Origin: Thermosynechococcus sp. HN-54
Lineage (GTDB): Bacteria > Cyanobacteriota > Cyanobacteriia > Thermosynechococcales > Thermosynechococcaceae
Direction of reading: 5' to 3'
Assembly: GCF_023650955.1 (NCBI RefSeq)
Contig: NZ_CP098039.1
Location: forward strand, 1,054,001-1,118,000
Length of the DNA: 64,000 nt
Part shown: piece after piece, positions 1 through 64,000 of the stretch
Layout: each line of letters opens with the position of its first letter
How positions within the stretch are numbered: position 1 is the first letter of the stretch
Notes under the pieces: generated by a model
What the model was told of the DNA's origin: nothing
Databases searched by the model: none
Seen by the model: the letters and a program-made list of their open reading frames with translations, nothing else
Program-made: the position numbers and the translations under genes

Positions 1-2
1 AG

Positions 3-1481
3 GGCATTTGGACCTTTGATCGGCAAGTGGCGGCCACAGCGGCTGAACTGCTCCTGAATCGGATTCGTGAGTACCGCCCGGAACTCAAGGATAAACTTAA
101 GGAGGCTCTGGGATTGGTGGCGAAGTATCGCCAAGTAGAGGGCTGCAATAGTGACCCTGCCCCCTTTGCCGATCGCTTGGTGACCTATCTGCAAGCAGGA
201 CAATACAAGCAAATCAAGGCCTACCGCCAAATTGCCATTCAAGAGCGCAAGGAACGCCTCACCAACGCCATCACCACAGCCATTCGCAACTCCCTCAATC
301 CCACGGAAATTCTCACGCGCGCGGTGGCAGAACTGGGGGAAGCCCTGAAAAGCGATCGCTGTCTCATCTACCGTTGCCGCAGTACCGATACCCGCGTGCG
401 CATTGAGCACGAGTACACAAGCGGAACCCTACCGCCGTTGCAGTACCAGTATTGGCCGGTCAGCGAGCACCCCTACACACAACGGGCACTGGATCATCAG
501 CAGGTGATTCAAGTGGATGATGTGGCGGCTGATCCCCACTACGATGCCCTGCGCTTTAAGCCCCTCGATGCTGCTGGGGTCAAGGCACTCCTGCTGGCGC
601 CAGTGCTCTATCAAGGGCGGCTCCTTGGGATTGTCGAACTGCACCGCGGCGAACCGTTGCCTTGGCACGATATGGACGCAGAATTGGTGGAGGCGATCGC
701 CACCCAAGTGGGGGTTGCCCTGATTCAGGCAGAGGCCTATGCGGATCTAGAGGAACTGAATGCCCAACTGGAGGCCTTGGATCGCACCCGCAGCAATCTG
801 ATTGCCATTACCGGTCACGAACTGCGCACGCCCCTTTCGACCATTCAAGTCTGCCTCGAAAGCCTAGCCAGCGAACCCGATATGGATCCAGAACTGCGGC
901 AGGTGATGCTGAGTACTGCGTTGGCCGATGCGGAGCGGATGCGGAAACTCATTCAGGACTTTCTCACGCTCTCGCAGTTGGAAAGTGGTCGTGTCCAATG
1001 GCGACCGGAACCACTGCCGTTGCAGGAACTGGTGGATTTGGCGCTAAGTAGCTTACGCACCCCTAAGGATCAACTGCCGACGATTCGGATGGCGTTGCCC
1101 AAGGAATTGCCCTTGATCCGAGCCGATGGGGAATGGCTAGTGGAGGTGCTCTCGAAGCTACTCGATAATGCCTGTAAGTTTACGGAACAGTCGGGTCAAG
1201 TTTCCATTGCGGCAAAACCCCGTCCTGATGGTTTGCTGGAAGTGACGGTGGCTGATACTGGGCGGGGGATTGAACCGGATCGTCTGGAAACAATTTTTGA
1301 TCGCTTTTATCAAGAAGAGGGGGCACTGCGGCGCTCGACGGGTGGCACAGGCTTGGGTTTAGCCATCTGTCGCCAGATCATTACCAATCTGGGGGGACAA
1401 ATTTGGGCAGAGTCGGCGGGGCGCGATCGCGGTAGTGAATTCCACTTTACGATTCCCATTGCTGAGCCTTTTTCTGGATAG
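3..1481 (+). CDS. Sensor histidine kinase with GAF domain (5' end outside window)
   Basis: The frame is open from the first bases of the window, so the gene starts upstream; a GTG at 27 is probably internal. The first visible residues (GIWTFDRQ) resemble the end of the cyanobacterial DICT sensory domain, which is an inference. Next comes a GAF domain (roughly residues 100-240 of the visible part), then a HisKA dimerisation helix with phospho-acceptor motif GHELRTPLS, then a HATPase_c domain with N box DNACKF, G1 box DTGRGI and G2 box GTGLGLAICRQI. The kinase would autophosphorylate on His and pass phosphate to an unidentified response regulator; none is adjacent. No transmembrane segment is visible, so it is probably soluble. 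The catalytic core is complete and should be active. Confidence 0.85.
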   Translation, partial: GIWTFDRQVAATAAELLLNRIREYRPELKDKLKEALGLVAKYRQVEGCNSDPAPFADRLVTYLQAGQYKQIKAYRQIAIQERKERLTNAITTAIRNSLNPTEILTRAVAELGEALKSDRCLIYRCRSTDTRVRIEHEYTSGTLPPLQYQYWPVSEHPYTQRALDHQQVIQVDDVAADPHYDALRFKPLDAAGVKALLLAPVLYQGRLLGIVELHRGEPLPWHDMDAELVEAIATQVGVALIQAEAYADLEELNAQLEALDRTRSNLIAITGHELRTPLSTIQVCLESLASEPDMDPELRQVMLSTALADAERMRKLIQDFLTLSQLESGRVQWRPEPLPLQELVDLALSSLRTPKDQLPTIRMALPKELPLIRADGEWLVEVLSKLLDNACKFTEQSGQVSIAAKPRPDGLLEVTVADTGRGIEPDRLETIFDRFYQEEGALRRSTGGTGLGLAICRQIITNLGGQIWAESAGRDRGSEFHFTIPIAEPFSG

Positions 1482-1536
1482 GAATCTCCTCAGGCACGAA
1501 TCCCCTTAACATAGACACCAATGATAGGTAGCAACC

Positions 1537-2262
1537 GTGGCACCATCCTTTGCCGATACCGCCATTGACATTTTGATTGACTTGGCCGAGCGGGGCGAAA
1601 TTGACCCGTGGGATATTCAAGTGATTGATGTCTTTGATCGCTGTTTGGCGGAGTTGGCGCGTCGGGGGGAACCGAGTTTGAGTGAGTCAGGACAGGCTTT
1701 TTTGTATGCAGCCATGCTGGTACTCCTGAAGAGCGATCGCCTGATGACTGTTGCTGAACCAGCGCCAGAGGTGGAAACGGTTGCAGAATCCCCAGAGATT
1801 CCTGAGAACCCCTCCATAGGTGTTTGGCCGACTGCCCTAGAGCAGCATTTACGTCGTCGTCCGGTGGCTCCCCCGCAGCAGCGTCGCCGCGTCACCCTTG
1901 AGGAGCTGATTGCTCACCTGAAAACAATGGCGGTTCAGAGCGATCGCGCCCAGATGTTGCGGTCTCATCAACCCCGCCGTCGTCGCCGGCCGACAACCCT
2001 CAAGGCGATCACCCAACTGGCTCACCAAGAAAATCTCACGGAGATGGCCAGTGAAGTGGAAACACTGCTGGCAGAGATTGCTCCCGAAGGTACATGGCTA
2101 GACTTCCAAGAGCTACTGCGGCGCAAACCCGATCCCGTGGGCGTCTTTTGGGCGCTGCTATTCCTCGCTGCCCAGTCCAAGGTGGATCTGCAGCAAGCAG
2201 ATTTTTATCAACCCCTACAGGTGCGAACTTCTCTGCCGCAAGCGATTCCCCTTGAGGCCTAA
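1537..2262 (+). CDS. scpA: Segregation and condensation protein A (ScpA family)
   Basis: A 241-residue protein with the ScpA/kleisin pattern: an N-terminal helical domain (FADTAIDILIDLAERGEIDPWD, then AMLVLLKSDRLM), a variable acidic middle part, and a C-terminal winged-helix-like part (TWLDFQELLRRKPDPVGVFWALLFLA). In the family ScpA bridges the SMC heads and, with ScpB, forms the condensin-like complex that compacts and segregates the chromosome. The start is GTG at 1537, 55 bp after the upstream kinase. Cyanobacterial ScpA proteins are divergent, so the family call is firmer than the claim that it acts with SMC. Its stop lies one base from the stop of the convergent phosphatase gene. Confidence 0.8.
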   Translation: MAPSFADTAIDILIDLAERGEIDPWDIQVIDVFDRCLAELARRGEPSLSESGQAFLYAAMLVLLKSDRLMTVAEPAPEVETVAESPEIPENPSIGVWPTALEQHLRRRPVAPPQQRRRVTLEELIAHLKTMAVQSDRAQMLRSHQPRRRRRPTTLKAITQLAHQENLTEMASEVETLLAEIAPEGTWLDFQELLRRKPDPVGVFWALLFLAAQSKVDLQQADFYQPLQVRTSLPQAIPLEA

Positions 2263-2263
2263 G

Positions 2264-3115
2264 CTAGCGTCCCTCTGGTAAAAACGAAAATCCTAAGGGC
2301 TTTACCCGCAATAGAGCCTCACTCAGAGCAGCGTGGAGGTGGCCATTGGTGGCTAAAATGCGCCCCGATGTGAGGTCAAAGGGGGATTGATCGTAGGCAG
2401 TGACCACCCCTCCCGCTTCGCGGACAAGCACAACCCCGGCGGCCAAATCCCAAGGGGAAAGACCCCGTTCCCAATAACCATCAAGACGACCACAGGCAAT
2501 GTAGGCCAAGTCAATAGCAGCGGCGCCGCCGCGACGCACGCCTTGGGTGAGATGGGTGAGGTAGCAAAATTCAGCGTAGTTGTTGTCCTCGGTTTCACGG
2601 CGATCGTAGGCAAAGCCCGTGACCAAAAGGCTATGACTTAATTCTGTGGTGGTGGAAACGCGAATGGGCTGGCGATCGCGGGTGGCACCGAGGCCCGTGG
2701 CTGCCCGAAAGAGTTCGCGATGAAAGGGATCATAGACGACACCGATGTGGGGTTCCCCCTCCACCAGAAGTGCCACAGATACTGCACTAAAGGGGTATTG
2801 ATGGGCATAGTTGGTCGTGCCATCCAGCGGATCAATTGCCCACAGAAATGGATTGTTCTTGAGTCCCGAAAGACCCGATTCCTCCGCGAGCACCGCATGG
2901 TCGGGACAGTGGCGACGAATGACATCCAGCACTGCTGCTTCCGACTGGCGATCGGCCACCGTAACGAGGTCACCCGAACGTCCTTTTTCCTCAATCTCAC
3001 TCAGTTTGCCCCAGTAGTGCTGAAGCACCGCGCCGCCGGCCAAAGCTGCCTCCGTGGCAATTTCCAAGTAGCGCTGCCGCTCATTCTCCGGTAGAGGACA
3101 CTTCACTTCTGACAT
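2264..3115 (-). CDS. Inositol monophosphatase family protein (SuhB-like)
   Basis: A 283-residue Mg-dependent phosphatase of the IMPase superfamily. Both signatures are present: metal-binding WAIDPLDGTTNYAH near residue 90, preceded by the metal ligands of LAEESG, and the C-terminal WDLAAGVVLVREAGG near residue 220. The family hydrolyses myo-inositol-1-phosphate and related sugar or nucleotide phosphates; the true substrate cannot be read from sequence. It follows the ferredoxin gene by 6 bp on the same strand, so the two are probably co-transcribed. A second, different IMPase-family gene lies at 30856-31737; the two are distant paralogues rather than a recent duplication. Confidence 0.88.
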   Translation of the reverse strand: MSEVKCPLPENERQRYLEIATEAALAGGAVLQHYWGKLSEIEEKGRSGDLVTVADRQSEAAVLDVIRRHCPDHAVLAEESGLSGLKNNPFLWAIDPLDGTTNYAHQYPFSAVSVALLVEGEPHIGVVYDPFHRELFRAATGLGATRDRQPIRVSTTTELSHSLLVTGFAYDRRETEDNNYAEFCYLTHLTQGVRRGGAAAIDLAYIACGRLDGYWERGLSPWDLAAGVVLVREAGGVVTAYDQSPFDLTSGRILATNGHLHAALSEALLRVKPLGFSFLPEGR

Positions 3116-3121
3116 GGGTGA

Positions 3122-3514
3122 TTAATCCTCATCGAGGGGCAGCCCCAACTGTACCCGTCCCTTGCCAAAGTAACGGCCAAATTGCAGCTCATAGACCTCG
3201 TCCTCATCTTGGGTTTCCACCTCAAGGTCAGAGCGGGCATAGCTGACACACAAGAGGGCATACCCTTGGGCTTGCAGTGCTGGCGAGAGTCCCATGGCTT
3301 CGGGTTGATAGACATGGCCAGAGAGAATGCGCACGGCACAAGTGGTACAGGCACCGTTACGGCAGGAAAAGGGCAGTTCAAGGCCTTGGCTCTCAGCGTA
3401 TTGCAGGATATAGCGATCGCTAGGAACGTTGATGGTGTACGTCCGCGTGGGGGGATCCCCCGGCTTGAGGGGGCGCACGTGAATGGTGACAGAGTAGGTT
3501 TGTGGCGTGCTCAT
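3122..3514 (-). CDS. 2Fe-2S ferredoxin (plant type)
   Basis: A 130-residue plant-type ferredoxin. The cluster ligands are in CRNGACTTC (three Cys) with the fourth Cys in the ALLCVSYA stretch about 30 residues on. The N-terminus begins at residue 10 with a beta-grasp strand, slightly longer than PetF. The C-terminus carries an extra acidic, aromatic tail of about 30 residues (EDEVYELQFGRYFGKGR...), unlike photosynthetic PetF of about 97 residues. It is therefore more likely one of the secondary ferredoxins of cyanobacteria, with an unknown electron partner. The start is ATG at 3514. The IMPase gene follows within 6 bp. Confidence 0.88.
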   Translation of the reverse strand: MSTPQTYSVTIHVRPLKPGDPPTRTYTINVPSDRYILQYAESQGLELPFSCRNGACTTCAVRILSGHVYQPEAMGLSPALQAQGYALLCVSYARSDLEVETQDEDEVYELQFGRYFGKGRVQLGLPLDED

Positions 3515-3680
3515 GGTCTTGTTATCTCGCAGTCAAACAGCCTTGAAATTGCCATACTAAAACTTTGGTGAAATGAGGAGAGTTGCCCCTTAGTTACGAT
3601 ACCGTAATCCCAAACCCTTAACGATAATGCTAGGGTAGGGACGGTTTGATGACCCACGTTTGTCGGGAGACCTAGAAGTT

Positions 3681-4205
3681 ATGAGTACGTTAGTGGTTGT
3701 CGCGTTTGATGACGAGTACAAAGCCAATGAAGTATTGATCCAATTATTAAAGCTCCAGCGCGAACATCTGATTGACCTCGAAGATGCTGCCGTTGTCGTG
3801 CGCACCAAGGAGGGCAAGCTGAAAATCAACCAAACCCAAGATTTGACCCTAGAGGGTGCCCTTGGGGGTGGCTTTTGGGGGTTGTTAATTGGTCTATTGT
3901 TTTTTAATCCGCTGTTGGGCTGGGCGGCTGGTTTCCTAGCGGGGGCGATTTCCGGCAAATTTACCGATATTGGCATTGACGATAACTTCATCAAGGAGTT
4001 GGGTCAAACGATTTCTCCCGGTAGCTCCGCTATCTTTACGTTGATTCGCAAAGCCACTCCCGATAAAGTGCTTGAAGAAATCGCTCCCTTTGGGGGTAAA
4101 GTGCTGCACACCTCGCTCTCGAAAGAGGATGAGGCCAAGTTGCAGGCAGCTCTTAACCGCGGCAAGGCCACTGCGGCAGCGACGATAGAAACACCGAATG
4201 GTTAG
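3681..4205 (+). CDS. DUF1269 family membrane protein
   Basis: A 174-residue protein opening with MSTLVVVAFDDEYKANEVL, typical of the DUF1269 family. A glycine-rich hydrophobic hairpin follows (GGGFWGLLIGLLFFNPLLGWAAGFLAG, about residues 66-95), the only membrane part. A polar C-terminal domain ends in KVLHTSLSKEDEAKLQ. The ATG at 3681 is preferred over an upstream in-frame start because the family normally begins here. Function is unknown for the family; a link to stress or membrane integrity has been suggested in other bacteria but nothing here shows it. It stands alone, downstream of a divergent ferredoxin gene. Confidence 0.8.
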   Translation: MSTLVVVAFDDEYKANEVLIQLLKLQREHLIDLEDAAVVVRTKEGKLKINQTQDLTLEGALGGGFWGLLIGLLFFNPLLGWAAGFLAGAISGKFTDIGIDDNFIKELGQTISPGSSAIFTLIRKATPDKVLEEIAPFGGKVLHTSLSKEDEAKLQAALNRGKATAAATIETPNG

Positions 4206-4340
4206 TCCGCTCTAACGCGAGTTTTAAGTTTAAGTTAATTAGGATTAATTAGGGTCATTTTAAGACGCTTAACCATTCCCTGAAGGACGGGGCCTTTTTG
4301 CTCAAAGAGGGAACTGATAGCGTTGAGGAGTGAGGACACA

Positions 4341-6113
4341 GTGGCCAATCAAACCAAGTCAACCGCAGGGGTTGGAGTGCTCAAACAACTCAGGGGGCGA
4401 TCGCGCCAACTCAATGGTTTAGTGACCCTTGTGCAACAACAGTGGCGCTCCTGCCTCCCTTGGTTGCAACACTGGCAACTGGTGGCTGGTTTCTCCCTCC
4501 TGACTTCTGTGGGGATTTCGGGGCTATCCCTGTGGCTGCTGCTGCGGCAACCCACCACGCCCGGTAATTGTGATTTTGTTCTTTGGCCCTTGGCATCGGC
4601 CTCCTTTCGCCTCTACTGTGCTCAACAGGCAGCAGAACGCCACACCCTTGAGGATTTGCTCCAGGCCATTGATCTCATTGATGACTTACCTCGCGATCAT
4701 CCCCTTGCTCCTGAGATTAATCGTCGCCTCGAGGCGTGGTCAGATCAGGTGCTGGCTTTGGCAGAAGCGGCGTTCCATGAGGGGCAATTGCATCGAGCGA
4801 TCGCCTTTGCACGGCGGATTCCTCGGGATGTCGAAGCCTACACCAAGGTGGAAGAACGCATCCAGCGCTGGCAGCAGATCTGGCAAGAGGGAGAGGAAAT
4901 TTACCGCCGCGCCGAAGCCGCCTTGAAAAACCTTGAATGGCGAGAAGCCTTTCAAATCTCGCTCCAATTGCAATTTGTTGACTGTCGTTACTGGGCACAG
5001 GATCAGTTTGGCGCCTTTAATGAGCGGATTATCCGTGCCCAACGGGAAGATCGGCAATTGGATGAAGCCCGTGCTCTCATGGCAAGCGGGGATGCCGATC
5101 AGTTGGCCGCTGCCATTGAAATTGTGCGGCAAATTCCCCCCACAAGTGATATTTATCCGGGCGCCCGTCGCCTGCTCAATCAGTTGGGTGAGCGATTGTT
5201 GGAATTGGCGATCGCCGCCTTAAATCGCTATGACCCGCTAGAGGCACGGCGAATTGCTCGTTTGATTCCACGAGATGTCAGGAGTGCCCGTAGTGCTGAG
5301 GATGTGGTGAAGTTGGCAGCAGCGGAAGAGTTTGCCCAAGCAGGGATGGGACAGGATATTGACCGGGCGATCGCCCAAGCCCGGACGATTACCGCCGATC
5401 GCCCCCTCTACTTTGAAGCTCAGCAGGCCATTCAGCGCTGGCAAACAGATTGGCAGGTCTTACAAACCCTAGCGGAAGCCCAAGCCATTGCCCGTAGCGG
5501 CAACATTGATCGCCTCCGCCTTGCCCTCAACCGCCTCAACCTTCCTCTGGCGGAAGCCAGTCCCTACCGCCAAGCTCAAATTCGCGATCAGCGACGGCTG
5601 TGGCAACGTCAAATTGAGATTGCTGAGGATCAACCCCTGATTGACCGAGCCAATGCCCTTGCCCGCCAAGGAACGCCAGAAGCCTTGCTGCAAGCCCGCC
5701 AACTCCTTGAGCAAATCCGCCCCCAGCGCGCCCTCTATGAAACCGCCCAAAATCGCCTCAAAGAACTCTTTCCCCCCGTTGCAACTGAAGCCGTACATTG
5801 GCAGCCGGATTTGGACACAGCTCGCCTGAACGAAGCCCAACGTCGTGCCCGAGGAGGGCGCGATCGCGACTTTGCCGCTGCCATTGCCATTGCTCAGGAA
5901 ATTTCCCCCGACTCCAGTGTCTATGCCATCGCCAACCAGTTGATTGTGCAATGGGGCAACAACATTTTGGAGCAGGCGCGCTATTGGGTGGGGCGGGACA
6001 ACCAGCAGGCGATCGCCACCGCCGAACTCATCCCACCCAACCATCCCCTCTACCCAGAAGCAAGGGAACTCATCCGCGTTTGGCAAGAGGCCGAACCACG
6101 GAACCCCTTTTAA
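4341..6113 (+). CDS. Membrane-anchored alpha-solenoid repeat protein, function unknown
   Basis: About 590 residues from GTG 4341, which has a GAGG-type ribosome site just upstream; an in-frame TTG at 4323 is the alternative. One transmembrane segment (LVAGFSLLTSVGISGLSLWLLL, near residues 50-71) is followed by a long periplasmic or cytosolic alpha-helical region. That region repeats a degenerate unit of about 80-90 residues: an A/L-rich helix, then a phrase like AIAxAxxIPxxxPLYxxAxxxIxxWQ. At least five copies are recognisable (around IPRDVEAY, IPPTSDIYPGA, ITADRPLYFEA, ISPDSSVYAIA, IPPNHPLYPEA). Proteins of this architecture are common and uncharacterised in cyanobacteria. A scaffold role is only a guess. 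Confidence 0.7.
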   Translation: MANQTKSTAGVGVLKQLRGRSRQLNGLVTLVQQQWRSCLPWLQHWQLVAGFSLLTSVGISGLSLWLLLRQPTTPGNCDFVLWPLASASFRLYCAQQAAERHTLEDLLQAIDLIDDLPRDHPLAPEINRRLEAWSDQVLALAEAAFHEGQLHRAIAFARRIPRDVEAYTKVEERIQRWQQIWQEGEEIYRRAEAALKNLEWREAFQISLQLQFVDCRYWAQDQFGAFNERIIRAQREDRQLDEARALMASGDADQLAAAIEIVRQIPPTSDIYPGARRLLNQLGERLLELAIAALNRYDPLEARRIARLIPRDVRSARSAEDVVKLAAAEEFAQAGMGQDIDRAIAQARTITADRPLYFEAQQAIQRWQTDWQVLQTLAEAQAIARSGNIDRLRLALNRLNLPLAEASPYRQAQIRDQRRLWQRQIEIAEDQPLIDRANALARQGTPEALLQARQLLEQIRPQRALYETAQNRLKELFPPVATEAVHWQPDLDTARLNEAQRRARGGRDRDFAAAIAIAQEISPDSSVYAIANQLIVQWGNNILEQARYWVGRDNQQAIATAELIPPNHPLYPEARELIRVWQEAEPRNPF

Positions 6114-6119
6114 GCGCTT

Positions 6120-6968
6120 TTAGTGATTCGTAGGCGCTTCCACCAGCCGCACCTTTTGGGCCAGACCCATGGCTTGCAGTGCCCGAATCGTGATCCACGT
6201 AATATCAAATTCCCACCATTGCAGACCGTGACGTGCCGAATGGGGGTAGGTGTGGTGATTGTTGTGCCAGCCTTCGCCAAAGGTCAAGAGGGCAACCCAC
6301 CAGCAATTCGTGGAGCGATCGCCCGATTCAAACGTGCGGTAGCCAAACTTGTGGGTGGCACTATTCACAAACCAAGTGAGGTGATACACCAGTACAAGGC
6401 GGACAAAAATGCCCCAAACTACAAAGGGCAGCCCACCCCACAAATACAGTAAGACCCCTAGAACCACTTGAATGGGCACAAAGTACTGATTCAAAAAGCG
6501 ATAGACGGGGTCAGTGTTAATGTCCTTGGTGAGGCGTTCCACCTCTGCCTTGGCGGGTACTTCTTGGAGCATCCAGCCCATATGCGACCACCAAAACCCT
6601 TTTTGGGAATTGTGCTGATCCAGTTCTTGATCGGAGTGGAGGTGATGATTGCGGTGGAGGCCGACCCATTCAATGATTCCACCCTCACAGGCCAAGCTAC
6701 CGCAAAAGACAAAAAAGTATTCCAGCCATTTTGGACACTGGAAACTGCGATGGGTGACAAGGCGATGCCAGCCCAAGGTAATCCCTAGGCCACCGGACAC
6801 CCAGTAGAGGACAAAACAGAGGAGCACTGCCGACCATGAAAACAGCCCCGGCACAAAGGCCAGCAACGCTCCCAAATGGACAACGCCCATAAAAAAAATC
6901 ACCCCCCAGTTGGGACGCAGGGGGCGCGAAGGCAACGACGAAACAGATGTCATAAAACTCTCAAACAC
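6120..6968 (-). CDS. desC: Acyl-lipid delta-9 fatty acid desaturase
   Basis: A 282-residue membrane desaturase with the three diiron histidine boxes: HRLVTH, HRNHH and HNNHH. Hydrophobic pairs of segments flank the boxes (FFMGVVHLGALLAFVPG; VVLGVLLYLWGG). In cyanobacteria DesC puts a double bond at the delta-9 position of stearoyl and palmitoyl chains bound to membrane lipids, using ferredoxin as electron donor, and sets membrane fluidity. No desA, desB or desD is in the window, in keeping with thermophilic cyanobacteria that make only monounsaturated lipids. The start could be ATG 6968 or the internal ATG five codons on (MTSVSSLP). It is transcribed away from the GH63 gene across a 439-bp divergent spacer. 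Confidence 0.92.
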   Translation of the reverse strand: MFESFMTSVSSLPSRPLRPNWGVIFFMGVVHLGALLAFVPGLFSWSAVLLCFVLYWVSGGLGITLGWHRLVTHRSFQCPKWLEYFFVFCGSLACEGGIIEWVGLHRNHHLHSDQELDQHNSQKGFWWSHMGWMLQEVPAKAEVERLTKDINTDPVYRFLNQYFVPIQVVLGVLLYLWGGLPFVVWGIFVRLVLVYHLTWFVNSATHKFGYRTFESGDRSTNCWWVALLTFGEGWHNNHHTYPHSARHGLQWWEFDITWITIRALQAMGLAQKVRLVEAPTNH

Positions 6969-7407
6969 ATTAACAAGCCCCAGCTAGAGTTGAGCCAGTT
7001 AGGCCACTCCCTTGGGGCAGAGACGGTTGCGAATGCTTTCTTAACTAGACTAGACGTTAGGAGAAATTCTTTTCCAAATAGCCTACGTTGAACCAGCAAG
7101 ACAATCAACCTCTTTTTCCATCATCGCGGAGATTGGAGAGAACGTCAAGCTAAGTTTGGTATCGGATACTTCGCTTTTTACAAGGATAGAACACGCTCAA
7201 CACTGCAAAAGTCCCTATTGCAGGGGATGGTATCCCTAGTTCAGAAAAGGGCGGTATCCGCCCTAACAGGTTGCCCAACCTTAATGTTTCCTTTCTTGGG
7301 GATTGACGATATTTTGCTTATCTTTAACCTATAAGCTTCTTTTATAATAGCTTTGATTTAATTTTATAAGTGTTTATAGTTTTTTCCGATCACCCGCGAG
7401 GTTAAAG
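6969..7407. promoter_or_regulatory. Divergent intergenic region between desC and the GH63 gene
   Basis: This 439-bp spacer holds no convincing gene and must contain both promoters. Near the glycosidase side there is an exact TATAAT at 7343-7348, 60 bp before the start codon, in an AT-rich stretch, and a TTGACG further upstream. Two adjacent hairpins sit at 7223-7237 (GGGAT-GGT-ATCCC core) and 7248-7264 (AGGGCGG-TAT-CCGCCCT). Neither is followed by a T run, so they are not ordinary terminators. Confidence 0.5.
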
Positions 7408-10134
7408 ATGGTCTCCCGTGCTAATCCCGAACTGGAACGACTCCATGCAGTGCATGGCCAAGCCAACCCTTGGAAATCTTGGGGGCCTTACTTGAGCGAG
7501 CGGCAGTGGGGCACAGTGCGGGAAGACTATTCCGCCGACGGCAATGCTTGGGAGTATTTTTCCCATGATCAGGCGCGATCGCGCGCCTACCGCTGGGGTG
7601 AAGATGGCCTCGGTGGCATTTGTGATGCCCAGCAGCGGCTTTGTTTTGCTCTTGCCCTCTGGAATGGTAACGATCCGATTCTCAAGGAACGGCTTTTTGG
7701 CTTGACCAACAATGAAGGGAATCATGGCGAGGACGTTAAGGAGTATTACTTTTACCTTGACAGCACGCCCACCCACTCCTATATGAAGTACCTCTACAAG
7801 TACCCGCAGGCGGCTTATCCCTATTTGGATTTGGTGACAACCAATCGCCACCGCAGCCGCTTTGAAGCGGAGTATGAACTCTTGGATACAGGTGTCTTTG
7901 AGGGCGATCGCTACTTCGATGTCTTTATTGAATATGCCAAAGCTGCTCCCAATGATATTTTGATCCAAATCAGTATTCACAATCGCGGCAACGAAGCTGC
8001 CCATTTGCACGTTCTGCCCACCCTGTGGTACCGCAATACGTGGAGTTGGACACCGGGGCACATTCCCGCCAAACCTGAACTCAAGCAAATGGATGCGACA
8101 CTGGTGCGGGCACGCTATGGGGAACTAGGGGAGTATGAGTTTGCTAGCGATCGCCCGGTGCCATTTCTTTTCACCGAGAACGAAACCAACTTTGAGCGGC
8201 TCTTTGGCCAGCCCAATGCTTCACCCTACGTCAAGGATGCCTTTCACCGCTACCTGATTAATGGCGAGCAAAACGCCGTCAACCCCGGTAAAGTCGGCAC
8301 CAAGGTGGCCGCCCACTATCAGGTCACCGTTCCTGCCCAAGGGGTTGAGATCATTCAACTACGCCTCGCACCTGCCAAAAGTAGCCCCCTCAGCTTCGGC
8401 AATGCGTTTAGCGATCGCCTCAACCAAGCCCGCACCGAAGCGGATCTCTTCTTTGATCACCTCATCCCCAGTGACTGCACCGCTGACCAGCGCAATGTGG
8501 TTCGTCAAGCCTTTGCCGGCATGATGTGGACAAAGCAATACTACTACTACCCCGTCAAGCAGTGGCTGGAAGACAAAACCTTGCCCCCCGATGTTGAGGA
8601 GCGCATTGTTACCCGCAACAAATCTTGGTTTCACCTTGAAAGCGCCGACATTATCTCCATGCCCGACAAGTGGGAATATCCTTGGTTTGCCGCTTGGGAC
8701 TTGGCCTTCCACTGTGCACCCCTAGCGCTCATGGATATGGACTTTGCCAAAGAGCAACTCAAGCTGATGGTGAATGAACTCTACCTGCACCCCAACGGTC
8801 AGATTCCCGCCTATGAATGGAACTTTGGCGATGTGAATCCCCCCGTCCATGGAATTGCCACATGGCAAATCTATCTCTTGGACAAAGCCATGAACAAAGG
8901 CACAGGCGACTTGGCCTTCCTTGAGAGCGTGTTCCACAAGTTGATGCTCAACTTTACTTGGTGGGTCAACCGCAAGGACTCCCTCGGCAACAATGTCATG
9001 GAAGGTGGCTTCCTTGGTTTAGACAACATCGGCGTCTTTGACCGCAGTGCCCCTCTCCCCACCGGTGGTGTTCTTGAGCAGGCCGATGGTACCGCATGGG
9101 TGGCGATGTTTGCCCTTGATATGCTCTCCATGGCGTTGGAGCTAGCTCAGCACAATCCCGTTTATGAGGACATGGCCTGCAAATTCTACGAGCACTTTGT
9201 CTATATTGCCGGGGCGATGGATCGCGTTGGCATCCAGAAAGATGAACTCTGGGATGAAAAGGATGGCTTTTACTATGATCTGCTGCGCCTGCCCGATGGT
9301 CGTGCTCAGCGCCTGAAAGTGCGCTCGATGGTGGGATTGTTGCCCCTGTGTGCCACTGCTGTTTTCTCTGAGGAATTGCTAGACTCGCTGCCGAGTTTTC
9401 AGGAGCGTATTGCCGCTTTTAATGCCCGCCATCCTGAGCTTTTGGTCAACATTAACGCTATCGATCGCCCCGGTGTGAAACAGCGGCGGTTGCTCTCGCC
9501 CGTCAACGAGGTCAAGCTACGGCGTATTCTCACCCGCCTGTTAGATGAGACCGAATTTCTCAGTGACTATGGCATCCGTGCCCTCTCTCGCCACCACTAC
9601 GATCACCCCTATATTTTCCAAGTCGGTCGCGAGGCCTATCGCGTCAGCTACGAACCCGGCGAATCCACCACTGGCCTCTTTGGCGGTAACTCCAACTGGC
9701 GTGGCCCCATTTGGATGCCCGTCAACGCACTCTTGGTGCAAGCCCTCCGCAAAATGTATGGCTATTACGGCAATGAGTTTACGGTGGAATGCCCAACGGG
9801 TTCAGGACGCTGGCTCAACCTCTGGGAGGTCTCGGCAGAAATTTCCCGCCGCTTGGCCAGTATTTTCCTCAAGGATGAATCAGGACGGCGACCCCTCTAT
9901 GGTGCCACCGAAAAATTCCAAAGTGATCCCCACTGGCGAGATCTGATCCTGTTTTATGAGTACTTCCATGGCGACAATGGCGCGGGGCTAGGTGCGAGTC
10001 ATCAAACGGGCTGGACGGGTCTGATCGCACGGATGATCATGGCGCTCAACGTCCTTGATGCCGATGAAATACTGGAGAACGGTCATTTGGCCGTGGCCTC
10101 GAAACGGCTGGCAGAATTGGTGACCGCTAGTTAG
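7408..10134 (+). CDS. GH63 / MGH1-like glycoside hydrolase (glucosidase family)
   Basis: A large soluble 908-residue protein. Residues 1-300 form a beta-rich N-terminal domain (RAYRWGEDGLGGICD, LFGLTNNEGNHGEDVKEYY). The rest is an (alpha/alpha)6 barrel with family patterns such as WEYPWFAAWDLAFHCAPLALMD, PAYEWNFGDVNPPVHGIA, GGFLGLDNIGVFDRS and FGGNSNWRGPIWMPVN. Acidic residues in WDLAFH and in the C-terminal barrel are candidate catalytic acid and base. Relatives include mannosyl-oligosaccharide glucosidase and bacterial glucosylglycerate/mannosylglycerate hydrolases, so an alpha-glucosidic substrate is likely. Cyanobacterial members are normally annotated only as glucosidase. There is no signal peptide, so it is cytosolic. 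It is followed by a HIP1-based terminator. Confidence 0.8.
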   Translation: MVSRANPELERLHAVHGQANPWKSWGPYLSERQWGTVREDYSADGNAWEYFSHDQARSRAYRWGEDGLGGICDAQQRLCFALALWNGNDPILKERLFGLTNNEGNHGEDVKEYYFYLDSTPTHSYMKYLYKYPQAAYPYLDLVTTNRHRSRFEAEYELLDTGVFEGDRYFDVFIEYAKAAPNDILIQISIHNRGNEAAHLHVLPTLWYRNTWSWTPGHIPAKPELKQMDATLVRARYGELGEYEFASDRPVPFLFTENETNFERLFGQPNASPYVKDAFHRYLINGEQNAVNPGKVGTKVAAHYQVTVPAQGVEIIQLRLAPAKSSPLSFGNAFSDRLNQARTEADLFFDHLIPSDCTADQRNVVRQAFAGMMWTKQYYYYPVKQWLEDKTLPPDVEERIVTRNKSWFHLESADIISMPDKWEYPWFAAWDLAFHCAPLALMDMDFAKEQLKLMVNELYLHPNGQIPAYEWNFGDVNPPVHGIATWQIYLLDKAMNKGTGDLAFLESVFHKLMLNFTWWVNRKDSLGNNVMEGGFLGLDNIGVFDRSAPLPTGGVLEQADGTAWVAMFALDMLSMALELAQHNPVYEDMACKFYEHFVYIAGAMDRVGIQKDELWDEKDGFYYDLLRLPDGRAQRLKVRSMVGLLPLCATAVFSEELLDSLPSFQERIAAFNARHPELLVNINAIDRPGVKQRRLLSPVNEVKLRRILTRLLDETEFLSDYGIRALSRHHYDHPYIFQVGREAYRVSYEPGESTTGLFGGNSNWRGPIWMPVNALLVQALRKMYGYYGNEFTVECPTGSGRWLNLWEVSAEISRRLASIFLKDESGRRPLYGATEKFQSDPHWRDLILFYEYFHGDNGAGLGASHQTGWTGLIARMIMALNVLDADEILENGHLAVASKRLAELVTAS

Positions 10135-10184
10135 GGTTTGGTTAACACCAAGAGGAAAGAAAAGTAAAGTCAAATGTTGTCGTT

Positions 10185-10206
10185 GGGGGCGATCGCCCCC
10201 TTTCTT
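10185..10206 (+). terminator. Rho-independent terminator built on an extended HIP1 palindrome
   Basis: A perfect 16-bp palindrome GGGGGCGATCGCCCCC (10185-10200) is followed by TTTCTT, 50 bp after the stop of the GH63 gene. The HIP1 octamer forms its centre. Confidence 0.65.
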
Positions 10207-10526
10207 GATATCAAGACTTGGACGCCCCCACCAAAACCCCAAACCTCAGTAATCCTAGCTGTTTTAGGTTATATTAAATTTGTCAACGTACGAGTAAATT
10301 TCAGTGAAATCACTGAGCAAGTAGCACCCCCTATCCCCTACATTGATAGAGAGATAGAAGGAATGACTCCACTTTTGCCTGAAGCTAACTTCTACTGCTG
10401 CTGGAAGCTTCTCCAGTAAATACGGCCTCCATATTTTGCAACAAAGCTAGGAGACATGTTAAGCTGATTTACAAAAGTTCACATTCCGCCTGTGTTCCAC
10501 TTTGGCTGCGTTTGAGGTTTAGGACT
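10207..10526. other. Intergenic spacer without a convincing gene
   Basis: About 320 bp between the terminator and the next gene. It is AT-rich. A short open frame through it has no ribosome site and no recognisable product. The promoter of the gene at 10527 should lie here, but no clear -35/-10 pair can be named. Confidence 0.4.
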
Positions 10527-11198
10527 ATGTCGCTCACACCCATGACTCGCTACTACATCCGCCGTCTGCTTGCAGAGCGTGCTGAATCCCTTGGGCTGAC
10601 CGTGAGTGAGACCGAAAGTGACAGTCAAGCCTTTGCCGATCAACTGGCGCGTTTGGAATCCTTGGCCGCAACCAAGTTGGCAGAAATTGACCTGATTGTG
10701 CGGATGCACCAAACCCTCAGTCGCAACGGCCAAACCTATAATAGCTATCTTGCCAATCTGGAACAAAAACTCTTTGCGCTGATGGGGCTAGGGGGACAAC
10801 CCCGAGAAGACCTCACCGAGATCACCCTACCTCAGCTGGAGGAGACAAAAGAGCCAGCAGCTAAACTCCTCACCTTGGCGGAAGTGCTTGAACACTTTAA
10901 CAAAATTGGCGAGATTGCCCAGAAATACCTTGGCAAAATGATTGTGGCCAACTATTGGCGGGGCACCCGTCCCTACAGCAGTTGGTTTGCTGACTTTAGT
11001 GTGACCAATGAGGGTCGCGTAGTTTGTCAGTCGTACCAATCCACCCGTGACGTGTACCTGAGCAAGGAACAACTAGAGCATTTGCAAAACTGGTTAACGG
11101 CTTTTATTCGCCAGTGTCAACGGGTACTTCCCCAATTTACGAAGCAGCTGCAAAAAGCCGGGATACCCGAAACGAGCTTAACCACTAACGTTCCATGA
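10527..11198 (+). CDS. Conserved cyanobacterial hypothetical protein
   Basis: A 223-residue soluble, mostly helical protein that I do not recognise as a named family. The N-terminal half is amphipathic helix (RYYIRRLLAERAESLGL, LESLAATKLAEIDLIVRMHQTL). The C-terminal half holds a compact domain rich in aromatic residues (GKMIVANYWRGTRPYSSWFADFSVTNEGRVV). The ATG at 10527 is chosen over an in-frame TTG at 10512. Its stop overlaps the start of the next gene in ATGA, so the two are translationally coupled and probably work together at or near the membrane. Confidence 0.7.
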   Translation: MSLTPMTRYYIRRLLAERAESLGLTVSETESDSQAFADQLARLESLAATKLAEIDLIVRMHQTLSRNGQTYNSYLANLEQKLFALMGLGGQPREDLTEITLPQLEETKEPAAKLLTLAEVLEHFNKIGEIAQKYLGKMIVANYWRGTRPYSSWFADFSVTNEGRVVCQSYQSTRDVYLSKEQLEHLQNWLTAFIRQCQRVLPQFTKQLQKAGIPETSLTTNVP

Positions 11199-11893
11199 CG
11201 GTCAAAGAAACGGCAGCTGACAGCATCTTTGCCAACTCATATCGAGGACTGCGGATATTCTTTGCGGTTCTCTGGGTGGGACTGATGGTCTACAGCTTTG
11301 GCTTTGCTCCCCCCGATCACCCTGAAACTCTAACGCTAATTCAACGACTCGCCACGGGAGACTGGCAGGGCATCAATCCACTGATTGTCAGTCTCTTTAA
11401 CCTCATGGGGGTGTGGCCACTAATCTATACGGTATTCCTCGTCGTGGATGGTCAAGGACAGCGGTTTCCCGCATGGCCATTTGCAGCTTTTAGTTTTGCC
11501 GTGGGTGCGTTTGCCCTCTTACCCTATTTCATTCTGCGCCAGCCTGCACCCAGCTTCACAGGGGAACTCAATAAAGGCGTACGTCTTTGGGAATCGCGGA
11601 TCACGGCTCTTGGGATTTGTCTATTGGCGGTAGGCTTTCTTGGCTATGGCTGGATTGCAGGGGACTGGATCGATTTTTGGCAGCAGTGGCGGACGAGCCG
11701 CTTTATCCATGTGATGACCCTTGACTTTTGCTTGCTGTCGCTGCTCTTGCCGGTTCTCTTGGTTGATGACTGGCAACGACGAGGAGTAGAACAGTCGCAG
11801 TGGCGGTGGTGGAGCCTTGTCCCTCTAGTGGGGGTATTGGGTTACTTACTTTTGCGTCCACCGTTAATTCTCTCGAAAAAAAGTGTGGCATGA
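11195..11893 (+). CDS. Polytopic membrane protein, function unknown
   Basis: A 232-residue protein with about six hydrophobic segments: FFAVLWVGLMVYSFGFA, PLIYTVFLVVD, FAAFSFAVGAFALLPYFIL, ITALGICLLAVGFLGYGW, FIHVMTLDFCLLSLLLPVLLV and WSLVPLVGVLGYLLL. It resembles conserved proteins of cyanobacteria and plastids of unknown role; no catalytic motif is visible. The start codon overlaps the stop of the preceding hypothetical gene by four bases. Confidence 0.7.
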   Translation: MTVKETAADSIFANSYRGLRIFFAVLWVGLMVYSFGFAPPDHPETLTLIQRLATGDWQGINPLIVSLFNLMGVWPLIYTVFLVVDGQGQRFPAWPFAAFSFAVGAFALLPYFILRQPAPSFTGELNKGVRLWESRITALGICLLAVGFLGYGWIAGDWIDFWQQWRTSRFIHVMTLDFCLLSLLLPVLLVDDWQRRGVEQSQWRWWSLVPLVGVLGYLLLRPPLILSKKSVA

Positions 11894-12001
11894 TACAAAA
11901 AAATGCCCCTGAATTGGTTTTACTAATCTGTCAATGCTGAACTCTTCACCCAGAGCAGGATTTGCTGGCGTTGAGAGAGTTGCATTGTTGGGGGGATATC
12001 A

Positions 12002-12733
12002 ATGCCGACAGCACGCTATGCGATCGCTACACCACCCATTGAACCACCTTGGATTGACACACGACTCATGAACAAAGATCAACCCTTAGCACCCGTCTTT
12101 CGCCACATGGCCAGTGGCCTGTTTCCATCCACGACTGAAACCTATGAGCGCGGCAAAACCATTTTCTTTCCGGGGGATCCAGCGGAAAAGGTCTATTTTC
12201 TCCTCAAGGGGGCAGTGAAGCTCTCACGGGTGTATGAAGCAGGTGAAGAAATTACGGTGGCGCTGCTGCGGGAAAATACGGTATTTGGGGTGCTGTCCCT
12301 GATTACGGGCACCCGCTCCGATCGCTTTTACCACGCGGTGGCGTTTACGAACGTGGAGTTATTGGCGGTTCCCATCGAACAGGTGGAAAAGGCGATGCAC
12401 GAGGACCCCGATTTGCCCATGTTTATGATTCAGGGGCTGTCATCGCGGATCCTGCAAACGGAGATGATGATCGAGACCCTTGCCCACCGCGATATGGGAT
12501 CCCGCTTGGTCAGCTTTTTGCTGATTCTTTGCCGTGATTTTGGCATTCCCACCAGTGCCGGCGTCACGGTGGATTTGAAGCTTTCCCATCAGGCGATCGC
12601 CGAGGCCATTGGTTCGACACGGGTAACCGTGACTCGCCTATTGGGGGAACTTCGCGATCAAAAAATGATCTCAATTCACAAAAAGAAAATCACGGTGCAT
12701 AACCCCTTGATGCTTAGCCAACAGTTTACCTAG
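12002..12733 (+). CDS. ntcA: Global nitrogen regulator NtcA (CRP/FNR family)
   Basis: A CRP-family activator that senses 2-oxoglutarate and controls ammonium, nitrate and glutamine synthetase genes. The effector-binding cyclic-nucleotide-like fold is at about residues 45-150 ([29 protein letters not shown]). The C-terminal helix-turn-helix includes [22 protein letters not shown], identical in style to NtcA of other cyanobacteria. The ATG at 12002 has a good GGGGG ribosome site. The ATG at 12068 (MNKDQPLAP) would give the usual family length of about 221 residues, so the N-terminal extension of 22 residues is uncertain. The stop overlaps the stop of the convergent ABC exporter gene by four bases. 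A perfect NtcA site occurs elsewhere in the window, upstream of amt. Confidence 0.95.
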
Positions 12734-14346
12734 GTCACGAGTTGGCCATAGTCGAGTTTGATCAGGCGATCGGCCACGTCAAAATAGCGATCGTCATGAC
12801 TAATGACAAACACCGTTTTGCCCTGCGCCTTTAGCTCCGGCAGCAGTTGACGGTAGAAAATCTCCCGAAACACAGGATCTTGATCTGCTGCCCATTCATC
12901 AAAGAGATAGGCGGGGCGATCGTCGAGATAGGCCATCAATAGCCCCAAACGCTTGCGCTCTCCTTGGGAGAGGGAGGTAGTGGAAAAGCGGTTACCTTCT
13001 AGGCGAACTTTGTGGCTGAGGCGCAGTTTTTCAAGGTACTCTGGGACTGCTGCTAAGCGTTCTGGAGATTCAATTCCGAGCAGCGAATCAAAGAGGTAAA
13101 AGTCACTAAAAACGGTGGCAAAGTGTTGGCGATACCATTCGTAGTCTTCAGGTTGCAAACAGTGATCATCCACCCAAATTTCCCCCTGATCGGGAATGTA
13201 GAGTCCCGTAATAATTTTCGCCAAGGTGGATTTGCCACTGCCGTTGCCACCAACAATAAAGAGGAGTTCCCCAGCCTCAACCGTTAAACTCAATGGCCCT
13301 AGGGTGAAGGTGGCAGGTTCATCCTCACGGCTACCGTGGTACTGATGGCGGATCTGCCGTAGAGAAAGGGTTTTCCAGCCCAAGGGAGGGAGATCCCCCC
13401 GACTGCTAATGTCTTGGCGCGGATCCCCAAGGCTGAGTTGCAGGGATTCCACTTTTTTCAGGGCAACACTGGCACGGCTAAAGACCGGAATGGCATCAAT
13501 GACCTGTTGCATTGGGAGCATCAGGTAAATAATTGTCAGGACATAGCCGGAGAGTACGGTTGGTGTCGCCCCCAGTAGATGGGGTAGCGTAAAGAGAAAA
13601 AAGCCAATCGTCACAAACAGCAGCAACTGCCCCCAACTGGCAGCAATGGCAAAGACCATGTACCCCAGCTCGTTTTGCTGCCGTGTTTTTTGAGCTGTGG
13701 GTGCCAATTCCCGATAGAAGAAGGCGAGCCGCCGCTGCCGATGGAGCTTGAGTTCTTTGTTGCCCTCGGTGAGTGTCCGAAAGTGCTGAAAGAGCTGATC
13801 CTGTTGCTGCCGTGCCCGCTCTAGGAATTGCCGTGCTCTACCCGCTAGAAATAGGTAGCTGCCAGTACCAATGCCAATCAAGGCCACAAGGGCAAAAAAG
13901 AGGGGCGGGGACAGCCACCCCATGTAAATCAGACAGCCAATAACAATGGCAATGGCATTGAACAGGTTGGGCAGGACGGAAAAGGAACGGGAGACCGCCT
14001 CCACATCCTCTGTCAGCGTCGCAAGGAGTTGGGGATTGCCAATGGCCTCTAACTGGCGTAGGGGTGAGGCGAGAATTTGGCGGCTGAGGAGGAGACGCAT
14101 TTCATAGACGGCCTGTTGGGCAGCCCGCACCAGCAGGACTTGGGAGCTAAAGTGGGTCAGTAGGAGGAGTGTCCCAAGGAGAATAAACCCCCAAGGTAAT
14201 AGGCGCTGGAGGGCAGGGGTTTTCTGCAGGGCGGCATTAATCAGAGCAATGAGCGCCGCTGTGCTACCGCCATTAAGAAGGCCAGCGATCGCTGCCGCAA
14301 CAATCGTCGGCCAAGCCGCCTGTAGGAGAATCCGAAACAGCTTCAC
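12730..14346 (-). CDS. Cyclic-peptide-type ABC exporter (SyrD/PvdE-like), fused permease and ATPase
   Basis: A 538-residue half-transporter. Residues 1-310 form six transmembrane segments. Residues 330-538 form the ATPase: Walker [10 protein letters not shown], signature LSQGERKRL, Walker B-type [13 protein letters not shown], and the switch histidine in [12 protein letters not shown]. The DEWAADQDP form is characteristic of the cyclic peptide transporter family (TIGR01194), which exports siderophores and lipopeptides or heme-related molecules. No peptide synthetase is nearby, so the substrate is unknown. Its start codon overlaps the stop of the small membrane protein gene upstream (ATGA), which suggests the two are coupled. 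Confidence 0.85.
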
Positions 14347-14588
14347 GAATCTGTGGTCTCATCAGAGGTGGGGGTGGACTCGGACTCTTCGAGATTCAAG
14401 TTGGGAATAAAACTGGGGCGATCGGCATTTTCCCAGCCGGGAGGGCGCTTGGAGTTGTACCAGGCGATGAGGCCAATGCTCACGGCAGCGATTAAGCCCA
14501 GCAGGAGCACCCCATAGAAGGGAACGAAATTACCGGCACCGACGGTAAAGCTAATTGCCAATGACCCCATCATGTTCCTCGTCAACAT
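14343..14588 (-). CDS. Small single-span membrane protein, possibly Psb35-like
   Basis: Up to 81 residues; ATG codons at 14588, 14573 and 14570 are all possible starts. One transmembrane helix (FYGVLLLGLIAAVSIGLIAWY) is followed by the polar motif NSKRPPGWENADRPSF and an acidic Ser/Thr-rich tail. The motif after the helix recalls the cyanobacterial photosystem II assembly factor Psb35 (Ssl2148 type), but this is from memory and not verified. It is the first gene of a two-gene unit with the ABC exporter. Confidence 0.6.
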   Translation of the reverse strand: MLTRNMMGSLAISFTVGAGNFVPFYGVLLLGLIAAVSIGLIAWYNSKRPPGWENADRPSFIPNLNLEESESTPTSDETTDS

Positions 14589-14733
14589 TGAGAAATGTTT
14601 AGAACACCACTATATCAACCCCACGGCTGCTTTGAGAATCCTCAGAGGCTAGGCGGCCTAGAGTACAGTAAAAAGTGAGGTGTTTGCCGCCTCCTTAACA
14701 GATGATTTCTTGTTGGTTTTGAACCACTGACCT

Positions 14734-16068
14734 ATGAGCGATCGCGCCCTTCGACCGGCTGTAGTGGCTGCTGTGGCACCCGGTTCCATTGCTGCTGAGT
14801 TGGGATTTGAACCCGGCGATGCTGTAGTGGCGATTAATGGCGATCGCCCCCGCGATTTGATTGACTATCGGTTTCTCTGTGCCGAGGAATACCTCACCCT
14901 CGAAGTACTGGGCAAAGACGGCCAAACCTACATTCTGGAAATTGAAAAAGACATTGATGAGGATTTAGGGCTGGAGTTTACCACGGCTCTTTTTGATGGG
15001 TTGATGCAGTGCAACAATCGCTGCCCCTTTTGTTTTATTGATCAGCAGCCCCCCGGCAAACGGCAGAGCCTCTACATTAAAGACGACGACTACCGCCTCA
15101 GCTTTCTTTATGGCAGTTATATTACCCTCACCAACTTGCTCCCCTCAGAGTGGCAACGGATTGCCCAACTGCGCCTTTCTCCTCTCTATGTCTCTGTCCA
15201 TGCCACCGTGCCTAGCGTTCGCCAACGCCTCCTCAAAAATCCACGGGCAGGGGAGATTCTGCAACAAATTCGCTGGTTTCAAGAGCACCGGCTCCAGCTC
15301 CATGTCCAAGTGGTGGTGTGTCCGGGTATCAATGATGGGGAGTGTCTTGAGCAAACGGTGCGGGACTTAGCGATGTTTTATGATCCTGATTGGCCAACGG
15401 TGCTCTCAGTGGCCGTGGTACCCGTGGGTCTCACCCGCTTTCGTCCTGCTGAGGATGAACTTACTCCCGTCACCCCCGCCCATGCCCAAGAGGTGATTCA
15501 ACGGGTACAGGCCTTGCAGCAGCAGTTTGAACAGCAGTGGCAAACCCCCTTTGCTTGGCTAGCGGATGAGTGGTTCTTGATTGCTGGATGGCCCTTACCG
15601 CCCGCAGCCCACTATCAGGATTATCCGCAGCTCAGTAATGGTGTGGGAACCATTCGCCTGTTTTTAGAAGAGTTTGATGTTCACGCGCCGCAGCTACCCC
15701 AACGCCTCCCAAAGCCACGCCATCTCAGTTGGGTGGTGGGCAATGCGGTGGAACAGGCTTTTGCACCTTTGGTGGCGCGCTTCAATCAAATTGAGAACTT
15801 GCGCCTTGACCTCTATGCCTTGGCCAGTGACTATTGGGGACAGCAGATGTCTGTCACGGGGTTGTTGACAGGCCATGATTTGATTTATCACCTCAAGGGC
15901 AAGCCGTTGGGCGATCGCCTGCTCCTACCCAATCTGATGCTCAAGCACGATGAACCCGTTTTTCTCGATGATGTGCCTTTAGCCACTGTCGAGGCGGCGC
16001 TAGGGGTGCCTATTCAAGTGGTCTCTGGCGGAGCCGCGGGGATTATTGCTGCGTGTACCGCCCCTTAG
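14734..16068 (+). CDS. TIGR03279/DUF512 radical SAM family protein with N-terminal PDZ domain
   Basis: A 444-residue protein. Residues 5-75 form a PDZ-like domain (VAPGSIAAELGFEPGDAVVAINGDRP). A Cys cluster near residues 90-101 (CNNRCPFCFIDQQP) is the CxxxCxxC-like 4Fe-4S site of radical SAM folds. The DUF512 domain fills the C-terminal half, ending VVSGGAAGIIAA. In cyanobacteria the family is annotated as a putative iron-sulphur oxidoreductase; its reaction is unknown. Clostridial relatives have the same PDZ-radical SAM-DUF512 order. It lies directly before hemC, with 83 bp between them. Confidence 0.88.
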   Translation: MSDRALRPAVVAAVAPGSIAAELGFEPGDAVVAINGDRPRDLIDYRFLCAEEYLTLEVLGKDGQTYILEIEKDIDEDLGLEFTTALFDGLMQCNNRCPFCFIDQQPPGKRQSLYIKDDDYRLSFLYGSYITLTNLLPSEWQRIAQLRLSPLYVSVHATVPSVRQRLLKNPRAGEILQQIRWFQEHRLQLHVQVVVCPGINDGECLEQTVRDLAMFYDPDWPTVLSVAVVPVGLTRFRPAEDELTPVTPAHAQEVIQRVQALQQQFEQQWQTPFAWLADEWFLIAGWPLPPAAHYQDYPQLSNGVGTIRLFLEEFDVHAPQLPQRLPKPRHLSWVVGNAVEQAFAPLVARFNQIENLRLDLYALASDYWGQQMSVTGLLTGHDLIYHLKGKPLGDRLLLPNLMLKHDEPVFLDDVPLATVEAALGVPIQVVSGGAAGIIAACTAP

Positions 16069-16151
16069 AATACCGAGATGGCAGCGCTCTTGCCCCTTGG
16101 GATCCACGCGACCTATAATGGCTGGATGCTGTCCGCTGCACACTCAACGCT

Positions 16152-17114
16152 ATGATTGCCACCTCGTCCCGTCCGGTTCGCATTGGTTCCCGCAAAAGTC
16201 AACTGGCTCTCGTGCAAACGGAATGGGTACAGGCGCAGCTGCAAACCCACCATCGCGATCGCGCCTTTGAGGTGGTGACAATGACCACCCAAGGGGATAA
16301 CATCCTCGATGTCGCTCTCGCAAAAATTGGCGATAAGGGACTCTTTACCAAAGAGCTAGAACTCTCGATGCTGCGGGGCGAAACGGATTTAGCTGTTCAC
16401 TCCCTCAAGGACTTACCCACCAAGTTGCCCGATGGTTTAGTTTTAGGCGCGATTACTGAGCGGGAAGACCCGGCGGATGCCCTCGTTTTAGGCGCGAAAT
16501 GGACAGGACACACCATTGATACCCTACCTGAAGGCACGGTGATTGGCACCTCGTCACTGCGACGCTTGGCACAATTGCGCCACTACTATCCCCATCTGAC
16601 GTTCAAGGATGTGCGCGGCAACCTGAATACCCGCCTCGCAAAATTGGATGCCGGGGAATACGATGCCTTAATTTTGGCAGTGGCCGGCCTGCGACGGCTG
16701 GGTTTTGGCGATCGCATTAGTCAAGTCCTGCCAGCAACAGTCTCCCTCTATGCAGTTGGTCAGGGAGCCTTGGGCATCGAATGCCGTGCTGAGGATGCAG
16801 ATATTCTAGCCTTGGTGAAAACCCTTGAACATCCAGAGACAGCGGCGCGTTGCTTAGCAGAGCGAGCTTTCCTAAGGCAACTGGAAGGGGGCTGTCAAGT
16901 GCCCATTGGCGTTCATACCGTCATTGAAAGTGGCCAACTCACCCTCACAGGCTTGGTCGCTAGTCTCGATGGCCAGCGCCTTGTCAAAGACAGTCTCACA
17001 GGAGAACCTGCCAGCGCAGAAGAACTGGGGACACGCTTAGCTTTGAAACTGCGCGAACAGGGTGCTTCAGAAATCCTAGAGGAAATTTTTGCCACCGCGC
17101 GCCCTGAACACTAA
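16152..17114 (+). CDS. hemC: Hydroxymethylbilane synthase (porphobilinogen deaminase)
   Basis: A 320-residue enzyme that joins four porphobilinogen units into hydroxymethylbilane, an early step to chlorophyll, heme and bilins. Family motifs are clear: [14 protein letters not shown] at the N-terminus, SLKDLPT with the substrate-contact Lys-Asp, [20 protein letters not shown], and the dipyrromethane cofactor cysteine in EGGCQVPIG. Length is normal. It converges on the TPS-CHAT gene with only 7 bp between their ends and no visible terminator. Confidence 0.97.
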
Positions 17115-17121
17115 TCTGCTG

Positions 17122-20100
17122 CTACCATGGGTTGCCAACTATTGTAAAGGCTGCCCAGAAATAGGGATGACTGAGGGAGCGATCGCCCACAGCAACTTCT
17201 GGCGGCAAGGGAATCCCCCCACGCAGGGTTCGCAGTTCATTACCCTTCACCTGAATATCTCCGCGAAGCATCGCCAACTGGGCTTGGCGTAGCGCCTCCG
17301 CCTTGATGGGTACCCTATTCAACTGATTGTAAAAACCTGTCATTAAAGCCAATGTTCCCTCATCGCTGACGTACCACAAACTGGCCAGCACCGACTTCAC
17401 CCCAGACTGCGCAGATAGACCTGCAAACCCCAGCTCGGCATCCAAATCACCCACCGCTGTGCGGCAGGCACTCAATGTCAGTAACTCCGTTTCCGGGCGG
17501 TACAGGCGTAAATTCCGCAACTGCAATAAATTCAACCGCCCATCAGTAAAGGCAATGTAGGAGTTTTCAGGAGAGCCCGGCTGAAACTCGCCATGAGTGG
17601 CTAAGTGGATGATTTGATAAGTTCCCTGCCGATGCTGTCGCTCCAAGTTGGGAATTGTAAAGTCCGCATTGAGAAACTGAGTGCCGCCTCCTAAATCCTG
17701 GGTAATTTGGGCTAGCTCAACAGGCACAGCGGGTAAGGGAGACTGATCTTTGAACTCCGATGCCCCCATCGCCAGAATCCGTCCCTGTTGGATATTGCGG
17801 TAACGGGTATCCATGAGGCTCATACTGGGCACCAAGGCCATGCTAAAGCGCTCAATCAAGAAGCCCTTGTCATCATGGAGCGCTGCCACGGGAATTCCCC
17901 GCATGCCACTGTCTAGGACAAAGACCAACGTCTCTATCCCTTGGGCATCTAGCTGCGGACGCAAGGGCGCAATCAGCCATTGGTAGAGTTGCTGTGAGGC
18001 AGGCAGGTAGGCACGGGTATTGACTAAGCGTGGGTCACGGACGCTATTTGTAAATCGATCCACCGTTTTTAGGAGTTGCTCACGCCCCACTCCCCGCACA
18101 GGTACGTGAATTGGCTCACCCTCTGGCGTCACCATCATCAAATCCAGTTGATCTGGTCGTGCCAAAGTGTAGAGGACTGCTGGTTTCTTCCCTGTTTGCT
18201 TAGCAATTTCATTCAGTGCGGCTTGGAGAGCTTCAATGGATAATTCCTCCTTACCACAGGGACGACCAAAGTAACTTGTGACCTCTTCACAGCCTCGCTG
18301 GTCTAACAGGGCAAGGGCACGGCCGAGATCATTACTCGCTAGTGCAATTTCAATCTCTGTTGTTAAAAGAATGGACGTTGACTCAGTGGGTACCGTTGGA
18401 GGTACATAGGGAACAGGAGAGGGCACTTGCAAAAGTGTATTTGTTTCCTGCTCAGGAATCGTGGCAATATTTTGACCAGTATTCTCAAAACGAATATTCC
18501 CTACTTCAACAAGCCCTGACAAAGTTCTAGGCGGCGCAATAGTGGAATTCTCAGACTGAATAGCCCCTGCTGTTCCATTGAGAGCAGGACTTCCCACTAG
18601 GAATGGCGTCTCATTATTGATGAAGATATTGACCGAGCGGCCAAATATACTAGTGGGAACCCCATTGCGATCAAAGGTTCCTAAACCACGCAATGAATTC
18701 GCAGCATTAATGTCAATCCTGCCGGTGCCAGCGTTTATCCAATCAAAAACAATATTACCGCCACTCAAGTTAACATTTCCACCATTGGTGGCTAAGCTGT
18801 CCAAGGTTAGATTGCCGCTAGGTATAGCACGATTAGTTAATAGCCCCCGCAGCGTTAAGCTGCCATTGAGAATTGAATCAATCGTATATTCAAATGTTTG
18901 AACAGTAAAGTTACCCGTTTGTGCCAAGAAGCTACCACCATTTGTAAAAATATTACCCGTGGTGATATTTGGGGCAAAGAGACTGGCACTACCCCCACTG
19001 CCAGCAGTATTAATGCTTCCAGTAGTCAATTGCCCACTATAGGACACAGCATCGAAGTTACCACCTCCAGTTGTAATATTTCCTGTGGTAATACCCGTGA
19101 TCGAGTCAAGGTAAACAAAACCACCATTGCTGTCGATATTGCCAGTTGAAATGCTTGCACCACGGGAAAAGACAGCGATCGCTCCCCCTGCACTGAGCAG
19201 ATTGCCGAGAGTAATATCATTAGGAGCAACCACACGAATGATACTACTACTCTGACTTACTTGTAAGTTACCAGCAGTAATGTTAAATGCGGAGTCTAGA
19301 CTAATACCTGAACTCGTAATTACATTGTTCAGTTGAATATTCCCAAAAGCATTGATGGTTAGACTCGCAGTGTTAATTGTTCCTGAAACTTTAGTTTGGC
19401 CTGTTGAGTTAATCGTTAAGGAATGGTTACCATTAATATTACCATTGAATGTAACATTTCCGCCTGAAAAGCTGGTTGAGTTCAGTAGAGTTGTATTACC
19501 ACTGAATTGAATACTGCCTGAAAACGCACTAACTAAACCTCCAAGCGAAATTGTTCCTCCACTACTCTGTAAGTTAATACTTCCCCCTAATGTAGAGAGA
19601 ACAGTGCCACTAGAGGGCAGAAGGATATTACCACTCGCTTGGAGGGTGATATTTGCGCTATTAGTTTGGATGGGAGCATTCGCACTAATATTTGTTGCAC
19701 TGATATGAATTGGATTATCGAAAGATGGGTGATTCCGAATCACCCCCTGTGCTTGCAATACCAAGCTCCCCTGAAGAGAGATGGGGTAGCCAATGATGAT
19801 ATTATTATCAGCCTGTAGCGTGAGCGAGTTTGTCGAGCTGCTAGAAATTGGGGTTTCGACATAAATATTGCCAGTGCTATTTGCAGTACTGGCTGTTGTT
19901 ATAATCACGTTTGTAGAATTGAGTGCTGATAATAGTGTTCCTATAGTCAACTGAGACAATGGATAAAAACCTGATGCTGCTTCAAAGGGTGGAGAAGAGG
20001 TAATGTTGAAGTTATTTATGCTATCAATGATATAGATGTCTGTCGGATCAAGTAATAGGGTTCCTGTATTGCCATGGGGGGCAGTGGTATCAACTGTGCC

Positions 20101-21366
20101 TTGAAAATCAAGCAACTGCTTGCCAGAAACTTCGACAAAGCCACCGTCTCCGCTGAGAGCGCCTCCGCGCGCGCTCATTTGACCATAGAAACGGGTGCTG
20201 TTGTCTGCCCAGTTGATAATCGTACCGCCATTGCCGTGGTTGAGGGCATTGGCATTCAAGACAGTCCCAGCATTCACGAAAAGATTTTCTGCGTTGAAGC
20301 TAGAATCCAAGCGATTGGTTCCTGTTGTTCCTCCTAAATAATCACCCCCAACAAGAATCGTGCCGCCCCCTGTAGCGCCCGCAGCAGTGAGTTGAGTATT
20401 GAGGAGGGCGATATTACTGCCGTAGCCAGCAATGGTGATTTTCCCACCGGCGCCTGTGGCACTGCTCACATCAATGGTGCCACCAATGACAGCTGTGTTG
20501 CTGGTCAGGGGAATCTTGGTACTGTCGTGCACCAAACGAATGGTGCCATCAGGGTTGCGGATGACACTATTGACACTTGGATAGCCATTTCCTCCCGTGA
20601 GTAAAGTCGGTAAATCCGTGGCTGGGATGGTGCCTTCAGCGGGTAATCGCTCTTGGGGAATTTCAAGGCTGAGGAGCATCCCCTCTTGGGCAACACGCAC
20701 AAGTCCTGATTCGGGGACAGCGACAACATTAACTGTTCCCCCGCCTGCCGCTAGGGTACCTGTATTGATCACCTGATGTGCCATCAGGGTCAGGGATTGA
20801 CCAGCATTGACCCTAAGATTGCCTTCATTAATCAGGAGGCCTTTACTGGCAAATTCAAAGCCAATCGGCGAGCCATTAAGTTGGCTGTAGGTGTTTGAAC
20901 CATTGAGATCAAAGAGGCCATTGCCAAAGTGAACGCGCTGGGCTGTCGAGGCATGGAACGCCGCTGGTAGATTCAACTGCGCATTCGAACCAAAGACAAT
21001 ACCCGCAGGATTCAGGAGATAAAGATTACTGTTGCCCCCTGTTACTTGTAGTAAGCCATTGATATAGCTGGCACGACCGCCATTGACGCCAGCGAGAATG
21101 TTTTGAATGTGTGGCGTAGAAAGAAAGTTGGCAGTTTGTCCCTGCTGGACGTTGAAGTCGTGGAACAGGTGAAAGAGGTTTTGGCCATTCCCCGAAAACT
21201 GTCCACCACCAATGTTGAACTGATTGTTGACGGTTTCTACGGTGGTGCCGGTGGTATTGGGAGCGGGGGTGATTTGAGCCAGTAGCGGTGGCGCAAGAAG
21301 AGAGACGAGGCCGGTCAAGCTAACTAAAGTACGGGAAAACACACTCGGTAAGAACTGAGAGGCCAT
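17122..21366 (-). CDS. Two-partner-secretion exoprotein with C-terminal CHAT protease domain
   Basis: A 1414-residue protein. A signal peptide (LVSLTGLVSLLAPPLLAQ) is followed by a filamentous-haemagglutinin-type TPS domain (FNIGGGQFSGNGQNLFHLF, then NLYLLNPAGIVFG), the address for export through a TpsB/Omp85 pore. Residues about 250-1000 are low-complexity N/S/T/G-rich repeats expected to form a beta-helix. The last 350 residues are a CHAT (caspase-HetF-associated) domain with the catalytic pair: His in HLATHGEF (about residue 1257) and Cys in LSACRTAVG (about residue 1300). It would be a surface or secreted caspase-like protease or adhesin. No tpsB gene is in the window. A hairpin with a T run lies just upstream of the start. 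Confidence 0.85.
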   Translation of the reverse strand: MASQFLPSVFSRTLVSLTGLVSLLAPPLLAQITPAPNTTGTTVETVNNQFNIGGGQFSGNGQNLFHLFHDFNVQQGQTANFLSTPHIQNILAGVNGGRASYINGLLQVTGGNSNLYLLNPAGIVFGSNAQLNLPAAFHASTAQRVHFGNGLFDLNGSNTYSQLNGSPIGFEFASKGLLINEGNLRVNAGQSLTLMAHQVINTGTLAAGGGTVNVVAVPESGLVRVAQEGMLLSLEIPQERLPAEGTIPATDLPTLLTGGNGYPSVNSVIRNPDGTIRLVHDSTKIPLTSNTAVIGGTIDVSSATGAGGKITIAGYGSNIALLNTQLTAAGATGGGTILVGGDYLGGTTGTNRLDSSFNAENLFVNAGTVLNANALNHGNGGTIINWADNSTRFYGQMSARGGALSGDGGFVEVSGKQLLDFQGTVDTTAPHGNTGTLLLDPTDIYIIDSINNFNITSSPPFEAASGFYPLSQLTIGTLLSALNSTNVIITTASTANSTGNIYVETPISSSSTNSLTLQADNNIIIGYPISLQGSLVLQAQGVIRNHPSFDNPIHISATNISANAPIQTNSANITLQASGNILLPSSGTVLSTLGGSINLQSSGGTISLGGLVSAFSGSIQFSGNTTLLNSTSFSGGNVTFNGNINGNHSLTINSTGQTKVSGTINTASLTINAFGNIQLNNVITSSGISLDSAFNITAGNLQVSQSSSIIRVVAPNDITLGNLLSAGGAIAVFSRGASISTGNIDSNGGFVYLDSITGITTGNITTGGGNFDAVSYSGQLTTGSINTAGSGGSASLFAPNITTGNIFTNGGSFLAQTGNFTVQTFEYTIDSILNGSLTLRGLLTNRAIPSGNLTLDSLATNGGNVNLSGGNIVFDWINAGTGRIDINAANSLRGLGTFDRNGVPTSIFGRSVNIFINNETPFLVGSPALNGTAGAIQSENSTIAPPRTLSGLVEVGNIRFENTGQNIATIPEQETNTLLQVPSPVPYVPPTVPTESTSILLTTEIEIALASNDLGRALALLDQRGCEEVTSYFGRPCGKEELSIEALQAALNEIAKQTGKKPAVLYTLARPDQLDLMMVTPEGEPIHVPVRGVGREQLLKTVDRFTNSVRDPRLVNTRAYLPASQQLYQWLIAPLRPQLDAQGIETLVFVLDSGMRGIPVAALHDDKGFLIERFSMALVPSMSLMDTRYRNIQQGRILAMGASEFKDQSPLPAVPVELAQITQDLGGGTQFLNADFTIPNLERQHRQGTYQIIHLATHGEFQPGSPENSYIAFTDGRLNLLQLRNLRLYRPETELLTLSACRTAVGDLDAELGFAGLSAQSGVKSVLASLWYVSDEGTLALMTGFYNQLNRVPIKAEALRQAQLAMLRGDIQVKGNELRTLRGGIPLPPEVAVGDRSLSHPYFWAAFTIVGNPW

Positions 21367-21379
21367 ATAAATTTTTGTA

Positions 21380-21425
21380 AAAAGAGTTTGATCCTGAAGA
21401 TAGTTTTATCCTCAAGGACTCTTTT
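21380..21425 (-). terminator. Hairpin with T run between the PP2C and TPS-CHAT genes
   Basis: On the minus strand AAAAGAGT pairs with ACTCTTTT across a 30-base loop that itself contains TTGA/TCAA; the T run continues into TTTTTAC. It could end the PP2C transcript. Because it finishes only about 13 bp before the TPS-CHAT start codon, it could also act as an attenuator of that gene. Confidence 0.5.
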
Positions 21426-21478
21426 CAGCATGGTCAAGTCTATGTGCCACTTAGTCGAGTGTCTGTTCTGGGTGCTGC

Positions 21479-23329
21479 TTAAAATAGGGTGCTGAGAACT
21501 GAGCGTAATTTGAAGCGGAGGGCGATCGCCGTCAGGTTATCGTGACCGTTGACTTGATTGCCGATATCAATGAGTTTATGCAGGGACTGATGGAGGGGGA
21601 TACTAAAATCCAGCATTGGCACTAAATGACTGATAATGTGGGTTTCGAGGCAGCGGTTGTCCGAAAGGCCATCTGAGCACAGTAGAATCAGCGTGTCTTC
21701 TTCAATGTCCAAGTCTATGACCTCAGGTGCAATGGCCTCATTATTGCGGGGTCCAAGGGCTTGGGTGAGTTGATAGGCATCGGGGCGACTGTAGGCAATT
21801 TCAGGTTCTACCCCCTGCTGAATCAGGCGTTGACCGACTTCGTGATCAATGGTGAGTTGTTGGAGTCCTTGACGTTTCGTAAAGCGGTAAACGCGACTAT
21901 CGCCGACATGTCCAAAGCGGAGGTGGTAGTTATGCAGTAGAGCCATGACGAGAGTGGTTCCCATGCGACCACTACCCATTTTGGCTTTTTGATCATTGGT
22001 GGCAAAAATGACTTCATTGGCTCGGTAAATGGCCTTGCGTACCTCTTCGGCGCTAGGGAGTTCTCCCTGCCATGGCCACGTCTGTTCAAAGTACTCATAG
22101 ACGGTTTTCGTTGCAAGGGAGCTAGCGACTTCTCCTTCAGCATGGCCGCCCATGCCATCACAGAGCACGTATAGTCCCTGAACATCCAGTTGCTGCCCTT
22201 GGGGGGTGAGACGCACCTGTTGCCGATGGTTGATGAGGTAAAAATCCTCGTTGTGGTGGCGATCGCGCCCGGTATCGGTCTGCGCAGCAACATCCACCTG
22301 TACCAGTTGGCGTGGTAAGAGAGCAGTCGGTGCATCTTCAATAGCGGTGTGATCCTCCGCCGCTGTGAGTGTGATCTCTGGCAATTCATCAATCAGATTG
22401 CCCGTACTTTCACCTTCTTCGGCCCCAAGGTCTGGCAGAGGTGCACTGCGCAGGGTGGAGGCAAGGGAGTCGAGCAACAGTTGGATTTCTGAGATTTTCT
22501 CAAGGGGAGCTGTGCTCAAGGACACCAAGAGCGGCATGAAAACAGATTGACGGCGATTAGAGGCATGGGCAAATAATTCTTGCCAGACACTGGTGAGACT
22601 AGGAGGCGCTGTAGGGTGCTCGAAGGTTTCTACCAAAGGCAAGGTAAAGTCCAGTTGATGCAGCCGCAATTGGTCGTCAGGGTTGACGGCCAAGTTCCTG
22701 ATGGTCAGCAATGAATAGTGACAGTGCCACGGCTCCAAGACTTTCCAGAGTTCAATCATGTCCTCTAGATACTGAAAAATTTGCTCATCGGCAATGTTGT
22801 CGTCTGCCCAAACATCCCTGAGAGGGCGAGTGGCGTGATTGTAGTCAAGGATAATGCCGTGGCAGTAGTTGGCGGGCAGGTTGCTTGTGGAAACCGTATC
22901 TAACCATGCATCGTGAATCGCCGGAATGGTTTCCGGATAAACAAGGTGCAAGGCGAGGTAGGCGATCGCCACCGCACTGAGATCAGGGTATTGCGATTGC
23001 AAATGAGGAATGACCACACTGGGGTCGAGAATGTTTAGCCCCTGTGCCCACTCCTGAGCGGTTTCACGGAGGGCTTCTAATAGGGTTGGTTCCTCAGGCT
23101 GTAGATCCTGCACTAGTTGCGGCAAATCACAGGCATAACGATGATCCCAGCGTTGGTAGCGGTGCTGTGGGTCAAAAAAGGCGGCGGCATTGGGAGGATT
23201 GGTGTCCTGCTCAAACACAGTTCCCTCAGAGTTGCGGTGGGGGACAGCCAAAATGGGGTGATCGGTATAGGCAGGATAGAGGACGCCCCACCAAAGTTTG
23301 AGGTTTTGATTGGTTTGAGTGGTCGGCAT
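21479..23329 (-). CDS. PP2C-family serine/threonine phosphatase with N-terminal kinase-like region
   Basis: A 616-residue protein. The C-terminal 260 residues are a PP2C (PPM) phosphatase with the metal-binding motifs in order: TDTGRDRHHNEDFY, YVLCDGMGGHAEGEVAS, GRMGTTLVMALLH, GHVGDSRVYRF and DTLILLCSDGLSD. The N-terminal 340 residues recall a degenerate protein-kinase C-lobe (AIHDAWLD..., NYCHGIILDYNHATRP), but no intact HRD or DFG motif is visible. That architecture is known from cyanobacterial phosphatases that sense through an inactive kinase-like part. The target is unknown. It dephosphorylates Ser/Thr using two Mn or Mg ions. Confidence 0.88.
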   Translation of the reverse strand: MPTTQTNQNLKLWWGVLYPAYTDHPILAVPHRNSEGTVFEQDTNPPNAAAFFDPQHRYQRWDHRYACDLPQLVQDLQPEEPTLLEALRETAQEWAQGLNILDPSVVIPHLQSQYPDLSAVAIAYLALHLVYPETIPAIHDAWLDTVSTSNLPANYCHGIILDYNHATRPLRDVWADDNIADEQIFQYLEDMIELWKVLEPWHCHYSLLTIRNLAVNPDDQLRLHQLDFTLPLVETFEHPTAPPSLTSVWQELFAHASNRRQSVFMPLLVSLSTAPLEKISEIQLLLDSLASTLRSAPLPDLGAEEGESTGNLIDELPEITLTAAEDHTAIEDAPTALLPRQLVQVDVAAQTDTGRDRHHNEDFYLINHRQQVRLTPQGQQLDVQGLYVLCDGMGGHAEGEVASSLATKTVYEYFEQTWPWQGELPSAEEVRKAIYRANEVIFATNDQKAKMGSGRMGTTLVMALLHNYHLRFGHVGDSRVYRFTKRQGLQQLTIDHEVGQRLIQQGVEPEIAYSRPDAYQLTQALGPRNNEAIAPEVIDLDIEEDTLILLCSDGLSDNRCLETHIISHLVPMLDFSIPLHQSLHKLIDIGNQVNGHDNLTAIALRFKLRSVLSTLF

Positions 23330-23459
23330 TAGAGCAGGTCAGCCAGCAAAGACAGCACAGCAACAACCCCACTGTTACGGTATGGGAGGGGTATCCCCTA
23401 TTGTATAGCGATCGCCCCAGTACAGCCCGTTTCTATGCGTTACTGCTGTTTTTGTATCC

Positions 23460-24383
23460 CTATTCCTCAGCCATTGCCATCACAGGAAATGATTTAGGCA
23501 GCAAGGTCGAAGAAACATGACGCGCCACAGGTTGGTGCAAGCGAATTAACTGTGCCAAGGTTGACTTCAGTTGAGTCCGCGGCACAATCACATCGACAAA
23601 GCCGCATTTCTGGACAAATTCCGCGGTTTGGAAGTCCTCAGGCAGTTTTTCCCGCAGCGTTTGTTCAATAACCCGCCGCCCTGCAAAGGCAATTGTTGCT
23701 TTTGGCTCGGCAATAATAATATCTCCCAACATGGCAAAGCTAGCTGTCACGCCCCCAGCAGTGGGATGGGTCAAAACGGGAATATAGAGCAGGCCAGCAC
23801 TGCGATGACGCTCAAGGGCGGCGGCAGTTTTCGCCATTTGCACCAAGCTGAGCATCCCTTCCTGCATGCGAGCACCACCGGAGGCACAGACAATGACAAG
23901 GGGAATCTGCTCCCACGTGGCACGTTCAATGAGGCGGGTGATTTTCTCACCGACGACGCTGCCCATGCTGCCGCCCATGAAGGCAAAGTCCATCACCCCC
24001 AAGGCAATTGGCAAGCCCTCCAGCTGACCTAAGCCAGTTTGCACGGCGTCTTTAAGACCGGTTTTTTCTTGATACTCCCGCAGGCGATCGCTATAGGGCT
24101 TGCGATCTTTGAATTGCAAGGGGTCACAACTAACCAGATTTTCATCGAGGGGACGCCACGTCTGTGGGTCAATCAGCTGTTGGATGCGCTCACTGCTGCT
24201 GACACGGTGGTGATGGCCACACTCTGGGCACACCAGTTGATGACTGTGCAGATCCTTGCTGTAGATCATGACGCCACAGGCTTCGCACTTTGTCCAGAGA
24301 CCATCGGCGATTTCGCGCTCTGGCTGCATGGGCGTCAGGGAGGTTTCTTTGCGGCGATTTGCAAACCAATCAAATAAAGACAT
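23460..24383 (-). CDS. accD: Acetyl-CoA carboxylase carboxyltransferase beta subunit
   Basis: A 307-residue subunit that, with AccA, moves the carboxyl group from biotin to acetyl-CoA, the first committed step of fatty acid synthesis. The N-terminal four-Cys zinc ribbon is present: CEACG near residue 34 and CPECGHH about 20 residues later. The crotonase-like carboxyltransferase core follows with [27 protein letters not shown] and [12 protein letters not shown]. Length and motifs are normal. accA, accB and accC are not in this window, as usual for scattered cyanobacterial acc genes. Confidence 0.97.
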
Positions 24384-24620
24384 TGTAGAAAATTCCCTTT
24401 AACGTTGAGTTCTCAAATAGCGCGTTTGTATGGGTCTCTCCAAGGAGTAGCCACTAAGAATAATTACTTATCATCCCACTTTGTTGCATTTTTGCAATAT
24501 ATCGCACAGGTTGGAGAAATTATGCAAGGAGCTAGGGGGAAAGCACCGACCCAAGGGGGAGGTTCGATGTCACAATAAGAGAGAAGTTGACAGTTCGCAG
24601 CGTAGCACTAGGTTGAATTT

Positions 24621-25727
24621 ATGTCCATGGTTGCAGTCGTGGTGGCGATCGCCATCTTGGGAATTTTGATTTTTGTCCATGAATGGGGGCACTTTATCGC
24701 TGCCCGCAGCCAAGGCATCCATGTCAACCGCTTTTCCATTGGTTTTGGCCCCATCCTCTGGAAATTTCAAGGCAAAGACACCGAGTATGCTCTGCGCTTG
24801 ATTCCCCTAGGGGGCTATGTGGGATTCCCAGACGATGACCCCAATAGCAGCGTTCCCGCCAACGATCCCAATCTCCTGAGCAACCGGCCGATTTTGGATC
24901 GCGCCATTGTCATCAGCGCGGGGGTGATTGCTAATTTGGTCTTTGCCTATTTGCTACTGCTGGTGCAAGTGGGCGTTATGGGAATTAGTCAGGCCACCTA
25001 CTATGAGGGGGTGCTCATTCCAGCGCTTGTCCCCGAAAGTAGCCTTGTAGCCACCAAAGCGGGCATTCAGCCGGGGGACTTGGTTTTAGCCGTGGATGGT
25101 CAACCCCTAGGCGCCGATGCCAATAGCCTGCCCAACTTGATGCGAGCGATTCAACAACATCCGCAACAACCCCTAACCCTGACGATTCAGCGCGAAGGAG
25201 CCATCCAAGAGATTACCGTCACGCCAGAGGTGAGTGAGGATGGCCAAGCGCGGATTGGCGTTCAACTAGCACCCCATGCCGACATTCACCGCGAACACAC
25301 CCTCAACCCGATTAAATTGGTCATGGCAGCAGCGGCGGAGTTTCAGCGAGTCATTGTGCTAACGTTAGACGGGTTTCGCGAACTCTTCCAGCATTTTGAT
25401 CAAGCGGCTCAACAGGTCTCTGGCCCGGTGGCGATCGTGGCGATGGGCGCGGATATTGCCCGCTCCAATGCTGAACAGCTCTTTACCTTTACCGCTTTGA
25501 TCAGTATTAACCTTGCGATTATTAACATTCTGCCCTTTCCAGCCCTTGACGGCGGTCAACTGCTCTTCTTACTCGTGGAAGCCCTGCGGGGTCGTCCCTT
25601 ACCTAATCGCATCCAAGAGGGCGTCATGCAAACGGGGCTGGTGTTGCTCCTCGGACTGGGGATGTTCCTGATTGTTCGGGACACCGTGAACCTCACGGGC
25701 TTGGGCTGGGTGCAGCAACTCTTTTAA
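24621..25727 (+). CDS. rseP: RIP metalloprotease RseP (site-2 protease family)
   Basis: A 368-residue intramembrane zinc protease. The first transmembrane helix carries the HEWGH zinc motif. One PDZ domain follows at about 130-215 (GIQPGDLVLAVDGQP). The C-terminal membrane part holds the third zinc ligand in INILPFPALDGGQ. The family cleaves transmembrane anti-sigma factors or signal-peptide remnants; the cyanobacterial target is unknown. nth follows after 8 bp, so they may share a transcript. Confidence 0.95.
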   Translation: MSMVAVVVAIAILGILIFVHEWGHFIAARSQGIHVNRFSIGFGPILWKFQGKDTEYALRLIPLGGYVGFPDDDPNSSVPANDPNLLSNRPILDRAIVISAGVIANLVFAYLLLLVQVGVMGISQATYYEGVLIPALVPESSLVATKAGIQPGDLVLAVDGQPLGADANSLPNLMRAIQQHPQQPLTLTIQREGAIQEITVTPEVSEDGQARIGVQLAPHADIHREHTLNPIKLVMAAAAEFQRVIVLTLDGFRELFQHFDQAAQQVSGPVAIVAMGADIARSNAEQLFTFTALISINLAIINILPFPALDGGQLLFLLVEALRGRPLPNRIQEGVMQTGLVLLLGLGMFLIVRDTVNLTGLGWVQQLF

Positions 25728-25735
25728 GTTCACCT

Positions 25736-26404
25736 ATGGCTATTACCCGTCGCCTCTCCGCCAAGCAACAACGGGCACTGGAAATTCTCACCCGCCTTAA
25801 ACGCCTCTATCCCAATGCCACCTGTAGCCTCAACTTTGCCAACCCATTGCAGCTGTTAGTGGCCACGATTCTCTCTGCCCAGTGTACGGATGAGCGGGTG
25901 AATCAAGTCACACCAGCGCTGTTTGCTCGCTATCGTGATGCCGAGGACTTTGCTAGGGCGGACTTAGCAGAGTTAGAACAATACATTAAGTCCACGGGGT
26001 TTTATCGCAACAAAGCTCGCCATATCCAAGGCGCCTGCCGCCGCATTGTCGAAGTCTATGGGGGTCAAGTGCCCAAGGTGATGGAGGATCTGCTGTCCCT
26101 ACCGGGAGTTGCTCGGAAGACAGCCAATGTGGTTCTGGCTCACGGCTACGGCATTTTGGGGGGAGTCACCGTGGATACCCATGTGAAGCGTCTGAGTCGG
26201 CGGCTAGGTCTGACCGCAGAGACGGATCCAGTGAAGATTGAGCGGGATTTAATGCGCCTGATTCCCCAACCCGATTGGGAAAACTGGTCAGTTCGCTTGA
26301 TTTACCATGGGCGGGCAGTTTGCCAAGCGCGCCAACCCCAGTGCGAAGGCTGCGAACTCATTGATTTGTGTGCGACGGGCAGGAAACTTTTGCCCCAGTC
26401 CTAG
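25736..26404 (+). CDS. nth: Endonuclease III (DNA glycosylase/AP lyase)
   Basis: A 222-residue base-excision repair enzyme that removes oxidised pyrimidines. It shows the helix-hairpin-helix LLSLPGVARKTANVVL with the catalytic Lys, the catalytic Asp in GVTVDTHVKRLSRRL, and the C-terminal 4Fe-4S loop with four Cys in CQARQPQCEGCELIDLC. Length is typical. It lies 8 bp after rseP. Confidence 0.96.
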   Translation: MAITRRLSAKQQRALEILTRLKRLYPNATCSLNFANPLQLLVATILSAQCTDERVNQVTPALFARYRDAEDFARADLAELEQYIKSTGFYRNKARHIQGACRRIVEVYGGQVPKVMEDLLSLPGVARKTANVVLAHGYGILGGVTVDTHVKRLSRRLGLTAETDPVKIERDLMRLIPQPDWENWSVRLIYHGRAVCQARQPQCEGCELIDLCATGRKLLPQS

Positions 26405-26443
26405 GAGATTTCAGATTGAGTACATGGGTTTTGCTCTAGCAAA

Positions 26444-27073
26444 ATGACAACCCCAACACCTACCACTGGCGAGCAGCGGGTCACCCTCCACGGCCTCACT
26501 TGGCAGCAGTACCCAGACATTCTCAATGCCCTGCCATAAACCCGTGCTGCCCACTTGATATTCGATCGCGGAACCCTTGAAATTACCATGCCCCTCGAAG
26601 AGCATGAGTTTGCCAGTGGGCTGATCGGCCTATTTTTGCGCATTCTGGTCGTGGAAACAGGACTACGACTGCGATCGCTGCGCTCAACAACCCTGTGGCG
26701 CCCGGATTTAGAGCGAGGGGCAGAACTGGATAATGCCTATTACATCCACCATCAACCACAGGTGGCTGGCTGCAGGATTGATCTGAGGGTTGATCCACCG
26801 CCTGATTTAGTCATTGAGGTGGAGATGACTCCTACCGATATTGATAAAAACCGCCTGTATGCGGCCTTGGGGGTACCAAAGCTATGGCGGTACAATGGTG
26901 AGGAATGGCAAATTTTCCGGTTGCGGGACGGATGCTATCAAGGGTGTGATCGCTCGCTCCTATTTCCTTGGGTAACCAAGGAGTGTCTGTATCACTTCCT
27001 AGCAGAGGCCAAAATGGATGAGGTAGAGGCAGAGAAAAATTGGCGACGCTGGGTACAGGAACAACGGTCATGA
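26444..27073 (+). pseudogene. Uma2 family (DUF820) nuclease-fold gene with an in-frame stop
   Basis: From ATG 26444 the frame reads a typical Uma2 N-terminus (VTLHGLTWQQYPDILNALP) and then a TAA at 26537-26539. It resumes without a frame change as TRAAHLIFDRGTLEITMPLEEHE, the next conserved block. The PD-(D/E)XK-like core follows: LVIEVEMTPTDIDKNRLYAALGVPKLWRYNG. A single C-to-T change in a CAA codon would explain the stop. Restart from TTG 26555 could still make a protein of about 172 residues. The gene ends in an ATGA overlap with gloB. Uma2 genes are abundant in cyanobacteria and their role is unknown. Confidence 0.75.
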
Positions 27074-27828
27074 TCATTTATCGCCTCAATGCCCTTACGG
27101 ATAACTACATTTTTTTGCTCCATGATCCGCAAACAGGGACAGCGGCAGTGGTGGATCCGGCAGAGCCAGAACCTGTTCTTGCCAAATTAGCGGCATTGGG
27201 AGCAACGCTGACAGCGATTTTCAATACCCACCACCACTGGGATCATGTGGGTGCCAATCGTGCCCTGCGATCGCGCTTCCCCGACATCGAAGTCTATGGC
27301 AGCCGCGAAGATCAAGGCCGCATTCCAGAGCAAACGGTTTTTCTCAGTGCAGGCGATCGCGTTCCCTTTGGCCAAGCTTATTTTGACGTGCTCTTTATCC
27401 CCGGCCATACCCGCGGTCACATTGCCTATTATGCGCCAGAAATGGGCGACCTATTTTGCGGTGATACCCTCTTTGGCGGTGGCTGTGGACGTCTCTTTGA
27501 AGGCACACCAGCCCAGATGCTGGACTCTTTGAATCAACTGCGGCAACTACCGGAGCAGACACGAGTTTGGTGCGCTCACGAATATACGCAAAAGAACCTC
27601 AGCTTTGCCCTGACAGTGGAAGCCAATAATCCTGCGCTGCAAGAGCGCTATGCTCAAGTCTGTCGCGATCGCGCCCAAGGGAAAAGCACGATTCCTAGTA
27701 CGATTGGCCTTGAGAAGGCAACAAATCCTTTTTTGCGCTGTGAGGTCAGCACCATTCAGGCGGCAGTGGGGGCGACCACACCCCTCCAGACCTTTACACG
27801 GTTGCGGGGTAAACGGGATCAATACTAG
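27070..27828 (+). CDS. gloB: Hydroxyacylglutathione hydrolase (glyoxalase II)
   Basis: A 252-residue metallo-beta-lactamase-fold enzyme that hydrolyses S-lactoylglutathione in methylglyoxal detoxification. It has the zinc motif THHHWDHVG near residue 55, [10 protein letters not shown], the bridging Asp in [17 protein letters not shown], and the final His in VWCAHEYT. The ATG at 27070 ([15 protein letters not shown]) is the family start; an upstream in-frame codon at 27040 lies inside the Uma2 gene and is not used. It overlaps the Uma2 stop by four bases. Confidence 0.95.
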
Positions 27829-27910
27829 AAATAAGAAATATAGTGAGTAACACCACTGGAACAGTTAGAACGGTAATCTAGTTTTATATTCCCCTACCCA
27901 GAAAGCCGCG

Positions 27911-29236
27911 ATGGCAGTTTCCTATCAGAGTCGCTTTTTTAGCTTTTGGCGACAGCAATGGCACCGGTGGCAGCAACAGTGGCAACGCCAAAAATGGCAG
28001 GTTGAAAGCACCCTCAGTGGCACACTTCAGGTCATTGGCGCGATTCTGGCACAGTTTTGGCAGCGGGGACTCTCCCAACTCATGGGCACGGTCTCCCAAA
28101 TGCGTCAACGCCTCCTGCCGAAACCCACAGTGGCACCCCCTGCGGATGAGGCCTTGTTAAGTGTGATGTCTGCCCTCTCCCTGACAGCAGGAGAGGATAA
28201 ATCTTTGGCGGTGGCGATCGCCCCCATTGCCCGTCCACTTCCTTGGTGGCAGCGCTGGATTACTACTGTGCAACGCTGGTTTCAACCCCAGTCCAAGACG
28301 TTACCGCCACAGAACGCACCTTTGGCACAGCGACAACCCTTTTACCTTGCTTGCGATCGCACCGCAAAATCCCTCTTGATCGTAGATGAAGCGGCTCATC
28401 CCTTGAAAGTTTTCACTACCGCAGAACAGCAGCAAATTGAGCAACGCATTGCCTATGCCTTGGCAGTGTACTATCAGCACGTTCGGCAGTGGTATCGGCG
28501 ACGGCATCACTGGTTCTGGGGTTGGCAGGAGCGATTCTTCAAAGCAGGCGTAAAACCGCAGTCCTGTTTGGTAGGGACATTCTTAGGGCAACTTCAGTTA
28601 ACCGGAACAAGGGAAGGGGATTTAGCCTTACCTTCAGTGTCTCCCCTAGCCACTGCCCTCCGGTGGTTGCGATCGCGCCTTCCCTTCGGTGGCAAAAACA
28701 CGCTTTCCCAAGTGCGGGTACAGGGGATTGCCACCCTCCTAGAAACCCAGCAGATGGTGCTCATTGGCAGCGATAATACGATTCTTTACACCCTCAGTCC
28801 TGCTCAACAGGCTCAGGTGCTGGCTTGGATCGAACGCCATCTCAACCCCTGCAAGCTGCCCTCCCGAGACTGGCTGAGTCAACTCTCCTACTGGCTAGGG
28901 GGATTCCAACCCGCTGCGGTGGCAGCCGTGAATTCACCGCTATTGGCGGCCATGGATCCTTTACCGGTCTTTTCCCCCGTGGACACCCTGCTCAGTTTAG
29001 GGAGTGCGGCGGCGCCCTTAGCTCATTCGTCCCCATCAGAAACTGCGGCCACCAGTGTCCATCCGAATCCAGAGCAGTTGATTCTCGATGTGGATGCTGC
29101 CCTCATTGGCTATGAACTCCATTGGTTTGAACGGTTGCTGCTGTGGTGCGATCGCCTGTTTTTGTGGATTGAGGAACATCTGATTCGCCTAGGTCGTTGG
29201 CTCTTGCAGCAGTGGCAGCGCTGGCGGCACTTCTAA
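27911..29236 (+). CDS. Hypothetical protein rich in Trp and Gln
   Basis: A 441-residue protein I do not recognise. It opens with a basic, aromatic helix (RFFSFWRQQWHRWQQQWQRQKWQ) and is unusually rich in W, Q and R throughout. No signal peptide, catalytic motif or clear transmembrane helix is seen, though amphipathic helices at both ends could lie on a membrane (LLLWCDRLFLWIEEHLIRLGRWLLQQWQRW at the C-terminus, split by charges). The middle has a possible beta-rich core (FYLACDRTAKSLLIVDEA; LLETQQMVLIGSDNTILYTL). Codon use and HIP1 content match the neighbours, so it is native. It overlaps the convergent protease gene by four bases. Confidence 0.65.
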   Translation: MAVSYQSRFFSFWRQQWHRWQQQWQRQKWQVESTLSGTLQVIGAILAQFWQRGLSQLMGTVSQMRQRLLPKPTVAPPADEALLSVMSALSLTAGEDKSLAVAIAPIARPLPWWQRWITTVQRWFQPQSKTLPPQNAPLAQRQPFYLACDRTAKSLLIVDEAAHPLKVFTTAEQQQIEQRIAYALAVYYQHVRQWYRRRHHWFWGWQERFFKAGVKPQSCLVGTFLGQLQLTGTREGDLALPSVSPLATALRWLRSRLPFGGKNTLSQVRVQGIATLLETQQMVLIGSDNTILYTLSPAQQAQVLAWIERHLNPCKLPSRDWLSQLSYWLGGFQPAAVAAVNSPLLAAMDPLPVFSPVDTLLSLGSAAAPLAHSSPSETAATSVHPNPEQLILDVDAALIGYELHWFERLLLWCDRLFLWIEEHLIRLGRWLLQQWQRWRHF

Positions 29237-30801
29237 CGGTTCTCAATCTGGCGAATTGCCTCCATCATTTGGTTGTAGGACTGCATGTTCCCCTGTTGGC
29301 GGTAGAGTTCAGCCGCTTGCCGCAGATCGGGGAGGCTGCCTTTCAAATTCTCTTCTAAAAGATATGTCACTCCTCGCAAGGCAAAGGGCATCGGATCTTT
29401 CGGGATGAGTTGGGTCAAGGCAGTCCAACTGGGGCGACTCAGGGCATAGTCTCCCATCATGAAGGCAGCAACTCCCCGTAGCAAATGATAGTCGGTACTC
29501 TTGGGATTGGCAGCAATGAGACGGTCAAACACAGGGATACTGCGGCGAAAATCACCACTGAGAAAGAGCGCCAATGCCTGAATCATCTGTAAATTCCTGT
29601 TGTTGGGACTGAGGGCAAGGGCGCGATCGCTATCCGCAACAGCAGTACCAAAGTTGCCGAGGAGCAAATTCAAAAAGCTACTGATGCCATAGGCTTCGGT
29701 GTACTGGGGATTGAGGGTGATCGCTCTGGCAATGTCTTGCTGAATCGTGCCGGGGCGTTCAGCCATATTGCGGACAAACGTATCCAGCAGTGGGGTGGGT
29801 GGGTTGGGGGGAAAGGCATCCTTGAGAATGGGGTTGCCCTGGGTGAGACGACTCAAGTACTTGGTGCCCAGTTCTTCGCCGAGCTGATTAAAGTCTTGGT
29901 TCGGCACACGGGCAAACATTTGCGCCACGGCGCGTCCGAGATAGGCTTCACTGTAGTTGGGATTGAGGGCGATCGCCCGCGTATAGTTATCAATGGCGGC
30001 GGTAAAATTTTTGCGTTGGAAGTACTCCTCAGCGGCAAGGAAATAGTCGGCTGCCTTCAAGGGAGTCCGGGCAGGCAGAGCCGTGGTTTCCCGCGACGGT
30101 GTGGCCAAACTCAAGTAGGTATTGATGGGAATGCCGAGATTAAAACCGCGTTTCACAAAGACGGTACTGGAGCCACCGCCTTCCTGCACAAGGGTGGAGG
30201 CAATATCGGCACTGCCATGCACCCCAATCAAACGCCCTTGTTCATCGAGGACAGGGCCGCCACTCATTCCCGGCAGTGTGGGATTGCTATAGACCAAGGC
30301 ATAGCCATCTTGAATCGGACGCGAGGCATTGGCCGTCAGCCGTCCCTCAGTAAATTGATAAATGCCACCCAAAACTGAGGCCTCCTGAGCAGGAAAACCC
30401 GCCACAAAAACGGGCATGCCCTCCACCGCTTCTACAGAGTTTCCCAGTCTGGCAAGGGTATACTCTCGGCTACTTTCAATTTCCAGCGTTGCCAAATCAA
30501 CACCGGGTAAGCGACGAACTGAGTTAGGGCGAATGGCATAGCGCTGACCATCAACGGTTTTCACAGTGTATTGGCCTGCTTTTTCCACCACATGGTAGGC
30601 AGTGAGGATGGTATAGGTGTTGCCATTGCGCTGTAGCAGAATACCAGAGCCGTGGCTGCTGCCACCTTCAATGAGGACGGTGATAGTTTTGGCAATGCGG
30701 GCCACTTCTGTGACGGTTACCGCTGGGCTAGGGAGGGATTGAACAATGTGGACGGTGGCGATCGCCATTCCCACTAACGGCCAACTGTGCCAGCGCCCCA
30801 T
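29233..30801 (-). CDS. Trypsin-like serine protease with TPR repeats
   Basis: A 522-residue protein. An N-terminal hydrophobic segment (LVGMAIATVHIVQSLPSPAVT) suggests export. Residues about 35-215 form an S1/HtrA-like protease with the triad His in LTAYHVVEK, Asp in GVDLATLEI and Ser in GMSGGPVLDE. At least four TPR units follow (AIDNYTRAIALNPNYSEAYLGRA; AVADSDRALALSPNNRNLQ; AFMMGDYALSRP). There is no PDZ domain, unlike HtrA/Deg. Such protease-TPR proteins are frequent in cyanobacteria and are probably periplasmic; substrates are unknown. Confidence 0.88.
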   Translation of the reverse strand: MGRWHSWPLVGMAIATVHIVQSLPSPAVTVTEVARIAKTITVLIEGGSSHGSGILLQRNGNTYTILTAYHVVEKAGQYTVKTVDGQRYAIRPNSVRRLPGVDLATLEIESSREYTLARLGNSVEAVEGMPVFVAGFPAQEASVLGGIYQFTEGRLTANASRPIQDGYALVYSNPTLPGMSGGPVLDEQGRLIGVHGSADIASTLVQEGGGSSTVFVKRGFNLGIPINTYLSLATPSRETTALPARTPLKAADYFLAAEEYFQRKNFTAAIDNYTRAIALNPNYSEAYLGRAVAQMFARVPNQDFNQLGEELGTKYLSRLTQGNPILKDAFPPNPPTPLLDTFVRNMAERPGTIQQDIARAITLNPQYTEAYGISSFLNLLLGNFGTAVADSDRALALSPNNRNLQMIQALALFLSGDFRRSIPVFDRLIAANPKSTDYHLLRGVAAFMMGDYALSRPSWTALTQLIPKDPMPFALRGVTYLLEENLKGSLPDLRQAAELYRQQGNMQSYNQMMEAIRQIENR

Positions 30802-30855
30802 AGGGATGCCTCCAAGGCAGACTCTAGCCCCACGATAGCCTATTTCTAGGGAATT

Positions 30856-31737
30856 CTAGGCAGAGCCAAGGGACAGTTGAACCGCCGTAATCGCCTCCAC
30901 CAAGGGCGATCGCAAGGCAGCGATATACTCTGGCCAGCCAATGAGGATCGGTTGCTGATGGGCAAGGGTCTGTCCCTGTAAGCCTGCGGCATCAAAGCGC
31001 AAGGGATTTCCCTGCAAGTCGGTGCACACCAAACCTGCTGCTGTTGCTAAAGCCAAGGGGGCTGTGGTGTCCCAGAGCTTGACCCGTTGGTTCAAGTAGA
31101 GGTACAGTCCTGCCCGCCCCAAAATCACTTCAATCACCTTGAGGCCAAAACTGCCCAAAAAGCGAAATTGGACTTGGGGCAAGACCCGATGAATTGCATC
31201 GCCGTAGGTGCGGTAGTCGCGATAGCCAATCATGATCGGGCAATGGTCTTCACTAGGGGAAGGCGGGCAAACGGGTAAGAGGGGAACAGGGGGCCCACCA
31301 CTGCTCATCTGAAAGAGTCCCCAATCTTTACCGCCGTAGTAGAGATGATCCAGATTGGGGGCATAGATCCAACCCGCCACCGGACTGTAGTGCTCCAGCA
31401 GACCCACCATGAGAGCGTAGCCTTGGCGATGGTGAATCAGATCGTCAGTGCCATCGAGGGGATCAATCAGCCAGTAGCGATTTTTCGGTTCTTGAAAGAC
31501 CGCTTGGGAGTCAGCATTTTCCTCGCTGATGATGCCATCCTCAGGAAACCAAGCGCGAAATTTCTGACTTAGCAGCCGATCCAAGAAGCGATCAATACTG
31601 GTGGCAAAGTCTTGGCGTCCCTTTTCAATCACCTCAAAGGGTTGCTGTGCGAGTTGCCGTGCCCGCTGCCCCGCTTGGCGCAGGAGTTGATTGATCTGCC
31701 AGATTTGGCTAGAAGTCAGGGGGGGAGAAGTCGTCAT
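30856..31737 (-). CDS. Inositol monophosphatase family / CysQ-like phosphatase
   Basis: A 293-residue member of the IMPase superfamily. Metal-binding residues appear in GIISEENAD and WLIDPLDGTDDLIHHRQGYAL; the C-terminal WDTTAPLALATAAGL closes the site. The ISEE plus DPLDGT arrangement and C-terminal layout are closer to the 3'(2'),5'-bisphosphate nucleotidase (CysQ) branch than the gene at 2264-3115, so 3'-phosphoadenosine 5'-phosphate is a possible substrate; this is an inference. It is the last gene of a three-gene overlapping operon, its start sharing ATGA with the stop of the GIY-YIG gene. Confidence 0.83.
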   Translation of the reverse strand: MTTSPPLTSSQIWQINQLLRQAGQRARQLAQQPFEVIEKGRQDFATSIDRFLDRLLSQKFRAWFPEDGIISEENADSQAVFQEPKNRYWLIDPLDGTDDLIHHRQGYALMVGLLEHYSPVAGWIYAPNLDHLYYGGKDWGLFQMSSGGPPVPLLPVCPPSPSEDHCPIMIGYRDYRTYGDAIHRVLPQVQFRFLGSFGLKVIEVILGRAGLYLYLNQRVKLWDTTAPLALATAAGLVCTDLQGNPLRFDAAGLQGQTLAHQQPILIGWPEYIAALRSPLVEAITAVQLSLGSA

Positions 31738-32267
31738 TTGAGGTCCAGCCGTCCACTTTCCTTTAGTTTGGCGTTAAAAACCAGCGGCTCCTGTAGCGAT
31801 CGCTGCCGTAGGTGCTCCAGAATCTCGGCCTCAACCCGCCGTGCCACCTGTTTTAGCAGTTTTGGTTGGGTCAATGGATCAGCACTGAGCCATGCAGTGC
31901 GTTCTGCTGCCGTCATGCGCTCTTTGACATCAATGGCAGTTTCCCACTGGGGGCGATCGCGATCGTTGCCGAGGGGTACAGTTCCCAATTCCGCTAGCCA
32001 CTGTTGTTTTACGGCTTCTAGCCACGGGCGATCGGGGCGTTCAATGGCGATCGCCTTATAGCCACGACACTGCTGGGGACAGCGCACAAGGTGTTGGAGC
32101 AAACTCAGTCGCACATCCCGCGAATAGCCAATGTACTGCACGCTGCCAGTGGCATCAAAAATGGCATAGAGACCGATCGCCCCCTTGAGATCAGGTGCCA
32201 CCCGCCCTGAACCATCAATGTAGGGATGGAAGGGCAATTCAGCCAAAGTCGGCGCAGGAAGGCTCAT
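31734..32267 (-). CDS. GIY-YIG nuclease-fold protein
   Basis: A 177-residue protein with a GIY-YIG domain at about residues 25-95: GLYAIFDATGSVQYIGYSRDVR, with the downstream Arg and a Glu in KQQWLAELG. The second GIY-like element is YIG, the first is GLY, both acceptable for the family. The rest is helical and lacks a known DNA-binding module. Cyanobacteria carry such stand-alone GIY-YIG proteins; their role is unproved. Its start overlaps the Cache-HAMP gene and its end overlaps the CysQ-like gene, each by four bases, so it is translated in a coupled chain. Confidence 0.85.
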   Translation of the reverse strand: MSLPAPTLAELPFHPYIDGSGRVAPDLKGAIGLYAIFDATGSVQYIGYSRDVRLSLLQHLVRCPQQCRGYKAIAIERPDRPWLEAVKQQWLAELGTVPLGNDRDRPQWETAIDVKERMTAAERTAWLSADPLTQPKLLKQVARRVEAEILEHLRQRSLQEPLVFNAKLKESGRLDLK

Positions 32268-33718
32268 GTCGGCAGTGGTGGATCATGTGGATCATTTTCA
32301 CGTTCGTCATCCTCAGTATGCCGTATCTGTGGATGTGTAGCAGTAGGGGGGGATTTGGTGTGGGCCCGTTGGCGCAGTTGTTGTGCCCGTTGACGCAGTT
32401 CTTGGAAGTAGTCAGTGCTGGTAATTTCGGCAACGGATTTTTTTCGTTTTTCTTGGTCAATTTCGATTTTTAGCTCACTCAGTTCCTCCTCCAGTTGATC
32501 TTGGCGCTGCTCTACCGCCTGTGCCATCTCCAAAAAGACTTGAGCCAGTTCTGCCATGTCATCACTCCCTTGGGCATATTGCCTGAGAACTCTGGGATCA
32601 AACTGGTCAAACTGGTCATGCTTGAGGGCGTGGACAGCACTGACAAGGGCACGAATCGGCTTAGTAATTGAACGAGCCACAATCAGGGAAATGAGAATGA
32701 CCCCAACACCAACCAAGAGAAGACTGAAGAAACCTTGGGTAGCCAACCGCTCTAAGGGCGCTAGAAACTGGCGCAACCGTACACTGACCACAACAACGCC
32801 CTGATGGCGGGTCAGGGGCGCATAGGCATAGATATAGTCGGCGTCCCCTTGGGAAGAAGGACTGGTGAGGAGAGCACCGACCTGTTTTGATTTGGCCTTG
32901 AGAAAGACATTGCGCAGGGTATAGTGAACCTCTGCCACTGGGGAAATGGGTTGAGGCAGTGTCAAGAGAAAATAATGGTCGCGAATCTTGGGGGGGAGTG
33001 GATCAATGCTATGAAGATTCAGGTGGGGATTCGTCGTGCTGAGAATCAGACCGTGATCATCAATCAGAAAAGATTCACCGTGAATATCGGGCACTAGGTA
33101 GGTCACGATGTCTTTGACTGCGGTCGCTTGTAGAGGCAATAGAACCGCCCCTAATCGTTCATTATTGCTATCAACAATTGTTTGGAAGACAATAAAGAGG
33201 GGGCGCTGGGCGATCGCACTATTGATTTTGACCCGAGAAATAAAGTAATTTGCTGTTGCCGACTGCTGCCAGAGGGGGGTGTTCTTGTAGTCTAGGCCTA
33301 GACGAGTGCCTCGGGTTCCTGCGATCGCTTGGCCATCACGGTTGAGGAGAATCACCTGATAATAGGCTGGGTTCAGGTTCCTGACATCCTCGAGAAAGTT
33401 GGTCATCGTCGCTTGCTCGATGGCGCTATGGCTACCACTCCTGAGGAAATACCGTACGTCACTGTCATTGGCTACCAAGAGAGCATCATTGAGGGCATCC
33501 TGAAAAAGGTGATCAAGGGAACGGGCTTTGCCGATCGCTAGCAGTTGCAGGGCATTAATTTCTAAGCGCTTCATCATCTCAGCGCTTTCAGTTTGGTTGT
33601 AGAGCACCACCATCCCCATCGGTAATAGGGAAATTAGCAGCATCACGAGCAGCAGCCGCCCCGAAATGGACCACAAAAGCCTTGACCAACGCTGTCGCCA
33701 CCCAAGCATGGAATCCAC
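32264..33718 (-). CDS. Cache-HAMP transmembrane receptor without an output domain
   Basis: A 484-residue protein. A first transmembrane helix (LLLVMLLISLLPMGMVVLY, near residue 28) is followed by an extracytoplasmic double-Cache-type sensor (AYYQVILLNRDGQAIAGTRG; GESFLIDDHGLILSTTNPHLNL), a second helix (FFSLLLVGVGVILISLIVA, near residue 330), a HAMP domain (SITKPIRALVSAVHALKHDQFD) and a coiled coil (QRQDQLEEELSELKIEIDQEKRKK). It then ends in a short Thr/His-rich tail. No histidine kinase, GGDEF or chemoreceptor signalling domain is present, so it must work through a partner or be a modified receptor. It is first in an operon with the GIY-YIG and CysQ-like genes and diverges from rodA. Confidence 0.82.
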   Translation of the reverse strand: MDSMLGWRQRWSRLLWSISGRLLLVMLLISLLPMGMVVLYNQTESAEMMKRLEINALQLLAIGKARSLDHLFQDALNDALLVANDSDVRYFLRSGSHSAIEQATMTNFLEDVRNLNPAYYQVILLNRDGQAIAGTRGTRLGLDYKNTPLWQQSATANYFISRVKINSAIAQRPLFIVFQTIVDSNNERLGAVLLPLQATAVKDIVTYLVPDIHGESFLIDDHGLILSTTNPHLNLHSIDPLPPKIRDHYFLLTLPQPISPVAEVHYTLRNVFLKAKSKQVGALLTSPSSQGDADYIYAYAPLTRHQGVVVVSVRLRQFLAPLERLATQGFFSLLLVGVGVILISLIVARSITKPIRALVSAVHALKHDQFDQFDPRVLRQYAQGSDDMAELAQVFLEMAQAVEQRQDQLEEELSELKIEIDQEKRKKSVAEITSTDYFQELRQRAQQLRQRAHTKSPPTATHPQIRHTEDDERENDPHDPPLPT

Positions 33719-33788
33719 TCAGGATAGAATGGGAATCTTGATCAAACCACCACTGTTCCAGCCTAGTGCGAACGAAGGATACTTGGCG

Positions 33789-35063
33789 ATGTTTTGGACA
33801 ACTCGGCTATGGCAACGCCGCTGGTCTGCTTGGCTCCACCCTTGGTGGGGGATGGATTGGCTCCTTTTAATTGCAGTATGGCTGATTACGCTGTTGGGGG
33901 CAGTGGCTATTCACAGTGCCGAGTTGCACATTGGCGAAAAGGATGGCTTCCAACATCTGGCGATCGCGGGCGTGGGGACGATTTTGCTTTTCCTACTGGC
34001 ACGGGTGCCGACATCGGTCTTTATCTCATTCCATTGGTGGGTCTATGGCCTCAGTTGTGCCCTCCTACTGGCTGTGAGCTTATTTGGTGTTGAAGCTAAC
34101 GGTGCCCAAAGTTGGCTGCCTATTGCTGGCTTTAACCTCCAGCCTTCAGAATTTGCCAAAATCTCGATCATCCTCACCCAAGCTGCCCTACTCCAGCGGG
34201 TGCCCGCCAACGGCCTCAGCGGCATTCTACGGGTGTTTGCGGCAACGGTCTTGCCCCTAGGGTTGATTTTATCGGAACCTGATCTGGGGACTTCCCTTGT
34301 GTTTGGCGCCATCACCTTGGGCATGCTCTATTGGGCCAATGCCCGTTTGGGCTGGATTGTGCTGATGCTCTCCCCTTTGGTGGCGGCGATTCTCTTTGCC
34401 CTACCACTGCCCTATGAACTGAATCTGGTGCTGTGGTTCCTATGGACATTAGGGATGGGAGTTGTGGCATGGCAAAGCCTTCCCTTGGGGTGGATTGGGG
34501 CGATCGGCGGCATTGTTCTGAATCTTTCGGGGGCAGGGTTGGGGCAATTGCTGTGGAGCGTGCTCAAGGACTATCAAAAAGACCGCCTCTTAATGTTTTT
34601 AGACCCCGATAAGGATCCCTTGGGGGCAGGCTATCACCTGATCCAATCCCGCATTGCCATTGGCGCAGGTGGACTGTGGGGGCGGGGTCTATTGCACGGT
34701 ACCCAGACACAGCTGGGGTTTATTCCCGAACAACACACTGATTTTATTTTTTCAGCCATTGGCGAAGAATTAGGCTTTTTAGGCGGCTTACTCGTTTTAG
34801 GACTATTTTGGTTGATTGGCCTGCGGTTATTGCAAATTGCCAATAGTGCCCGTGATGATTTTGGCTCGCTCCTTGCCATTGGTCTCTTTTCCATGCTGAT
34901 GTTCCAAGCGGTGGTCAATATCGGCATGACCATGAACCTATTTCCTGTGACAGGCATTCCTTTGCCCTTCCTCAGCTATGGCCGTTCTGCCCTTTTGGCA
35001 ACCTATATTGGTTTGGGCTTGGTGCAATCGGTGGCTAACCATCGCCCGCGATCGCGCTACTGA
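33789..35063 (+). CDS. rodA: Peptidoglycan glycosyltransferase RodA (SEDS family)
   Basis: A 424-residue polytopic SEDS protein that polymerises lipid II during side-wall growth. Family signatures are present: WLPIAGFNLQPSEFAKI, SEPDLGTSLVF with the essential Asp, QSRIAIGAGGLWGRGL, PEQHTDFIFSAIGEELGFLG and PVTGIPLPFLSYGRSAL. The ATG at 33789 is chosen because GAAGGA lies nine bases before it; upstream in-frame codons overlap the divergent receptor gene. Nearest homologues are RodA rather than FtsW by the shorter N-terminus, an inference. Confidence 0.9.
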   Translation: MFWTTRLWQRRWSAWLHPWWGMDWLLLIAVWLITLLGAVAIHSAELHIGEKDGFQHLAIAGVGTILLFLLARVPTSVFISFHWWVYGLSCALLLAVSLFGVEANGAQSWLPIAGFNLQPSEFAKISIILTQAALLQRVPANGLSGILRVFAATVLPLGLILSEPDLGTSLVFGAITLGMLYWANARLGWIVLMLSPLVAAILFALPLPYELNLVLWFLWTLGMGVVAWQSLPLGWIGAIGGIVLNLSGAGLGQLLWSVLKDYQKDRLLMFLDPDKDPLGAGYHLIQSRIAIGAGGLWGRGLLHGTQTQLGFIPEQHTDFIFSAIGEELGFLGGLLVLGLFWLIGLRLLQIANSARDDFGSLLAIGLFSMLMFQAVVNIGMTMNLFPVTGIPLPFLSYGRSALLATYIGLGLVQSVANHRPRSRY

Positions 35064-35117
35064 AGTCAAACACCCTTTGTTAAAATTCATGAAGATTGCC
35101 AATAGCAGTGAAATCCT

Positions 35118-35285
35118 ATGAACAAGTCCCCAGAACCCGTGTCCTCCCCTGCCGAGCAGCCCAGTTATGTCAAATTGGCCATGCGGAACATGGTGCGCAA
35201 GGGACGCAAATCCCTCACCCATTTTGCCCTCACGAGTATTGGCTTGCTGGCCCTGTTGGTGGGTGTGTCCTATCTTACCCGTTAG
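35118..35285 (+). CDS. DUF3285 small membrane protein
   Basis: A 55-residue protein, start ATG 35118. It has a polar N-terminus with SYVKLAMRNMVRKG, then one transmembrane helix (FALTSIGLLALLVGVSYL) and a final Thr-Arg. This matches the cyanobacterial DUF3285 family, found next to ybeY, as here (18 bp apart). Function is unknown. The conserved gene order suggests a shared transcript with ybeY. Confidence 0.8.
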   Translation: MNKSPEPVSSPAEQPSYVKLAMRNMVRKGRKSLTHFALTSIGLLALLVGVSYLTR

Positions 35286-35303
35286 GCAAACCTCGAAAGC
35301 CTC

Positions 35304-35786
35304 ATGAGGGTTACCGTCTATCTAGAACTCCACGATCCGGCGCTTCCAGCTGAGGTCGCAGCGCTCCCTTGGCAAACGTGGTTTAGTACGTGGATTGCCA
35401 TGGTTGAACCGAATCAGGCGAAAGAATATGAGCTGACATTGCGTTTGACAACCGATGCCGAAATTCAAGTTCTTAATTGTCAGTATCGCGATCGCGATAC
35501 CCCCACAGATGTACTCGCCTTTGCCACCCGCGATGACGCCCTCCCGCTGCCCCTAGGGGAACCTGAATATCTTGGGGACATCATTATTTCTGGCGATACT
35601 GCTCGTCGGCAAGCCATAGAAGGCGGGCATGCTCTATCGCTAGAGGTGACGTGGCTTGCCTGCCATGGCCTCCTCCACCTCCTAGGCTGGGATCATCCCG
35701 ATGACGCGCAATTGGCACGCATGCTGGCTCAGCAAGCTCAGTGCCTCGAAGCAGTGGGTCTCATACCCCCCGTTGTCCTCAAATGA
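35304..35786 (+). CDS. ybeY: Endoribonuclease YbeY (rRNA maturation factor)
   Basis: A 160-residue single-strand endoribonuclease acting in 16S rRNA 3' maturation and ribosome quality control. It has the family motif [12 protein letters not shown] and the zinc-binding H-x3-H-x5-H pattern [11 protein letters not shown] near residue 132. The start ATG 35304 lies 18 bp after the DUF3285 gene. Length is typical. Confidence 0.94.
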
Positions 35787-35870
35787 TCCGTTGGATACGA
35801 ACGATATCGCAAGAGATGTGCTTAAATGGGGAGCGTTAACAACCAAATTTTTTGAAATTTTTTTCTAGAG

Positions 35871-36380
35871 GTGTATGAAATCCAAGGTTATTACTTAAGT
35901 TTAATGTTTGGTGTGATGGGTACCGTTATGACACAAAAAGTTCTTGCGTCCTATACTGACAAAGCATCAGGGACAACTGTGCTGCGACAGCGCTCCTATC
36001 GGGTGGCCTCCTCTCTACTGAATAGTTTCTGCTATGCATGGGCAGGGGTGGTCTATGCCTTTCAGACTCAGCGCAATTTTCGGATTCACACCGCAGTTGG
36101 TCTTAGCGCGATCGCCCTCAGTGGTCTGCTCAAACTTCCCCCCGTTGAGGTGGCAGTGATTTTGCTCACGATTGGTATTGTCATGGGGTTGGAGTTACTC
36201 AATACCGCCCTTGAAGCAGTGGTCGATCTCACTGTTGGCAAGGAATACCATGAACTTGCTCGTATTGCCAAAGATTGTGCGGCTGGCGCCGTGCTGCTGA
36301 GTGCAATGGCAGCCGTAGGGGTAGCGATAGCCTTAATTGTGCCTCCCTTAGTTTACCCGATTGTCGGGACGTTGTTATAA
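35871..36380 (+). CDS. dgkA: Diacylglycerol kinase family protein
   Basis: A small integral membrane lipid kinase, 169 residues from GTG 35871; ATG codons at 35904, 35916 and 35928 are alternative starts. The family core is complete: FCYAWAGVVYAFQTQRNFRIH, three transmembrane helices, and the active-site stretch MGLELLNTALEAVVDL with catalytic Glu. Gram-positive and cyanobacterial members phosphorylate undecaprenol or diacylglycerol with ATP. It follows ybeY, an order conserved in many bacteria. Confidence 0.9.
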   Translation: MYEIQGYYLSLMFGVMGTVMTQKVLASYTDKASGTTVLRQRSYRVASSLLNSFCYAWAGVVYAFQTQRNFRIHTAVGLSAIALSGLLKLPPVEVAVILLTIGIVMGLELLNTALEAVVDLTVGKEYHELARIAKDCAAGAVLLSAMAAVGVAIALIVPPLVYPIVGTLL

Positions 36381-36397
36381 ATTGTCAGGGGGAGCCG

Positions 36398-37489
36398 CTA
36401 AACGTTGAAGCGGAAGAGCATCACATCTCCCTCCTGCACAACATAATCTTTGCCTTCACTGCGTACTAGGCCTTTTTCCTTAGCTACTGTCATGGACTGA
36501 CAAGCCACTAAGTCTGCGTAGCTCACCGTCTCAGCGCGAATAAAGCCCCGCTCAAAGTCACTGTGAATGACGCCTGCCGCTTGGGGTGCCTTGGCACCTG
36601 CTGGAATTGTCCACGCTCGGGTTTCCTTTGGTCCTGTGGTAAAGAAGGTTTGCAGGCCAAGAAGTTTATAGGTTGAGCGAATCAGTGATCGCAAACCTCC
36701 TTCACTGACGCCCAAACTGGCGAGATATTCAGCGCGATCGCCCTCTGGCAAATCCACTAATTCTGCCTCTACCTGAGCTGAGACAATCACCACCTCCGCC
36801 CCCTCCTGCTTCGCTATCTCCTGCACAGCCGCTGTCCATTGATTCCCAGTGGCCAAATCCTGCTCAGCCACATTGGCGGCATAGATCACCGGCTTACGGG
36901 TGAGCAAGCCAAGAAAGCGAATGGCAGCTTCTTCCTCCTCCGTGAGCGGGCAAAGACGGGCCGGCTGTCCCTCATTCAGTACGCCAAGGAGCTTTTCAAG
37001 AGCCGTGAGTTCAATCTGAGCCTCTTTTTGCGATCGCGCTGCCTTACGGGTACGTTCAATGCGCTTTTCGATTTGCGCTAAGTCCGCCAGTGCCAACTCT
37101 AAGTTAATGACCGCAATATCCTCGACAGGATTGACGCGACCTGCCACGTGGACAATATCCTCATCTTCAAAGCAGCGCACCACATGAACAATGGCATCCA
37201 CCTCGCGAATATTTGCCAAGAACTGGTTGCCCAATCCTTCCCCTTTGCTGGCTCCCTTCACCAAACCCGCAATATCCACAAACTCCACCCGCGTCGGCAC
37301 AATCTGCGCTGATTGGGAAATTTTTGCTAGTACCTCTAGCCGTTCATCGGGGACGGCTACCACACCGACATTGGGTTCAATTGTGCAGAAAGGGAAATTG
37401 GCTGCCTCAGCCTTAGCATTGGCCACAAGGGCATTAAATAGCGTTGATTTGCCCACATTCGGTAGGCCGACAATTCCCGCGCGTAGCAT
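36398..37489 (-). CDS. ychF: Redox-regulated ATPase YchF (Obg family)
   Basis: A 363-residue Obg-like protein. G1 GLPNVGKSTLFNAL, G3 DIAGLVKGASKGEGLGN and the altered G4 element (YAANVAE) that makes the family prefer ATP are visible. The C-terminal TGS domain holds GVIHSDFERGFIRAETV and ends VMLFRFNV. YchF binds the ribosome and proteasome-like factors and acts in stress responses. It converges on dgkA, 17 bp apart. Confidence 0.96.
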   Translation of the reverse strand: MLRAGIVGLPNVGKSTLFNALVANAKAEAANFPFCTIEPNVGVVAVPDERLEVLAKISQSAQIVPTRVEFVDIAGLVKGASKGEGLGNQFLANIREVDAIVHVVRCFEDEDIVHVAGRVNPVEDIAVINLELALADLAQIEKRIERTRKAARSQKEAQIELTALEKLLGVLNEGQPARLCPLTEEEEAAIRFLGLLTRKPVIYAANVAEQDLATGNQWTAAVQEIAKQEGAEVVIVSAQVEAELVDLPEGDRAEYLASLGVSEGGLRSLIRSTYKLLGLQTFFTTGPKETRAWTIPAGAKAPQAAGVIHSDFERGFIRAETVSYADLVACQSMTVAKEKGLVRSEGKDYVVQEGDVMLFRFNV

Positions 37490-39624
<2,135 letters not shown>

Positions 39625-39630
39625 TCACCA

Positions 39631-40920
39631 ATGAAAATTCTGCATTTATCTGATATTCACCTTGGCAGTGGCCTCAGCCATGGTCACATTAACCCGGCGA
39701 CGGGCTTAAATACCCGCCTTGAGGATTTTATTGCTGCCCTAGCCACCTGTATTGACCGCGCCCTTAGGGAACCCGTTGATCTGGTGCTCTTTGGCGGTGA
39801 TGCCTTTCCCGATGCCACCCCACCCCCCCTCGTCCACGAAGCCTTTGCCCAGCAATTTCGCCGCTTGGCGGATGCCGGCATTCCTACCGTCTTGCTGGTG
39901 GGCAACCACGATCAGCATGCCCAAGGACAAGGGGGCGCCAGCCTCAGTCTCTATCGCACCCTTGGGGTGCCCGGTTTTATTGTGGGCGATCGCTTGGCCA
40001 CCCATCGCATTGACACCCGCCAAGGTACAGCTCAAGTGATTACCCTCCCTTGGTTAACCCGATCCACCCTCCTCACCCGTCCAGAAACCAGTGGCCTCTC
40101 CCTTGCGGAGGTGCATCAACTATTGCTAGAGCGGCTACACCTTGCCCTTGAGGGGGAAATTCGCCAACTCGATCCGGAGCTACCCACTGTCCTACTCGCT
40201 CACGCCATGGTGGATACAGCGCAGTACGGCTCTGAGCGCTATTTGAGTGCTGGCAAAGGCTTTACCATTCCCCTCAGCCTCTTGGCACGCCCCTGTTTTG
40301 ACTATGTTGCCCTCGGCCATGTTCATCGTCATCAAGTCCTAGGTCAGGATCCACCCGTTGTCTATCCCGGCAGCATTGAGCGCGTTGATTTTGGTGAAGA
40401 AGGGGAAGAAAAGGGCTATGTCTTAGTAAACCTCGCTAAGGGAAAAACGGAATTTCAGTTTTGCCCCCTGCCCACCCGCCCCTTCCGCACCATTCGCATT
40501 GATTTAACCGCAGTGGAAACAGACCCTCAAGCTGCACTGTTGGGGGCGATCGCCAGCCGGGAGATCACCGGAGCTGTGGTGCGGGTCATGTATCAACTGC
40601 GCCCCGATCAAATTCCCCTGATTAACCTCCATGAACTGCAAAAGGCTCTTGAAAGCGCCCACAGCGTCAGCCTCCTGCCCCAACTCGTCAATAGCCAGCC
40701 CATTGCCCGCCTGCCAGAAGTTGCTCTCGAACAGTGCCTTGACCCCCGCCATGCCCTGCAACTGTATCTGGATCATCACCCTGACCTTGAACCCCTGCGG
40801 CAGGATCTGCTAGCGGCGCTCCAAACCCTTGATGGTTCTCCTGAAGAAGAGAGTCAGGACATTCTAGAGATCCCGCGATCGCCCGAACCCGTGATTCAGC
40901 AACTGAAATTGCTCTCCTAG
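39631..40920 (+). CDS. sbcD: Exonuclease SbcD-like metallophosphoesterase
   Basis: A 429-residue Mre11/SbcD-family nuclease. Metal motifs run in order: LHLSDIHLGSG, DLVLFGGDAFPD, LLVGNHDQHAQG, LLAHAMVD and ALGHVHRHQ. With the SbcC/Rad50 ATPase the family cleaves hairpins and DNA ends. No sbcC gene is adjacent, so the partner is elsewhere or absent. It starts 6 bp after pgm, perhaps on the same transcript. Confidence 0.88.
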   Translation: MKILHLSDIHLGSGLSHGHINPATGLNTRLEDFIAALATCIDRALREPVDLVLFGGDAFPDATPPPLVHEAFAQQFRRLADAGIPTVLLVGNHDQHAQGQGGASLSLYRTLGVPGFIVGDRLATHRIDTRQGTAQVITLPWLTRSTLLTRPETSGLSLAEVHQLLLERLHLALEGEIRQLDPELPTVLLAHAMVDTAQYGSERYLSAGKGFTIPLSLLARPCFDYVALGHVHRHQVLGQDPPVVYPGSIERVDFGEEGEEKGYVLVNLAKGKTEFQFCPLPTRPFRTIRIDLTAVETDPQAALLGAIASREITGAVVRVMYQLRPDQIPLINLHELQKALESAHSVSLLPQLVNSQPIARLPEVALEQCLDPRHALQLYLDHHPDLEPLRQDLLAALQTLDGSPEEESQDILEIPRSPEPVIQQLKLLS

Positions 40921-40997
40921 CCTGAAGTTAAGCTTTGACTCAAGTCCGATAGGCTAGGCTGGAGTTAGGCACTCGTTTGAATTTGTGAGATTCAGCC

Positions 40998-41237
40998 ATG
41001 ACTCAAACTCCCGTTAGAAAGATTACTTTTGCAGAGTTCCTTGACTATGATGCGGCAGATCATCGCATTGAATTAGATCCTGAATATTAGATCGTTGACC
41101 CTGAAGAACAAAAGGTGGTGCTTTGCCTTTTCGTCGGTCAATCTTATCAGCTCACCGAATTGGCAGGACAATCCCTAATTCGATCAACGCTACTCCCGCA
41201 ATTGGTGTTGACGGCTGAGCAAATCTTTAACTTTTAG
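40998..41237 (+). pseudogene. Uma2 family remnant with internal deletion and in-frame stop
   Basis: ATG 40998 opens a Uma2-type N-terminus (MTQTPVRKITFAEFLDYD). After IELDPEY comes TAG at 41088, and the same frame continues IVDPEEQKVVLC and a normal Uma2 C-terminus (LLPQLVLTAEQIFNF) to the stop at 41235. In intact Uma2 proteins a Trp normally lies in the EYWIVDP motif, so TGG-to-TAG explains the stop. The middle of the family, over 100 residues with the nuclease core, is missing. Confidence 0.7.
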
Positions 41238-41356
41238 CCCCCCTCAGCAATGGCAACTTTTCTCACCGGTTAGGGCGAAAGCCCACAGCGGGGAATCTGA
41301 GGGAGAGAGGGCAAGAGGGTGCTCGGCATCTTGGACAAACTTTTTCTTCGAGCTTA

Positions 41357-41385
41357 TTGACATTTTTTCTCATCTGATTTAGGCT
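41357..41385 (+). promoter_or_regulatory. Consensus promoter for a candidate small RNA
   Basis: TTGACA (41357-41362), a 17-bp spacer, then TAGGCT (41380-41385). The -35 box is perfect, and transcription would start near 41392. The only thing downstream is a short stretch ending in a strong terminator. Confidence 0.55.
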
Positions 41386-41391
41386 AAGTTT

Positions 41392-41455
41392 TAGTGTTCT
41401 CCTCTCTGAGGAATCGGCAGGCGGGGTCAGTCATTGCGACGACCCCATTTTTTCT
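41392..41455 (+). ncRNA. Candidate small RNA of about 60-65 nt
   Basis: Between the promoter at 41357-41385 and the terminator there is no open reading frame. The predicted RNA has a 5' hairpin (TCCTC-TCT-GAGGA), a short unpaired linker, and a terminator hairpin (GGGGTC ... GACCCC, then ATTTTTTC). Size and layout resemble Yfr1, but the conserved Yfr1 core ACTCCTCAC is not present, so it is not called Yfr1. Confidence 0.5.
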
Positions 41456-41456
41456 T
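41423..41456 (+). terminator. Strong Rho-independent terminator
   Basis: GGGGTC (41423-41428) pairs with GACCCC (41441-41446), followed by ATTTTTTCTTT. It ends the candidate small RNA and could also stop read-through from sbcD and the Uma2 remnant. Confidence 0.75.
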
Positions 41457-41515
41457 TGGTCGCTACGGTTGATCTTTAGAAAGTGCTCGATCCCACGCCC
41501 CTTAGGGGAAGCTAA

Positions 41516-43261
41516 CTATTGCCAAAGATTTGCAAATTCTTGGTAGGGAATATGGCGGCTACAGTACCACAGCACGGTATAGGGTGGCATCAGGTAGGGT
41601 TCTTCTTGCGCCTTGAAAACTGCAATTTTCTGGCAAACCCACGGGATGACTGTGGTTGAGATGTAGGGGGTTAGGGGCTGTTGCAATTCATCGAGAGCTG
41701 CTAAGCCATAGTACAAGCCGAGAATATCTTGGGTGTCTTGAGCCTTCACCACTAGCGATCGCAGGGTTTCCAACACAAGCGGATCTTCAGGGGCAATGTG
41801 GTGGAGGGCACGCACAGCGGCCATTAGTGTATCTAGATCGTAGGCCTGCTGCTGAATAATTAACCTAAGGGTCTTCAGGGCTTGATCATGGCCAAGACTG
41901 ACGATGCCAAGGGCGCAGGCGAGGGCAATCTGATGGGACTGCACTGTTGCCAAACCTAAATAACGTTCTAGCCGGGCAATGACCTCCCACTGACGAACCC
42001 CTGCAAGGTGTAAACACCGACTGGCAAGAATCACATCCTCAAGGTAGGAGGAGTGACGAAAAATCTCCAAGGTAGCATTCGTGGCTTCAACTGCCCAGTG
42101 TCCCTGCGCAGTGATCAAAACAGCGGCAGCTGTGAGTTTTAGGCGATGGGGCTGTTGGGGATGCTGGAGCAACCGCTGTAAAAATTGCTGCAAGCGTCCC
42201 CCGGTGGTACTTTGCCAGACACTCTGGATCATCTTGCAGCGCTTGGGGTCTCAGTTGTGCCAGTTCTAGTTGCCAGCGACACCAGTAGAGGAAGTTGGGG
42301 AATTCAGAGACTGTTGAAGAAGGGCGATCGCCCCTAGACACATCAACCGTAACAGGATGTGCTGCTGATCGGCGTAGATGGTGCCAGTGGGGGCAGCGCG
42401 CTTGGGGGTGACGACAAATTAGGGGCAGCGCCGATGTTCCTGGCAAATACTCATCACAGCGACTCAGTTCTCGCAATTGCGATCGCCCTTGCGCCACCGC
42501 AGCGTAGAGATCGGCACCCGCATGGAAACTCTGCAAAAAGTATTTCAAAAACAACTCAGCAGCAATATTGGGAACCACTTCGCGCATGACAATGGCATGG
42601 GGTAATCCCAGCTGAATCAAGAACCGCCCAAGAGGAATACTGTCGCAAGAGTTAAAGATGGCCAGTTGCAACCCCTGATCCACCGCATGTTGAAACGTGC
42701 GATAAAGCTGCTGGATCTCTAATTGTTTTTGCTCATCGTTGAGATGAAGGCCATTGCCCTGACTGTGCCCCGCATAGAAAAGAATGTCCCAAGACTCTCG
42801 CCACATGCAGGGGACTTCAGGGAGCGATACACCATCGGCGAAAAGACGACATCTACATTGGTGTGTTGGCGAATCGGTAACCAATCGTGCCATGGATAGT
42901 GCCATAGTTTAACAAAATCTGTCTGAACAAAAATGCGATGTACCTCGCTCATCGGCGGCAAGATAAAGTTACCTAGGCCAAAAAATGAGTTACTCTCCGC
43001 TTGGGGAAAACCGATGCGGGTATTGTTCAGCCAAGTGCCAAGGGTGGTCACTAGGGCAGTGTACTTTTGCGACAGCTCATACAGCAGATGGGGTTGCTGA
43101 GTGCCAATATTCGTAATTTGGTTACCGCTAGCCCCCAGACGCGCATTGCGCACATAGCCATGATAGCTGCCTCGCCACTGCTGATATTCCTGAGGGAGGT
43201 GGGGCATTGCCGGAAACTCCACAGAATACACCCCATACAGAAGTGTTGAATTCTGCAACAA
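41516..43261 (-). pseudogene. CHAT domain (caspase-like) gene, broken by deletion and frame changes
   Basis: Three reading frames together encode one protein. Part 1 (43261 to about 42830) is the N-terminal region (LPQEYQQWRGSYHGYV, PWHDWLPIRQHTNVDVVFSP). Part 2 (about 42830 to 42200) is the CHAT protease core with catalytic His in WDILFYAGHSQG and Cys in IFNSCDSIPLG. Part 3 (from about 42200 to 41516) is an Ala/Leu-rich HEAT-like tail (LASRCLHLAGVRQWEVIARLERYLGL). Compared with intact homologues about 65 residues seem missing at the first join. The second frame change falls in a run of five C at 42198-42202; losing one restores HRGRLQQFLQRL. The first codons of the gene were probably removed by the IS insertion. 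Part 3 could instead be a separate gene starting at ATG 42232. Confidence 0.7.
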
Positions 43262-44079
43262 AACTTAATCAGTTGCAAATATCGCAATTTGTCTAATAGC
43301 TTCCTGCCAAAGTATTCAGGTATCTCCATTAGCTCTAAAATTAAGTACCCAATCAAAACCATATAAATCTGATTTATCACCCCATTCAAACTCTTCGTAA
43401 TCAGCTTGTCTAATGATAAATGCATCTTTAGAAACTTCCATAAGTTCTCAATCCCCCACCGATGCCGATACAGCTCACTCACTTCCTCATCACTTAGATG
43501 CATTAGATTCGTCGCAATACGAAACTCTGTTCCATGCTCATCAAAAAATTGAACCACTCGGTATCTCTCATGATTGAGCTTCATTCTCATGTTATTCTTG
43601 ATACGCACAACAAATAAACACTTCCTCTCACTCAGCCGCTCTAAAAATCTCCAACTCGCAAACCCTCTATCCATGATGGCAACGGCATTCTCAGGGATCA
43701 TTTCTAAAATCTCGTCTTGAAAGCTTAGGTCATGTCTCTCCCCAAAAGAGACTACTGCCTTACCCAGGATGTTCTCTGTTAAATCAAATCCTGTAATTAA
43801 CTTCACTTGATGGTATTTGTAGAACCAAAAGAGCTTACTCGTCAGGGTAATGACGGTTGAATCAATAGGAAACAGCATCAGACTTGAACAACGATGTCTC
43901 TTGCGAGCTTGAGACATGAGATGAGTGTAAATCCTCTCAAATAAGGTGGTTGTTCGAGTTTTGTTCGCCTTGGATAAATTAAGTACCCAATCAAAACCAT
44001 ATAAATCTGATTTATCACCCCATTCAAACTCTTCGTAATCAGCTTGTCTAATGATAAATGCATCTTTAGAAACTTCCAT
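43051..44079 (-). pseudogene. IS4-family transposase, 3' copy (disrupted)
   Basis: This frame enters from the tail of the right-hand copy, then reads a transposase body (SKANKTRTTTLFERIYTHL onward) and the native C-terminal part LILELMEIPEYFGRKLLDKLRYLQL. The DDE catalytic elements are visible: Asp in FPIDSTVIT, Asp in AIMDRGFASWRF, and the YREK signature Y-x2-R-x3-E-x6-K in YRHRWGIENLWKFLK, which marks the IS4 family. It lacks the true N-terminus and reads on into the CHAT gene in a foreign frame after about position 43255. Confidence 0.75.
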
Positions 44080-44612
44080 AAGTTCTCAATCCCCCACCGA
44101 TGCCGATACAGCTCACTCACTTCCTCATCACTTAGATGCATTAGATTCGTCGCAATACGAAACTCTGTTCCATGCTCATCAAAAAATTGAACCACTCGGT
44201 ATCTCTCATGATTGAGCTTCATTCTCATGTTATTCTTGATACGCACAACAAATAAACACTTCCTCTCACTCAGCCGCTCTAAAAATCTCCAACTCGCAAA
44301 CCCTCTATCCATGATGGCAACGGCATTCTCAGGGATCATTTCTAAAATCTCGTCTTGAAAGCTTAGGTCATGTCTCTCCCCAAAAGAGACTACTGCCTTA
44401 CCCAGGATGTTCTCTGTTAAATCAAATCCTGTAATTAACTTCACTTGATGGTATTTGTAGAACCAAAAGAGCTTACTCGTCAGGGTAATGACGGTTGAAT
44501 CAATAGGAAACAGCATCAGACTTGAACAACGATGTCTCTTGCGAGCTTGAGACATGAGATGAGTGTAAATCCTCTCAAATAAGGTGGTTGTTCGAGTTTT
44601 GTTCGCCTTGGA
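43338..44612. repeat. Tandem direct duplication, unit 638 bp
   Basis: The stretch 43338-43974 is repeated at 43976-44612 with a constant offset of 638. The translations of the two copies are identical over the whole shared part, and the nucleotide sequence looks identical by eye. Because 638 is not a multiple of three, the duplication breaks the transposase frame. Confidence 0.9.
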
Positions 44613-44723
44613 AAACGTGGACATATCCACTGTAATCCCCGAATGATTCAAGCGATAAAATAAGGCTCTCATGCTGGTTAATCCTTGGTCGAGAATGTAG
44701 GTCAACCAGATTTTGAAGAACAA
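43878..44723 (-). pseudogene. IS4-family transposase, 5' copy (disrupted)
   Basis: This frame has the native N-terminal part (FFKIWLTYILDQGLTSMRALFYRLNHSGI, in two blocks) and the full DDE core. At position 43976 it crosses the duplication joint and continues out of frame as YPRRTKLEQPPYLRG before stopping. Codons in frame upstream of the TTG at 44723 (CDYPVLNSQ) also look like transposase, so the true start lies further right, inside what is now the end of the DUF1822 frame. Confidence 0.75.
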
Positions 44724-45781
44724 TTGAGAGTTGAGGACGGGGTAGTCGCAAGGGCTGAACGCAAGCCGTCATCAGCAGTGGTGGCAATCAGATCTTTGAG
44801 GAGGGCAACCGCTTGGCGGCAATCTTCGGTTTCTAAGGCTTGGCGTAATTGCGCTTGAGCTTGCATTGCCTGTAATGTGTCGTTGGAGCGCAATGCCCAC
44901 TCTGGAGCAGTCCACCCTAGTTTCCAACTGATGTAGGGATTGAGCATCGCCCCCTCCGCAAGCAGCTCCTGCACCTCTTGCCACCCTTGATCCACTAGGT
45001 TCCGTATCCCCATGGTCTTGGCGTAAAGCCATAGACTCAACCGCTGCGGATGACAGGCCAAAAAGAGATCAAGGCGATGGCGAGGTGAACCAATGATTTG
45101 TAACCATTCCTCTAGGGGCAAGGTTAAACGGGGTAGGAGAATTTCACCACTGACGATTTGCTGAAAGGTGGCTGTGGGAATGGCAGTTGCCGCAGGTGAT
45201 CGAACAGGGATGTGATGGCATGCCGGCAAGGCAGCAAGGAGGGGCACATCTTCGATCATGTCCTCCCGCTCTAGGCTATAGGTGCGACTGAAGGTGTCCA
45301 CAGTAGCACGATTCACACTGCTGCTAGGGGCGTAGCCCCAGAGCCTGACTTGAGCCGCTTCAGCCAATACTTGCACGCCGAGAATGTAGTCGGGTTTCCA
45401 TGCGGGAATGTTCAGCCATTCCAGAGGAATGCGGCACTCATCAAGATCTATTGCGGTATCGGGCACACTTAGGACATTTCCTATGGGTGTCTTCAGCAGG
45501 GTGCCGTTGACAAACTCCCAAAAGAGCGGCAGCTCAACAGTCGGCAGGAAGGGGTCGGCACTCATGCCCATCTCCGCAAACCAGTGCCGCACAGCTGCAT
45601 AGGCCATGGCATTCATCTGAACGCTACCGCGACGATAGGCACGGGCAGCTGCGGTGATCTGCTCAATCCACTGGCGATCGCCACAATCGGCTAAATCAAG
45701 GTGAACATGTTCTATGTCTTCTATGGGCGCTATCGAGGGCGCATCTATGGTGGTTAGAAACGAAAGTGATGGGGATATCAT
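44702..45781 (-). CDS. DUF1822 family protein (3' end altered by IS insertion)
   Basis: A 359-residue cytosolic protein of the cyanobacterial DUF1822 family, function unknown. Typical features are the N-terminal AMAYAAVRHWFAEMGM, the central LPLFWEFVNGTLLKTPIGNVLSVP and DLDECRIPLEWLNIPAWKPDYILGVQ, and the helical C-terminal half (GWQEVQELLAEGAMLNPYISWKLGWT). The last 20 or so residues (LATTPSSTLNCSSKSG) overlap the transposase in another frame and are IS-derived, so the native C-terminus is lost. Start ATG 45781, 68 bp after the sigma-like gene. DUF1822 genes are known to me between a sigma-like gene and a CHAT gene in other cyanobacteria. Confidence 0.8.
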   Translation of the reverse strand: MISPSLSFLTTIDAPSIAPIEDIEHVHLDLADCGDRQWIEQITAAARAYRRGSVQMNAMAYAAVRHWFAEMGMSADPFLPTVELPLFWEFVNGTLLKTPIGNVLSVPDTAIDLDECRIPLEWLNIPAWKPDYILGVQVLAEAAQVRLWGYAPSSSVNRATVDTFSRTYSLEREDMIEDVPLLAALPACHHIPVRSPAATAIPTATFQQIVSGEILLPRLTLPLEEWLQIIGSPRHRLDLFLACHPQRLSLWLYAKTMGIRNLVDQGWQEVQELLAEGAMLNPYISWKLGWTAPEWALRSNDTLQAMQAQAQLRQALETEDCRQAVALLKDLIATTADDGLRSALATTPSSTLNCSSKSG

Positions 45782-45848
45782 GGTTCCTTACCCAATACAA
45801 CAAGTTCTCAAGTTCATAGCGTTTTCAATGAAGGCAAGATTCAAGCCC

Positions 45849-46997
45849 CTAGCCGCATAACGAGCGCGTTATGTTACTCACCCGACCACACCGCTGACAA
45901 GACACTGCTGGCTCTTTATAGCCCTCCTCTAGCCATAGATTTACGACCGCTGTTACCTCCTTGAGGTGTTGAGTATTCGCGGGTTGATTAAAGGCGAGGA
46001 GCACTTCTTTCGCCAAATGACCACGAATCCGCTCCAGTTCGCGAGACACTTGATACTGTTTTTCAAACCCCAGTTGCCGGGCAATTTGTTCTTGACTGAC
46101 CTGCTCGCAATAGTACAGACAAAACACCTGACGACTGGCGTCATCCAGTGCTTCAACCGCATTTTTCAGCATTTCAAAGACCCGTTTGAGGGTTTCCTGT
46201 TCTTCCTGTTTCAGGATTGCTTCCCAAGGGCTATTTGCTTCTCCTTCTAGTTCTAGGGTGTCCCAAAACCTTTGCTCAGCAGTATGCACCACCTGCGAGG
46301 CACGCAAGGCGGCGATCGCCTTTCGCAGTAGTGTTTCAACTTGGCTAGGAGCCAACGGGGGCAAATCACGGCAGCACTGGCTGTAGGTTTGGGCGAGTTG
46401 ACCCAGAAGCCCCTGATCCGGAGGCGCAGGCTCAGCCACCAAGTTCTGCCAGAGGTAAACAAGGCGTTCAATTTGGCGGACGTGATGTTCTGGGTATCCC
46501 TGTAATTGCAGCGCTGAGGCAAGACGACGGCGGCCTGCCTGTTTGAGCAACCCCCAATCCGATTGCCGTGTCCCTACCAAGGCATCATAAACACGGTCAT
46601 AGATACGGCGATAGGCATAGGTGGACAGCCGCGTACCGCGCTGGGGATTAAATCCCCGCAATAACTTGAGGGGATCGCTGGTGAGATAGCAGGCCTGCTG
46701 AAAACAGTCAGCGAGCTGATGTTCCCGTGCAACTTTGTCCCGCAGTTTCATCGCTACGGACCAACTCGTCTCTTGGAGGTAGCAAAACAGTGCCTGCCGC
46801 CAGTAGGGAGCAGCGGGATTATGGGGTTGATTCTGCAAGTTTTGGAAGAGCTGGATAGCGGTTGTGTGGGGTTCTCCTAACTCGTACCCCGCATTCGTGA
46901 GATATTTCTCTAGTCTGCGATCGCACAACCAGCGCCGGCGATCGCCAGTGTCCAATTGGAGAAAAGCAACGAGTTTATAGCACGGTTGGAGTGTCAT
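45849..46997 (-). CDS. Sigma-70-like transcription regulator
   Basis: About 382 residues from ATG 46997, which has GAGAG upstream; a GTG at 47060 is an alternative. A region-2-like block is visible near residues 110-140 (LKLLRGFNPQRGTRLSTYAYRRIYDRV), and a region-4 helix-turn-helix near residues 280-330 (DDASRQVFCLYYCEQVSQEQIARQLGF). The tail has a CxxC pair (CQRCG). It therefore looks like a divergent sigma factor of the group found next to DUF1822/CHAT genes in cyanobacteria. Whether it binds core polymerase is unknown. It heads the minus-strand set sigma-DUF1822-CHAT. Confidence 0.75.
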   Translation of the reverse strand: MTLQPCYKLVAFLQLDTGDRRRWLCDRRLEKYLTNAGYELGEPHTTAIQLFQNLQNQPHNPAAPYWRQALFCYLQETSWSVAMKLRDKVAREHQLADCFQQACYLTSDPLKLLRGFNPQRGTRLSTYAYRRIYDRVYDALVGTRQSDWGLLKQAGRRRLASALQLQGYPEHHVRQIERLVYLWQNLVAEPAPPDQGLLGQLAQTYSQCCRDLPPLAPSQVETLLRKAIAALRASQVVHTAEQRFWDTLELEGEANSPWEAILKQEEQETLKRVFEMLKNAVEALDDASRQVFCLYYCEQVSQEQIARQLGFEKQYQVSRELERIRGHLAKEVLLAFNQPANTQHLKEVTAVVNLWLEEGYKEPAVSCQRCGRVSNITRSLCG

Positions 46998-47281
46998 CAA
47001 TCTCTCATCCAATCTCAAAGGACAATCGTACGGGGAAGCTTGAGCGCCTGTGTTATTCACTGGCTATCCGCATACATCCTCCTGACACAACCCGCCAATG
47101 ATTTATCCAATGCCGTTGGGGGAAATATGCACTCGTTCTGCCAATTCTAGAAAAATTTTTTTATGAAACTTGGATGATGGCTTGCAACCACTCTAGCAAC
47201 TCCTAGCGTCACAGGGGAAGCATGATCTACATCACAGGGAAGTGGTGTGTTCTGTGGCACACTACAATCAAGATTTGCGAT

Positions 47282-48169
47282 ATGCCCATGTTTAACCCAC
47301 TCACCATTCGGTTTTGGGGGGTGCGTGGCAGTATTCCCTGTCCAGGTTCCCACACCGTTCGCTACGGCGGCAACACACCCTGCGTGGAAATTCAAGCCAA
47401 TGGCCAACGGATTATTTTTGACGGCGGCACTGGCCTACGGGTTCTGGGGCAACATTTGATGAGCCAACAGCCAGTGGCGGCACATCTATTTTTTACCCAC
47501 ACCCACTGGGATCACATTCAGGGCTTTCCTTTCTTTCAACCCGCCTTTGTACCGGGGAATCAGTTCCATATCTACGCCGTGCCAGGGAAAAATGGTCAGG
47601 GCATTGAACGGCGGCTGAATGATCAAATGCTCCACCCCAACTTTCCAGTCCCTTTGCAGATTATGGGGGGGGATTTGCGCTTCTATGACTTGGAAGTAGG
47701 CGAGCGGGTACACCTCGGCGGCGGTGTGGTAGTGAGTAATGAGGCTCTCAATCATCCGGGTGGGGGGGTGGGCTATCGCGTCAGTTGGCAGGGCATTCAT
47801 GTGGCTTACATCACAGACACAGAGCATTTGCCTGATCGGTTGCATCCGGGGGCGTTTGCCTTGGCCGATCGCGCTGATGTCATCATTTACGATGCCACCT
47901 ATACGGATGAGGAGTACTACCACCCGCAGCACAGCAAGGTAGGCTGGGGTCACTCCACGTGGCAAGAGGCAGTCAAGCTCGCCCAAGCCGCCCAAGTGAA
48001 GCAGCTGATTTTGTTTCATCATGATCCCAGTCATGACGATGACTGTCTGGATCGCATTGGCGAGTTGGCGCGCTCACAATTTCCGCAGACGCTGTTGGCA
48101 CGGGAAGGACTCACCATTTCTGTTTATCCAAATGTGATACACTTTCCAGCGACTGCCCAAGCAAGCTAG
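47282..48169 (+). CDS. Metallo-beta-lactamase fold hydrolase
   Basis: A 295-residue protein from ATG 47282 (MPMFNPLTIRFWGVRGSIP). Zinc motifs are HTHWDHIQGFPFF, HPGGGVGYR, Asp in YDATYTDEEY and the C-terminal FHHDPSHDDD. The GVRGSIPCPG opening marks the phnP/cAMP-phosphodiesterase-like branch of the MBL family, usually annotated only as hydrolase. An upstream ATG at 47222 would add a non-conserved segment. The next gene begins 5 bp on. Confidence 0.88.
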   Translation: MPMFNPLTIRFWGVRGSIPCPGSHTVRYGGNTPCVEIQANGQRIIFDGGTGLRVLGQHLMSQQPVAAHLFFTHTHWDHIQGFPFFQPAFVPGNQFHIYAVPGKNGQGIERRLNDQMLHPNFPVPLQIMGGDLRFYDLEVGERVHLGGGVVVSNEALNHPGGGVGYRVSWQGIHVAYITDTEHLPDRLHPGAFALADRADVIIYDATYTDEEYYHPQHSKVGWGHSTWQEAVKLAQAAQVKQLILFHHDPSHDDDCLDRIGELARSQFPQTLLAREGLTISVYPNVIHFPATAQAS

Positions 48170-48174
48170 AAGCC

Positions 48175-48879
48175 GTGTTACCTGTCGTTATTTTGCCGGG
48201 CTATTTGGCCGCGGCTGTCGATTACTATCCTCTGCGGGATCACCTACGGGATTTGGGATTTATCGCAGAAGTGGTGCCCCTAAAGGTACGCTCTTGGTTG
48301 CCGACCTTGGGGGGGCGATCGGTGGCGCCAATTTTACAGGCCTTGGATACCACCATTCAGAACGTTTTAAATGAGACAGGGGCATCCTCTGTGCATCTGA
48401 TTGGCCACTCAGCGGGGGGCTGGATTAGCCGCATTTACCTAGGAGATCACCCCTATGATGGCCAAGTTTGGGCAGGACACCAATGGGTGCACACCCTGAT
48501 CACCTTGGGCACACCGCATCGGAGTCAGGAGCGTTGGACGCGCCGCAATCTCGACTTTGTTAACACCACCTACCCCGGCGCCTATTACCCCAAAATTCGC
48601 TATGTCTGTCTGGCGGGAAAGGCAATCTATGGCACACTTGGTGGATCCTTGGCCAATTGGTTTACCTATCAGAGCTATAAACTCACCTGTGGTGAGGGTG
48701 CCTGTTGGGGGGATGGGGTGACACCGGTGGCAGCAGCCCACCTCGAGGGGGCAGAGAATCTGGTCTATGAAGATGTGCTCCACGCGCCTCGTAGCCGCTT
48801 GCGCGATCGCCCCGATGCCCCTTGGTACGGATCCCCAGCAATTGTCGCTAATTGGCAGCAGTATTTGAAGGTCAGTTAG
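48175..48879 (+). CDS. Lipase-like alpha/beta hydrolase
   Basis: A 234-residue protein with GTG start. The nucleophile elbow is GHSAGGWISR near residue 80, the oxyanion region is VVILPGYLAA near the N-terminus, and the region after TLITLGTPHRSQERW matches lipases of the PGAP1-like/triacylglycerol lipase type. Candidate Asp and His are in GDGVTPVAAAHLEGA and VLHAPRS. No signal peptide is seen, so it is probably cytosolic and may act on thylakoid or plastid-type lipids. It sits 5 bp after the MBL gene, and its stop overlaps the end of the convergent trmB. Confidence 0.82.
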   Translation: MLPVVILPGYLAAAVDYYPLRDHLRDLGFIAEVVPLKVRSWLPTLGGRSVAPILQALDTTIQNVLNETGASSVHLIGHSAGGWISRIYLGDHPYDGQVWAGHQWVHTLITLGTPHRSQERWTRRNLDFVNTTYPGAYYPKIRYVCLAGKAIYGTLGGSLANWFTYQSYKLTCGEGACWGDGVTPVAAAHLEGAENLVYEDVLHAPRSRLRDRPDAPWYGSPAIVANWQQYLKVS

Positions 48880-49517
48880 AGGGCACACCGCTCAAATTGC
48901 CAGCGGTAAACAGGTAATCCTTTATTGAGGACACATTTTTCCCGTTCTGTCGCCACCGGCCAAGGACTCTGCGGTAGCCAAGTGTCGCAAGTTGAGATAA
49001 AAGCCGCATGGGCACGAAACTGCTGCACCATCGCCTCGGCCACCTCAAAAACATCGGATTGAAGGACAACGCGCCCCTTTGGCCGCAATAGCTCTGCAAG
49101 GGTAGCCACAAGTTCGGGGGTAACAACGCGGCGTTTATGGTGGCGGCGCTTGAACCACGGATCCGGAAATTGAATCGTCACGGTGTGCAGGGGGAGTCCC
49201 TCTAAAATTTTGCTCAGGTGCACATTGGCATTGCCCCAGAGGTAGTGCAGGTTGCGGAGCTGCTGGCGATCGCGCCGCTCATTGGCCGTTACCACCAGCG
49301 GATAGCGAATTTCTAGACCTAGAAAGTTTTGCTCTGGGTAAAGTGCTGCCATTTCTAGCAAGAACGTCCCCTTGGCACAGCCAATATCCAGATGTAAAGG
49401 CTGTGAGGGCTGCTCATAAATCGTTGACCAATCGGGAACCGTAATGTCCTGCTGGAATTTGTGACTGAGAGGGTTAACGTGTTGTCGCACCCGTACTGTC
49501 ATGGCGCGATCGCTCAT
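48876..49517 (-). CDS. trmB: tRNA (guanine-N7-)-methyltransferase
   Basis: A 213-residue SAM-dependent enzyme that makes m7G46 in tRNA. Motif I is HLDIGCAKGTFLLEMA, followed by LGLEIRYPLV, and the family element VTIQFPDPWFKRRHHKRR. The ATG at 49517 has GGAG eight bases upstream. Its 3' end overlaps the lipase-like gene by four bases. Confidence 0.95.
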   Translation of the reverse strand: MSDRAMTVRVRQHVNPLSHKFQQDITVPDWSTIYEQPSQPLHLDIGCAKGTFLLEMAALYPEQNFLGLEIRYPLVVTANERRDRQQLRNLHYLWGNANVHLSKILEGLPLHTVTIQFPDPWFKRRHHKRRVVTPELVATLAELLRPKGRVVLQSDVFEVAEAMVQQFRAHAAFISTCDTWLPQSPWPVATEREKCVLNKGLPVYRWQFERCAL

Positions 49518-49592
49518 CCAATACTCCAAAAGGTACTCCTGCCATAGCGTAGCTTATACTAAGTTCAACCCACTGCATCTGAAGTTCATTGA

Positions 49593-50390
49593 ATGCGTTT
49601 GCAAGGTAAAGTTGCTCTCGTCACGGGTGCTGCCCGCGGAATTGGCGAAGCGATCGCTAGAGCTTTCGTTGCTGAAGGGGCTTTTGTCTATGTCTCGGAT
49701 ATTGATCAAGACAATGGCTATGCGGTTGCCCAGTCCCTTGGTCATGCCGCCTCATTTGTGCTCCTCGACGTGCGCAGCGAAATGGCCTGGCAAGAAACAA
49801 CTGAAGCAATTATCCAGAAGCATGGGAAACTGGACATCCTTGTCAACAATGCTGGGATTACGGGCTTGGAAGAGGGCAATGTCCCACACGATCCGGAGCA
49901 TGCCTCGCTTAAGGCTTGGCGCGCAGTTCATGAAACCAACCTTGATGGCGTGTTTCTAGGGTGCAAATATGCGATTCGCGCAATGCGTGGCTCTGGTACT
50001 GGCTCGATCATTAACATCTCCTCACGCTCAGGTCTTGTTGGCATACCGGCAGCCGCTGCCTATGCGTCAAGTAAAGCTGCCGTTCGTAATCACACTAAAA
50101 CCGTTGCCTTGTATTGCGCTCAGCAAGGGATGAAAGTGCGTTGTAATTCCATTCACCCAGCAGCAATCCTTACCCCCATGTGGGAACCGATCCTTGGCAC
50201 TGGCTCAGAACGAGAGTCCAACATGGCCATGTTCGTTCAGGATACGCCCTTAAGACGGTTTGGCATGCCTGAGGAGGTTGCTGCGGTCGCTGTCATGCTC
50301 GCTGCTGACGAGTCCAGTTACATCACTGGAGCAGAAATCAATATTGACGGTGGTCTTCTCGCAGGCTCCACGGCACTTCCACCAGAGTAG
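49593..50390 (+). CDS. Short-chain dehydrogenase/reductase (SDR)
   Basis: A 265-residue classical SDR. The cofactor motif [12 protein letters not shown] is at residues 12-23, an Asp at the end of the second strand (SDID) favours NAD, NNAG lies near residue 90, and the catalytic Ser/Tyr-x3-Lys is in ISSRSGLVG and YASSKAA. The C-terminus ends DGGLLAG. The substrate is unknown; similar sequences are annotated as glucose, cyclopentanol or sugar alcohol dehydrogenases. It is monocistronic and converges on amt. Confidence 0.9.
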
Positions 50391-50437
50391 GTTGTTCTTT
50401 ACTTTTCCACCTGTTGATCGCCAAGAGCGAAGATACG

Positions 50438-50467
50438 AAAAAAACTGCCCTCAAAGGCTGAGGACAG
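50438..50467 (-). terminator. Rho-independent terminator of amt
   Basis: On the minus strand CTGTCCTC pairs with GAGGGCAG (one G-T pair) around a seven-base loop, followed by TTTTTT. It lies 69 bp beyond the amt stop. Confidence 0.7.
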
Positions 50468-50535
50468 CAAAAACCACCTAGGGCAATGGGATCGTCCAGC
50501 GGCGTGGTACGACCCCAAACTTGTTGACAGGCGAA

Positions 50536-51981
50536 TTACTCCTTCAGGAAACCGCTGTAGGCTTCCATGCCATGCTCGCCAATGTCCAAACCTTTGAGTT
50601 CTTCTTCTTCAGAAACACGAATGCCAAGGGTTTGCTTCAACGCCAGCCAAAAGATACTGCTCAGCAAGACAGTGAAGCCGCCCACCGTCAAAATACCAAT
50701 GATCTGGGCAATCAACTGAGTCACCCCATGCCCTGTGAGCAGGCCGAGATCTTTATCAAACAGCCCGAGGGCGAAGGTTCCCCAAGTCCCGCAAACGAGG
50801 TGCACAGAAATGGCGCCCACTGGATCGTCAATTTTAATGCGATCAAAGAAGAGAACAGAATAGACCACAATCACACCACCAATGGCGCCAATGATAACCG
50901 CAAACCAGTAGGAAACTGTGGCACAGGGGGCCGTAATGGACACCAAGCCCGCCAGAATGCCGTTAATGATCATTGAGAGGTCAGGTTTGCCGATCGCAAT
51001 CCAAGCGGTAATTGTTGCTGCAATTCCACCGGCCGCCGCTGCCAAGTTTGTTGTAACAGCAATGTAGGGTACTGCCTCATCAGCCGCCAGTTGTGAGCCG
51101 GGATTAAAGCCAAACCAGCCAATCCAGAGGATGAGACACCCCAGCATGGCAAAGCCCATGTTGTGACCGGGGAGGGCTTGAGGAGTACCGTCAGCCGCAT
51201 ATTTGCCAATTCGTGGACCTAAGAAGGCAGCACCCATTAGAGCCGCCCAACCACCGACCGCGTGGACGACTGTTGAACCCGCAAAATCCTTGAAGGCCAC
51301 GCCTTCCCCAAGGAAACCAATATTGCTGAGAAGGCCACCGCCCCATACCCAGTGGCCAGTGATGGGATAGGAAATCCCGGTCAGCAGCAAGCTGAAAATC
51401 AAAAAGTCAATGAACTTAATCCGCTCTGCCACTGCACCAGAGACGATCGTAGCTGCTGTCCCTGCAAAGGCAGCTTGGAAGAGAAACATTACGGGAATTG
51501 CCAATCCTTCCGGGAAAGGCTTCAAGCCATAGGTTTCTGGGTTTTCACTGCTGAGGAAAAAGCCCCCTAGACCGATAAAGGCATTGCCCTCGGCACCAAA
51601 CATAAAGGAGAAACCGATCGCCCAATAGGCAAGGGTAGCCAAGGCAAAGACAATCAGGTTCTTAGAAAGAATGTTGACAGCGTTTTTCTGGCGGCAGAAA
51701 CCGGTTTCCAACATCCCGAAGCCGGCATTCATGAAAATCACCAGAATTGCTGCAACTAACACCCAAATGGTGTTGAGCACCCCTTGGACAGCTTCAGGGG
51801 TGAGGGGTTGATCCTGTGCTTGGGCAGCAACTCCCCAGACAGCAACAATAATTAGCGCTAAGGGAATACAAGCGACGACTGCTGGGGACTTCCAGCGGAA
51901 ATTGGGCTGCCAGTCGAGGTTAAGTAACGGGCGCTTTTGCCGTCTAGCACGTTTCAGTTTTAACTTGGACATCGCTTTCAT
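50536..51981 (-). CDS. amt: Ammonium transporter (Amt/Rh family)
   Basis: About 481 residues with an N-terminal basic stretch ([12 protein letters not shown]), a cleavable-type hydrophobic segment ([18 protein letters not shown]) and eleven transmembrane helices. Hallmarks are [14 protein letters not shown], the [13 protein letters not shown] motif with the first pore His, the [10 protein letters not shown] motif, and [14 protein letters not shown] with the second His. It imports ammonium when it is scarce. The start is ATG 51981 or ATG 51972. The long C-terminal tail reads [18 protein letters not shown], the usual gating tail. A perfect NtcA site lies 166 bp upstream. Confidence 0.97.
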
Positions 51982-52146
51982 TCTCAATGGTTAAAAGTAA
52001 AATTGCACATGGGTTGGGCGGAGGAGACATCGCAGTTGCGGCACCCTAGTACCGGAGCGCAATCTAGATCTTGCTGGGTTGGGGCTAAGCAAAGCATTGA
52101 CCCACAATTAACTTCTGATTCCACCAGTTCTCACAGGCGAAAATCT

Positions 52147-52160
52147 GTATCAGGTTATAC
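52147..52160. promoter_or_regulatory. NtcA binding site (GTA-N8-TAC)
   Basis: GTATCAGGTTATAC fits the NtcA consensus GTA-N8-TAC exactly. It lies in the divergent spacer between amt (minus) and the Tab2-like gene (plus). On the plus strand a TATCCT box is 25 bp after the site, close to the spacing of NtcA-activated promoters; no clear -10 was found at the right spacing towards amt. amt genes are classical NtcA targets. Confidence 0.6.
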
Positions 52161-52241
52161 ATTTACCTTGGCGACCAAAACCGCCTATCCTAGGAAGGGC
52201 AAATAGTAGCGGGTTTGCTGCTGACGTTCCTCTAGGTGTGA

Positions 52242-53105
52242 ATGGATACAATCTGGGAGTTGGATTTTTATTCCCGTCCCCTCGTGGATGAGAACAACAA
52301 AAAAATCTGGGAGTTGCTGATTTGCGATCGCCAGCAACAATTTCAGTTCAGCAAAACTTGTGCTGGAGCTGAAGCCAATGCCCGCTGGTTAGAGGCCGCC
52401 CTCAAGGAGGCAATGGATCAGTGGCGGCAACAACTCGGTCTCGCAGCAGGGGTGCAACCAGAGCGGGTGCGTTTTTTTCGCCGCGCTATGACCAGTATTA
52501 TCACGCGGGGAGGAGAAGCCGCCGGCTTAGTTATGGTGCCGAGTCGGCGCACGTTTGCGCTCTATAATTGGTTGCGCGATCGCGCCACGAACCTCTACCC
52601 CACTTTGCCCAACTACCAAGCGGATTTAGCAAAGCCACCCCAATTGATTCCCCCTGCACCCCAACCCCTGCCCTCGGCTCTGCGGGGCGATCGCTGGCAA
52701 TTTAGCGCCCTGCCGCTGGGGGAGATGAAAACGGCTGCTGAATGGGAACTGCCCTTTGGTGAGGTACCGCCTCTGCCCTTTTTGTCCTTAAGCGACGAGA
52801 CGCTGCTGCCGGGACTCATCATCTATTCGCAGCGGGCACTGCCCTTGGCGGGTTGGCTATCGGGATTAGAGCCGGCCTATTTGAGTTTTGAGGAGGAACC
52901 CCAGCCGTTGCTGGTGTTGGAAACGGGGGCGAGCGATCGCTGGGTGCTCATCAGTGGCCGCAATCCCCAAATTCAGAAAGAACTGGCCGCCTTTAGAGAC
53001 GCCTGCACCGAAAGCCAAGGCCTACATTTCATTGCCGTGAAGGAAAGACCAGACCAAGAGGCTCTGCAAGGCTTTTGGCTGTTGCAGCAAACACCCGAGG
53101 TCTAA
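52242..53105 (+). CDS. Tab2/Atab2-like RNA-binding protein
   Basis: A 287-residue protein of the Tab2 family (DUF1092), seen in all oxygenic phototrophs. Hallmarks are the N-terminal WELDFYSRPLVDENNKKIWELLICD, the central RVRFFRRAMTSIITR, and the C-terminal GLEPAYLSFEEEPQPLLVLETGASDRWVL and QGLHFIAVKERPDQEALQGFWLL. In Chlamydomonas Tab2 binds the psaB leader to start its translation. It is expected to help photosystem I subunit synthesis. It is monocistronic and converges on dapB with 13 bp between. Confidence 0.93.
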   Translation: MDTIWELDFYSRPLVDENNKKIWELLICDRQQQFQFSKTCAGAEANARWLEAALKEAMDQWRQQLGLAAGVQPERVRFFRRAMTSIITRGGEAAGLVMVPSRRTFALYNWLRDRATNLYPTLPNYQADLAKPPQLIPPAPQPLPSALRGDRWQFSALPLGEMKTAAEWELPFGEVPPLPFLSLSDETLLPGLIIYSQRALPLAGWLSGLEPAYLSFEEEPQPLLVLETGASDRWVLISGRNPQIQKELAAFRDACTESQGLHFIAVKERPDQEALQGFWLLQQTPEV

Positions 53106-53118
53106 AGTTAAAGCGAAG

Positions 53119-53934
53119 TTAAAGCAGCTTCTCCAAGCCATAGATCAAGCGCTTGAGCTGCCGCACTTTGCGAATCGCTAGCAGTACCCCCGGCATATAG
53201 CACTGGCGATCGCTGGTGTCATGGCGGAGGGTGTAAATCTGCCCCGGTGCGCCAAAAATGACCTCCTGATGGGCAATGAGTCCGGGGAGGCGGACACTGT
53301 GGATGCGAATCTCCCCCTCCGTACATGCCCCGCGGGCACCCTTGAGATGTTCCGACTCCTGCACTTGCGGTGGGTTAAAGGTTTTGCCCAATTCTGCTAG
53401 GCGTTGCGCGGTTTGAATGGCAGTACCACTGGGGGCATCGGCTTTTTGGTTGTGGTGCAATTCAATGATCTCCACGTGGTCAAAGTACTGGCTCGCCCGA
53501 ATGGCCGCTTCTTGGAGCAGCACCATGCCAATTGAGAAATTCGGCGCAATGACCACCCCCATATCGGCCTTGTCGGCAAACTCGGCGAGATCTTCAATTT
53601 GCTCTGGACTCAGGCCTGTGGTTCCCACCACCGGATACACCCCGTAGGCGATCGCCATGCGCACGTTCTCATACACCGCTTGCGGGTGGGTAAAGTCCAC
53701 CATGACCACCGGCTCTTTTTCCTGGGCAGCGGCCACGCAGACCTCCTGCAAGCTGCCGCTAATGGGAATCTCTAATGTCCCTAGGCCTAAGACTTCACCA
53801 ATATCTTCCCCCACCTGCTTGCGATCGACGGCGGCATAGAGAGCTGTGTCGGGAGCTTGGTGTACAGCTTTAACGACTTCGCGCCCCATTTTACCGAGAG
53901 CACCGACAACAATGACCGGGATGGGTGTACTCAT
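53119..53934 (-). CDS. dapB: 4-hydroxy-tetrahydrodipicolinate reductase
   Basis: A 271-residue enzyme of lysine and peptidoglycan precursor synthesis. It has the NAD(P) motif [13 protein letters not shown], the substrate region [12 protein letters not shown], the active-site [18 protein letters not shown] with the catalytic His and Lys, and the C-terminal [20 protein letters not shown]. Length is normal. Confidence 0.97.
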
Positions 53935-54023
53935 TCAAAACTCCGACATAGGCCATTGGCTAGGATAGCGCGATCGCTTAGCGATACAATAACTCCGTGG
54001 TCAAGATTTGTCCTGAAAGTACA

Positions 54024-54449
54024 ATGTTGGTTTTCTCTTTTCCTGAGTTGGTTGAGCGCTGTCAAACTTGGACACCCAAACGACCCGGCTATGCCGTTTG
54101 TCCATTGGATCACCACAACCCTGAGCTAGCCTCTAGCCTTTACCGCATTGACCCAGGACAAGCCAACTACCCCCACTATCACCATCGCGGCGATGATATT
54201 TTCCTGATTGTGTCGGGTGTCGGTGAACTGATTACCTGCCCGATGACCCCGCCTGCCAATTCTGTGGCTGCAACTGCGTTGACTCGTACCCCCGTGGAAA
54301 CCGGCTCCTATGTCCATGTGGATGCCCAATGTCTGCATTGGCTGCGAAATTTATCCCCTGATCAGCCGCTGTATTACTTGAACATTGCACCCCTGTCCCA
54401 CGAGGGCGATCGGGTAGATGTCAACATCGAAGGTTGGGCTGTTGATTAA
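54024..54449 (+). CDS. Cupin domain protein
   Basis: A 141-residue single-domain cupin from ATG 54024. The metal-binding motif is HYHHRGDDIFLIVSGVGEL near residues 51-69, with the second His in HVDAQCLHWLRNLS. It has the general size of small cupins that bind a metal and a small acid or sugar, but the ligand cannot be named. It is a single gene between divergent dapB and the aminopeptidase gene. Confidence 0.78.
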   Translation: MLVFSFPELVERCQTWTPKRPGYAVCPLDHHNPELASSLYRIDPGQANYPHYHHRGDDIFLIVSGVGELITCPMTPPANSVAATALTRTPVETGSYVHVDAQCLHWLRNLSPDQPLYYLNIAPLSHEGDRVDVNIEGWAVD

Positions 54450-54533
54450 GGGTCATACTCGTCGCCACAAAGTGGTTGAACTCCTCGATTGATGGCCTCT
54501 AGACTAGTAGCAAGTGCTGCCCAACCATAACTT

Positions 54534-57125
54534 ATGACTCTTGATGTCACCTCGGCAAAATCCTTTGTCCTCAGTGGTGCACGTCCCCACTACAGTCCCG
54601 ATCGCCCCGGACGAGTGGAACATATTTTCCTCGATTTAACACTTGATCTAGAGGCGCAAACCTGTTGGGGACAGTGCCATATTCACTTGCGTCCTCTGCA
54701 CGCCCAAGTGCGCCAGCTGCGCCTCAATGCCGTGGGGCAACAGATCAAGGGGGTGACGGTGCAGCACCACCCCCAAGCCTTCCACTACGATGGTGAATTC
54801 CTCGATATTCCCCTCGCTGAGCACCTAGGGATTAGCCCCGATCAGGTGTTGCTGATTACCATTGATTATCGCCTCGAAAAACCCCAACGCGGGCTGTACT
54901 TTATCCCCACCCACCCGCCCCAAGCGTGGACCCAAGGGGAAGATGAGGACTCTCGCTATTGGTTTCCCTGCTTTGACTATCCCGGCCAACTCGCTACTTC
55001 TGAGGTACGAGCGCGGGTGCGCCAACCCCTACAGGCCATTTCCAATGGTGAATTGCGCGCCTGCTACAGCGAAGGGGACTGGCAAGTCTTTCATTGGTAT
55101 CAGCCCCAAGTTCATCCCACCTACCTGATGACCCTAGCGGTGGGGGATTTTGCTGTTTTCGATGATGAGTGGCAGGGCAAGCCCGTCACCTACTATGTCG
55201 CCAAAGATCGTGCTGCCGACGCCCGCCGCACCCTAGGCAAAACGCCAAAGATGATTGACTTTTTTAGCCGTATCTATGGCTATCCCTATCCCTACCCGAA
55301 GTATGCCCAAGTCTGTGTCGCTGATTTTATCTTTGGCGGCATGGAAAATACCTCGACGACGCTGCTCACCGATCGCTGTCTGTTGGATGAGCGGGCAGCT
55401 GCCGAAGACTTTCGCAGCGAAAGTTTAGTGGCGCATGAGTTGGCACACCAGTGGTTTGGCGATTTAGTAGTCATCAAGCACTGGTCTCACGCTTGGATCA
55501 AGGAGGGCATGGCCTCCTATGCCGAGGTGCTCTGGTTTGAAGAGGAATATGGCGCTGATTTTGCCGCCTACTATCGCCTTGGCGAATTGCGCAACTACCT
55601 CAGTGAGGATAGCGATCGCTACCGCCGCCCCATTGTCACCCACATCTATCGCGAAGCCATTGAACTCTACGATCGCCACCTCTACGAAAAAGGTGCCTGC
55701 GTCTATCACATGATCCGCCAAGAACTGGGCGAAGAGCTATTCTGGAAAGCCATTCAAACCTTTGTCCAAACCTACGCCCACCAAACCGTGGAAACAGTGG
55801 ATCTGCTGCGCGCCATTGAAACCGCCACTGGCCGCAACTTACTTCCCCTCTTTGATCAATACGTTTTTCGCGGTGGGCATCCTGACTTCCAGGTCAGCTA
55901 TCGCTGGGAGGCTGCCGATCACTTGGCCGTGCTCACCGTCAAGCAACAACAGGTGACCGAGGGCGTCACCCCCCTAGAGCGCAACCTTTTTGATCTGCGC
56001 ATTCCTGTTGGCATCGGTACGGTGGATGATCAAGGACAGGTATCGCTAAAAACCATCCCGCTGCACATTCATGAGCCAGAGCACACCTTCTATCTCCCCC
56101 TGCCACAGCAGCCCAGCTTTGTTAGTTTTGATGCCGGCAACCATACGCTAAAAACGGTAACGCTGGAGTACCCCCTGCCGGAGCTAAAAGCGCAGCTTCA
56201 GTACGACCCCGATGTTCTCGGTCGGATTCAAGCCGCCATTGCCCTCGGCAAAAAAGGAAACTTAGAGGTCGTCCAAACCTTGGCGGCGGCGCTGCAACGG
56301 GAACCCTTCTGGGGAGTGCGGCGTGAAATTGCCAAAGTGCTCGGCACAATTCAACTGGATCAAAGCTTAGAGGCCCTAAAGCTTGCCCTTGCAGACCACC
56401 ATCCCCATGTTCGCGCAGCAGCCGTGGAGGCCATTGCTGGATTTAAGTCCACCCCAGCCTACGAACTCCTCAAGCCTATTGCCAAGCACGGCGATCCCAG
56501 CTATAGCGTTGAAGCGGCCGCCCTTAAGGGAATTGGTGTCATTGCCGCTGCCAAACCGCAGCCAAAACCCAAGCCCGAAAAAGTACTGAAACGGCTGCGC
56601 AAAGCTTTGGAAAGACGACAAGGTTGGAATGAAGTGGTACGCTGTGGGGCGGTCGCTGGTGTGGGGGAACTCAAGGATCTGCCTGAAGCCGTGAATTTAG
56701 TTCTCGACTATACGGCGGCGGCTGTCCCGCAACCCCTGCGCTTGGCAGCCATTCGTACCCTTGGCACCATTGGCGATCGCCACCATCCCCAACTAAAACA
56801 AATTTTGGAGCGCCTAGAGCAACTGAGCCACGAGACCTTTTTCTTTACCCAGATGGCCGTTGTCCAAGCCCTGAGTCAGATAGATCACCCTCAAGTTCTG
56901 GGGATTTTGCAACAGGTGGGCGATCGCACCACCGATGGCCGTATCAAGCGACTCGTTGATGAAGGAATCGCCAAAGTTCAGAAAGCCATTGGCAGCGATG
57001 ACCGCCTCAAGACCCTCGAAACCACCCTTAGCGACCTGAAAAAAGAAAATCAAACCCTGAAAAGTCGCCTTGAAGAGTTGGAGGCACGTACTAAAGCGAC
57101 CAATCAGGAATCAGCGCCAAGTTAG
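54534..57125 (+). CDS. M1 family zinc aminopeptidase with C-terminal HEAT-like repeats
   Basis: A 863-residue protein. The M1 catalytic core occupies about residues 20-460: GGMENTSTTLL (exopeptidase GAMEN-type motif), zinc motif HELAHQWFGDLV with the third ligand Glu in WIKEGMASYAE. Residues about 550-830 form HEAT-like repeats (ALKLALADHHPHVRAAAVEAIAGFK, VLGTIQLDQSLEALKLAL), instead of the ERAP1-type domain of eukaryotic and E. coli enzymes. A coiled coil closes the protein (LKKENQTLKSRLEELEA). No signal peptide is visible, so it is cytosolic. Its end overlaps the convergent Asn-rich gene by 35 bp. Confidence 0.9.
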   Translation: MTLDVTSAKSFVLSGARPHYSPDRPGRVEHIFLDLTLDLEAQTCWGQCHIHLRPLHAQVRQLRLNAVGQQIKGVTVQHHPQAFHYDGEFLDIPLAEHLGISPDQVLLITIDYRLEKPQRGLYFIPTHPPQAWTQGEDEDSRYWFPCFDYPGQLATSEVRARVRQPLQAISNGELRACYSEGDWQVFHWYQPQVHPTYLMTLAVGDFAVFDDEWQGKPVTYYVAKDRAADARRTLGKTPKMIDFFSRIYGYPYPYPKYAQVCVADFIFGGMENTSTTLLTDRCLLDERAAAEDFRSESLVAHELAHQWFGDLVVIKHWSHAWIKEGMASYAEVLWFEEEYGADFAAYYRLGELRNYLSEDSDRYRRPIVTHIYREAIELYDRHLYEKGACVYHMIRQELGEELFWKAIQTFVQTYAHQTVETVDLLRAIETATGRNLLPLFDQYVFRGGHPDFQVSYRWEAADHLAVLTVKQQQVTEGVTPLERNLFDLRIPVGIGTVDDQGQVSLKTIPLHIHEPEHTFYLPLPQQPSFVSFDAGNHTLKTVTLEYPLPELKAQLQYDPDVLGRIQAAIALGKKGNLEVVQTLAAALQREPFWGVRREIAKVLGTIQLDQSLEALKLALADHHPHVRAAAVEAIAGFKSTPAYELLKPIAKHGDPSYSVEAAALKGIGVIAAAKPQPKPKPEKVLKRLRKALERRQGWNEVVRCGAVAGVGELKDLPEAVNLVLDYTAAAVPQPLRLAAIRTLGTIGDRHHPQLKQILERLEQLSHETFFFTQMAVVQALSQIDHPQVLGILQQVGDRTTDGRIKRLVDEGIAKVQKAIGSDDRLKTLETTLSDLKKENQTLKSRLEELEARTKATNQESAPS

Positions 57126-57834
57126 CCATATCGATCGTATAGACCCCTGCGGGCACCAAAGCCGTCGGTCGCGCACAGATCACACTGTCTGCCGGACCAA
57201 GAATGACCACTAGATTAGAAGTATTGCTGCAAGGCACCTGTACCAGTTCATAGCTACTGAGGAGTTGGCCGCCGGGGCTATTACTGACGACCACAACTTG
57301 GGGAGAATTGTTATTGGCAATACTACCCGCAATTGCACCGGCTACCGCCGCAGAAGTTAACCCAATCGCCAAATTGCCCCAGAAGCCCCCACCCCAATAA
57401 TTGGGTGTTGGATACCATGGACGACTGCCATTCCACCACCAAGTGTTCCACCTTGGCCGCCAGCGCGGATTCACAATGATGTTGTTGTTATTCCAGCGAT
57501 TATTTTGCCAGCCGCGGTTATTCACGTTATTCCAGTTACGGTTACGGCGGTCAATGTTGGCGTTGTTCCAATTGGGGCGGTTGATGTTGGCATTGCGGAT
57601 ATCGCCACGATGAATATTTTGTTCGCGGTTAGGACGGTTAATGTTACTGAGATTGCCGCGATCAATGTTGCGAATGGTGTTGGGTCGGTTGTTGCGATTA
57701 ATGTTGTCGCGGTTGATCTGAGTCCGGTTGACGCGATTACTGAAGCTCCGCTCGCCATTAAAGGAGCCGCCACGCCTGCGATTGGCAAAGGCCGGCAGGG
57801 GATTCGCAAACGCTGCCAACAAGAGTGTAACCAA
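57091..57834 (-). CDS. Secreted Asn/Arg-rich protein with a glycine-zipper segment
   Basis: About 247 residues; the start is unusual, a TTG at 57834 with GGGGA just upstream. No ATG or GTG is in frame before the preceding stop, but a CTG slightly upstream would give a better signal peptide. After a hydrophobic start (LLLAAFANPLPAFA) comes a stretch of about 100 residues built of N, R, W and I in imperfect units like NINRPN and NIDRGN. A Trp/Gly-rich linker, a glycine-zipper helix (GLTSAAVAGAIAGSIA), and a C-terminal folded part with two Cys (VPCSNTS, SVICARPT) follow. Function is unknown; it could bind the cell surface. Confidence 0.65.
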   Translation of the reverse strand: MVTLLLAAFANPLPAFANRRRGGSFNGERSFSNRVNRTQINRDNINRNNRPNTIRNIDRGNLSNINRPNREQNIHRGDIRNANINRPNWNNANIDRRNRNWNNVNNRGWQNNRWNNNNIIVNPRWRPRWNTWWWNGSRPWYPTPNYWGGGFWGNLAIGLTSAAVAGAIAGSIANNNSPQVVVVSNSPGGQLLSSYELVQVPCSNTSNLVVILGPADSVICARPTALVPAGVYTIDMANLALIPDWSL

Positions 57835-58108
57835 GAGTCCCCGCGTAACGGGGTGTTGCAGTGGAGAAAGTGAGGGATGGATATAGTGATTCCGCCGTAT
57901 TGCCTTGGTTCAGGGTCTTCTGTTCCACTCTAGCTGATTGATCCCAGCGTCACTGCCCTGCTCCCGCCCTCTGTGATATTTCGACACAGGGTCATGTAAA
58001 TGTTCATAATTGGGGACAGATAGGGGAGGGTTTGCACAGTTTTGAGTATGTTCCATCCACAGGAAAAGGGCTGTAGCATAGATAGGAACAGGATCAGAGG
58101 AGGTTTGG

Positions 58109-59116
58109 GTGACCAAAAAACGGGTGCTTTCGGGAGTACAGCCCACAGGTAGCTTGCATTTGGGAAATTACCTCGGCGCGATTCGCAACTGGGTGGCCGG
58201 TCAAGCAGAGTATGAAAACTACTTTTGCGTCGTGGATTTACACGCGATTACGGTGCCCCACGATCCAGCAGAACTGGCTGCCAATACCTATACGGTTGCT
58301 GCGCTCTACTTGGCCTGTGGTATTGACCCGGCCCACGCCACCATTTTTGTGCAATCCCACGTCAGCGCCCATGCCGAACTCACTTGGTTGCTCAACTGCA
58401 TTACCCCCCTCAACTGGCTGGAGGACATGATTCAATTCAAGGAAAAAGCCGTCAAGCAGGGGGAAAACGTAGCGGCAGGACTACTGGACTATCCTGTTCT
58501 CATGGCAGCGGATATTTTGCTCTACGATGCAGATCTTGTCCCTGTCGGGGAAGATCAAAAACAGCATTTGGAACTGACCCGCGATATTGCTGCCCGTGTA
58601 AACTACCTCTTTGCTCGCAATCAGCCGCCGATTTTGAAGCTGCCGGAACCCTTAATTGCCAAGGCAGGGGCACGGGTGATGAGTCTTACCGACGGCACGA
58701 AGAAAATGTCGAAGTCGGATCCATCGGAACTGAGTCGTATTAATCTTTTGGACTCCCCCGATGAGATTCGCAAAAAAATCAAGCGTTGCAAGACCGATGC
58801 CATCCGCGGCCTGACCTTTGATGACCCCAACCGTCCTGAAGCCAACAACTTACTCAGCCTCTATCAAGTGCTAACGGGAAAAACCAAAGAGGCGGTGGCA
58901 GCAGAATGTGCCGATATGGGTTGGGGACAGTTTAAGCCCCTACTGACAGATGCGGTGATTGCCACCTTAGAACCGATTCAACAGCGCTACAACGAGATCA
59001 TGGCGGATCCAAGCTATCTCAAGGATTTGCTGAAAAAAGGGAAAGAGCAGGCAACGAGTGTGGCCAATGCAACATTAGAGCGGGTGAAACTCGCCTTTGG
59101 GTTTACCCTCCCATGA
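58109..59116 (+). CDS. trpS: Tryptophanyl-tRNA synthetase
   Basis: A 335-residue class Ic aminoacyl-tRNA synthetase. It has the HIGH-type signature GVQPTGSLHLGNYLGA near residue 10 and the KMSKS loop TKKMSKSD near residue 198. The GTG start at 58109 has GGAGG upstream. Length is normal. Its stop overlaps the start of the next gene in ATGA. Confidence 0.98.
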   Translation: MTKKRVLSGVQPTGSLHLGNYLGAIRNWVAGQAEYENYFCVVDLHAITVPHDPAELAANTYTVAALYLACGIDPAHATIFVQSHVSAHAELTWLLNCITPLNWLEDMIQFKEKAVKQGENVAAGLLDYPVLMAADILLYDADLVPVGEDQKQHLELTRDIAARVNYLFARNQPPILKLPEPLIAKAGARVMSLTDGTKKMSKSDPSELSRINLLDSPDEIRKKIKRCKTDAIRGLTFDDPNRPEANNLLSLYQVLTGKTKEAVAAECADMGWGQFKPLLTDAVIATLEPIQQRYNEIMADPSYLKDLLKKGKEQATSVANATLERVKLAFGFTLP

Positions 59117-60360
59117 ATGTGACAAGACGGCTGGGACATTTCTGGCGGGCATTTTGGCGGCGATCGCGCCTTGTCAATAAGGAACCCCTGAATCGGGTGA
59201 GTCTAATTGTCATTATTTTGGTGGACATTTTTATCCTCATTAATGTTTTTAGTGGCCTCAGCGAAATTAGCAATTGGCCCTTAAGTCCCAGTCAAGCTCA
59301 GCCCTGCTATGCCCCTTGGTACGCCTATCGCCAAGATAAAGGGAGCGATCGCGCGATGCGGTTTCTAGAGCAACAGATGACTTTGGAGCAATCGCCCCAG
59401 AGTTACGTAGAACGCTTAGAGGAGAGTGCTAAAGGAAAGCTGGGAACCATCTCATCCCTTTGCTTCACCTATGCAGAGTACCAAGATGCCGTCAATCGCC
59501 CCACCAATCAGCAGCGACTCCAGCAACGGCAGCAGAAACAGGCGCAAATTCAAACGCTAGAGGCCACCAATGCCCGCATTCGCCAAGAGTATGACTCGAC
59601 GCTGTTGGAGCAGCTGGCGGGGCAACCCCCGGATCAATCCATCAACTTGGTGGAAGCCGCTAAGGCGAAAGCTACCCTTGAGGCCAACGATCGCCAGATT
59701 GCCGCTCTGAAAAATGAAATTGCTACCCTTGAACAAGCGATTCTCCAAGAACCCGATAGCCAAGCCTTCCTCAACTTTCTAGAGGACACCACGAAATTTG
59801 CCCAGCTTGAAGGCGAATATCGGCACTCTCAATTTTGGTATCCCAGCCTGCAATTTATCCTACAAGCCCTCTTTTTACTCCCCCTAATTGGGATTGCCCT
59901 GTGGGTGTATCGTTTTGCCGATCGCCGGCGCTATGGCCTCCTCGCCCTCATGAGTTGGCACCTATTGGTGATCTTCTTCATTCCCTTGGTGCTGAAGATC
60001 TTTGAGCTGTTGCAGGTGGGGGCACTCTTTAAGTGGCTCTCCAATTGGATTCTTGCCCTCTTTGGTGGCTTGCTCTTTTTAGTGAGTTATGTTTATATCC
60101 TGCTGATCCCAGCCGTCGGGTTTGGCATTATCAAGGTCGGCCAAGCCCTTTTCCTCAATCCGCAGCGACAGGCGGCAGGGCGCATTCAAAAACAACGCTG
60201 TGTTCAGTGTGCCAAGCGGCTGCGGGAGTTGGATCAGTACTGTCCTCACTGCGGTTATTTACAGTGGCTGCCCTGTCCCAATTGTCAGCAGCCCACCTAT
60301 CGCCACCTACCCTATTGTCGCCACTGTGGTGCCCTAGTCCACTCCAACTCCAAAGCTTAG
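59113..60360 (+). CDS. Membrane protein with C-terminal double zinc ribbon
   Basis: A 415-residue protein. One transmembrane helix near residue 35 (IVIILVDIFILINVFSG), a coiled coil at about 140-220 (QQRQQKQAQIQTLEATNARIRQEY), three to four more helices between 235 and 350, and a C-terminal cluster of eight Cys in CVQCAKRL, CPHCGYL, CPNCQQP and CRHCGAL, two zinc ribbons. Homologues in cyanobacteria are unnamed. It starts in an ATGA overlap with trpS, and its stop overlaps the convergent peptidase gene by four bases. Confidence 0.75.
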   Translation: MNVTRRLGHFWRAFWRRSRLVNKEPLNRVSLIVIILVDIFILINVFSGLSEISNWPLSPSQAQPCYAPWYAYRQDKGSDRAMRFLEQQMTLEQSPQSYVERLEESAKGKLGTISSLCFTYAEYQDAVNRPTNQQRLQQRQQKQAQIQTLEATNARIRQEYDSTLLEQLAGQPPDQSINLVEAAKAKATLEANDRQIAALKNEIATLEQAILQEPDSQAFLNFLEDTTKFAQLEGEYRHSQFWYPSLQFILQALFLLPLIGIALWVYRFADRRRYGLLALMSWHLLVIFFIPLVLKIFELLQVGALFKWLSNWILALFGGLLFLVSYVYILLIPAVGFGIIKVGQALFLNPQRQAAGRIQKQRCVQCAKRLRELDQYCPHCGYLQWLPCPNCQQPTYRHLPYCRHCGALVHSNSKA

Positions 60361-60974
60361 TCCTTGCTGGGGCGGTTGAGCCAGTCCGCACACTCCCGCT
60401 GTAATCCCTGTAACGTCATATTCGGTACCCGCTCAGCGGCAAAGGCTTCAGCTTCAATAGGAATGTCATTGGGGTCATAGCCACTCTTGCGGTAGAGATC
60501 GGCCACTAGACTGGGACTGACGCGAATGCCCACGGGTACCAAGGAATCTAGATCTTGTTTGGCGGCAAAGCAGGCTTGAACAACATGCCAGCCCTCATGG
60601 CGCAGGGTTTCGATAAAAATCGGCCAATGGGCAAGGGCGCGGGGGCGCAAGATCAAGCGATCGCGACTAAAACTGTAGGAACCGTAGTTATCATCTTGGC
60701 GTTGACGGATATAGAGGGTCGTGCCCGTGCCCAAAATGGTGCGAATCAACTGATAGGCTTCTACCTCAGCACTGTTTTGCAGCCGAAAACGCGCAGGATC
60801 GCGGCGGGGATAATAGACCAAGTCAAACAGTAGCTGAATATCCTCATCGGAGCCATCAATGGGGATCAAATCCCGCTGGGCTAGACTTGGGGAGGGGGAA
60901 ACAAAAAGGGCGATCGCGACCGTCAATGGAGATAGAGAAACTAGCAGCCAGCCTCGAAGTTGTTGGGTGAACAC
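60357..60974 (-). CDS. Secreted protein with HExxH motif, putative metallopeptidase
   Basis: A 205-residue protein. An N-terminal signal peptide (LLVSLSPLTVAIALFVSPSPSLAQ) points to the periplasm or outside. Near residue 125 is RHEGWHVVQACF, an HExxH zinc motif, followed some 50 residues later by a Glu-rich helix EAEAFAAERV that could give the third ligand, as in gluzincins. I do not recognise the family by name. If active it would be a small zinc protease; it might instead be a degenerate member. Confidence 0.68.
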   Translation of the reverse strand: MFTQQLRGWLLVSLSPLTVAIALFVSPSPSLAQRDLIPIDGSDEDIQLLFDLVYYPRRDPARFRLQNSAEVEAYQLIRTILGTGTTLYIRQRQDDNYGSYSFSRDRLILRPRALAHWPIFIETLRHEGWHVVQACFAAKQDLDSLVPVGIRVSPSLVADLYRKSGYDPNDIPIEAEAFAAERVPNMTLQGLQRECADWLNRPSKD

Positions 60975-61252
60975 AAGGATACCCCCCTTCCTTTGGGGAA
61001 TGCTGATTCTAAGCTAGCAACTTTCATCAAGGCCGAGACGTGTTCTAAATCACGATCCCGTAGCGATCCCCGTCAGGGGTTTCAACCTGTTTCATAGCGA
61101 TGAATTGCCGCTAGAAAACCTCAAAATCGCTCTAGGGGATCATCCAATGACGCAGCACTCCCAATATCTTAGAAAAGGGCTGTATCATGGATTTAGAAAG
61201 AAGGAGTAGATAATATTCATTTATAAATTTTTGTAGAATTCTTACTTTTAAT
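60975..61252. other. Intergenic region with a lone CRISPR-repeat-like palindrome
   Basis: No gene is seen. At 61068-61079 CCCC-GTCA-GGGG lies in a context resembling a type III cyanobacterial CRISPR repeat (minus strand: GGTTGAAACCCCTGACGGGG). Only one copy is present, so no array is called. The promoter of sesB should lie in the AT-rich part at about 61200-61250. Confidence 0.4.
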
Positions 61253-63646
61253 GTGTCTAACAATGCTTTGCCAATGATCGAAAAACTCCTTGTATTATCC
61301 ACTGTTGATGACTCCCCTCAGCAATCGCTGGCCATTGTTGAAGCAGGGGCGGAGGATTCTTTGAAAAAAAATTCTCAAAAAAAGTGTGCATTGCCCTCCA
61401 TAAATTTATTAGTGATTGAAAACATCACCCAATCAGGTGAAATTTTATATCCCTACCTTGCAGAGATTGATCACGTTTACTATCAAGTTCACACCTGTCG
61501 TTATTCTCACTTAACCCCCGGTGTGGTTGCTCAGGCTAAACCGCATCTCTTGGTTTTGATGGCTCAAGGGGATGGCCTGCTCAACACTGTCCAGACTCTC
61601 CAACAGCGTTATCCCCAGTTGCCCCTAGTCGTGATTGACACGAGCGATCGCCCTGAACTAGGGACGCAAGTGCTCCACAGTGGTGCTCAGGACTATCTGA
61701 CTTTGGGTGAACTCAGTCCCAATTTGCTGGCGCGCAGTTTTCGCCATGCCATCGATCGCCATCAGGTGGAACAACAACTTTTGCGCCAAGCCCAGTACGA
61801 TCGCCTGCTGGTGCAGATCACGCAGCACATTCACCAATCCCTTGATCTGGCCACAATTCTCGAAAATGCCGTCAAGGATGTGCGAGAACTCTTGGGGTGC
61901 GATCGCGTGCTCATTTATCGCTTCCTCGATGACTGGCGCGGCATTATGGACGTTGAAGCCGTGGTGCCGCCTTGGTTGTCAGTTCTTGGTGATGTCGTGG
62001 GGGATTCCTGCTTTACGGAACGCTATGTCGAGGCCTACAAGCGCGGTCGCATCCATGTGGTCAACAATTTAGACACCGCCTCTCTCGTTCCCTGCTATCG
62101 GGATTTGCTGGCGCATTATCAGGTCAAGGCCAATCTAGTGGTACCGATTGTTGTCGAAGGGCGACTCTGGGGGTTGCTCATTTGCCACCAATGTAGCCAT
62201 CCCCGCGACTGGCAAGATAGTGAAATTGAACTGATCAAGCAAATTTCTACCCAGTTGGCGATCGCCATCCTCCAGGCAGAACTCTATCAAAAGGCGCAAG
62301 CGGAAATTCAAGAGCGCAAAGAAATGGAAGCTCAACTCCTTTACCAAGCTCGCCATGACCGCCTCACCCATTTACCCAATCGCTGGCTGTTTGAGGAGAA
62401 GTTGCGCCTCACCCTCAATTATGCAGCCGAGCATCCCAACTACCACTACGCCGTTCTCTGTTTGGATTTAGATCGCTTCAAGACCCTCAATGATAGTCTC
62501 GGGCACTCCACGGGTGATTTGTTCCTGCAAGCCTTTGCCCAGCGGCTGAGTCGGTGTGTGAGTCCCCAGGATGTAGTGGCTCGCCTTGGTGGCGATGAAT
62601 TTGCGGTCTTGCTCAGCGATATTCAGGGGATAGAACACGCCCAAGCCATTGCCCAAAGGCTGCGCGATCGCCTCAACCATCCCTTTGAAATTGATCACTA
62701 CACCCTCTACAGCACGGTGAGTATCGGTCTTGTGATGGGTGTTCCCCATTACACCAGTAGCGAGGAACTGCTGCGGGATGCCGACATGGCCATGTACCAC
62801 GCTAAAACCAAGGGGCACAATCGCATTGATGTTTTTCACCCCCTGATGCTGCAACAGGTGCGCGATCGCCTGCATTTAGAAGTGGAACTGCGACAAGCAA
62901 TTGAACGGGGCGACTTTGCCCTCCACTATCAGCCCATCGTCAAGCTCCGTAGCCAATCTCTCAAAGGTTTTGAGGCACTCCTCCGCTGGCAAAAAGGGGA
63001 CACCCTCATTTCCCCTGGAGTCTTTATCCCGATTGCTGAGGAAACGGGTCTGATTTTTGAACTCTCCCGCTGGGTTTTGCACCATGCCTGCGAACAGTTA
63101 CAGCGGTGGCAACAGCGCTATGCCAAGCTCCAGTCGGCGGCGTTTACAATGAGCATCAATCTTTCAGCCAATCAATTTTCTTTGCCCACCCTTGTGGCTG
63201 AGATTCAACAAACCCTTGAGCATTACCATTTAGCAGGGCACTTTCTAAAGATAGAAATTACTGAAAGTACGTTGATGCAGCACTTGGATTCTGCCCGCGA
63301 AATTCTCGCCGAACTCAAACCCATGGGCGTGCGCATTGACATTGATGACTTCGGCACGGGCTACTCCTCCCTGAGCTATTTGCGCAATCTTCCCCTCGAT
63401 GGCATTAAAATTGACCGTTCCTTCATTTCCCAGATGGATCGCAGCCAAGAAGACCTAGAGGTAGTACATGCCATTTTGGTTCTGGCTCGCAACCTCCACC
63501 TCGACTGCATTGCCGAGGGCATTGAAAACACCACTCAACTGCAACTGTTGCGATCCCTCCGCTGTAACTATGGTCAAGGGTATCTTTTTGCCCCCCCATT
63601 GCCTCCTGAAAAAGCTGAGGTTTATCTACAGGAGCATATCCCCTAA
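61253..63646 (+). CDS. sesB: Cyanobacteriochrome c-di-GMP enzyme (GAF-GGDEF-EAL), SesB-like
   Basis: About 797 residues from GTG 61253; ATG 61274 is an alternative. A response-regulator-like N-terminal domain (about 50-165, without an obvious phospho-Asp) precedes a chromophore-binding GAF domain. That GAF carries the DXCF motif DSCF (Cys near residue 253) and the canonical bilin Cys in PCYRDLL (near residue 281), which marks a DXCF cyanobacteriochrome. GGDEF (RLGGDEFAVLL) and EAL (KGFEALLRW, DDFGTGYSSL) domains follow. In T. elongatus SesB (Tlr1999) such a protein degrades c-di-GMP in a colour-dependent way to control cell aggregation. Assignment to sesB rests on architecture and genus. Confidence 0.85.
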   Translation: MSNNALPMIEKLLVLSTVDDSPQQSLAIVEAGAEDSLKKNSQKKCALPSINLLVIENITQSGEILYPYLAEIDHVYYQVHTCRYSHLTPGVVAQAKPHLLVLMAQGDGLLNTVQTLQQRYPQLPLVVIDTSDRPELGTQVLHSGAQDYLTLGELSPNLLARSFRHAIDRHQVEQQLLRQAQYDRLLVQITQHIHQSLDLATILENAVKDVRELLGCDRVLIYRFLDDWRGIMDVEAVVPPWLSVLGDVVGDSCFTERYVEAYKRGRIHVVNNLDTASLVPCYRDLLAHYQVKANLVVPIVVEGRLWGLLICHQCSHPRDWQDSEIELIKQISTQLAIAILQAELYQKAQAEIQERKEMEAQLLYQARHDRLTHLPNRWLFEEKLRLTLNYAAEHPNYHYAVLCLDLDRFKTLNDSLGHSTGDLFLQAFAQRLSRCVSPQDVVARLGGDEFAVLLSDIQGIEHAQAIAQRLRDRLNHPFEIDHYTLYSTVSIGLVMGVPHYTSSEELLRDADMAMYHAKTKGHNRIDVFHPLMLQQVRDRLHLEVELRQAIERGDFALHYQPIVKLRSQSLKGFEALLRWQKGDTLISPGVFIPIAEETGLIFELSRWVLHHACEQLQRWQQRYAKLQSAAFTMSINLSANQFSLPTLVAEIQQTLEHYHLAGHFLKIEITESTLMQHLDSAREILAELKPMGVRIDIDDFGTGYSSLSYLRNLPLDGIKIDRSFISQMDRSQEDLEVVHAILVLARNLHLDCIAEGIENTTQLQLLRSLRCNYGQGYLFAPPLPPEKAEVYLQEHIP

Positions 63647-63894
63647 AACCTTAGTTGCAAAAAATTAAGGAATCAACGCAGACGCTGACCATCAATCAAT
63701 TAATGAACGTACGGAGAAGTTACTGAATTAGGCTACTTTCCTTGGGCGTTCCCCCAATCAAGGACAATCTTTCTAGTCAGGTAAGGTTTGAATAAAATTA
63801 GCTGGACTTATTTATTGAATAAAAAAAATTATCTGCGTTTATAGTATAGAGCCATATCTTTTCTGGCTACTTGAGTGATAGAGTTCTCTTAATC
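63647..63894. other. AT-rich intergenic region after sesB
   Basis: No gene, tRNA or clear terminator is recognised. A possible promoter for the Yfr2-like RNA lies near 63816-63845 (TTGAAT, 19 bp, TATAGT). Confidence 0.35.
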
Positions 63895-63970
63895 CAAGTT
63901 TCGGTCTTTCATCACCGTGAATTGGAAACATTGCCCCCAGACTCGGTGTTGGGGGTACAGGTTCTTTTGT
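63895..63970 (+). ncRNA. Yfr2-like small RNA
   Basis: The core ATTGGAAACA (63921-63930), directly followed by TTGCCCCC and a terminator-like hairpin CCCCCA ... TGGGGG (63934-63955), matches the conserved element of the cyanobacterial Yfr2 (Cyano-1) RNA family as I remember it. Upstream, GTTTCGGT pairs with ACCG ... GAAAC. The 5' end is uncertain; a TATAGT box at about 63840 suggests a longer form. Confidence 0.6.
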
Positions 63971-64000
63971 TAATGAATTAGTTCTTCTCGATATAGGTTC

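What the first reader, a model, noticed from the sequence alone, without database searches (positions are those of the whole stretch)
17122..21366. Large secreted protein combines a two-partner-secretion domain with a CHAT protease domain
CHAT domains are usually cytosolic (caspase-like, defence or heterocyst related). Here the domain is at the C-terminus of an exported beta-helix with His (about 1257) and Cys (about 1300) both present. This would put a caspase-like enzyme on the cell surface, for example for kin or prey interaction or self-release of the exoprotein. It has no tpsB partner next to it.
Basis: partly seen in the sequence, partly recalled or inferred. Interest (0 to 1): 0.62.

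Follow-up and report, generated by a model that had tools for sequence, protein, structure and literature searches.

The report
Exported separase-like protease on secretion arm
A heat-loving cyanobacterium makes a very long exported protein whose tail is an apparently intact separase/caspase-type protease; the design recurs across cyanobacteria, and neither the tail's target nor which side of the outer membrane it ends up on is known.

Summary
The 1,414-aa ORF at 17122-21366(-) has a Sec-type leader, a TPS secretion domain (Pfam 2.8e-32), a beta-rich body and a C-terminal CHAT domain (1.9e-73) with His1258/Cys1301. The genome has exactly one TpsB, about 0.6 Mb away. The dyad is invariant in 46/46 TPS-CHAT relatives, 24/24 CHAT proteins without TPS, and 53/53 of a second set. 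In several relatives tpsB lies beside the TPS-CHAT gene. Non-catalytic cysteines are rare and come in close pairs (even number in 101/106 proteins), as expected outside the cytoplasm. AlphaFold of the C-terminus (pLDDT 88) matches Csx29/TPR-CHAT (Z 30.9), separase and gingipain. The interpretation needs correcting. Exported CHAT is not exceptional here: TPS-CHAT is widespread in cyanobacteria and has apparently signal-peptide-led CHAT-only cousins, one in the same syntenic slot of a congener. Since CHAT persists without the helix and the linker is not conserved, self-release is unlikely to be the main job. The TPS domain is HMW1/HxuA-like, and those C-termini stay periplasmic, so surface display is unproven. 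Best reading: an envelope protease with a modular exported beta-helix arm, cleaving another, unknown protein.

The parts
17122..21366 (-). TPS-CHAT exoprotein gene, 1414 aa
21274..21366 (-). Sec-type signal peptide, residues 1-31 (hydrophobic core then LLA-Q)
   Evidence: sequence; hydropathy heuristic, max 11-aa KD 2.25 at residue 14; no dedicated signal-peptide predictor was available
20680..21279 (-). TPS secretion domain, residues 30-229
   Evidence: Pfam PF05860 2.8e-32; phmmer to HxuA 4i84 5.9e-6 and HMW1 2odl 5.9e-4
21001..21012 (-). NPAG motif (residues 119-122), counterpart of the TpsA NPNG motif
   Evidence: sequence; NCBIfam adhes_NPXG 65-143
18457..20679 (-). beta-rich body, probable beta-helix, residues 230-970
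   Evidence: low-confidence single-sequence model; Foldseek to EtpA 3e-5
18367..18486 (-). Pro/Thr-rich unconserved linker, residues 961-1000
   Evidence: about 45% identity between congeners
18001..18366 (-). pre-CHAT (pseudo-caspase-like) region, residues 1001-1122
   Evidence: model m0229932f5271 and its matches to Csx29/separase
18256..18291 (-). Cys1026-Cys1037 pair, candidate disulfide
   Evidence: only non-catalytic Cys of the protein; both present in congeners L042/L043, both absent in L081
17131..18000 (-). CHAT protease domain, residues 1123-1412
   Evidence: Pfam PF12770 1.9e-73
17593..17595 (-). catalytic His1258
   Evidence: invariant
17464..17466 (-). catalytic Cys1301
   Evidence: invariant

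Best explanation
It is a TpsA-type exoprotein whose C-terminal cargo is an active separase/Csx29-type cysteine protease (CHAT). A Sec leader takes it to the periplasm; its HMW1/HxuA-like TPS domain is recognised by the genome's single TpsB, encoded about 0.6 Mb away; the beta-helix threads out through the outer membrane; the CHAT domain, translocated last if at all, sits at the outer membrane on its periplasmic or outer face. There it cleaves a separate envelope or neighbouring-cell protein. By analogy with Csx29 (TPR sensor) and SAVED-CHAT, the N-terminal arm would serve as sensor or targeting module and the C-terminal CHAT as effector. Shown by sequence: domains, dyad conservation, existence of TpsB, TpsB linkage in relatives, cysteine pattern, predicted fold. 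Inferred: actual export, proteolysis, location, sensor role, substrate.
For: TPS and CHAT in one uninterrupted frame. The architecture is conserved in 45 proteins from 36 other cyanobacterial genomes and in many more from genome contigs. Dyad invariant in 46/46 plus 24/24 and 53/53. Exactly one ShlB/TpsB with POTRA in the genome. The genome's only two TPS-domain proteins both carry CHAT. TpsB directly beside TPS-CHAT in 6 of 44 fetched loci (L046, L063, L064, L065, L074, L076), close in L120 and L174, and within about 2.5 kb in L170 and L178. All 36 TPS-CHAT genomes hold a ShlB match. Cysteine 0.2% against 0.97% in neighbouring ORFs. Non-catalytic Cys even in 101/106, with 74/91 within 15 aa of another (random expectation about 42 odd proteins), matching the T5SS rule of few, closely spaced cysteines (PMC8151025). 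C-terminal model pLDDT 88; VIA Z 30.9 to Craspase TPR-CHAT over 345 residues, about 24 to separases, about 19 to gingipains. Craspase TPR-CHAT has the same kind of His/Cys dyad, 42 residues apart (H585/C627, PMC9729208), against 43 here.
Against: No experiment shows export or proteolysis. TpsB presence is common in the phylum (236/292 genomes), so co-occurrence alone is weak. TpsB is also present in two draft congeners where no TPS domain was found (G295, G298). TPS passengers normally cross the outer membrane unfolded, and a 400-residue enzyme domain might not pass. The beta-helix was not modelled reliably. No substrate was identified.
Confidence: 0.62

Rival explanations
1. CHAT is a built-in release protease: the exoprotein is held at the outer membrane by its C-terminus, and CHAT cuts in cis near the linker to shed the beta-helix, a one-polypeptide version of CdrA and its periplasmic protease LapG.
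For: A TPS adhesin cut off the cell by a periplasmic cysteine protease is known (CdrA/LapG, PMC4694147). Cys pairs just upstream of CHAT recall HMW1/HxuA C-terminal anchoring (PMC5422565).
Against: No conserved site in the linker. CHAT is kept in proteins without TPS or helix, including the syntenic L081 slot. TPS presence changes at least 8 times on the CHAT tree while the dyad stays invariant.
Confidence: 0.13
2. CHAT is displayed on the cell surface or shed to act on other cells (kin or prey), a CDI-like delivered effector or extracellular protease.
For: TpsA proteins carry C-terminal toxin domains in CDI systems and the protease LepA is a TpsA (PMC5422565). Gingipains are exported caspase-fold proteases (fold match Z about 19).
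Against: No immunity-like neighbour. No exchange of C-terminal domains seen among the relatives examined, which all carry CHAT, unlike polymorphic toxins (though they were found through the CHAT end). CHAT-only proteins with apparent leaders lack any outer-membrane export signal that I could see.
Confidence: 0.15
3. The CHAT domain is a non-catalytic binding or plug module at the end of an adhesin.
For: No activity data exist for this clade.
Against: Both catalytic residues and many surrounding positions are invariant across the relatives aligned.
Confidence: 0.06
4. The protein is not exported by TPS at all; the TPS part is a relic and the protein works inside the cell.
For: No adjacent tpsB; TPS part absent in some congeners.
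Against: Hydrophobic leader and TPS identity of 88% between congeners, cysteine depletion and pairing, tpsB linkage in relatives.
Confidence: 0.04

Closest known systems
Csx29 / TPR-CHAT of the type III-E CRISPR Craspase
   Same: CHAT fold with preceding pseudo-caspase region over about 345 residues (Z 30.9, rmsd 3.0 A); His/Cys dyad at similar spacing
   Different: Cytoplasmic, TPR-linked and RNA-activated; only 13% identity; here a TPS leader and beta-rich arm stand in place of the TPRs
Separase
   Same: Protease-domain fold (Z about 24) and dyad type
   Different: Eukaryotic, intracellular, helical regulatory N-terminus
HMW1 / HxuA (two-partner-secretion exoproteins)
   Same: TPS domain detectably homologous (HxuA 5.9e-6, HMW1 5.9e-4); low cysteine; Cys pair toward the C-terminus
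   Different: No CHAT domain; their Cys pair is at the extreme C-terminus, here it precedes a domain of nearly 400 aa
CdrA with LapG
   Same: A TPS adhesin controlled by a cysteine protease in the envelope (PMC4694147)
   Different: Separate proteins; LapG is transglutaminase-like, not CHAT
Gingipains (RgpB, Kgp)
   Same: Caspase-fold cysteine proteases exported to the surface; fold match Z about 19
   Different: Type IX secretion, Porphyromonas, no TPS domain
LepA-type TpsA proteases
   Same: A protease exported by two-partner secretion (listed in PMC5422565)
   Different: From my own knowledge a trypsin-like serine protease, not CHAT

Membership tests
Two-partner-secretion exoprotein (TpsA) | N-terminal TPS domain with NPxG-type motif | tested here: met
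   PF05860 2.8e-32; adhes_NPXG 9.9e-24; NPAG at residues 119-122
Two-partner-secretion exoprotein (TpsA) | Sec signal peptide before the TPS domain | tested here: inconclusive
   Hydropathy heuristic and sequence only; no dedicated predictor
Two-partner-secretion exoprotein (TpsA) | TpsB partner in the genome | tested here: met
   One ShlB + POTRA_2 protein, not adjacent; adjacent in several relatives
Two-partner-secretion exoprotein (TpsA) | Beta-helical passenger | tested here: inconclusive
   Low-confidence model, EtpA match 3e-5
Two-partner-secretion exoprotein (TpsA) | TpsB-dependent export | not testable with these tools
   Needs a tpsB knock-out and fractionation
CHAT / separase-type cysteine protease (clan CD) | CHAT/separase fold | tested here: met
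   PF12770 1.9e-73; AlphaFold model plus VIA Z 20-31
CHAT / separase-type cysteine protease (clan CD) | His-Cys catalytic dyad, conserved in the family | tested here: met
   H1258/C1301 invariant
CHAT / separase-type cysteine protease (clan CD) | Peptidase activity | not testable with these tools
   Needs biochemistry
CDI (CdiA-like) toxin delivery | Small immunity gene next to a variable C-terminal toxin | tested here: not met
   Downstream neighbour is convergent hemC, upstream is a PP2C-like gene; the syntenic full-length orthologues keep the same CHAT C-terminus
HMW1-type C-terminal disulfide anchor | Cys pair forming a disulfide loop at the C-terminus, retained in the periplasm | tested here: inconclusive
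   Pair C1026/C1037 present, but 377 residues from the end and variable in the family

The most novel reading that the evidence does not exclude
The beta-helix arm projects from the cell while the folded CHAT stays in the periplasm behind the TpsB pore, so that a binding event outside switches on a separase-like protease inside the envelope: an outside-in signalling protease made from a single polypeptide.
Probability: 0.2. Interest if true: 0.78.

Novelty: new variant of a known kind. Interest (0 to 1): 0.5.

Why it matters
The CHAT proteases studied in depth act inside the cell, in CRISPR and cell-death defence. Here a family widespread in cyanobacteria seems to put the same enzyme type outside the cytoplasm on a two-partner-secretion arm, with the catalytic residues always kept. 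In a small genome with one TpsB and only two TPS-domain proteins, both CHAT-tipped, export, location and substrate are directly testable by single-gene knock-outs.

Tried and rejected
A sequence-profile search of the PDB with the CHAT alignment found no relative (one chance match), so the relation to Csx29/separase rests on fold and Pfam. The second structure job, on the TPS plus helix part as a single sequence, gave a poor model (pLDDT 47). A universal HMW1-like anchor was considered: 21 of the 37 close Cys pairs lie 375-560 residues from the C-terminus, in about 20 of 106 proteins, the others elsewhere, so it is not a family-wide feature. A defence-system reading was considered: PADLOC gave only a weak CHAT-level match to BovA (4e-7). 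Literature searches for CHAT together with two-partner secretion or with filamentous hemagglutinin in cyanobacteria found no paper in the held library; the library lacks most subscription journals. The careful CHAT tree did not finish; the quick tree (SH-aLRT only) is cited.

Full report
What is there. The ORF at 17122-21366(-) encodes 1,414 residues. Pfam finds a TPS secretion domain at 30-229 (E 2.8e-32) and a CHAT domain at 1123-1412 (E 1.9e-73). The catalytic pair is His1258 and Cys1301. The N-terminus reads as a Sec leader (MASQFLPSVFSRTLVSLTGLVSLLAPPLLAQ), judged by hydropathy only. The TPS part matches solved HxuA (5.9e-6) and HMW1 (5.9e-4). The gene lies between a PP2C-like gene plus accD and hemC plus a DUF512 gene, and this order is kept in congeners. 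The genome is a single-contig 2.7 Mb cyanobacterial genome; an 85%-identical locus from a Thermosynechococcus MAG with the same hemC/DUF512 flank (L128) points to that genus.

Is there a partner? The genome has exactly one ShlB/TpsB with POTRA, about 0.6 Mb from the gene, beside trpA and a histidine kinase. Its only two TPS-domain proteins, this one and a 1,685-aa paralogue (L008:7106-12163), both end in CHAT. A TpsB lies directly beside a TPS-CHAT gene in 6 of 44 homologous loci (L046, L063, L064, L065, L074, L076), close in L120 and L174, and within about 2.5 kb in L170 and L178. All 36 genomes from which TPS-CHAT loci were taken have a ShlB match (compare), but so do 236 of 292 genomes in the phylum sample, so this alone is weak.

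Is the enzyme intact? The dyad is invariant in 46/46 TPS-CHAT proteins and 24/24 CHAT proteins without TPS, and in all 53 sequences of a second alignment. The AlphaFold model of residues 941-1414 is confident (pLDDT 88). It aligns to Craspase TPR-CHAT (Z 30.9, 345 residues, 3.0 A), Csx29 (29.0), separases (about 24), part of the transmembrane anti-sigma factor DdvA (about 20) and gingipains (about 19). In Craspase TPR-CHAT the dyad is H585/C627 and mutating C627 abolishes cleavage (PMC9729208).

Is it outside the cytoplasm? Cysteine makes up 0.2% of TPS-CHAT residues against 0.97% in neighbouring ORFs. Beyond the catalytic Cys, the number of cysteines is even in 101 of 106 proteins (67 have none; 34 of the 39 with any have an even number), and 74 of 91 such cysteines have another within 15 residues; random placement would give about 42 odd proteins. 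These proteins are related, so the cases are not independent. T5SS proteins are described as having few, closely spaced cysteines (PMC8151025). This protein has only Cys1026 and Cys1037 besides the catalytic one; both are present in L042 and L043 and both absent in L081.

Where does CHAT end up? HMW1 and HxuA are described as keeping their C-terminus in the periplasm behind a disulfide loop (PMC5422565), which makes a periplasmic CHAT plausible. But the pair here precedes a domain of nearly 400 residues and is not family-wide, so location is open.

Modularity. In congener G179 the same syntenic slot holds a 489-aa protein with a hydrophobic leader and CHAT (69% identity to residues 999-1414) but no TPS or helix (L081). 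Other congeners show shortened versions too, some on draft contigs. On a quick CHAT tree the TPS label changes at least 8 times. Of 33 CHAT-only proteins of 430-530 aa, 91% have a strongly hydrophobic N-terminus, against 29% of other ORFs. The linker between helix and CHAT is about 45% identical between congeners against 71-88% in TPS, helix and CHAT. CHAT is therefore the constant part, which argues against self-release as its main purpose and for a separate substrate.

Mechanism. Shown: domains, intact dyad, predicted fold, a TpsB in the genome, TpsB linkage elsewhere, cysteine pattern. Inferred: Sec and TpsB export, envelope location, an arm that targets or senses, a protease that cuts another envelope or neighbouring-cell protein.

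Known or new. The parts are known, and secreted CHAT proteins have been mentioned in marine picocyanobacteria (PMC7522525). I found no paper in the held library describing TPS-CHAT fusions. CdrA/LapG (PMC4694147) is the nearest functional precedent for a TPS adhesin controlled by a cysteine protease. I rate it a new variant of a known kind, of moderate interest.

Noticed in passing
window 41516-47060 (-): A locus with a weak sigma-70 region-4 match (45849-47060), a DUF1822 protein (44702-45781), and a CHAT remnant (42087-42905) separated from it by two near-identical DDE transposase ORFs (43051-44723). A sigma factor next to a CHAT protein recalls the RpoE-Csx30-Csx29 arrangement.
   Followed up: partly
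L082, L093, L094 (one genus, G002/G207/G066) and L173: CHAT clusters: a short TPS-CHAT (about 960 aa) with a CHAT-only gene within about 10 kb, and in L082, L093 and L173 also a roughly 880-aa CHAT protein between them on the opposite strand.
   Followed up: no
L046 and L120: CHAT-only gene, tpsB and TPS-CHAT gene lie together in one locus in two distant cyanobacteria.
   Followed up: no
L009:5363-8059 and L010:4287-6383: Two TPR-CHAT proteins elsewhere in the window's genome (898 and 698 aa), the second just upstream of a histidine kinase gene.
   Followed up: no
L066:6065-17295: Two tandem TPS-CHAT genes of about 1,830 aa each.
   Followed up: no
window 21479-23329 (-): PP2C-like phosphatase domain at the C-terminus of a 616-aa protein, directly upstream of and on the same strand as the TPS-CHAT gene, order conserved in congeners; possible co-transcription not tested.
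   Followed up: partly

Follow-up and report, generated by a model that had tools for sequence, protein, structure and literature searches.

The stretch of DNA analysed here, referred to as the window, comprises 64,000 nucleotides (G000:C1:1054001-1118000) of the single-contig 2.7 Mb genome of Thermosynechococcus sp. HN-54. Its reverse strand carries a gene for a membrane receptor, which is flanked on one side by a divergent FtsW/RodA-family gene and on the other by two overlapping genes for a GIY-YIG-like protein and a CysQ-like phosphatase (Table 1). The open reading frame of the receptor begins with GTG; the ATG at codon 4 is a plausible alternative start, because ortholog matches start between residues 3 and 7. 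Among named relatives, the closest found was Thermosynechococcus sp. M98_K2018_005, with a receptor that is 88% identical.

Table 1. Features of the window and of related regions of the same genome. Positions without a prefix are counted from the first nucleotide of the window; the prefix G000:C1 denotes positions on the contig.
Feature	Position	Strand	Basis or remark
Receptor gene, 484 aa, TM - dCache_1 - TM - HAMP - conserved C-terminal tail	32264..33718	(-)	ORF and Pfam; orthologs in G008, G002, G010 and G012; TM helices judged by eye
dCache_1 sensor domain, residues 49-229	33032..33574	(-)	Pfam 55.2 bits, cut-off 45
HAMP domain, residues 347-403	32510..32680	(-)	Pfam 25.2 bits, cut-off 25
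43-residue tail module, residues 409-451, proposed output element	32366..32494	(-)	Tail profile, 75.4 bits, E 1e-20 within own genome
GIY-YIG-like protein, overlapping neighbour, not supported as signalling partner	31734..32267	(-)	GIY-YIG 15.5 bits, cut-off 22.6
Inositol_P / CysQ-like phosphatase, overlapping neighbour, not supported as signalling partner	30856..31737	(-)	Inositol_P 122.8 bits
FtsW/RodA-family gene, divergent from receptor, neighbour also in G012	33789..35063	(+)	Start chosen by eye; alternative starts 33666, 33801
Second tail receptor of own genome	G000:C1:1741988-1744318
ATPase and winged-helix region of own genome	G000:C1:1840273-1841497
Own-genome MinD/ParA-like ATPase, proposed receiver	G000:C1:1840676-1841434	(-)	About 0.75 Mb from receptor
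Small winged-helix protein directly downstream of own-genome ATPase	G000:C1:1840276-1840539

A Pfam scan of the receptor gave nothing above cut-off on the C-terminal side of HAMP. The protein lacks the HisKA/HATPase_c match of a histidine kinase, the MCPsignal match of a chemoreceptor (MCP) and the SpoIIE match of a SiaA-type phosphatase; the SiaA model itself reached 29.5 of 700 bits, over residues 327-430 only. A sequence-only reading of this DNA had described a Cache-HAMP receptor without a signalling output domain, ending after HAMP and a coiled coil. The domain assignment and the absence of an output domain are confirmed, whereas the supposed coiled coil proves to be a conserved 43-residue C-terminal module. 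A frameshift masking an output domain, envisaged in that reading as a possible refutation, is ruled out, since the orthologs in G008, G002, G010 and G012 are full-length open frames with the same tail ending. Comparison with the G008 ortholog gives a dN/dS of 0.23 for the whole protein, 0.04 for the tail and 0.50 for the last residues, indicating that the gene is under purifying selection. An AlphaFold2 model of the monomer, computed with two sequences as input, was poor (mean pLDDT of 35.9), and the two helices that it places at the end of the receptor (386-427 and 436-452, block pLDDT about 42-60) are taken as a hint only. By itself, the receptor is an ordinary Cache-HAMP protein.

The coupled three-gene chain reported earlier is present as described: the receptor stop overlaps the GIY-YIG-like start by four bases (32264-32267), and the GIY-YIG-like stop overlaps the CysQ-like start by a further four (31734-31737). 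The second neighbour is clearly an Inositol_P phosphatase (122.8 bits), whereas the GIY-YIG and CysQ labels both fall below cut-off, the latter with 119.4 bits against the 228.8 required by the CysQ equivalog model. Conservation of the gene order had been proposed as a check, and its outcome went against the proposal. In G012 they are on separate contigs (receptor, C5; GIY-YIG/CysQ pair, C8); the pair also stands without an adjacent receptor in, for example, G019 and G013, and in G002 and G010 the receptor adjoins GIY-YIG with CysQ far away. Among 11 Thermosynechococcus genomes (G000-G010), the receptor is complete in four (G000, G002, G008 and G010), broken in four (G004, G005, G007 and G009) and absent from three (G001, G003 and G006), in two of which (G001 and G003) it is cleanly missing between FtsW and the GIY-YIG/CysQ pair. 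GIY-YIG is intact in ten of the 11 genomes (a remnant in G006), as is CysQ (split in G005); both are intact in five of the seven genomes without a complete receptor, and at least one is intact in all seven. The receptor neighbour common to the window and G012 is the divergent FtsW, and this side marks the older location of the receptor. Since the two neighbours are separable from the receptor and are kept without it, the overlapping trio is most likely a secondary arrangement, as judged from these comparisons of gene order.

Searches with the receptor as query matched many unrelated cyanobacterial proteins over the last ~50 residues only, including a second protein of its own genome (52% identity over residues 402-457). 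An alignment of 17 such tails has 43 columns with invariant Leu8, Asp13, Val21 and Phe30 and the consensus LxQQxxxLxIEIDxxKRxxQVAEITETDYFQxLxxxAxxLRxx. In a class-wide sample of 195 cyanobacterial genomes from 109 genera, 83 genomes in 50 genera have the tail, with up to seven copies per genome. It is nearly always terminal: in 102 stand-alone tail ORFs, the tail ends at most 20 residues from the stop in 79 and at most 45 in 92, the maximum being 400. No Pfam family covers it (weak matches below cut-off only, e.g. HAUS2 in eight of the 17 tails), and a search of the PDB with the tail profile found no relative among solved chains.

The proteins that carry the tail were compared in a set of 97, obtained from 106 tail ORFs by leaving out four sensor-tail-ATPase fusions, a 1797-residue protein (L096), the broken copies L103, L104 and L105, the near-identical L100 and the repeat L160, and by adding the window receptor. 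The columns of their alignment average 9% identity, and all six that are at least 90% conserved lie in the tail or in the helix leading into it. Pfam identifies HAMP in 60 of these proteins, dCache_1 in 41, PAS in 28, response regulator domains in ten, HisKA in nine, CHASE2 and GAF in seven each, Tll0287-like in six, cNMP-binding in two and HATPase_c in only two; GGDEF, EAL, MCP-signal and PP2C domains do not appear among the 25 of 35 families listed. Single architectures include FHA-GAF-tail, cNMP-tail and HisKA-receiver-tail, the 1797-residue protein combines Ser/Thr kinase, AAA, GAF and PAS domains with the tail, and there are small tail proteins whose only Pfam match is PAS, GAF or cNMP-binding. 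The tail is shown, at the level of sequence, to be a distinct conserved module.

The first 60 loci fetched were chosen blind to the ATPase that emerged from them. Of these, 51 contained a tail gene and 18 of the 51 a gene for a MinD/ParA-like ATPase of ~250 residues, which, apart from one mixed sensor-like cluster, is the most recurrent neighbour of the tail; one member (L116) is divergent. The ATPase matches AAA_31, ParA and CbiA in Pfam and is labelled 'MinD/ParA family protein' in annotated plasmid records, and its nearest solved structures by sequence are archaeal MinD (1hyq) and FlhG/FleN. It scores below all NCBIfam cut-offs listed (minD_arch, 80.2 of 201.75 bits; minD_bact, 53.0 of 212.9; AAA_KGGVGR domain, 76.1 of 90), and by these curated scores it is neither MinD proper nor another named A/D ATPase. 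The motif H[SA][FY]RGGTGKSN, present in 79 of 86 members, provides a P-loop of the form GGxGK[ST] with its catalytic Lys, from which the winged-helix-fused paralogs deviate, and has Arg where the signature lysine would be expected. At this position McdA (Ser) and BcsQ (Arg) likewise lack the lysine, according to a table in PMC9178275. In view of the Arg, the protein is named MinD/ParA-like only. Most members are of either a Q type (DTDxQSP) or a P type (DTDxPSP). A search of phages gave no relative of the ATPase.

With a threshold of E <= 1e-30 fixed before the search, the ATPase was found in 82 of the same 195 genomes. Tail and ATPase occur together in 80, the tail alone in three (G037, G091 and G009, the last with fragments only), the ATPase alone in two (G069 and G193) and neither in 110, giving a phi of 0.948 compared with 0.267 for the control pair tail and GIY-YIG and 0.280 for ATPase and GIY-YIG. 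The five discordant genomes count against the link; at looser thresholds only weak general P-loop ATPase matches appeared in G037, G091 and G006 (best 1.6e-9) and no tail in G069, G193 or G006 (best E of 0.24, in G193). When the presence of the ATPase was shuffled within families, using the 148 genomes with a listed family, in which genomes with a match are over-represented, the 143 concordant genomes observed lay far above the shuffled values (mean 102, maximum 119 in 5000 shuffles); the same procedure for GIY-YIG gave 74 observed against a mean of 75. Shared ancestry at the family level therefore fails to explain the association of tail and ATPase.

Four loci (L143, L144, L145 and L146) encode sensor, tail and ATPase in one open reading frame of 708-749 residues, with HisKA and a receiver ahead of the tail in L143 according to Pfam; a fifth sensor-ATPase fusion (L147) has a tail that does not reach the threshold. 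Gene calling simply took the longest ORF, and loci from L142 onward were picked partly for an ATPase with a nearby tail, which biases adjacency counts taken from them. Measured against the 150 tail positions listed, which are not all of those present, 46 of 132 ATPase matches (in 33 genomes, three fusions included) have a tail within 5 kb, where a rough estimate from genome lengths predicts about one by chance. The other 86 have no listed tail within that distance, and in the own genome the receptor does not lie near the ATPase; both observations count against the link. In G012 (L130), one strand encodes in succession a receptor of 451 residues, an sCache-HAMP-PAS-tail receptor of 777, an ATPase of 254 and a winged-helix protein of 116, with an eight-base overlap between the second receptor and the ATPase, and the run stands beside FtsW as in the window. 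The first of these receptors is the ortholog of the window receptor (43% identity) and has the same FtsW neighbour, so the set of two receptors, ATPase and winged-helix protein appears to have been split up in Thermosynechococcus.

Tails and ATPases that lie together also match in kind. Over unfused pairs no more than 3 kb apart with DTDx[QP]SP in the ATPase, the net charge after the invariant tail Phe averages +0.95 for the Q type (20 pairs) and -3.7 for the P type (21 pairs), a difference with a Mann-Whitney value of 1.9e-6. The charge is zero or positive in 15 of the 20 Q-type pairs and acidic in 19 of the 21 P-type pairs (Fisher, 2.5e-5, two tails being counted twice), leaving five and two exceptions, respectively, which count against the match; P-type tails often terminate in LDEFWS. 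The tail of the window receptor is of the basic kind and the ATPase of its genome is of the Q type. Joint inheritance of two gene clusters could also yield such a match, so it supports the pairing but not contact as such. Decay provides a further connection. All that remains of the ATPase in G009 is its last 29 residues; the window-type receptor is down to 36 residues and the PAS receptor has been shortened by some 610 internal residues, whereas the winged-helix protein is nearly full length, and the remnants are internal to contigs. G006 lacks the ATPase and the window-type receptor at loci that are likewise internal to contigs; its winged-helix protein is truncated, and the second tail receptor was not found in this 90% complete genome. 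In G001 and G003 the window-type receptor alone has been lost, and both genomes keep the ATPase and the other tail receptor. Tail and ATPase are thus shown, in genomic terms, to be linked through co-occurrence, fusions, gene order and joint decay.

Of 80 unfused ATPases, 12 have the winged-helix protein (~100 residues) encoded in the adjacent gene, a small share that counts against the explanation favoured below. Viewed from the other side, an ATPase is found within 500 bases of 34 small or fused winged-helix matches out of 39; these 39 were picked by eye (frames below 200 residues or of about 370-420 residues, E up to 2.5e-8), a selection that leaves aside the truncated G006 copy and weaker matches. 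The ATPase-winged-helix fusions that were read (L221, L222 and L223) are divergent ATPase paralogs with altered P-loops, which also counts against. The same winged helix opens ORFs of 1030-1094 residues, followed by TIR and WD40 domains in L213 and WD40 in L210 according to Pfam, and all 15 genomes with such ORFs have the ATPase (Fisher, 1e-6, not corrected for ancestry); for winged helices in ORFs of 820-1005 residues, eight of 20 genomes were ATPase-positive and no association was seen. Gene order and fusion show the genes of the ATPase and the winged-helix protein to be linked. The observations on the winged helix together suggest, short of proof, that it is the adaptor on the effector side.

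Outside cyanobacteria, a search of plasmids with the ATPase gave matches that are 63% identical in Deinococcus, 55% in Rhizobium jaguaris and 39-41% in Streptomyces. At the Deinococcus locus, the gene for a HAMP-like tail protein stands one gene past the ATPase, in a four-base overlap with a second, divergent ATPase-like gene, and another HAMP-tail gene comes next. The Rhizobium locus has a 153-codon frame with the tail at its end, and the TGA of this frame forms a four-base overlap with the GTG of the ATPase. No tail was found near the Streptomyces ATPase (41% identical), which counts against the link. Of four further cyanobacterial plasmid loci, L167 and L168 have a tail and L165 and L166 have none.

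These observations lead us to consider it probable that the receptor signals through its C-terminal tail to the MinD/ParA-like ATPase, which acts on the winged-helix protein. Binding of a ligand to the extracellular dCache domain would change HAMP and the coiled coil, and the helical tail would relay this change to the cytosolic ATPase encoded elsewhere in the genome (Table 1). There it would probably alter ATP-dependent dimerisation or hydrolysis, a likely chemistry for this step given the way in which partners act on known MinD/ParA ATPases, as described in extracts of PMC10241942, and the ATPase would then act on the winged-helix protein encoded directly downstream of it. Direct contact between tail and ATPase, the direction of signalling, the ligand and the final effect are those parts of the scheme that we infer. 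The sequence-only reading is thus well supported in its general idea of an output passed in trans to a different protein, with the ATPase as the indicated partner.

The main rival to this mechanism is that the tail is a cargo handle by which sensors are positioned over the nucleoid or along the membrane by the ATPase, much as chemotaxis clusters are by ParC and PpfA, so that the ATPase stands upstream of the receptors and is not their output. MinD/ParA ATPases that position chemotaxis clusters are known, and the basic tails resemble the positively charged peptides of their partners, both according to extracts of PMC10241942. However, small proteins in which Pfam sees only a PAS, GAF or cNMP-binding domain besides the tail would still have no output once placed, 95 of the 97 tail hosts lack HATPase_c, tail and ATPase are fused in single chains and some ATPases are coupled to a winged-helix protein. 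The single-domain tail sensors and the fusions in particular favour signalling, and positioning seems to us unlikely. The link might instead be indirect, with the tail binding some other common component, such as a STAS-like or SiaB-like protein, and the ATPase belonging to the same pathway without touching the tail. Genes of these two kinds do lie beside tail genes in L091, L123 and L137 and, by eye, in the Rhizobium locus, and SpoIIE phosphatase and STAS genes are found near the Deinococcus ATPase. They recur in only three of the 60 fetched loci, whereas the ATPase is nearly always present in tail-bearing genomes and the fusions join it directly to the tail; the labels are also weak (in L123 the DUF6272 score of the SiaB-like protein is 18.4 bits where 26.6 are required, and Pfam finds nothing in the STAS-like protein). 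We regard such an indirect link as improbable.

Transfer of the output to the GIY-YIG protein or the CysQ-like phosphatase, as first proposed, would accord with the four-base overlaps and with the adjacency of receptor and GIY-YIG in all four Thermosynechococcus genomes that have a complete receptor. Gene order, the pattern of receptor loss and the within-family control, in which tail and GIY-YIG vary independently, lead us to reject both neighbours as signalling partners, and this alternative is highly improbable. The receptor might also be the remnant of a kinase or chemoreceptor that has shed its output domain, with the tail serving as a structural coiled coil; it is indeed undergoing loss in the genus. 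A remnant can scarcely be reconciled with the low dN/dS of the tail, or with the recurrence of the same sequence, going beyond that of a mere coiled coil, nearly always at the end of stand-alone ORFs of such varied architecture, and we give this explanation almost no credence.

Sensors without a recognisable output are a standing puzzle in bacteria. We lean slightly towards a general cyanobacterial route, with outliers in Deinococcus and Rhizobium, in which sensors lacking an output of their own (Cache-HAMP, PAS, GAF, cNMP-binding, DHp-receiver and even Ser/Thr kinase proteins) would converge through one tail on a MinD/ParA-like ATPase hub and from there on winged-helix adaptors, free or within TIR-WD40 effectors. 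If so, it would add a class of output to those of histidine kinases, cyclases, chemoreceptors and phosphatases, and if many sensors share the ATPase-reporting tail, orphan receptors and orphan MinD-like ATPases would gain a function together. The libraries scanned contain no dedicated family for the tail (Pfam) or the ATPase (NCBIfam), and no mention of the tail or of its link to a MinD-like ATPase was found in the openly licensed literature of PubMed Central, where absence is weak evidence; as far as could be found in open papers, a connection of many kinds of sensor to a MinD/ParA-like ATPase via one tail is undescribed. A new bacterial signal output of this kind would be directly testable in cultured cyanobacteria. 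Natural knock-outs already exist, since the presence of a complete receptor varies among close relatives within Thermosynechococcus.

Among known systems, the ATPase is related in sequence to the P-loop A/D ATPases of MinD-MinE, ParA-ParB, McdA-McdB and FlhG/FleN, and like them it is proposed to be coupled to a short charged partner element. It differs from them in the Arg that most members have in place of the signature lysine, and the partner element differs in being a conserved C-terminal tail carried by many types of sensor, whereas the known partners are described, in extracts of PMC10241942, as acting through a positively charged, disordered N-terminus. Predicted inactive MinD/ParA-like domains of other conflict systems, as presented in parts of PMC7159879, are different from the ATPase considered here. 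ParC and PpfA resemble the present case in linking a MinD/ParA-type ATPase to sensory proteins; here, by contrast, no MCP signalling domain is seen among the Pfam families listed for the tail proteins, the hosts mix membrane and soluble sensors, and in some genomes the ATPase is fused to them. With SiaABC-type partner switching (PP2C, kinase and STAS), the tail genes share weakly labelled SiaB-like and STAS-like neighbours at some loci, and in Rhizobium a run of HAMP-PP2C, SiaB-like, STAS-like, tail and ATPase genes is found, the first three judged by eye; the window receptor has neither a PP2C domain nor such neighbours. Finally, Cache-HAMP histidine kinases, chemoreceptors, diguanylate cyclases and SiaA-type phosphatases have the Cache sensor, HAMP relay and coiled coil in common with the window receptor, which differs from all of them in having no catalytic or MCP output domain and in ending instead in the tail.

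The large internal stretches of the trypsin-like protease gene adjoining the CysQ-like phosphatase gene that lack a match in two other Thermosynechococcus genomes (G008 and G007) indicate that this gene is likewise variable within the genus. Its end shares a four-base overlap with an ORF on the opposite strand, for which a Pfam search gave no matches. In a third Thermosynechococcus genome, G004, the receptor has undergone an in-frame loss of its sensor domain (residues 46-335 are absent), with the first and second transmembrane segments, the HAMP domain and the tail all retained in the remaining open frame.

Features discussed in the window and in fetched loci (L numbers)
Feature	Location	Strand	Remarks
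Trypsin-like protease with TPR repeats	window 29233-30801	-	adjoins CysQ-like gene
441-aa ORF	window 27911-29236	+	
Receptor without sensor domain	L104:6572-7144 (G004)		221-aa open frame
Divergent ATPase paralog fused to winged helix	L221:2040-3146		
Divergent ATPase paralog fused to winged helix	L222:3248-4384		
Divergent ATPase paralog fused to winged helix	L223:3519-4625		
Winged helix-TIR-WD40 protein	L213:982-4188		TIR and WD40 confirmed (Pfam)
Winged helix-TIR-WD40 protein	L210:777-3878		WD40 confirmed (Pfam)
Winged helix-TIR-WD40 protein	L209:2945-6049		domains by eye
HAMP-PP2C phosphatase, SiaB-like, STAS-like, tail protein and ATPase, consecutive genes	L163:5400-8768		Rhizobium jaguaris plasmid pRCCGE525c; judged by eye

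The winged helix also occurs within larger proteins. In three loci it is fused to divergent ATPase paralogs with altered P-loops (for example RAGTGQSN), perhaps pseudo-ATPases with a regulatory role. Elsewhere, a single protein of ∼1030-1070 residues combines the winged helix with TIR and WD40 domains, and the ATPase is present in all 15 genomes having winged-helix ORFs of 1030-1094 residues.

Near the sensor-tail-ATPase fusions of L143-L147 lies a large gene, encoding 832-863 residues in L144-L147 and interrupted by the contig end in L143; in L144 its product is a histidine kinase that combines Tll0287 and HAMP domains with a pair of receivers. A gene for 738-744 residues, which in L144 encodes a SulP-STAS-cNMP transporter, is also found near the fusion in three of these five loci.

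P-type (DTDxPSP) ATPases are adjoined by a glutaminase-cluster gene, with an acidic-tail gene nearby, in L083, L091, L114, L131 and L133, and Pfam confirmed the glutaminase identity in L091. Genes alike in size occupy the same position in L172, L175, L179, L184, L186, L187, L189 and L190. In the Rhizobium locus, the gene run reads by eye as a SiaABC-like cluster extended by a tail-ATPase pair.
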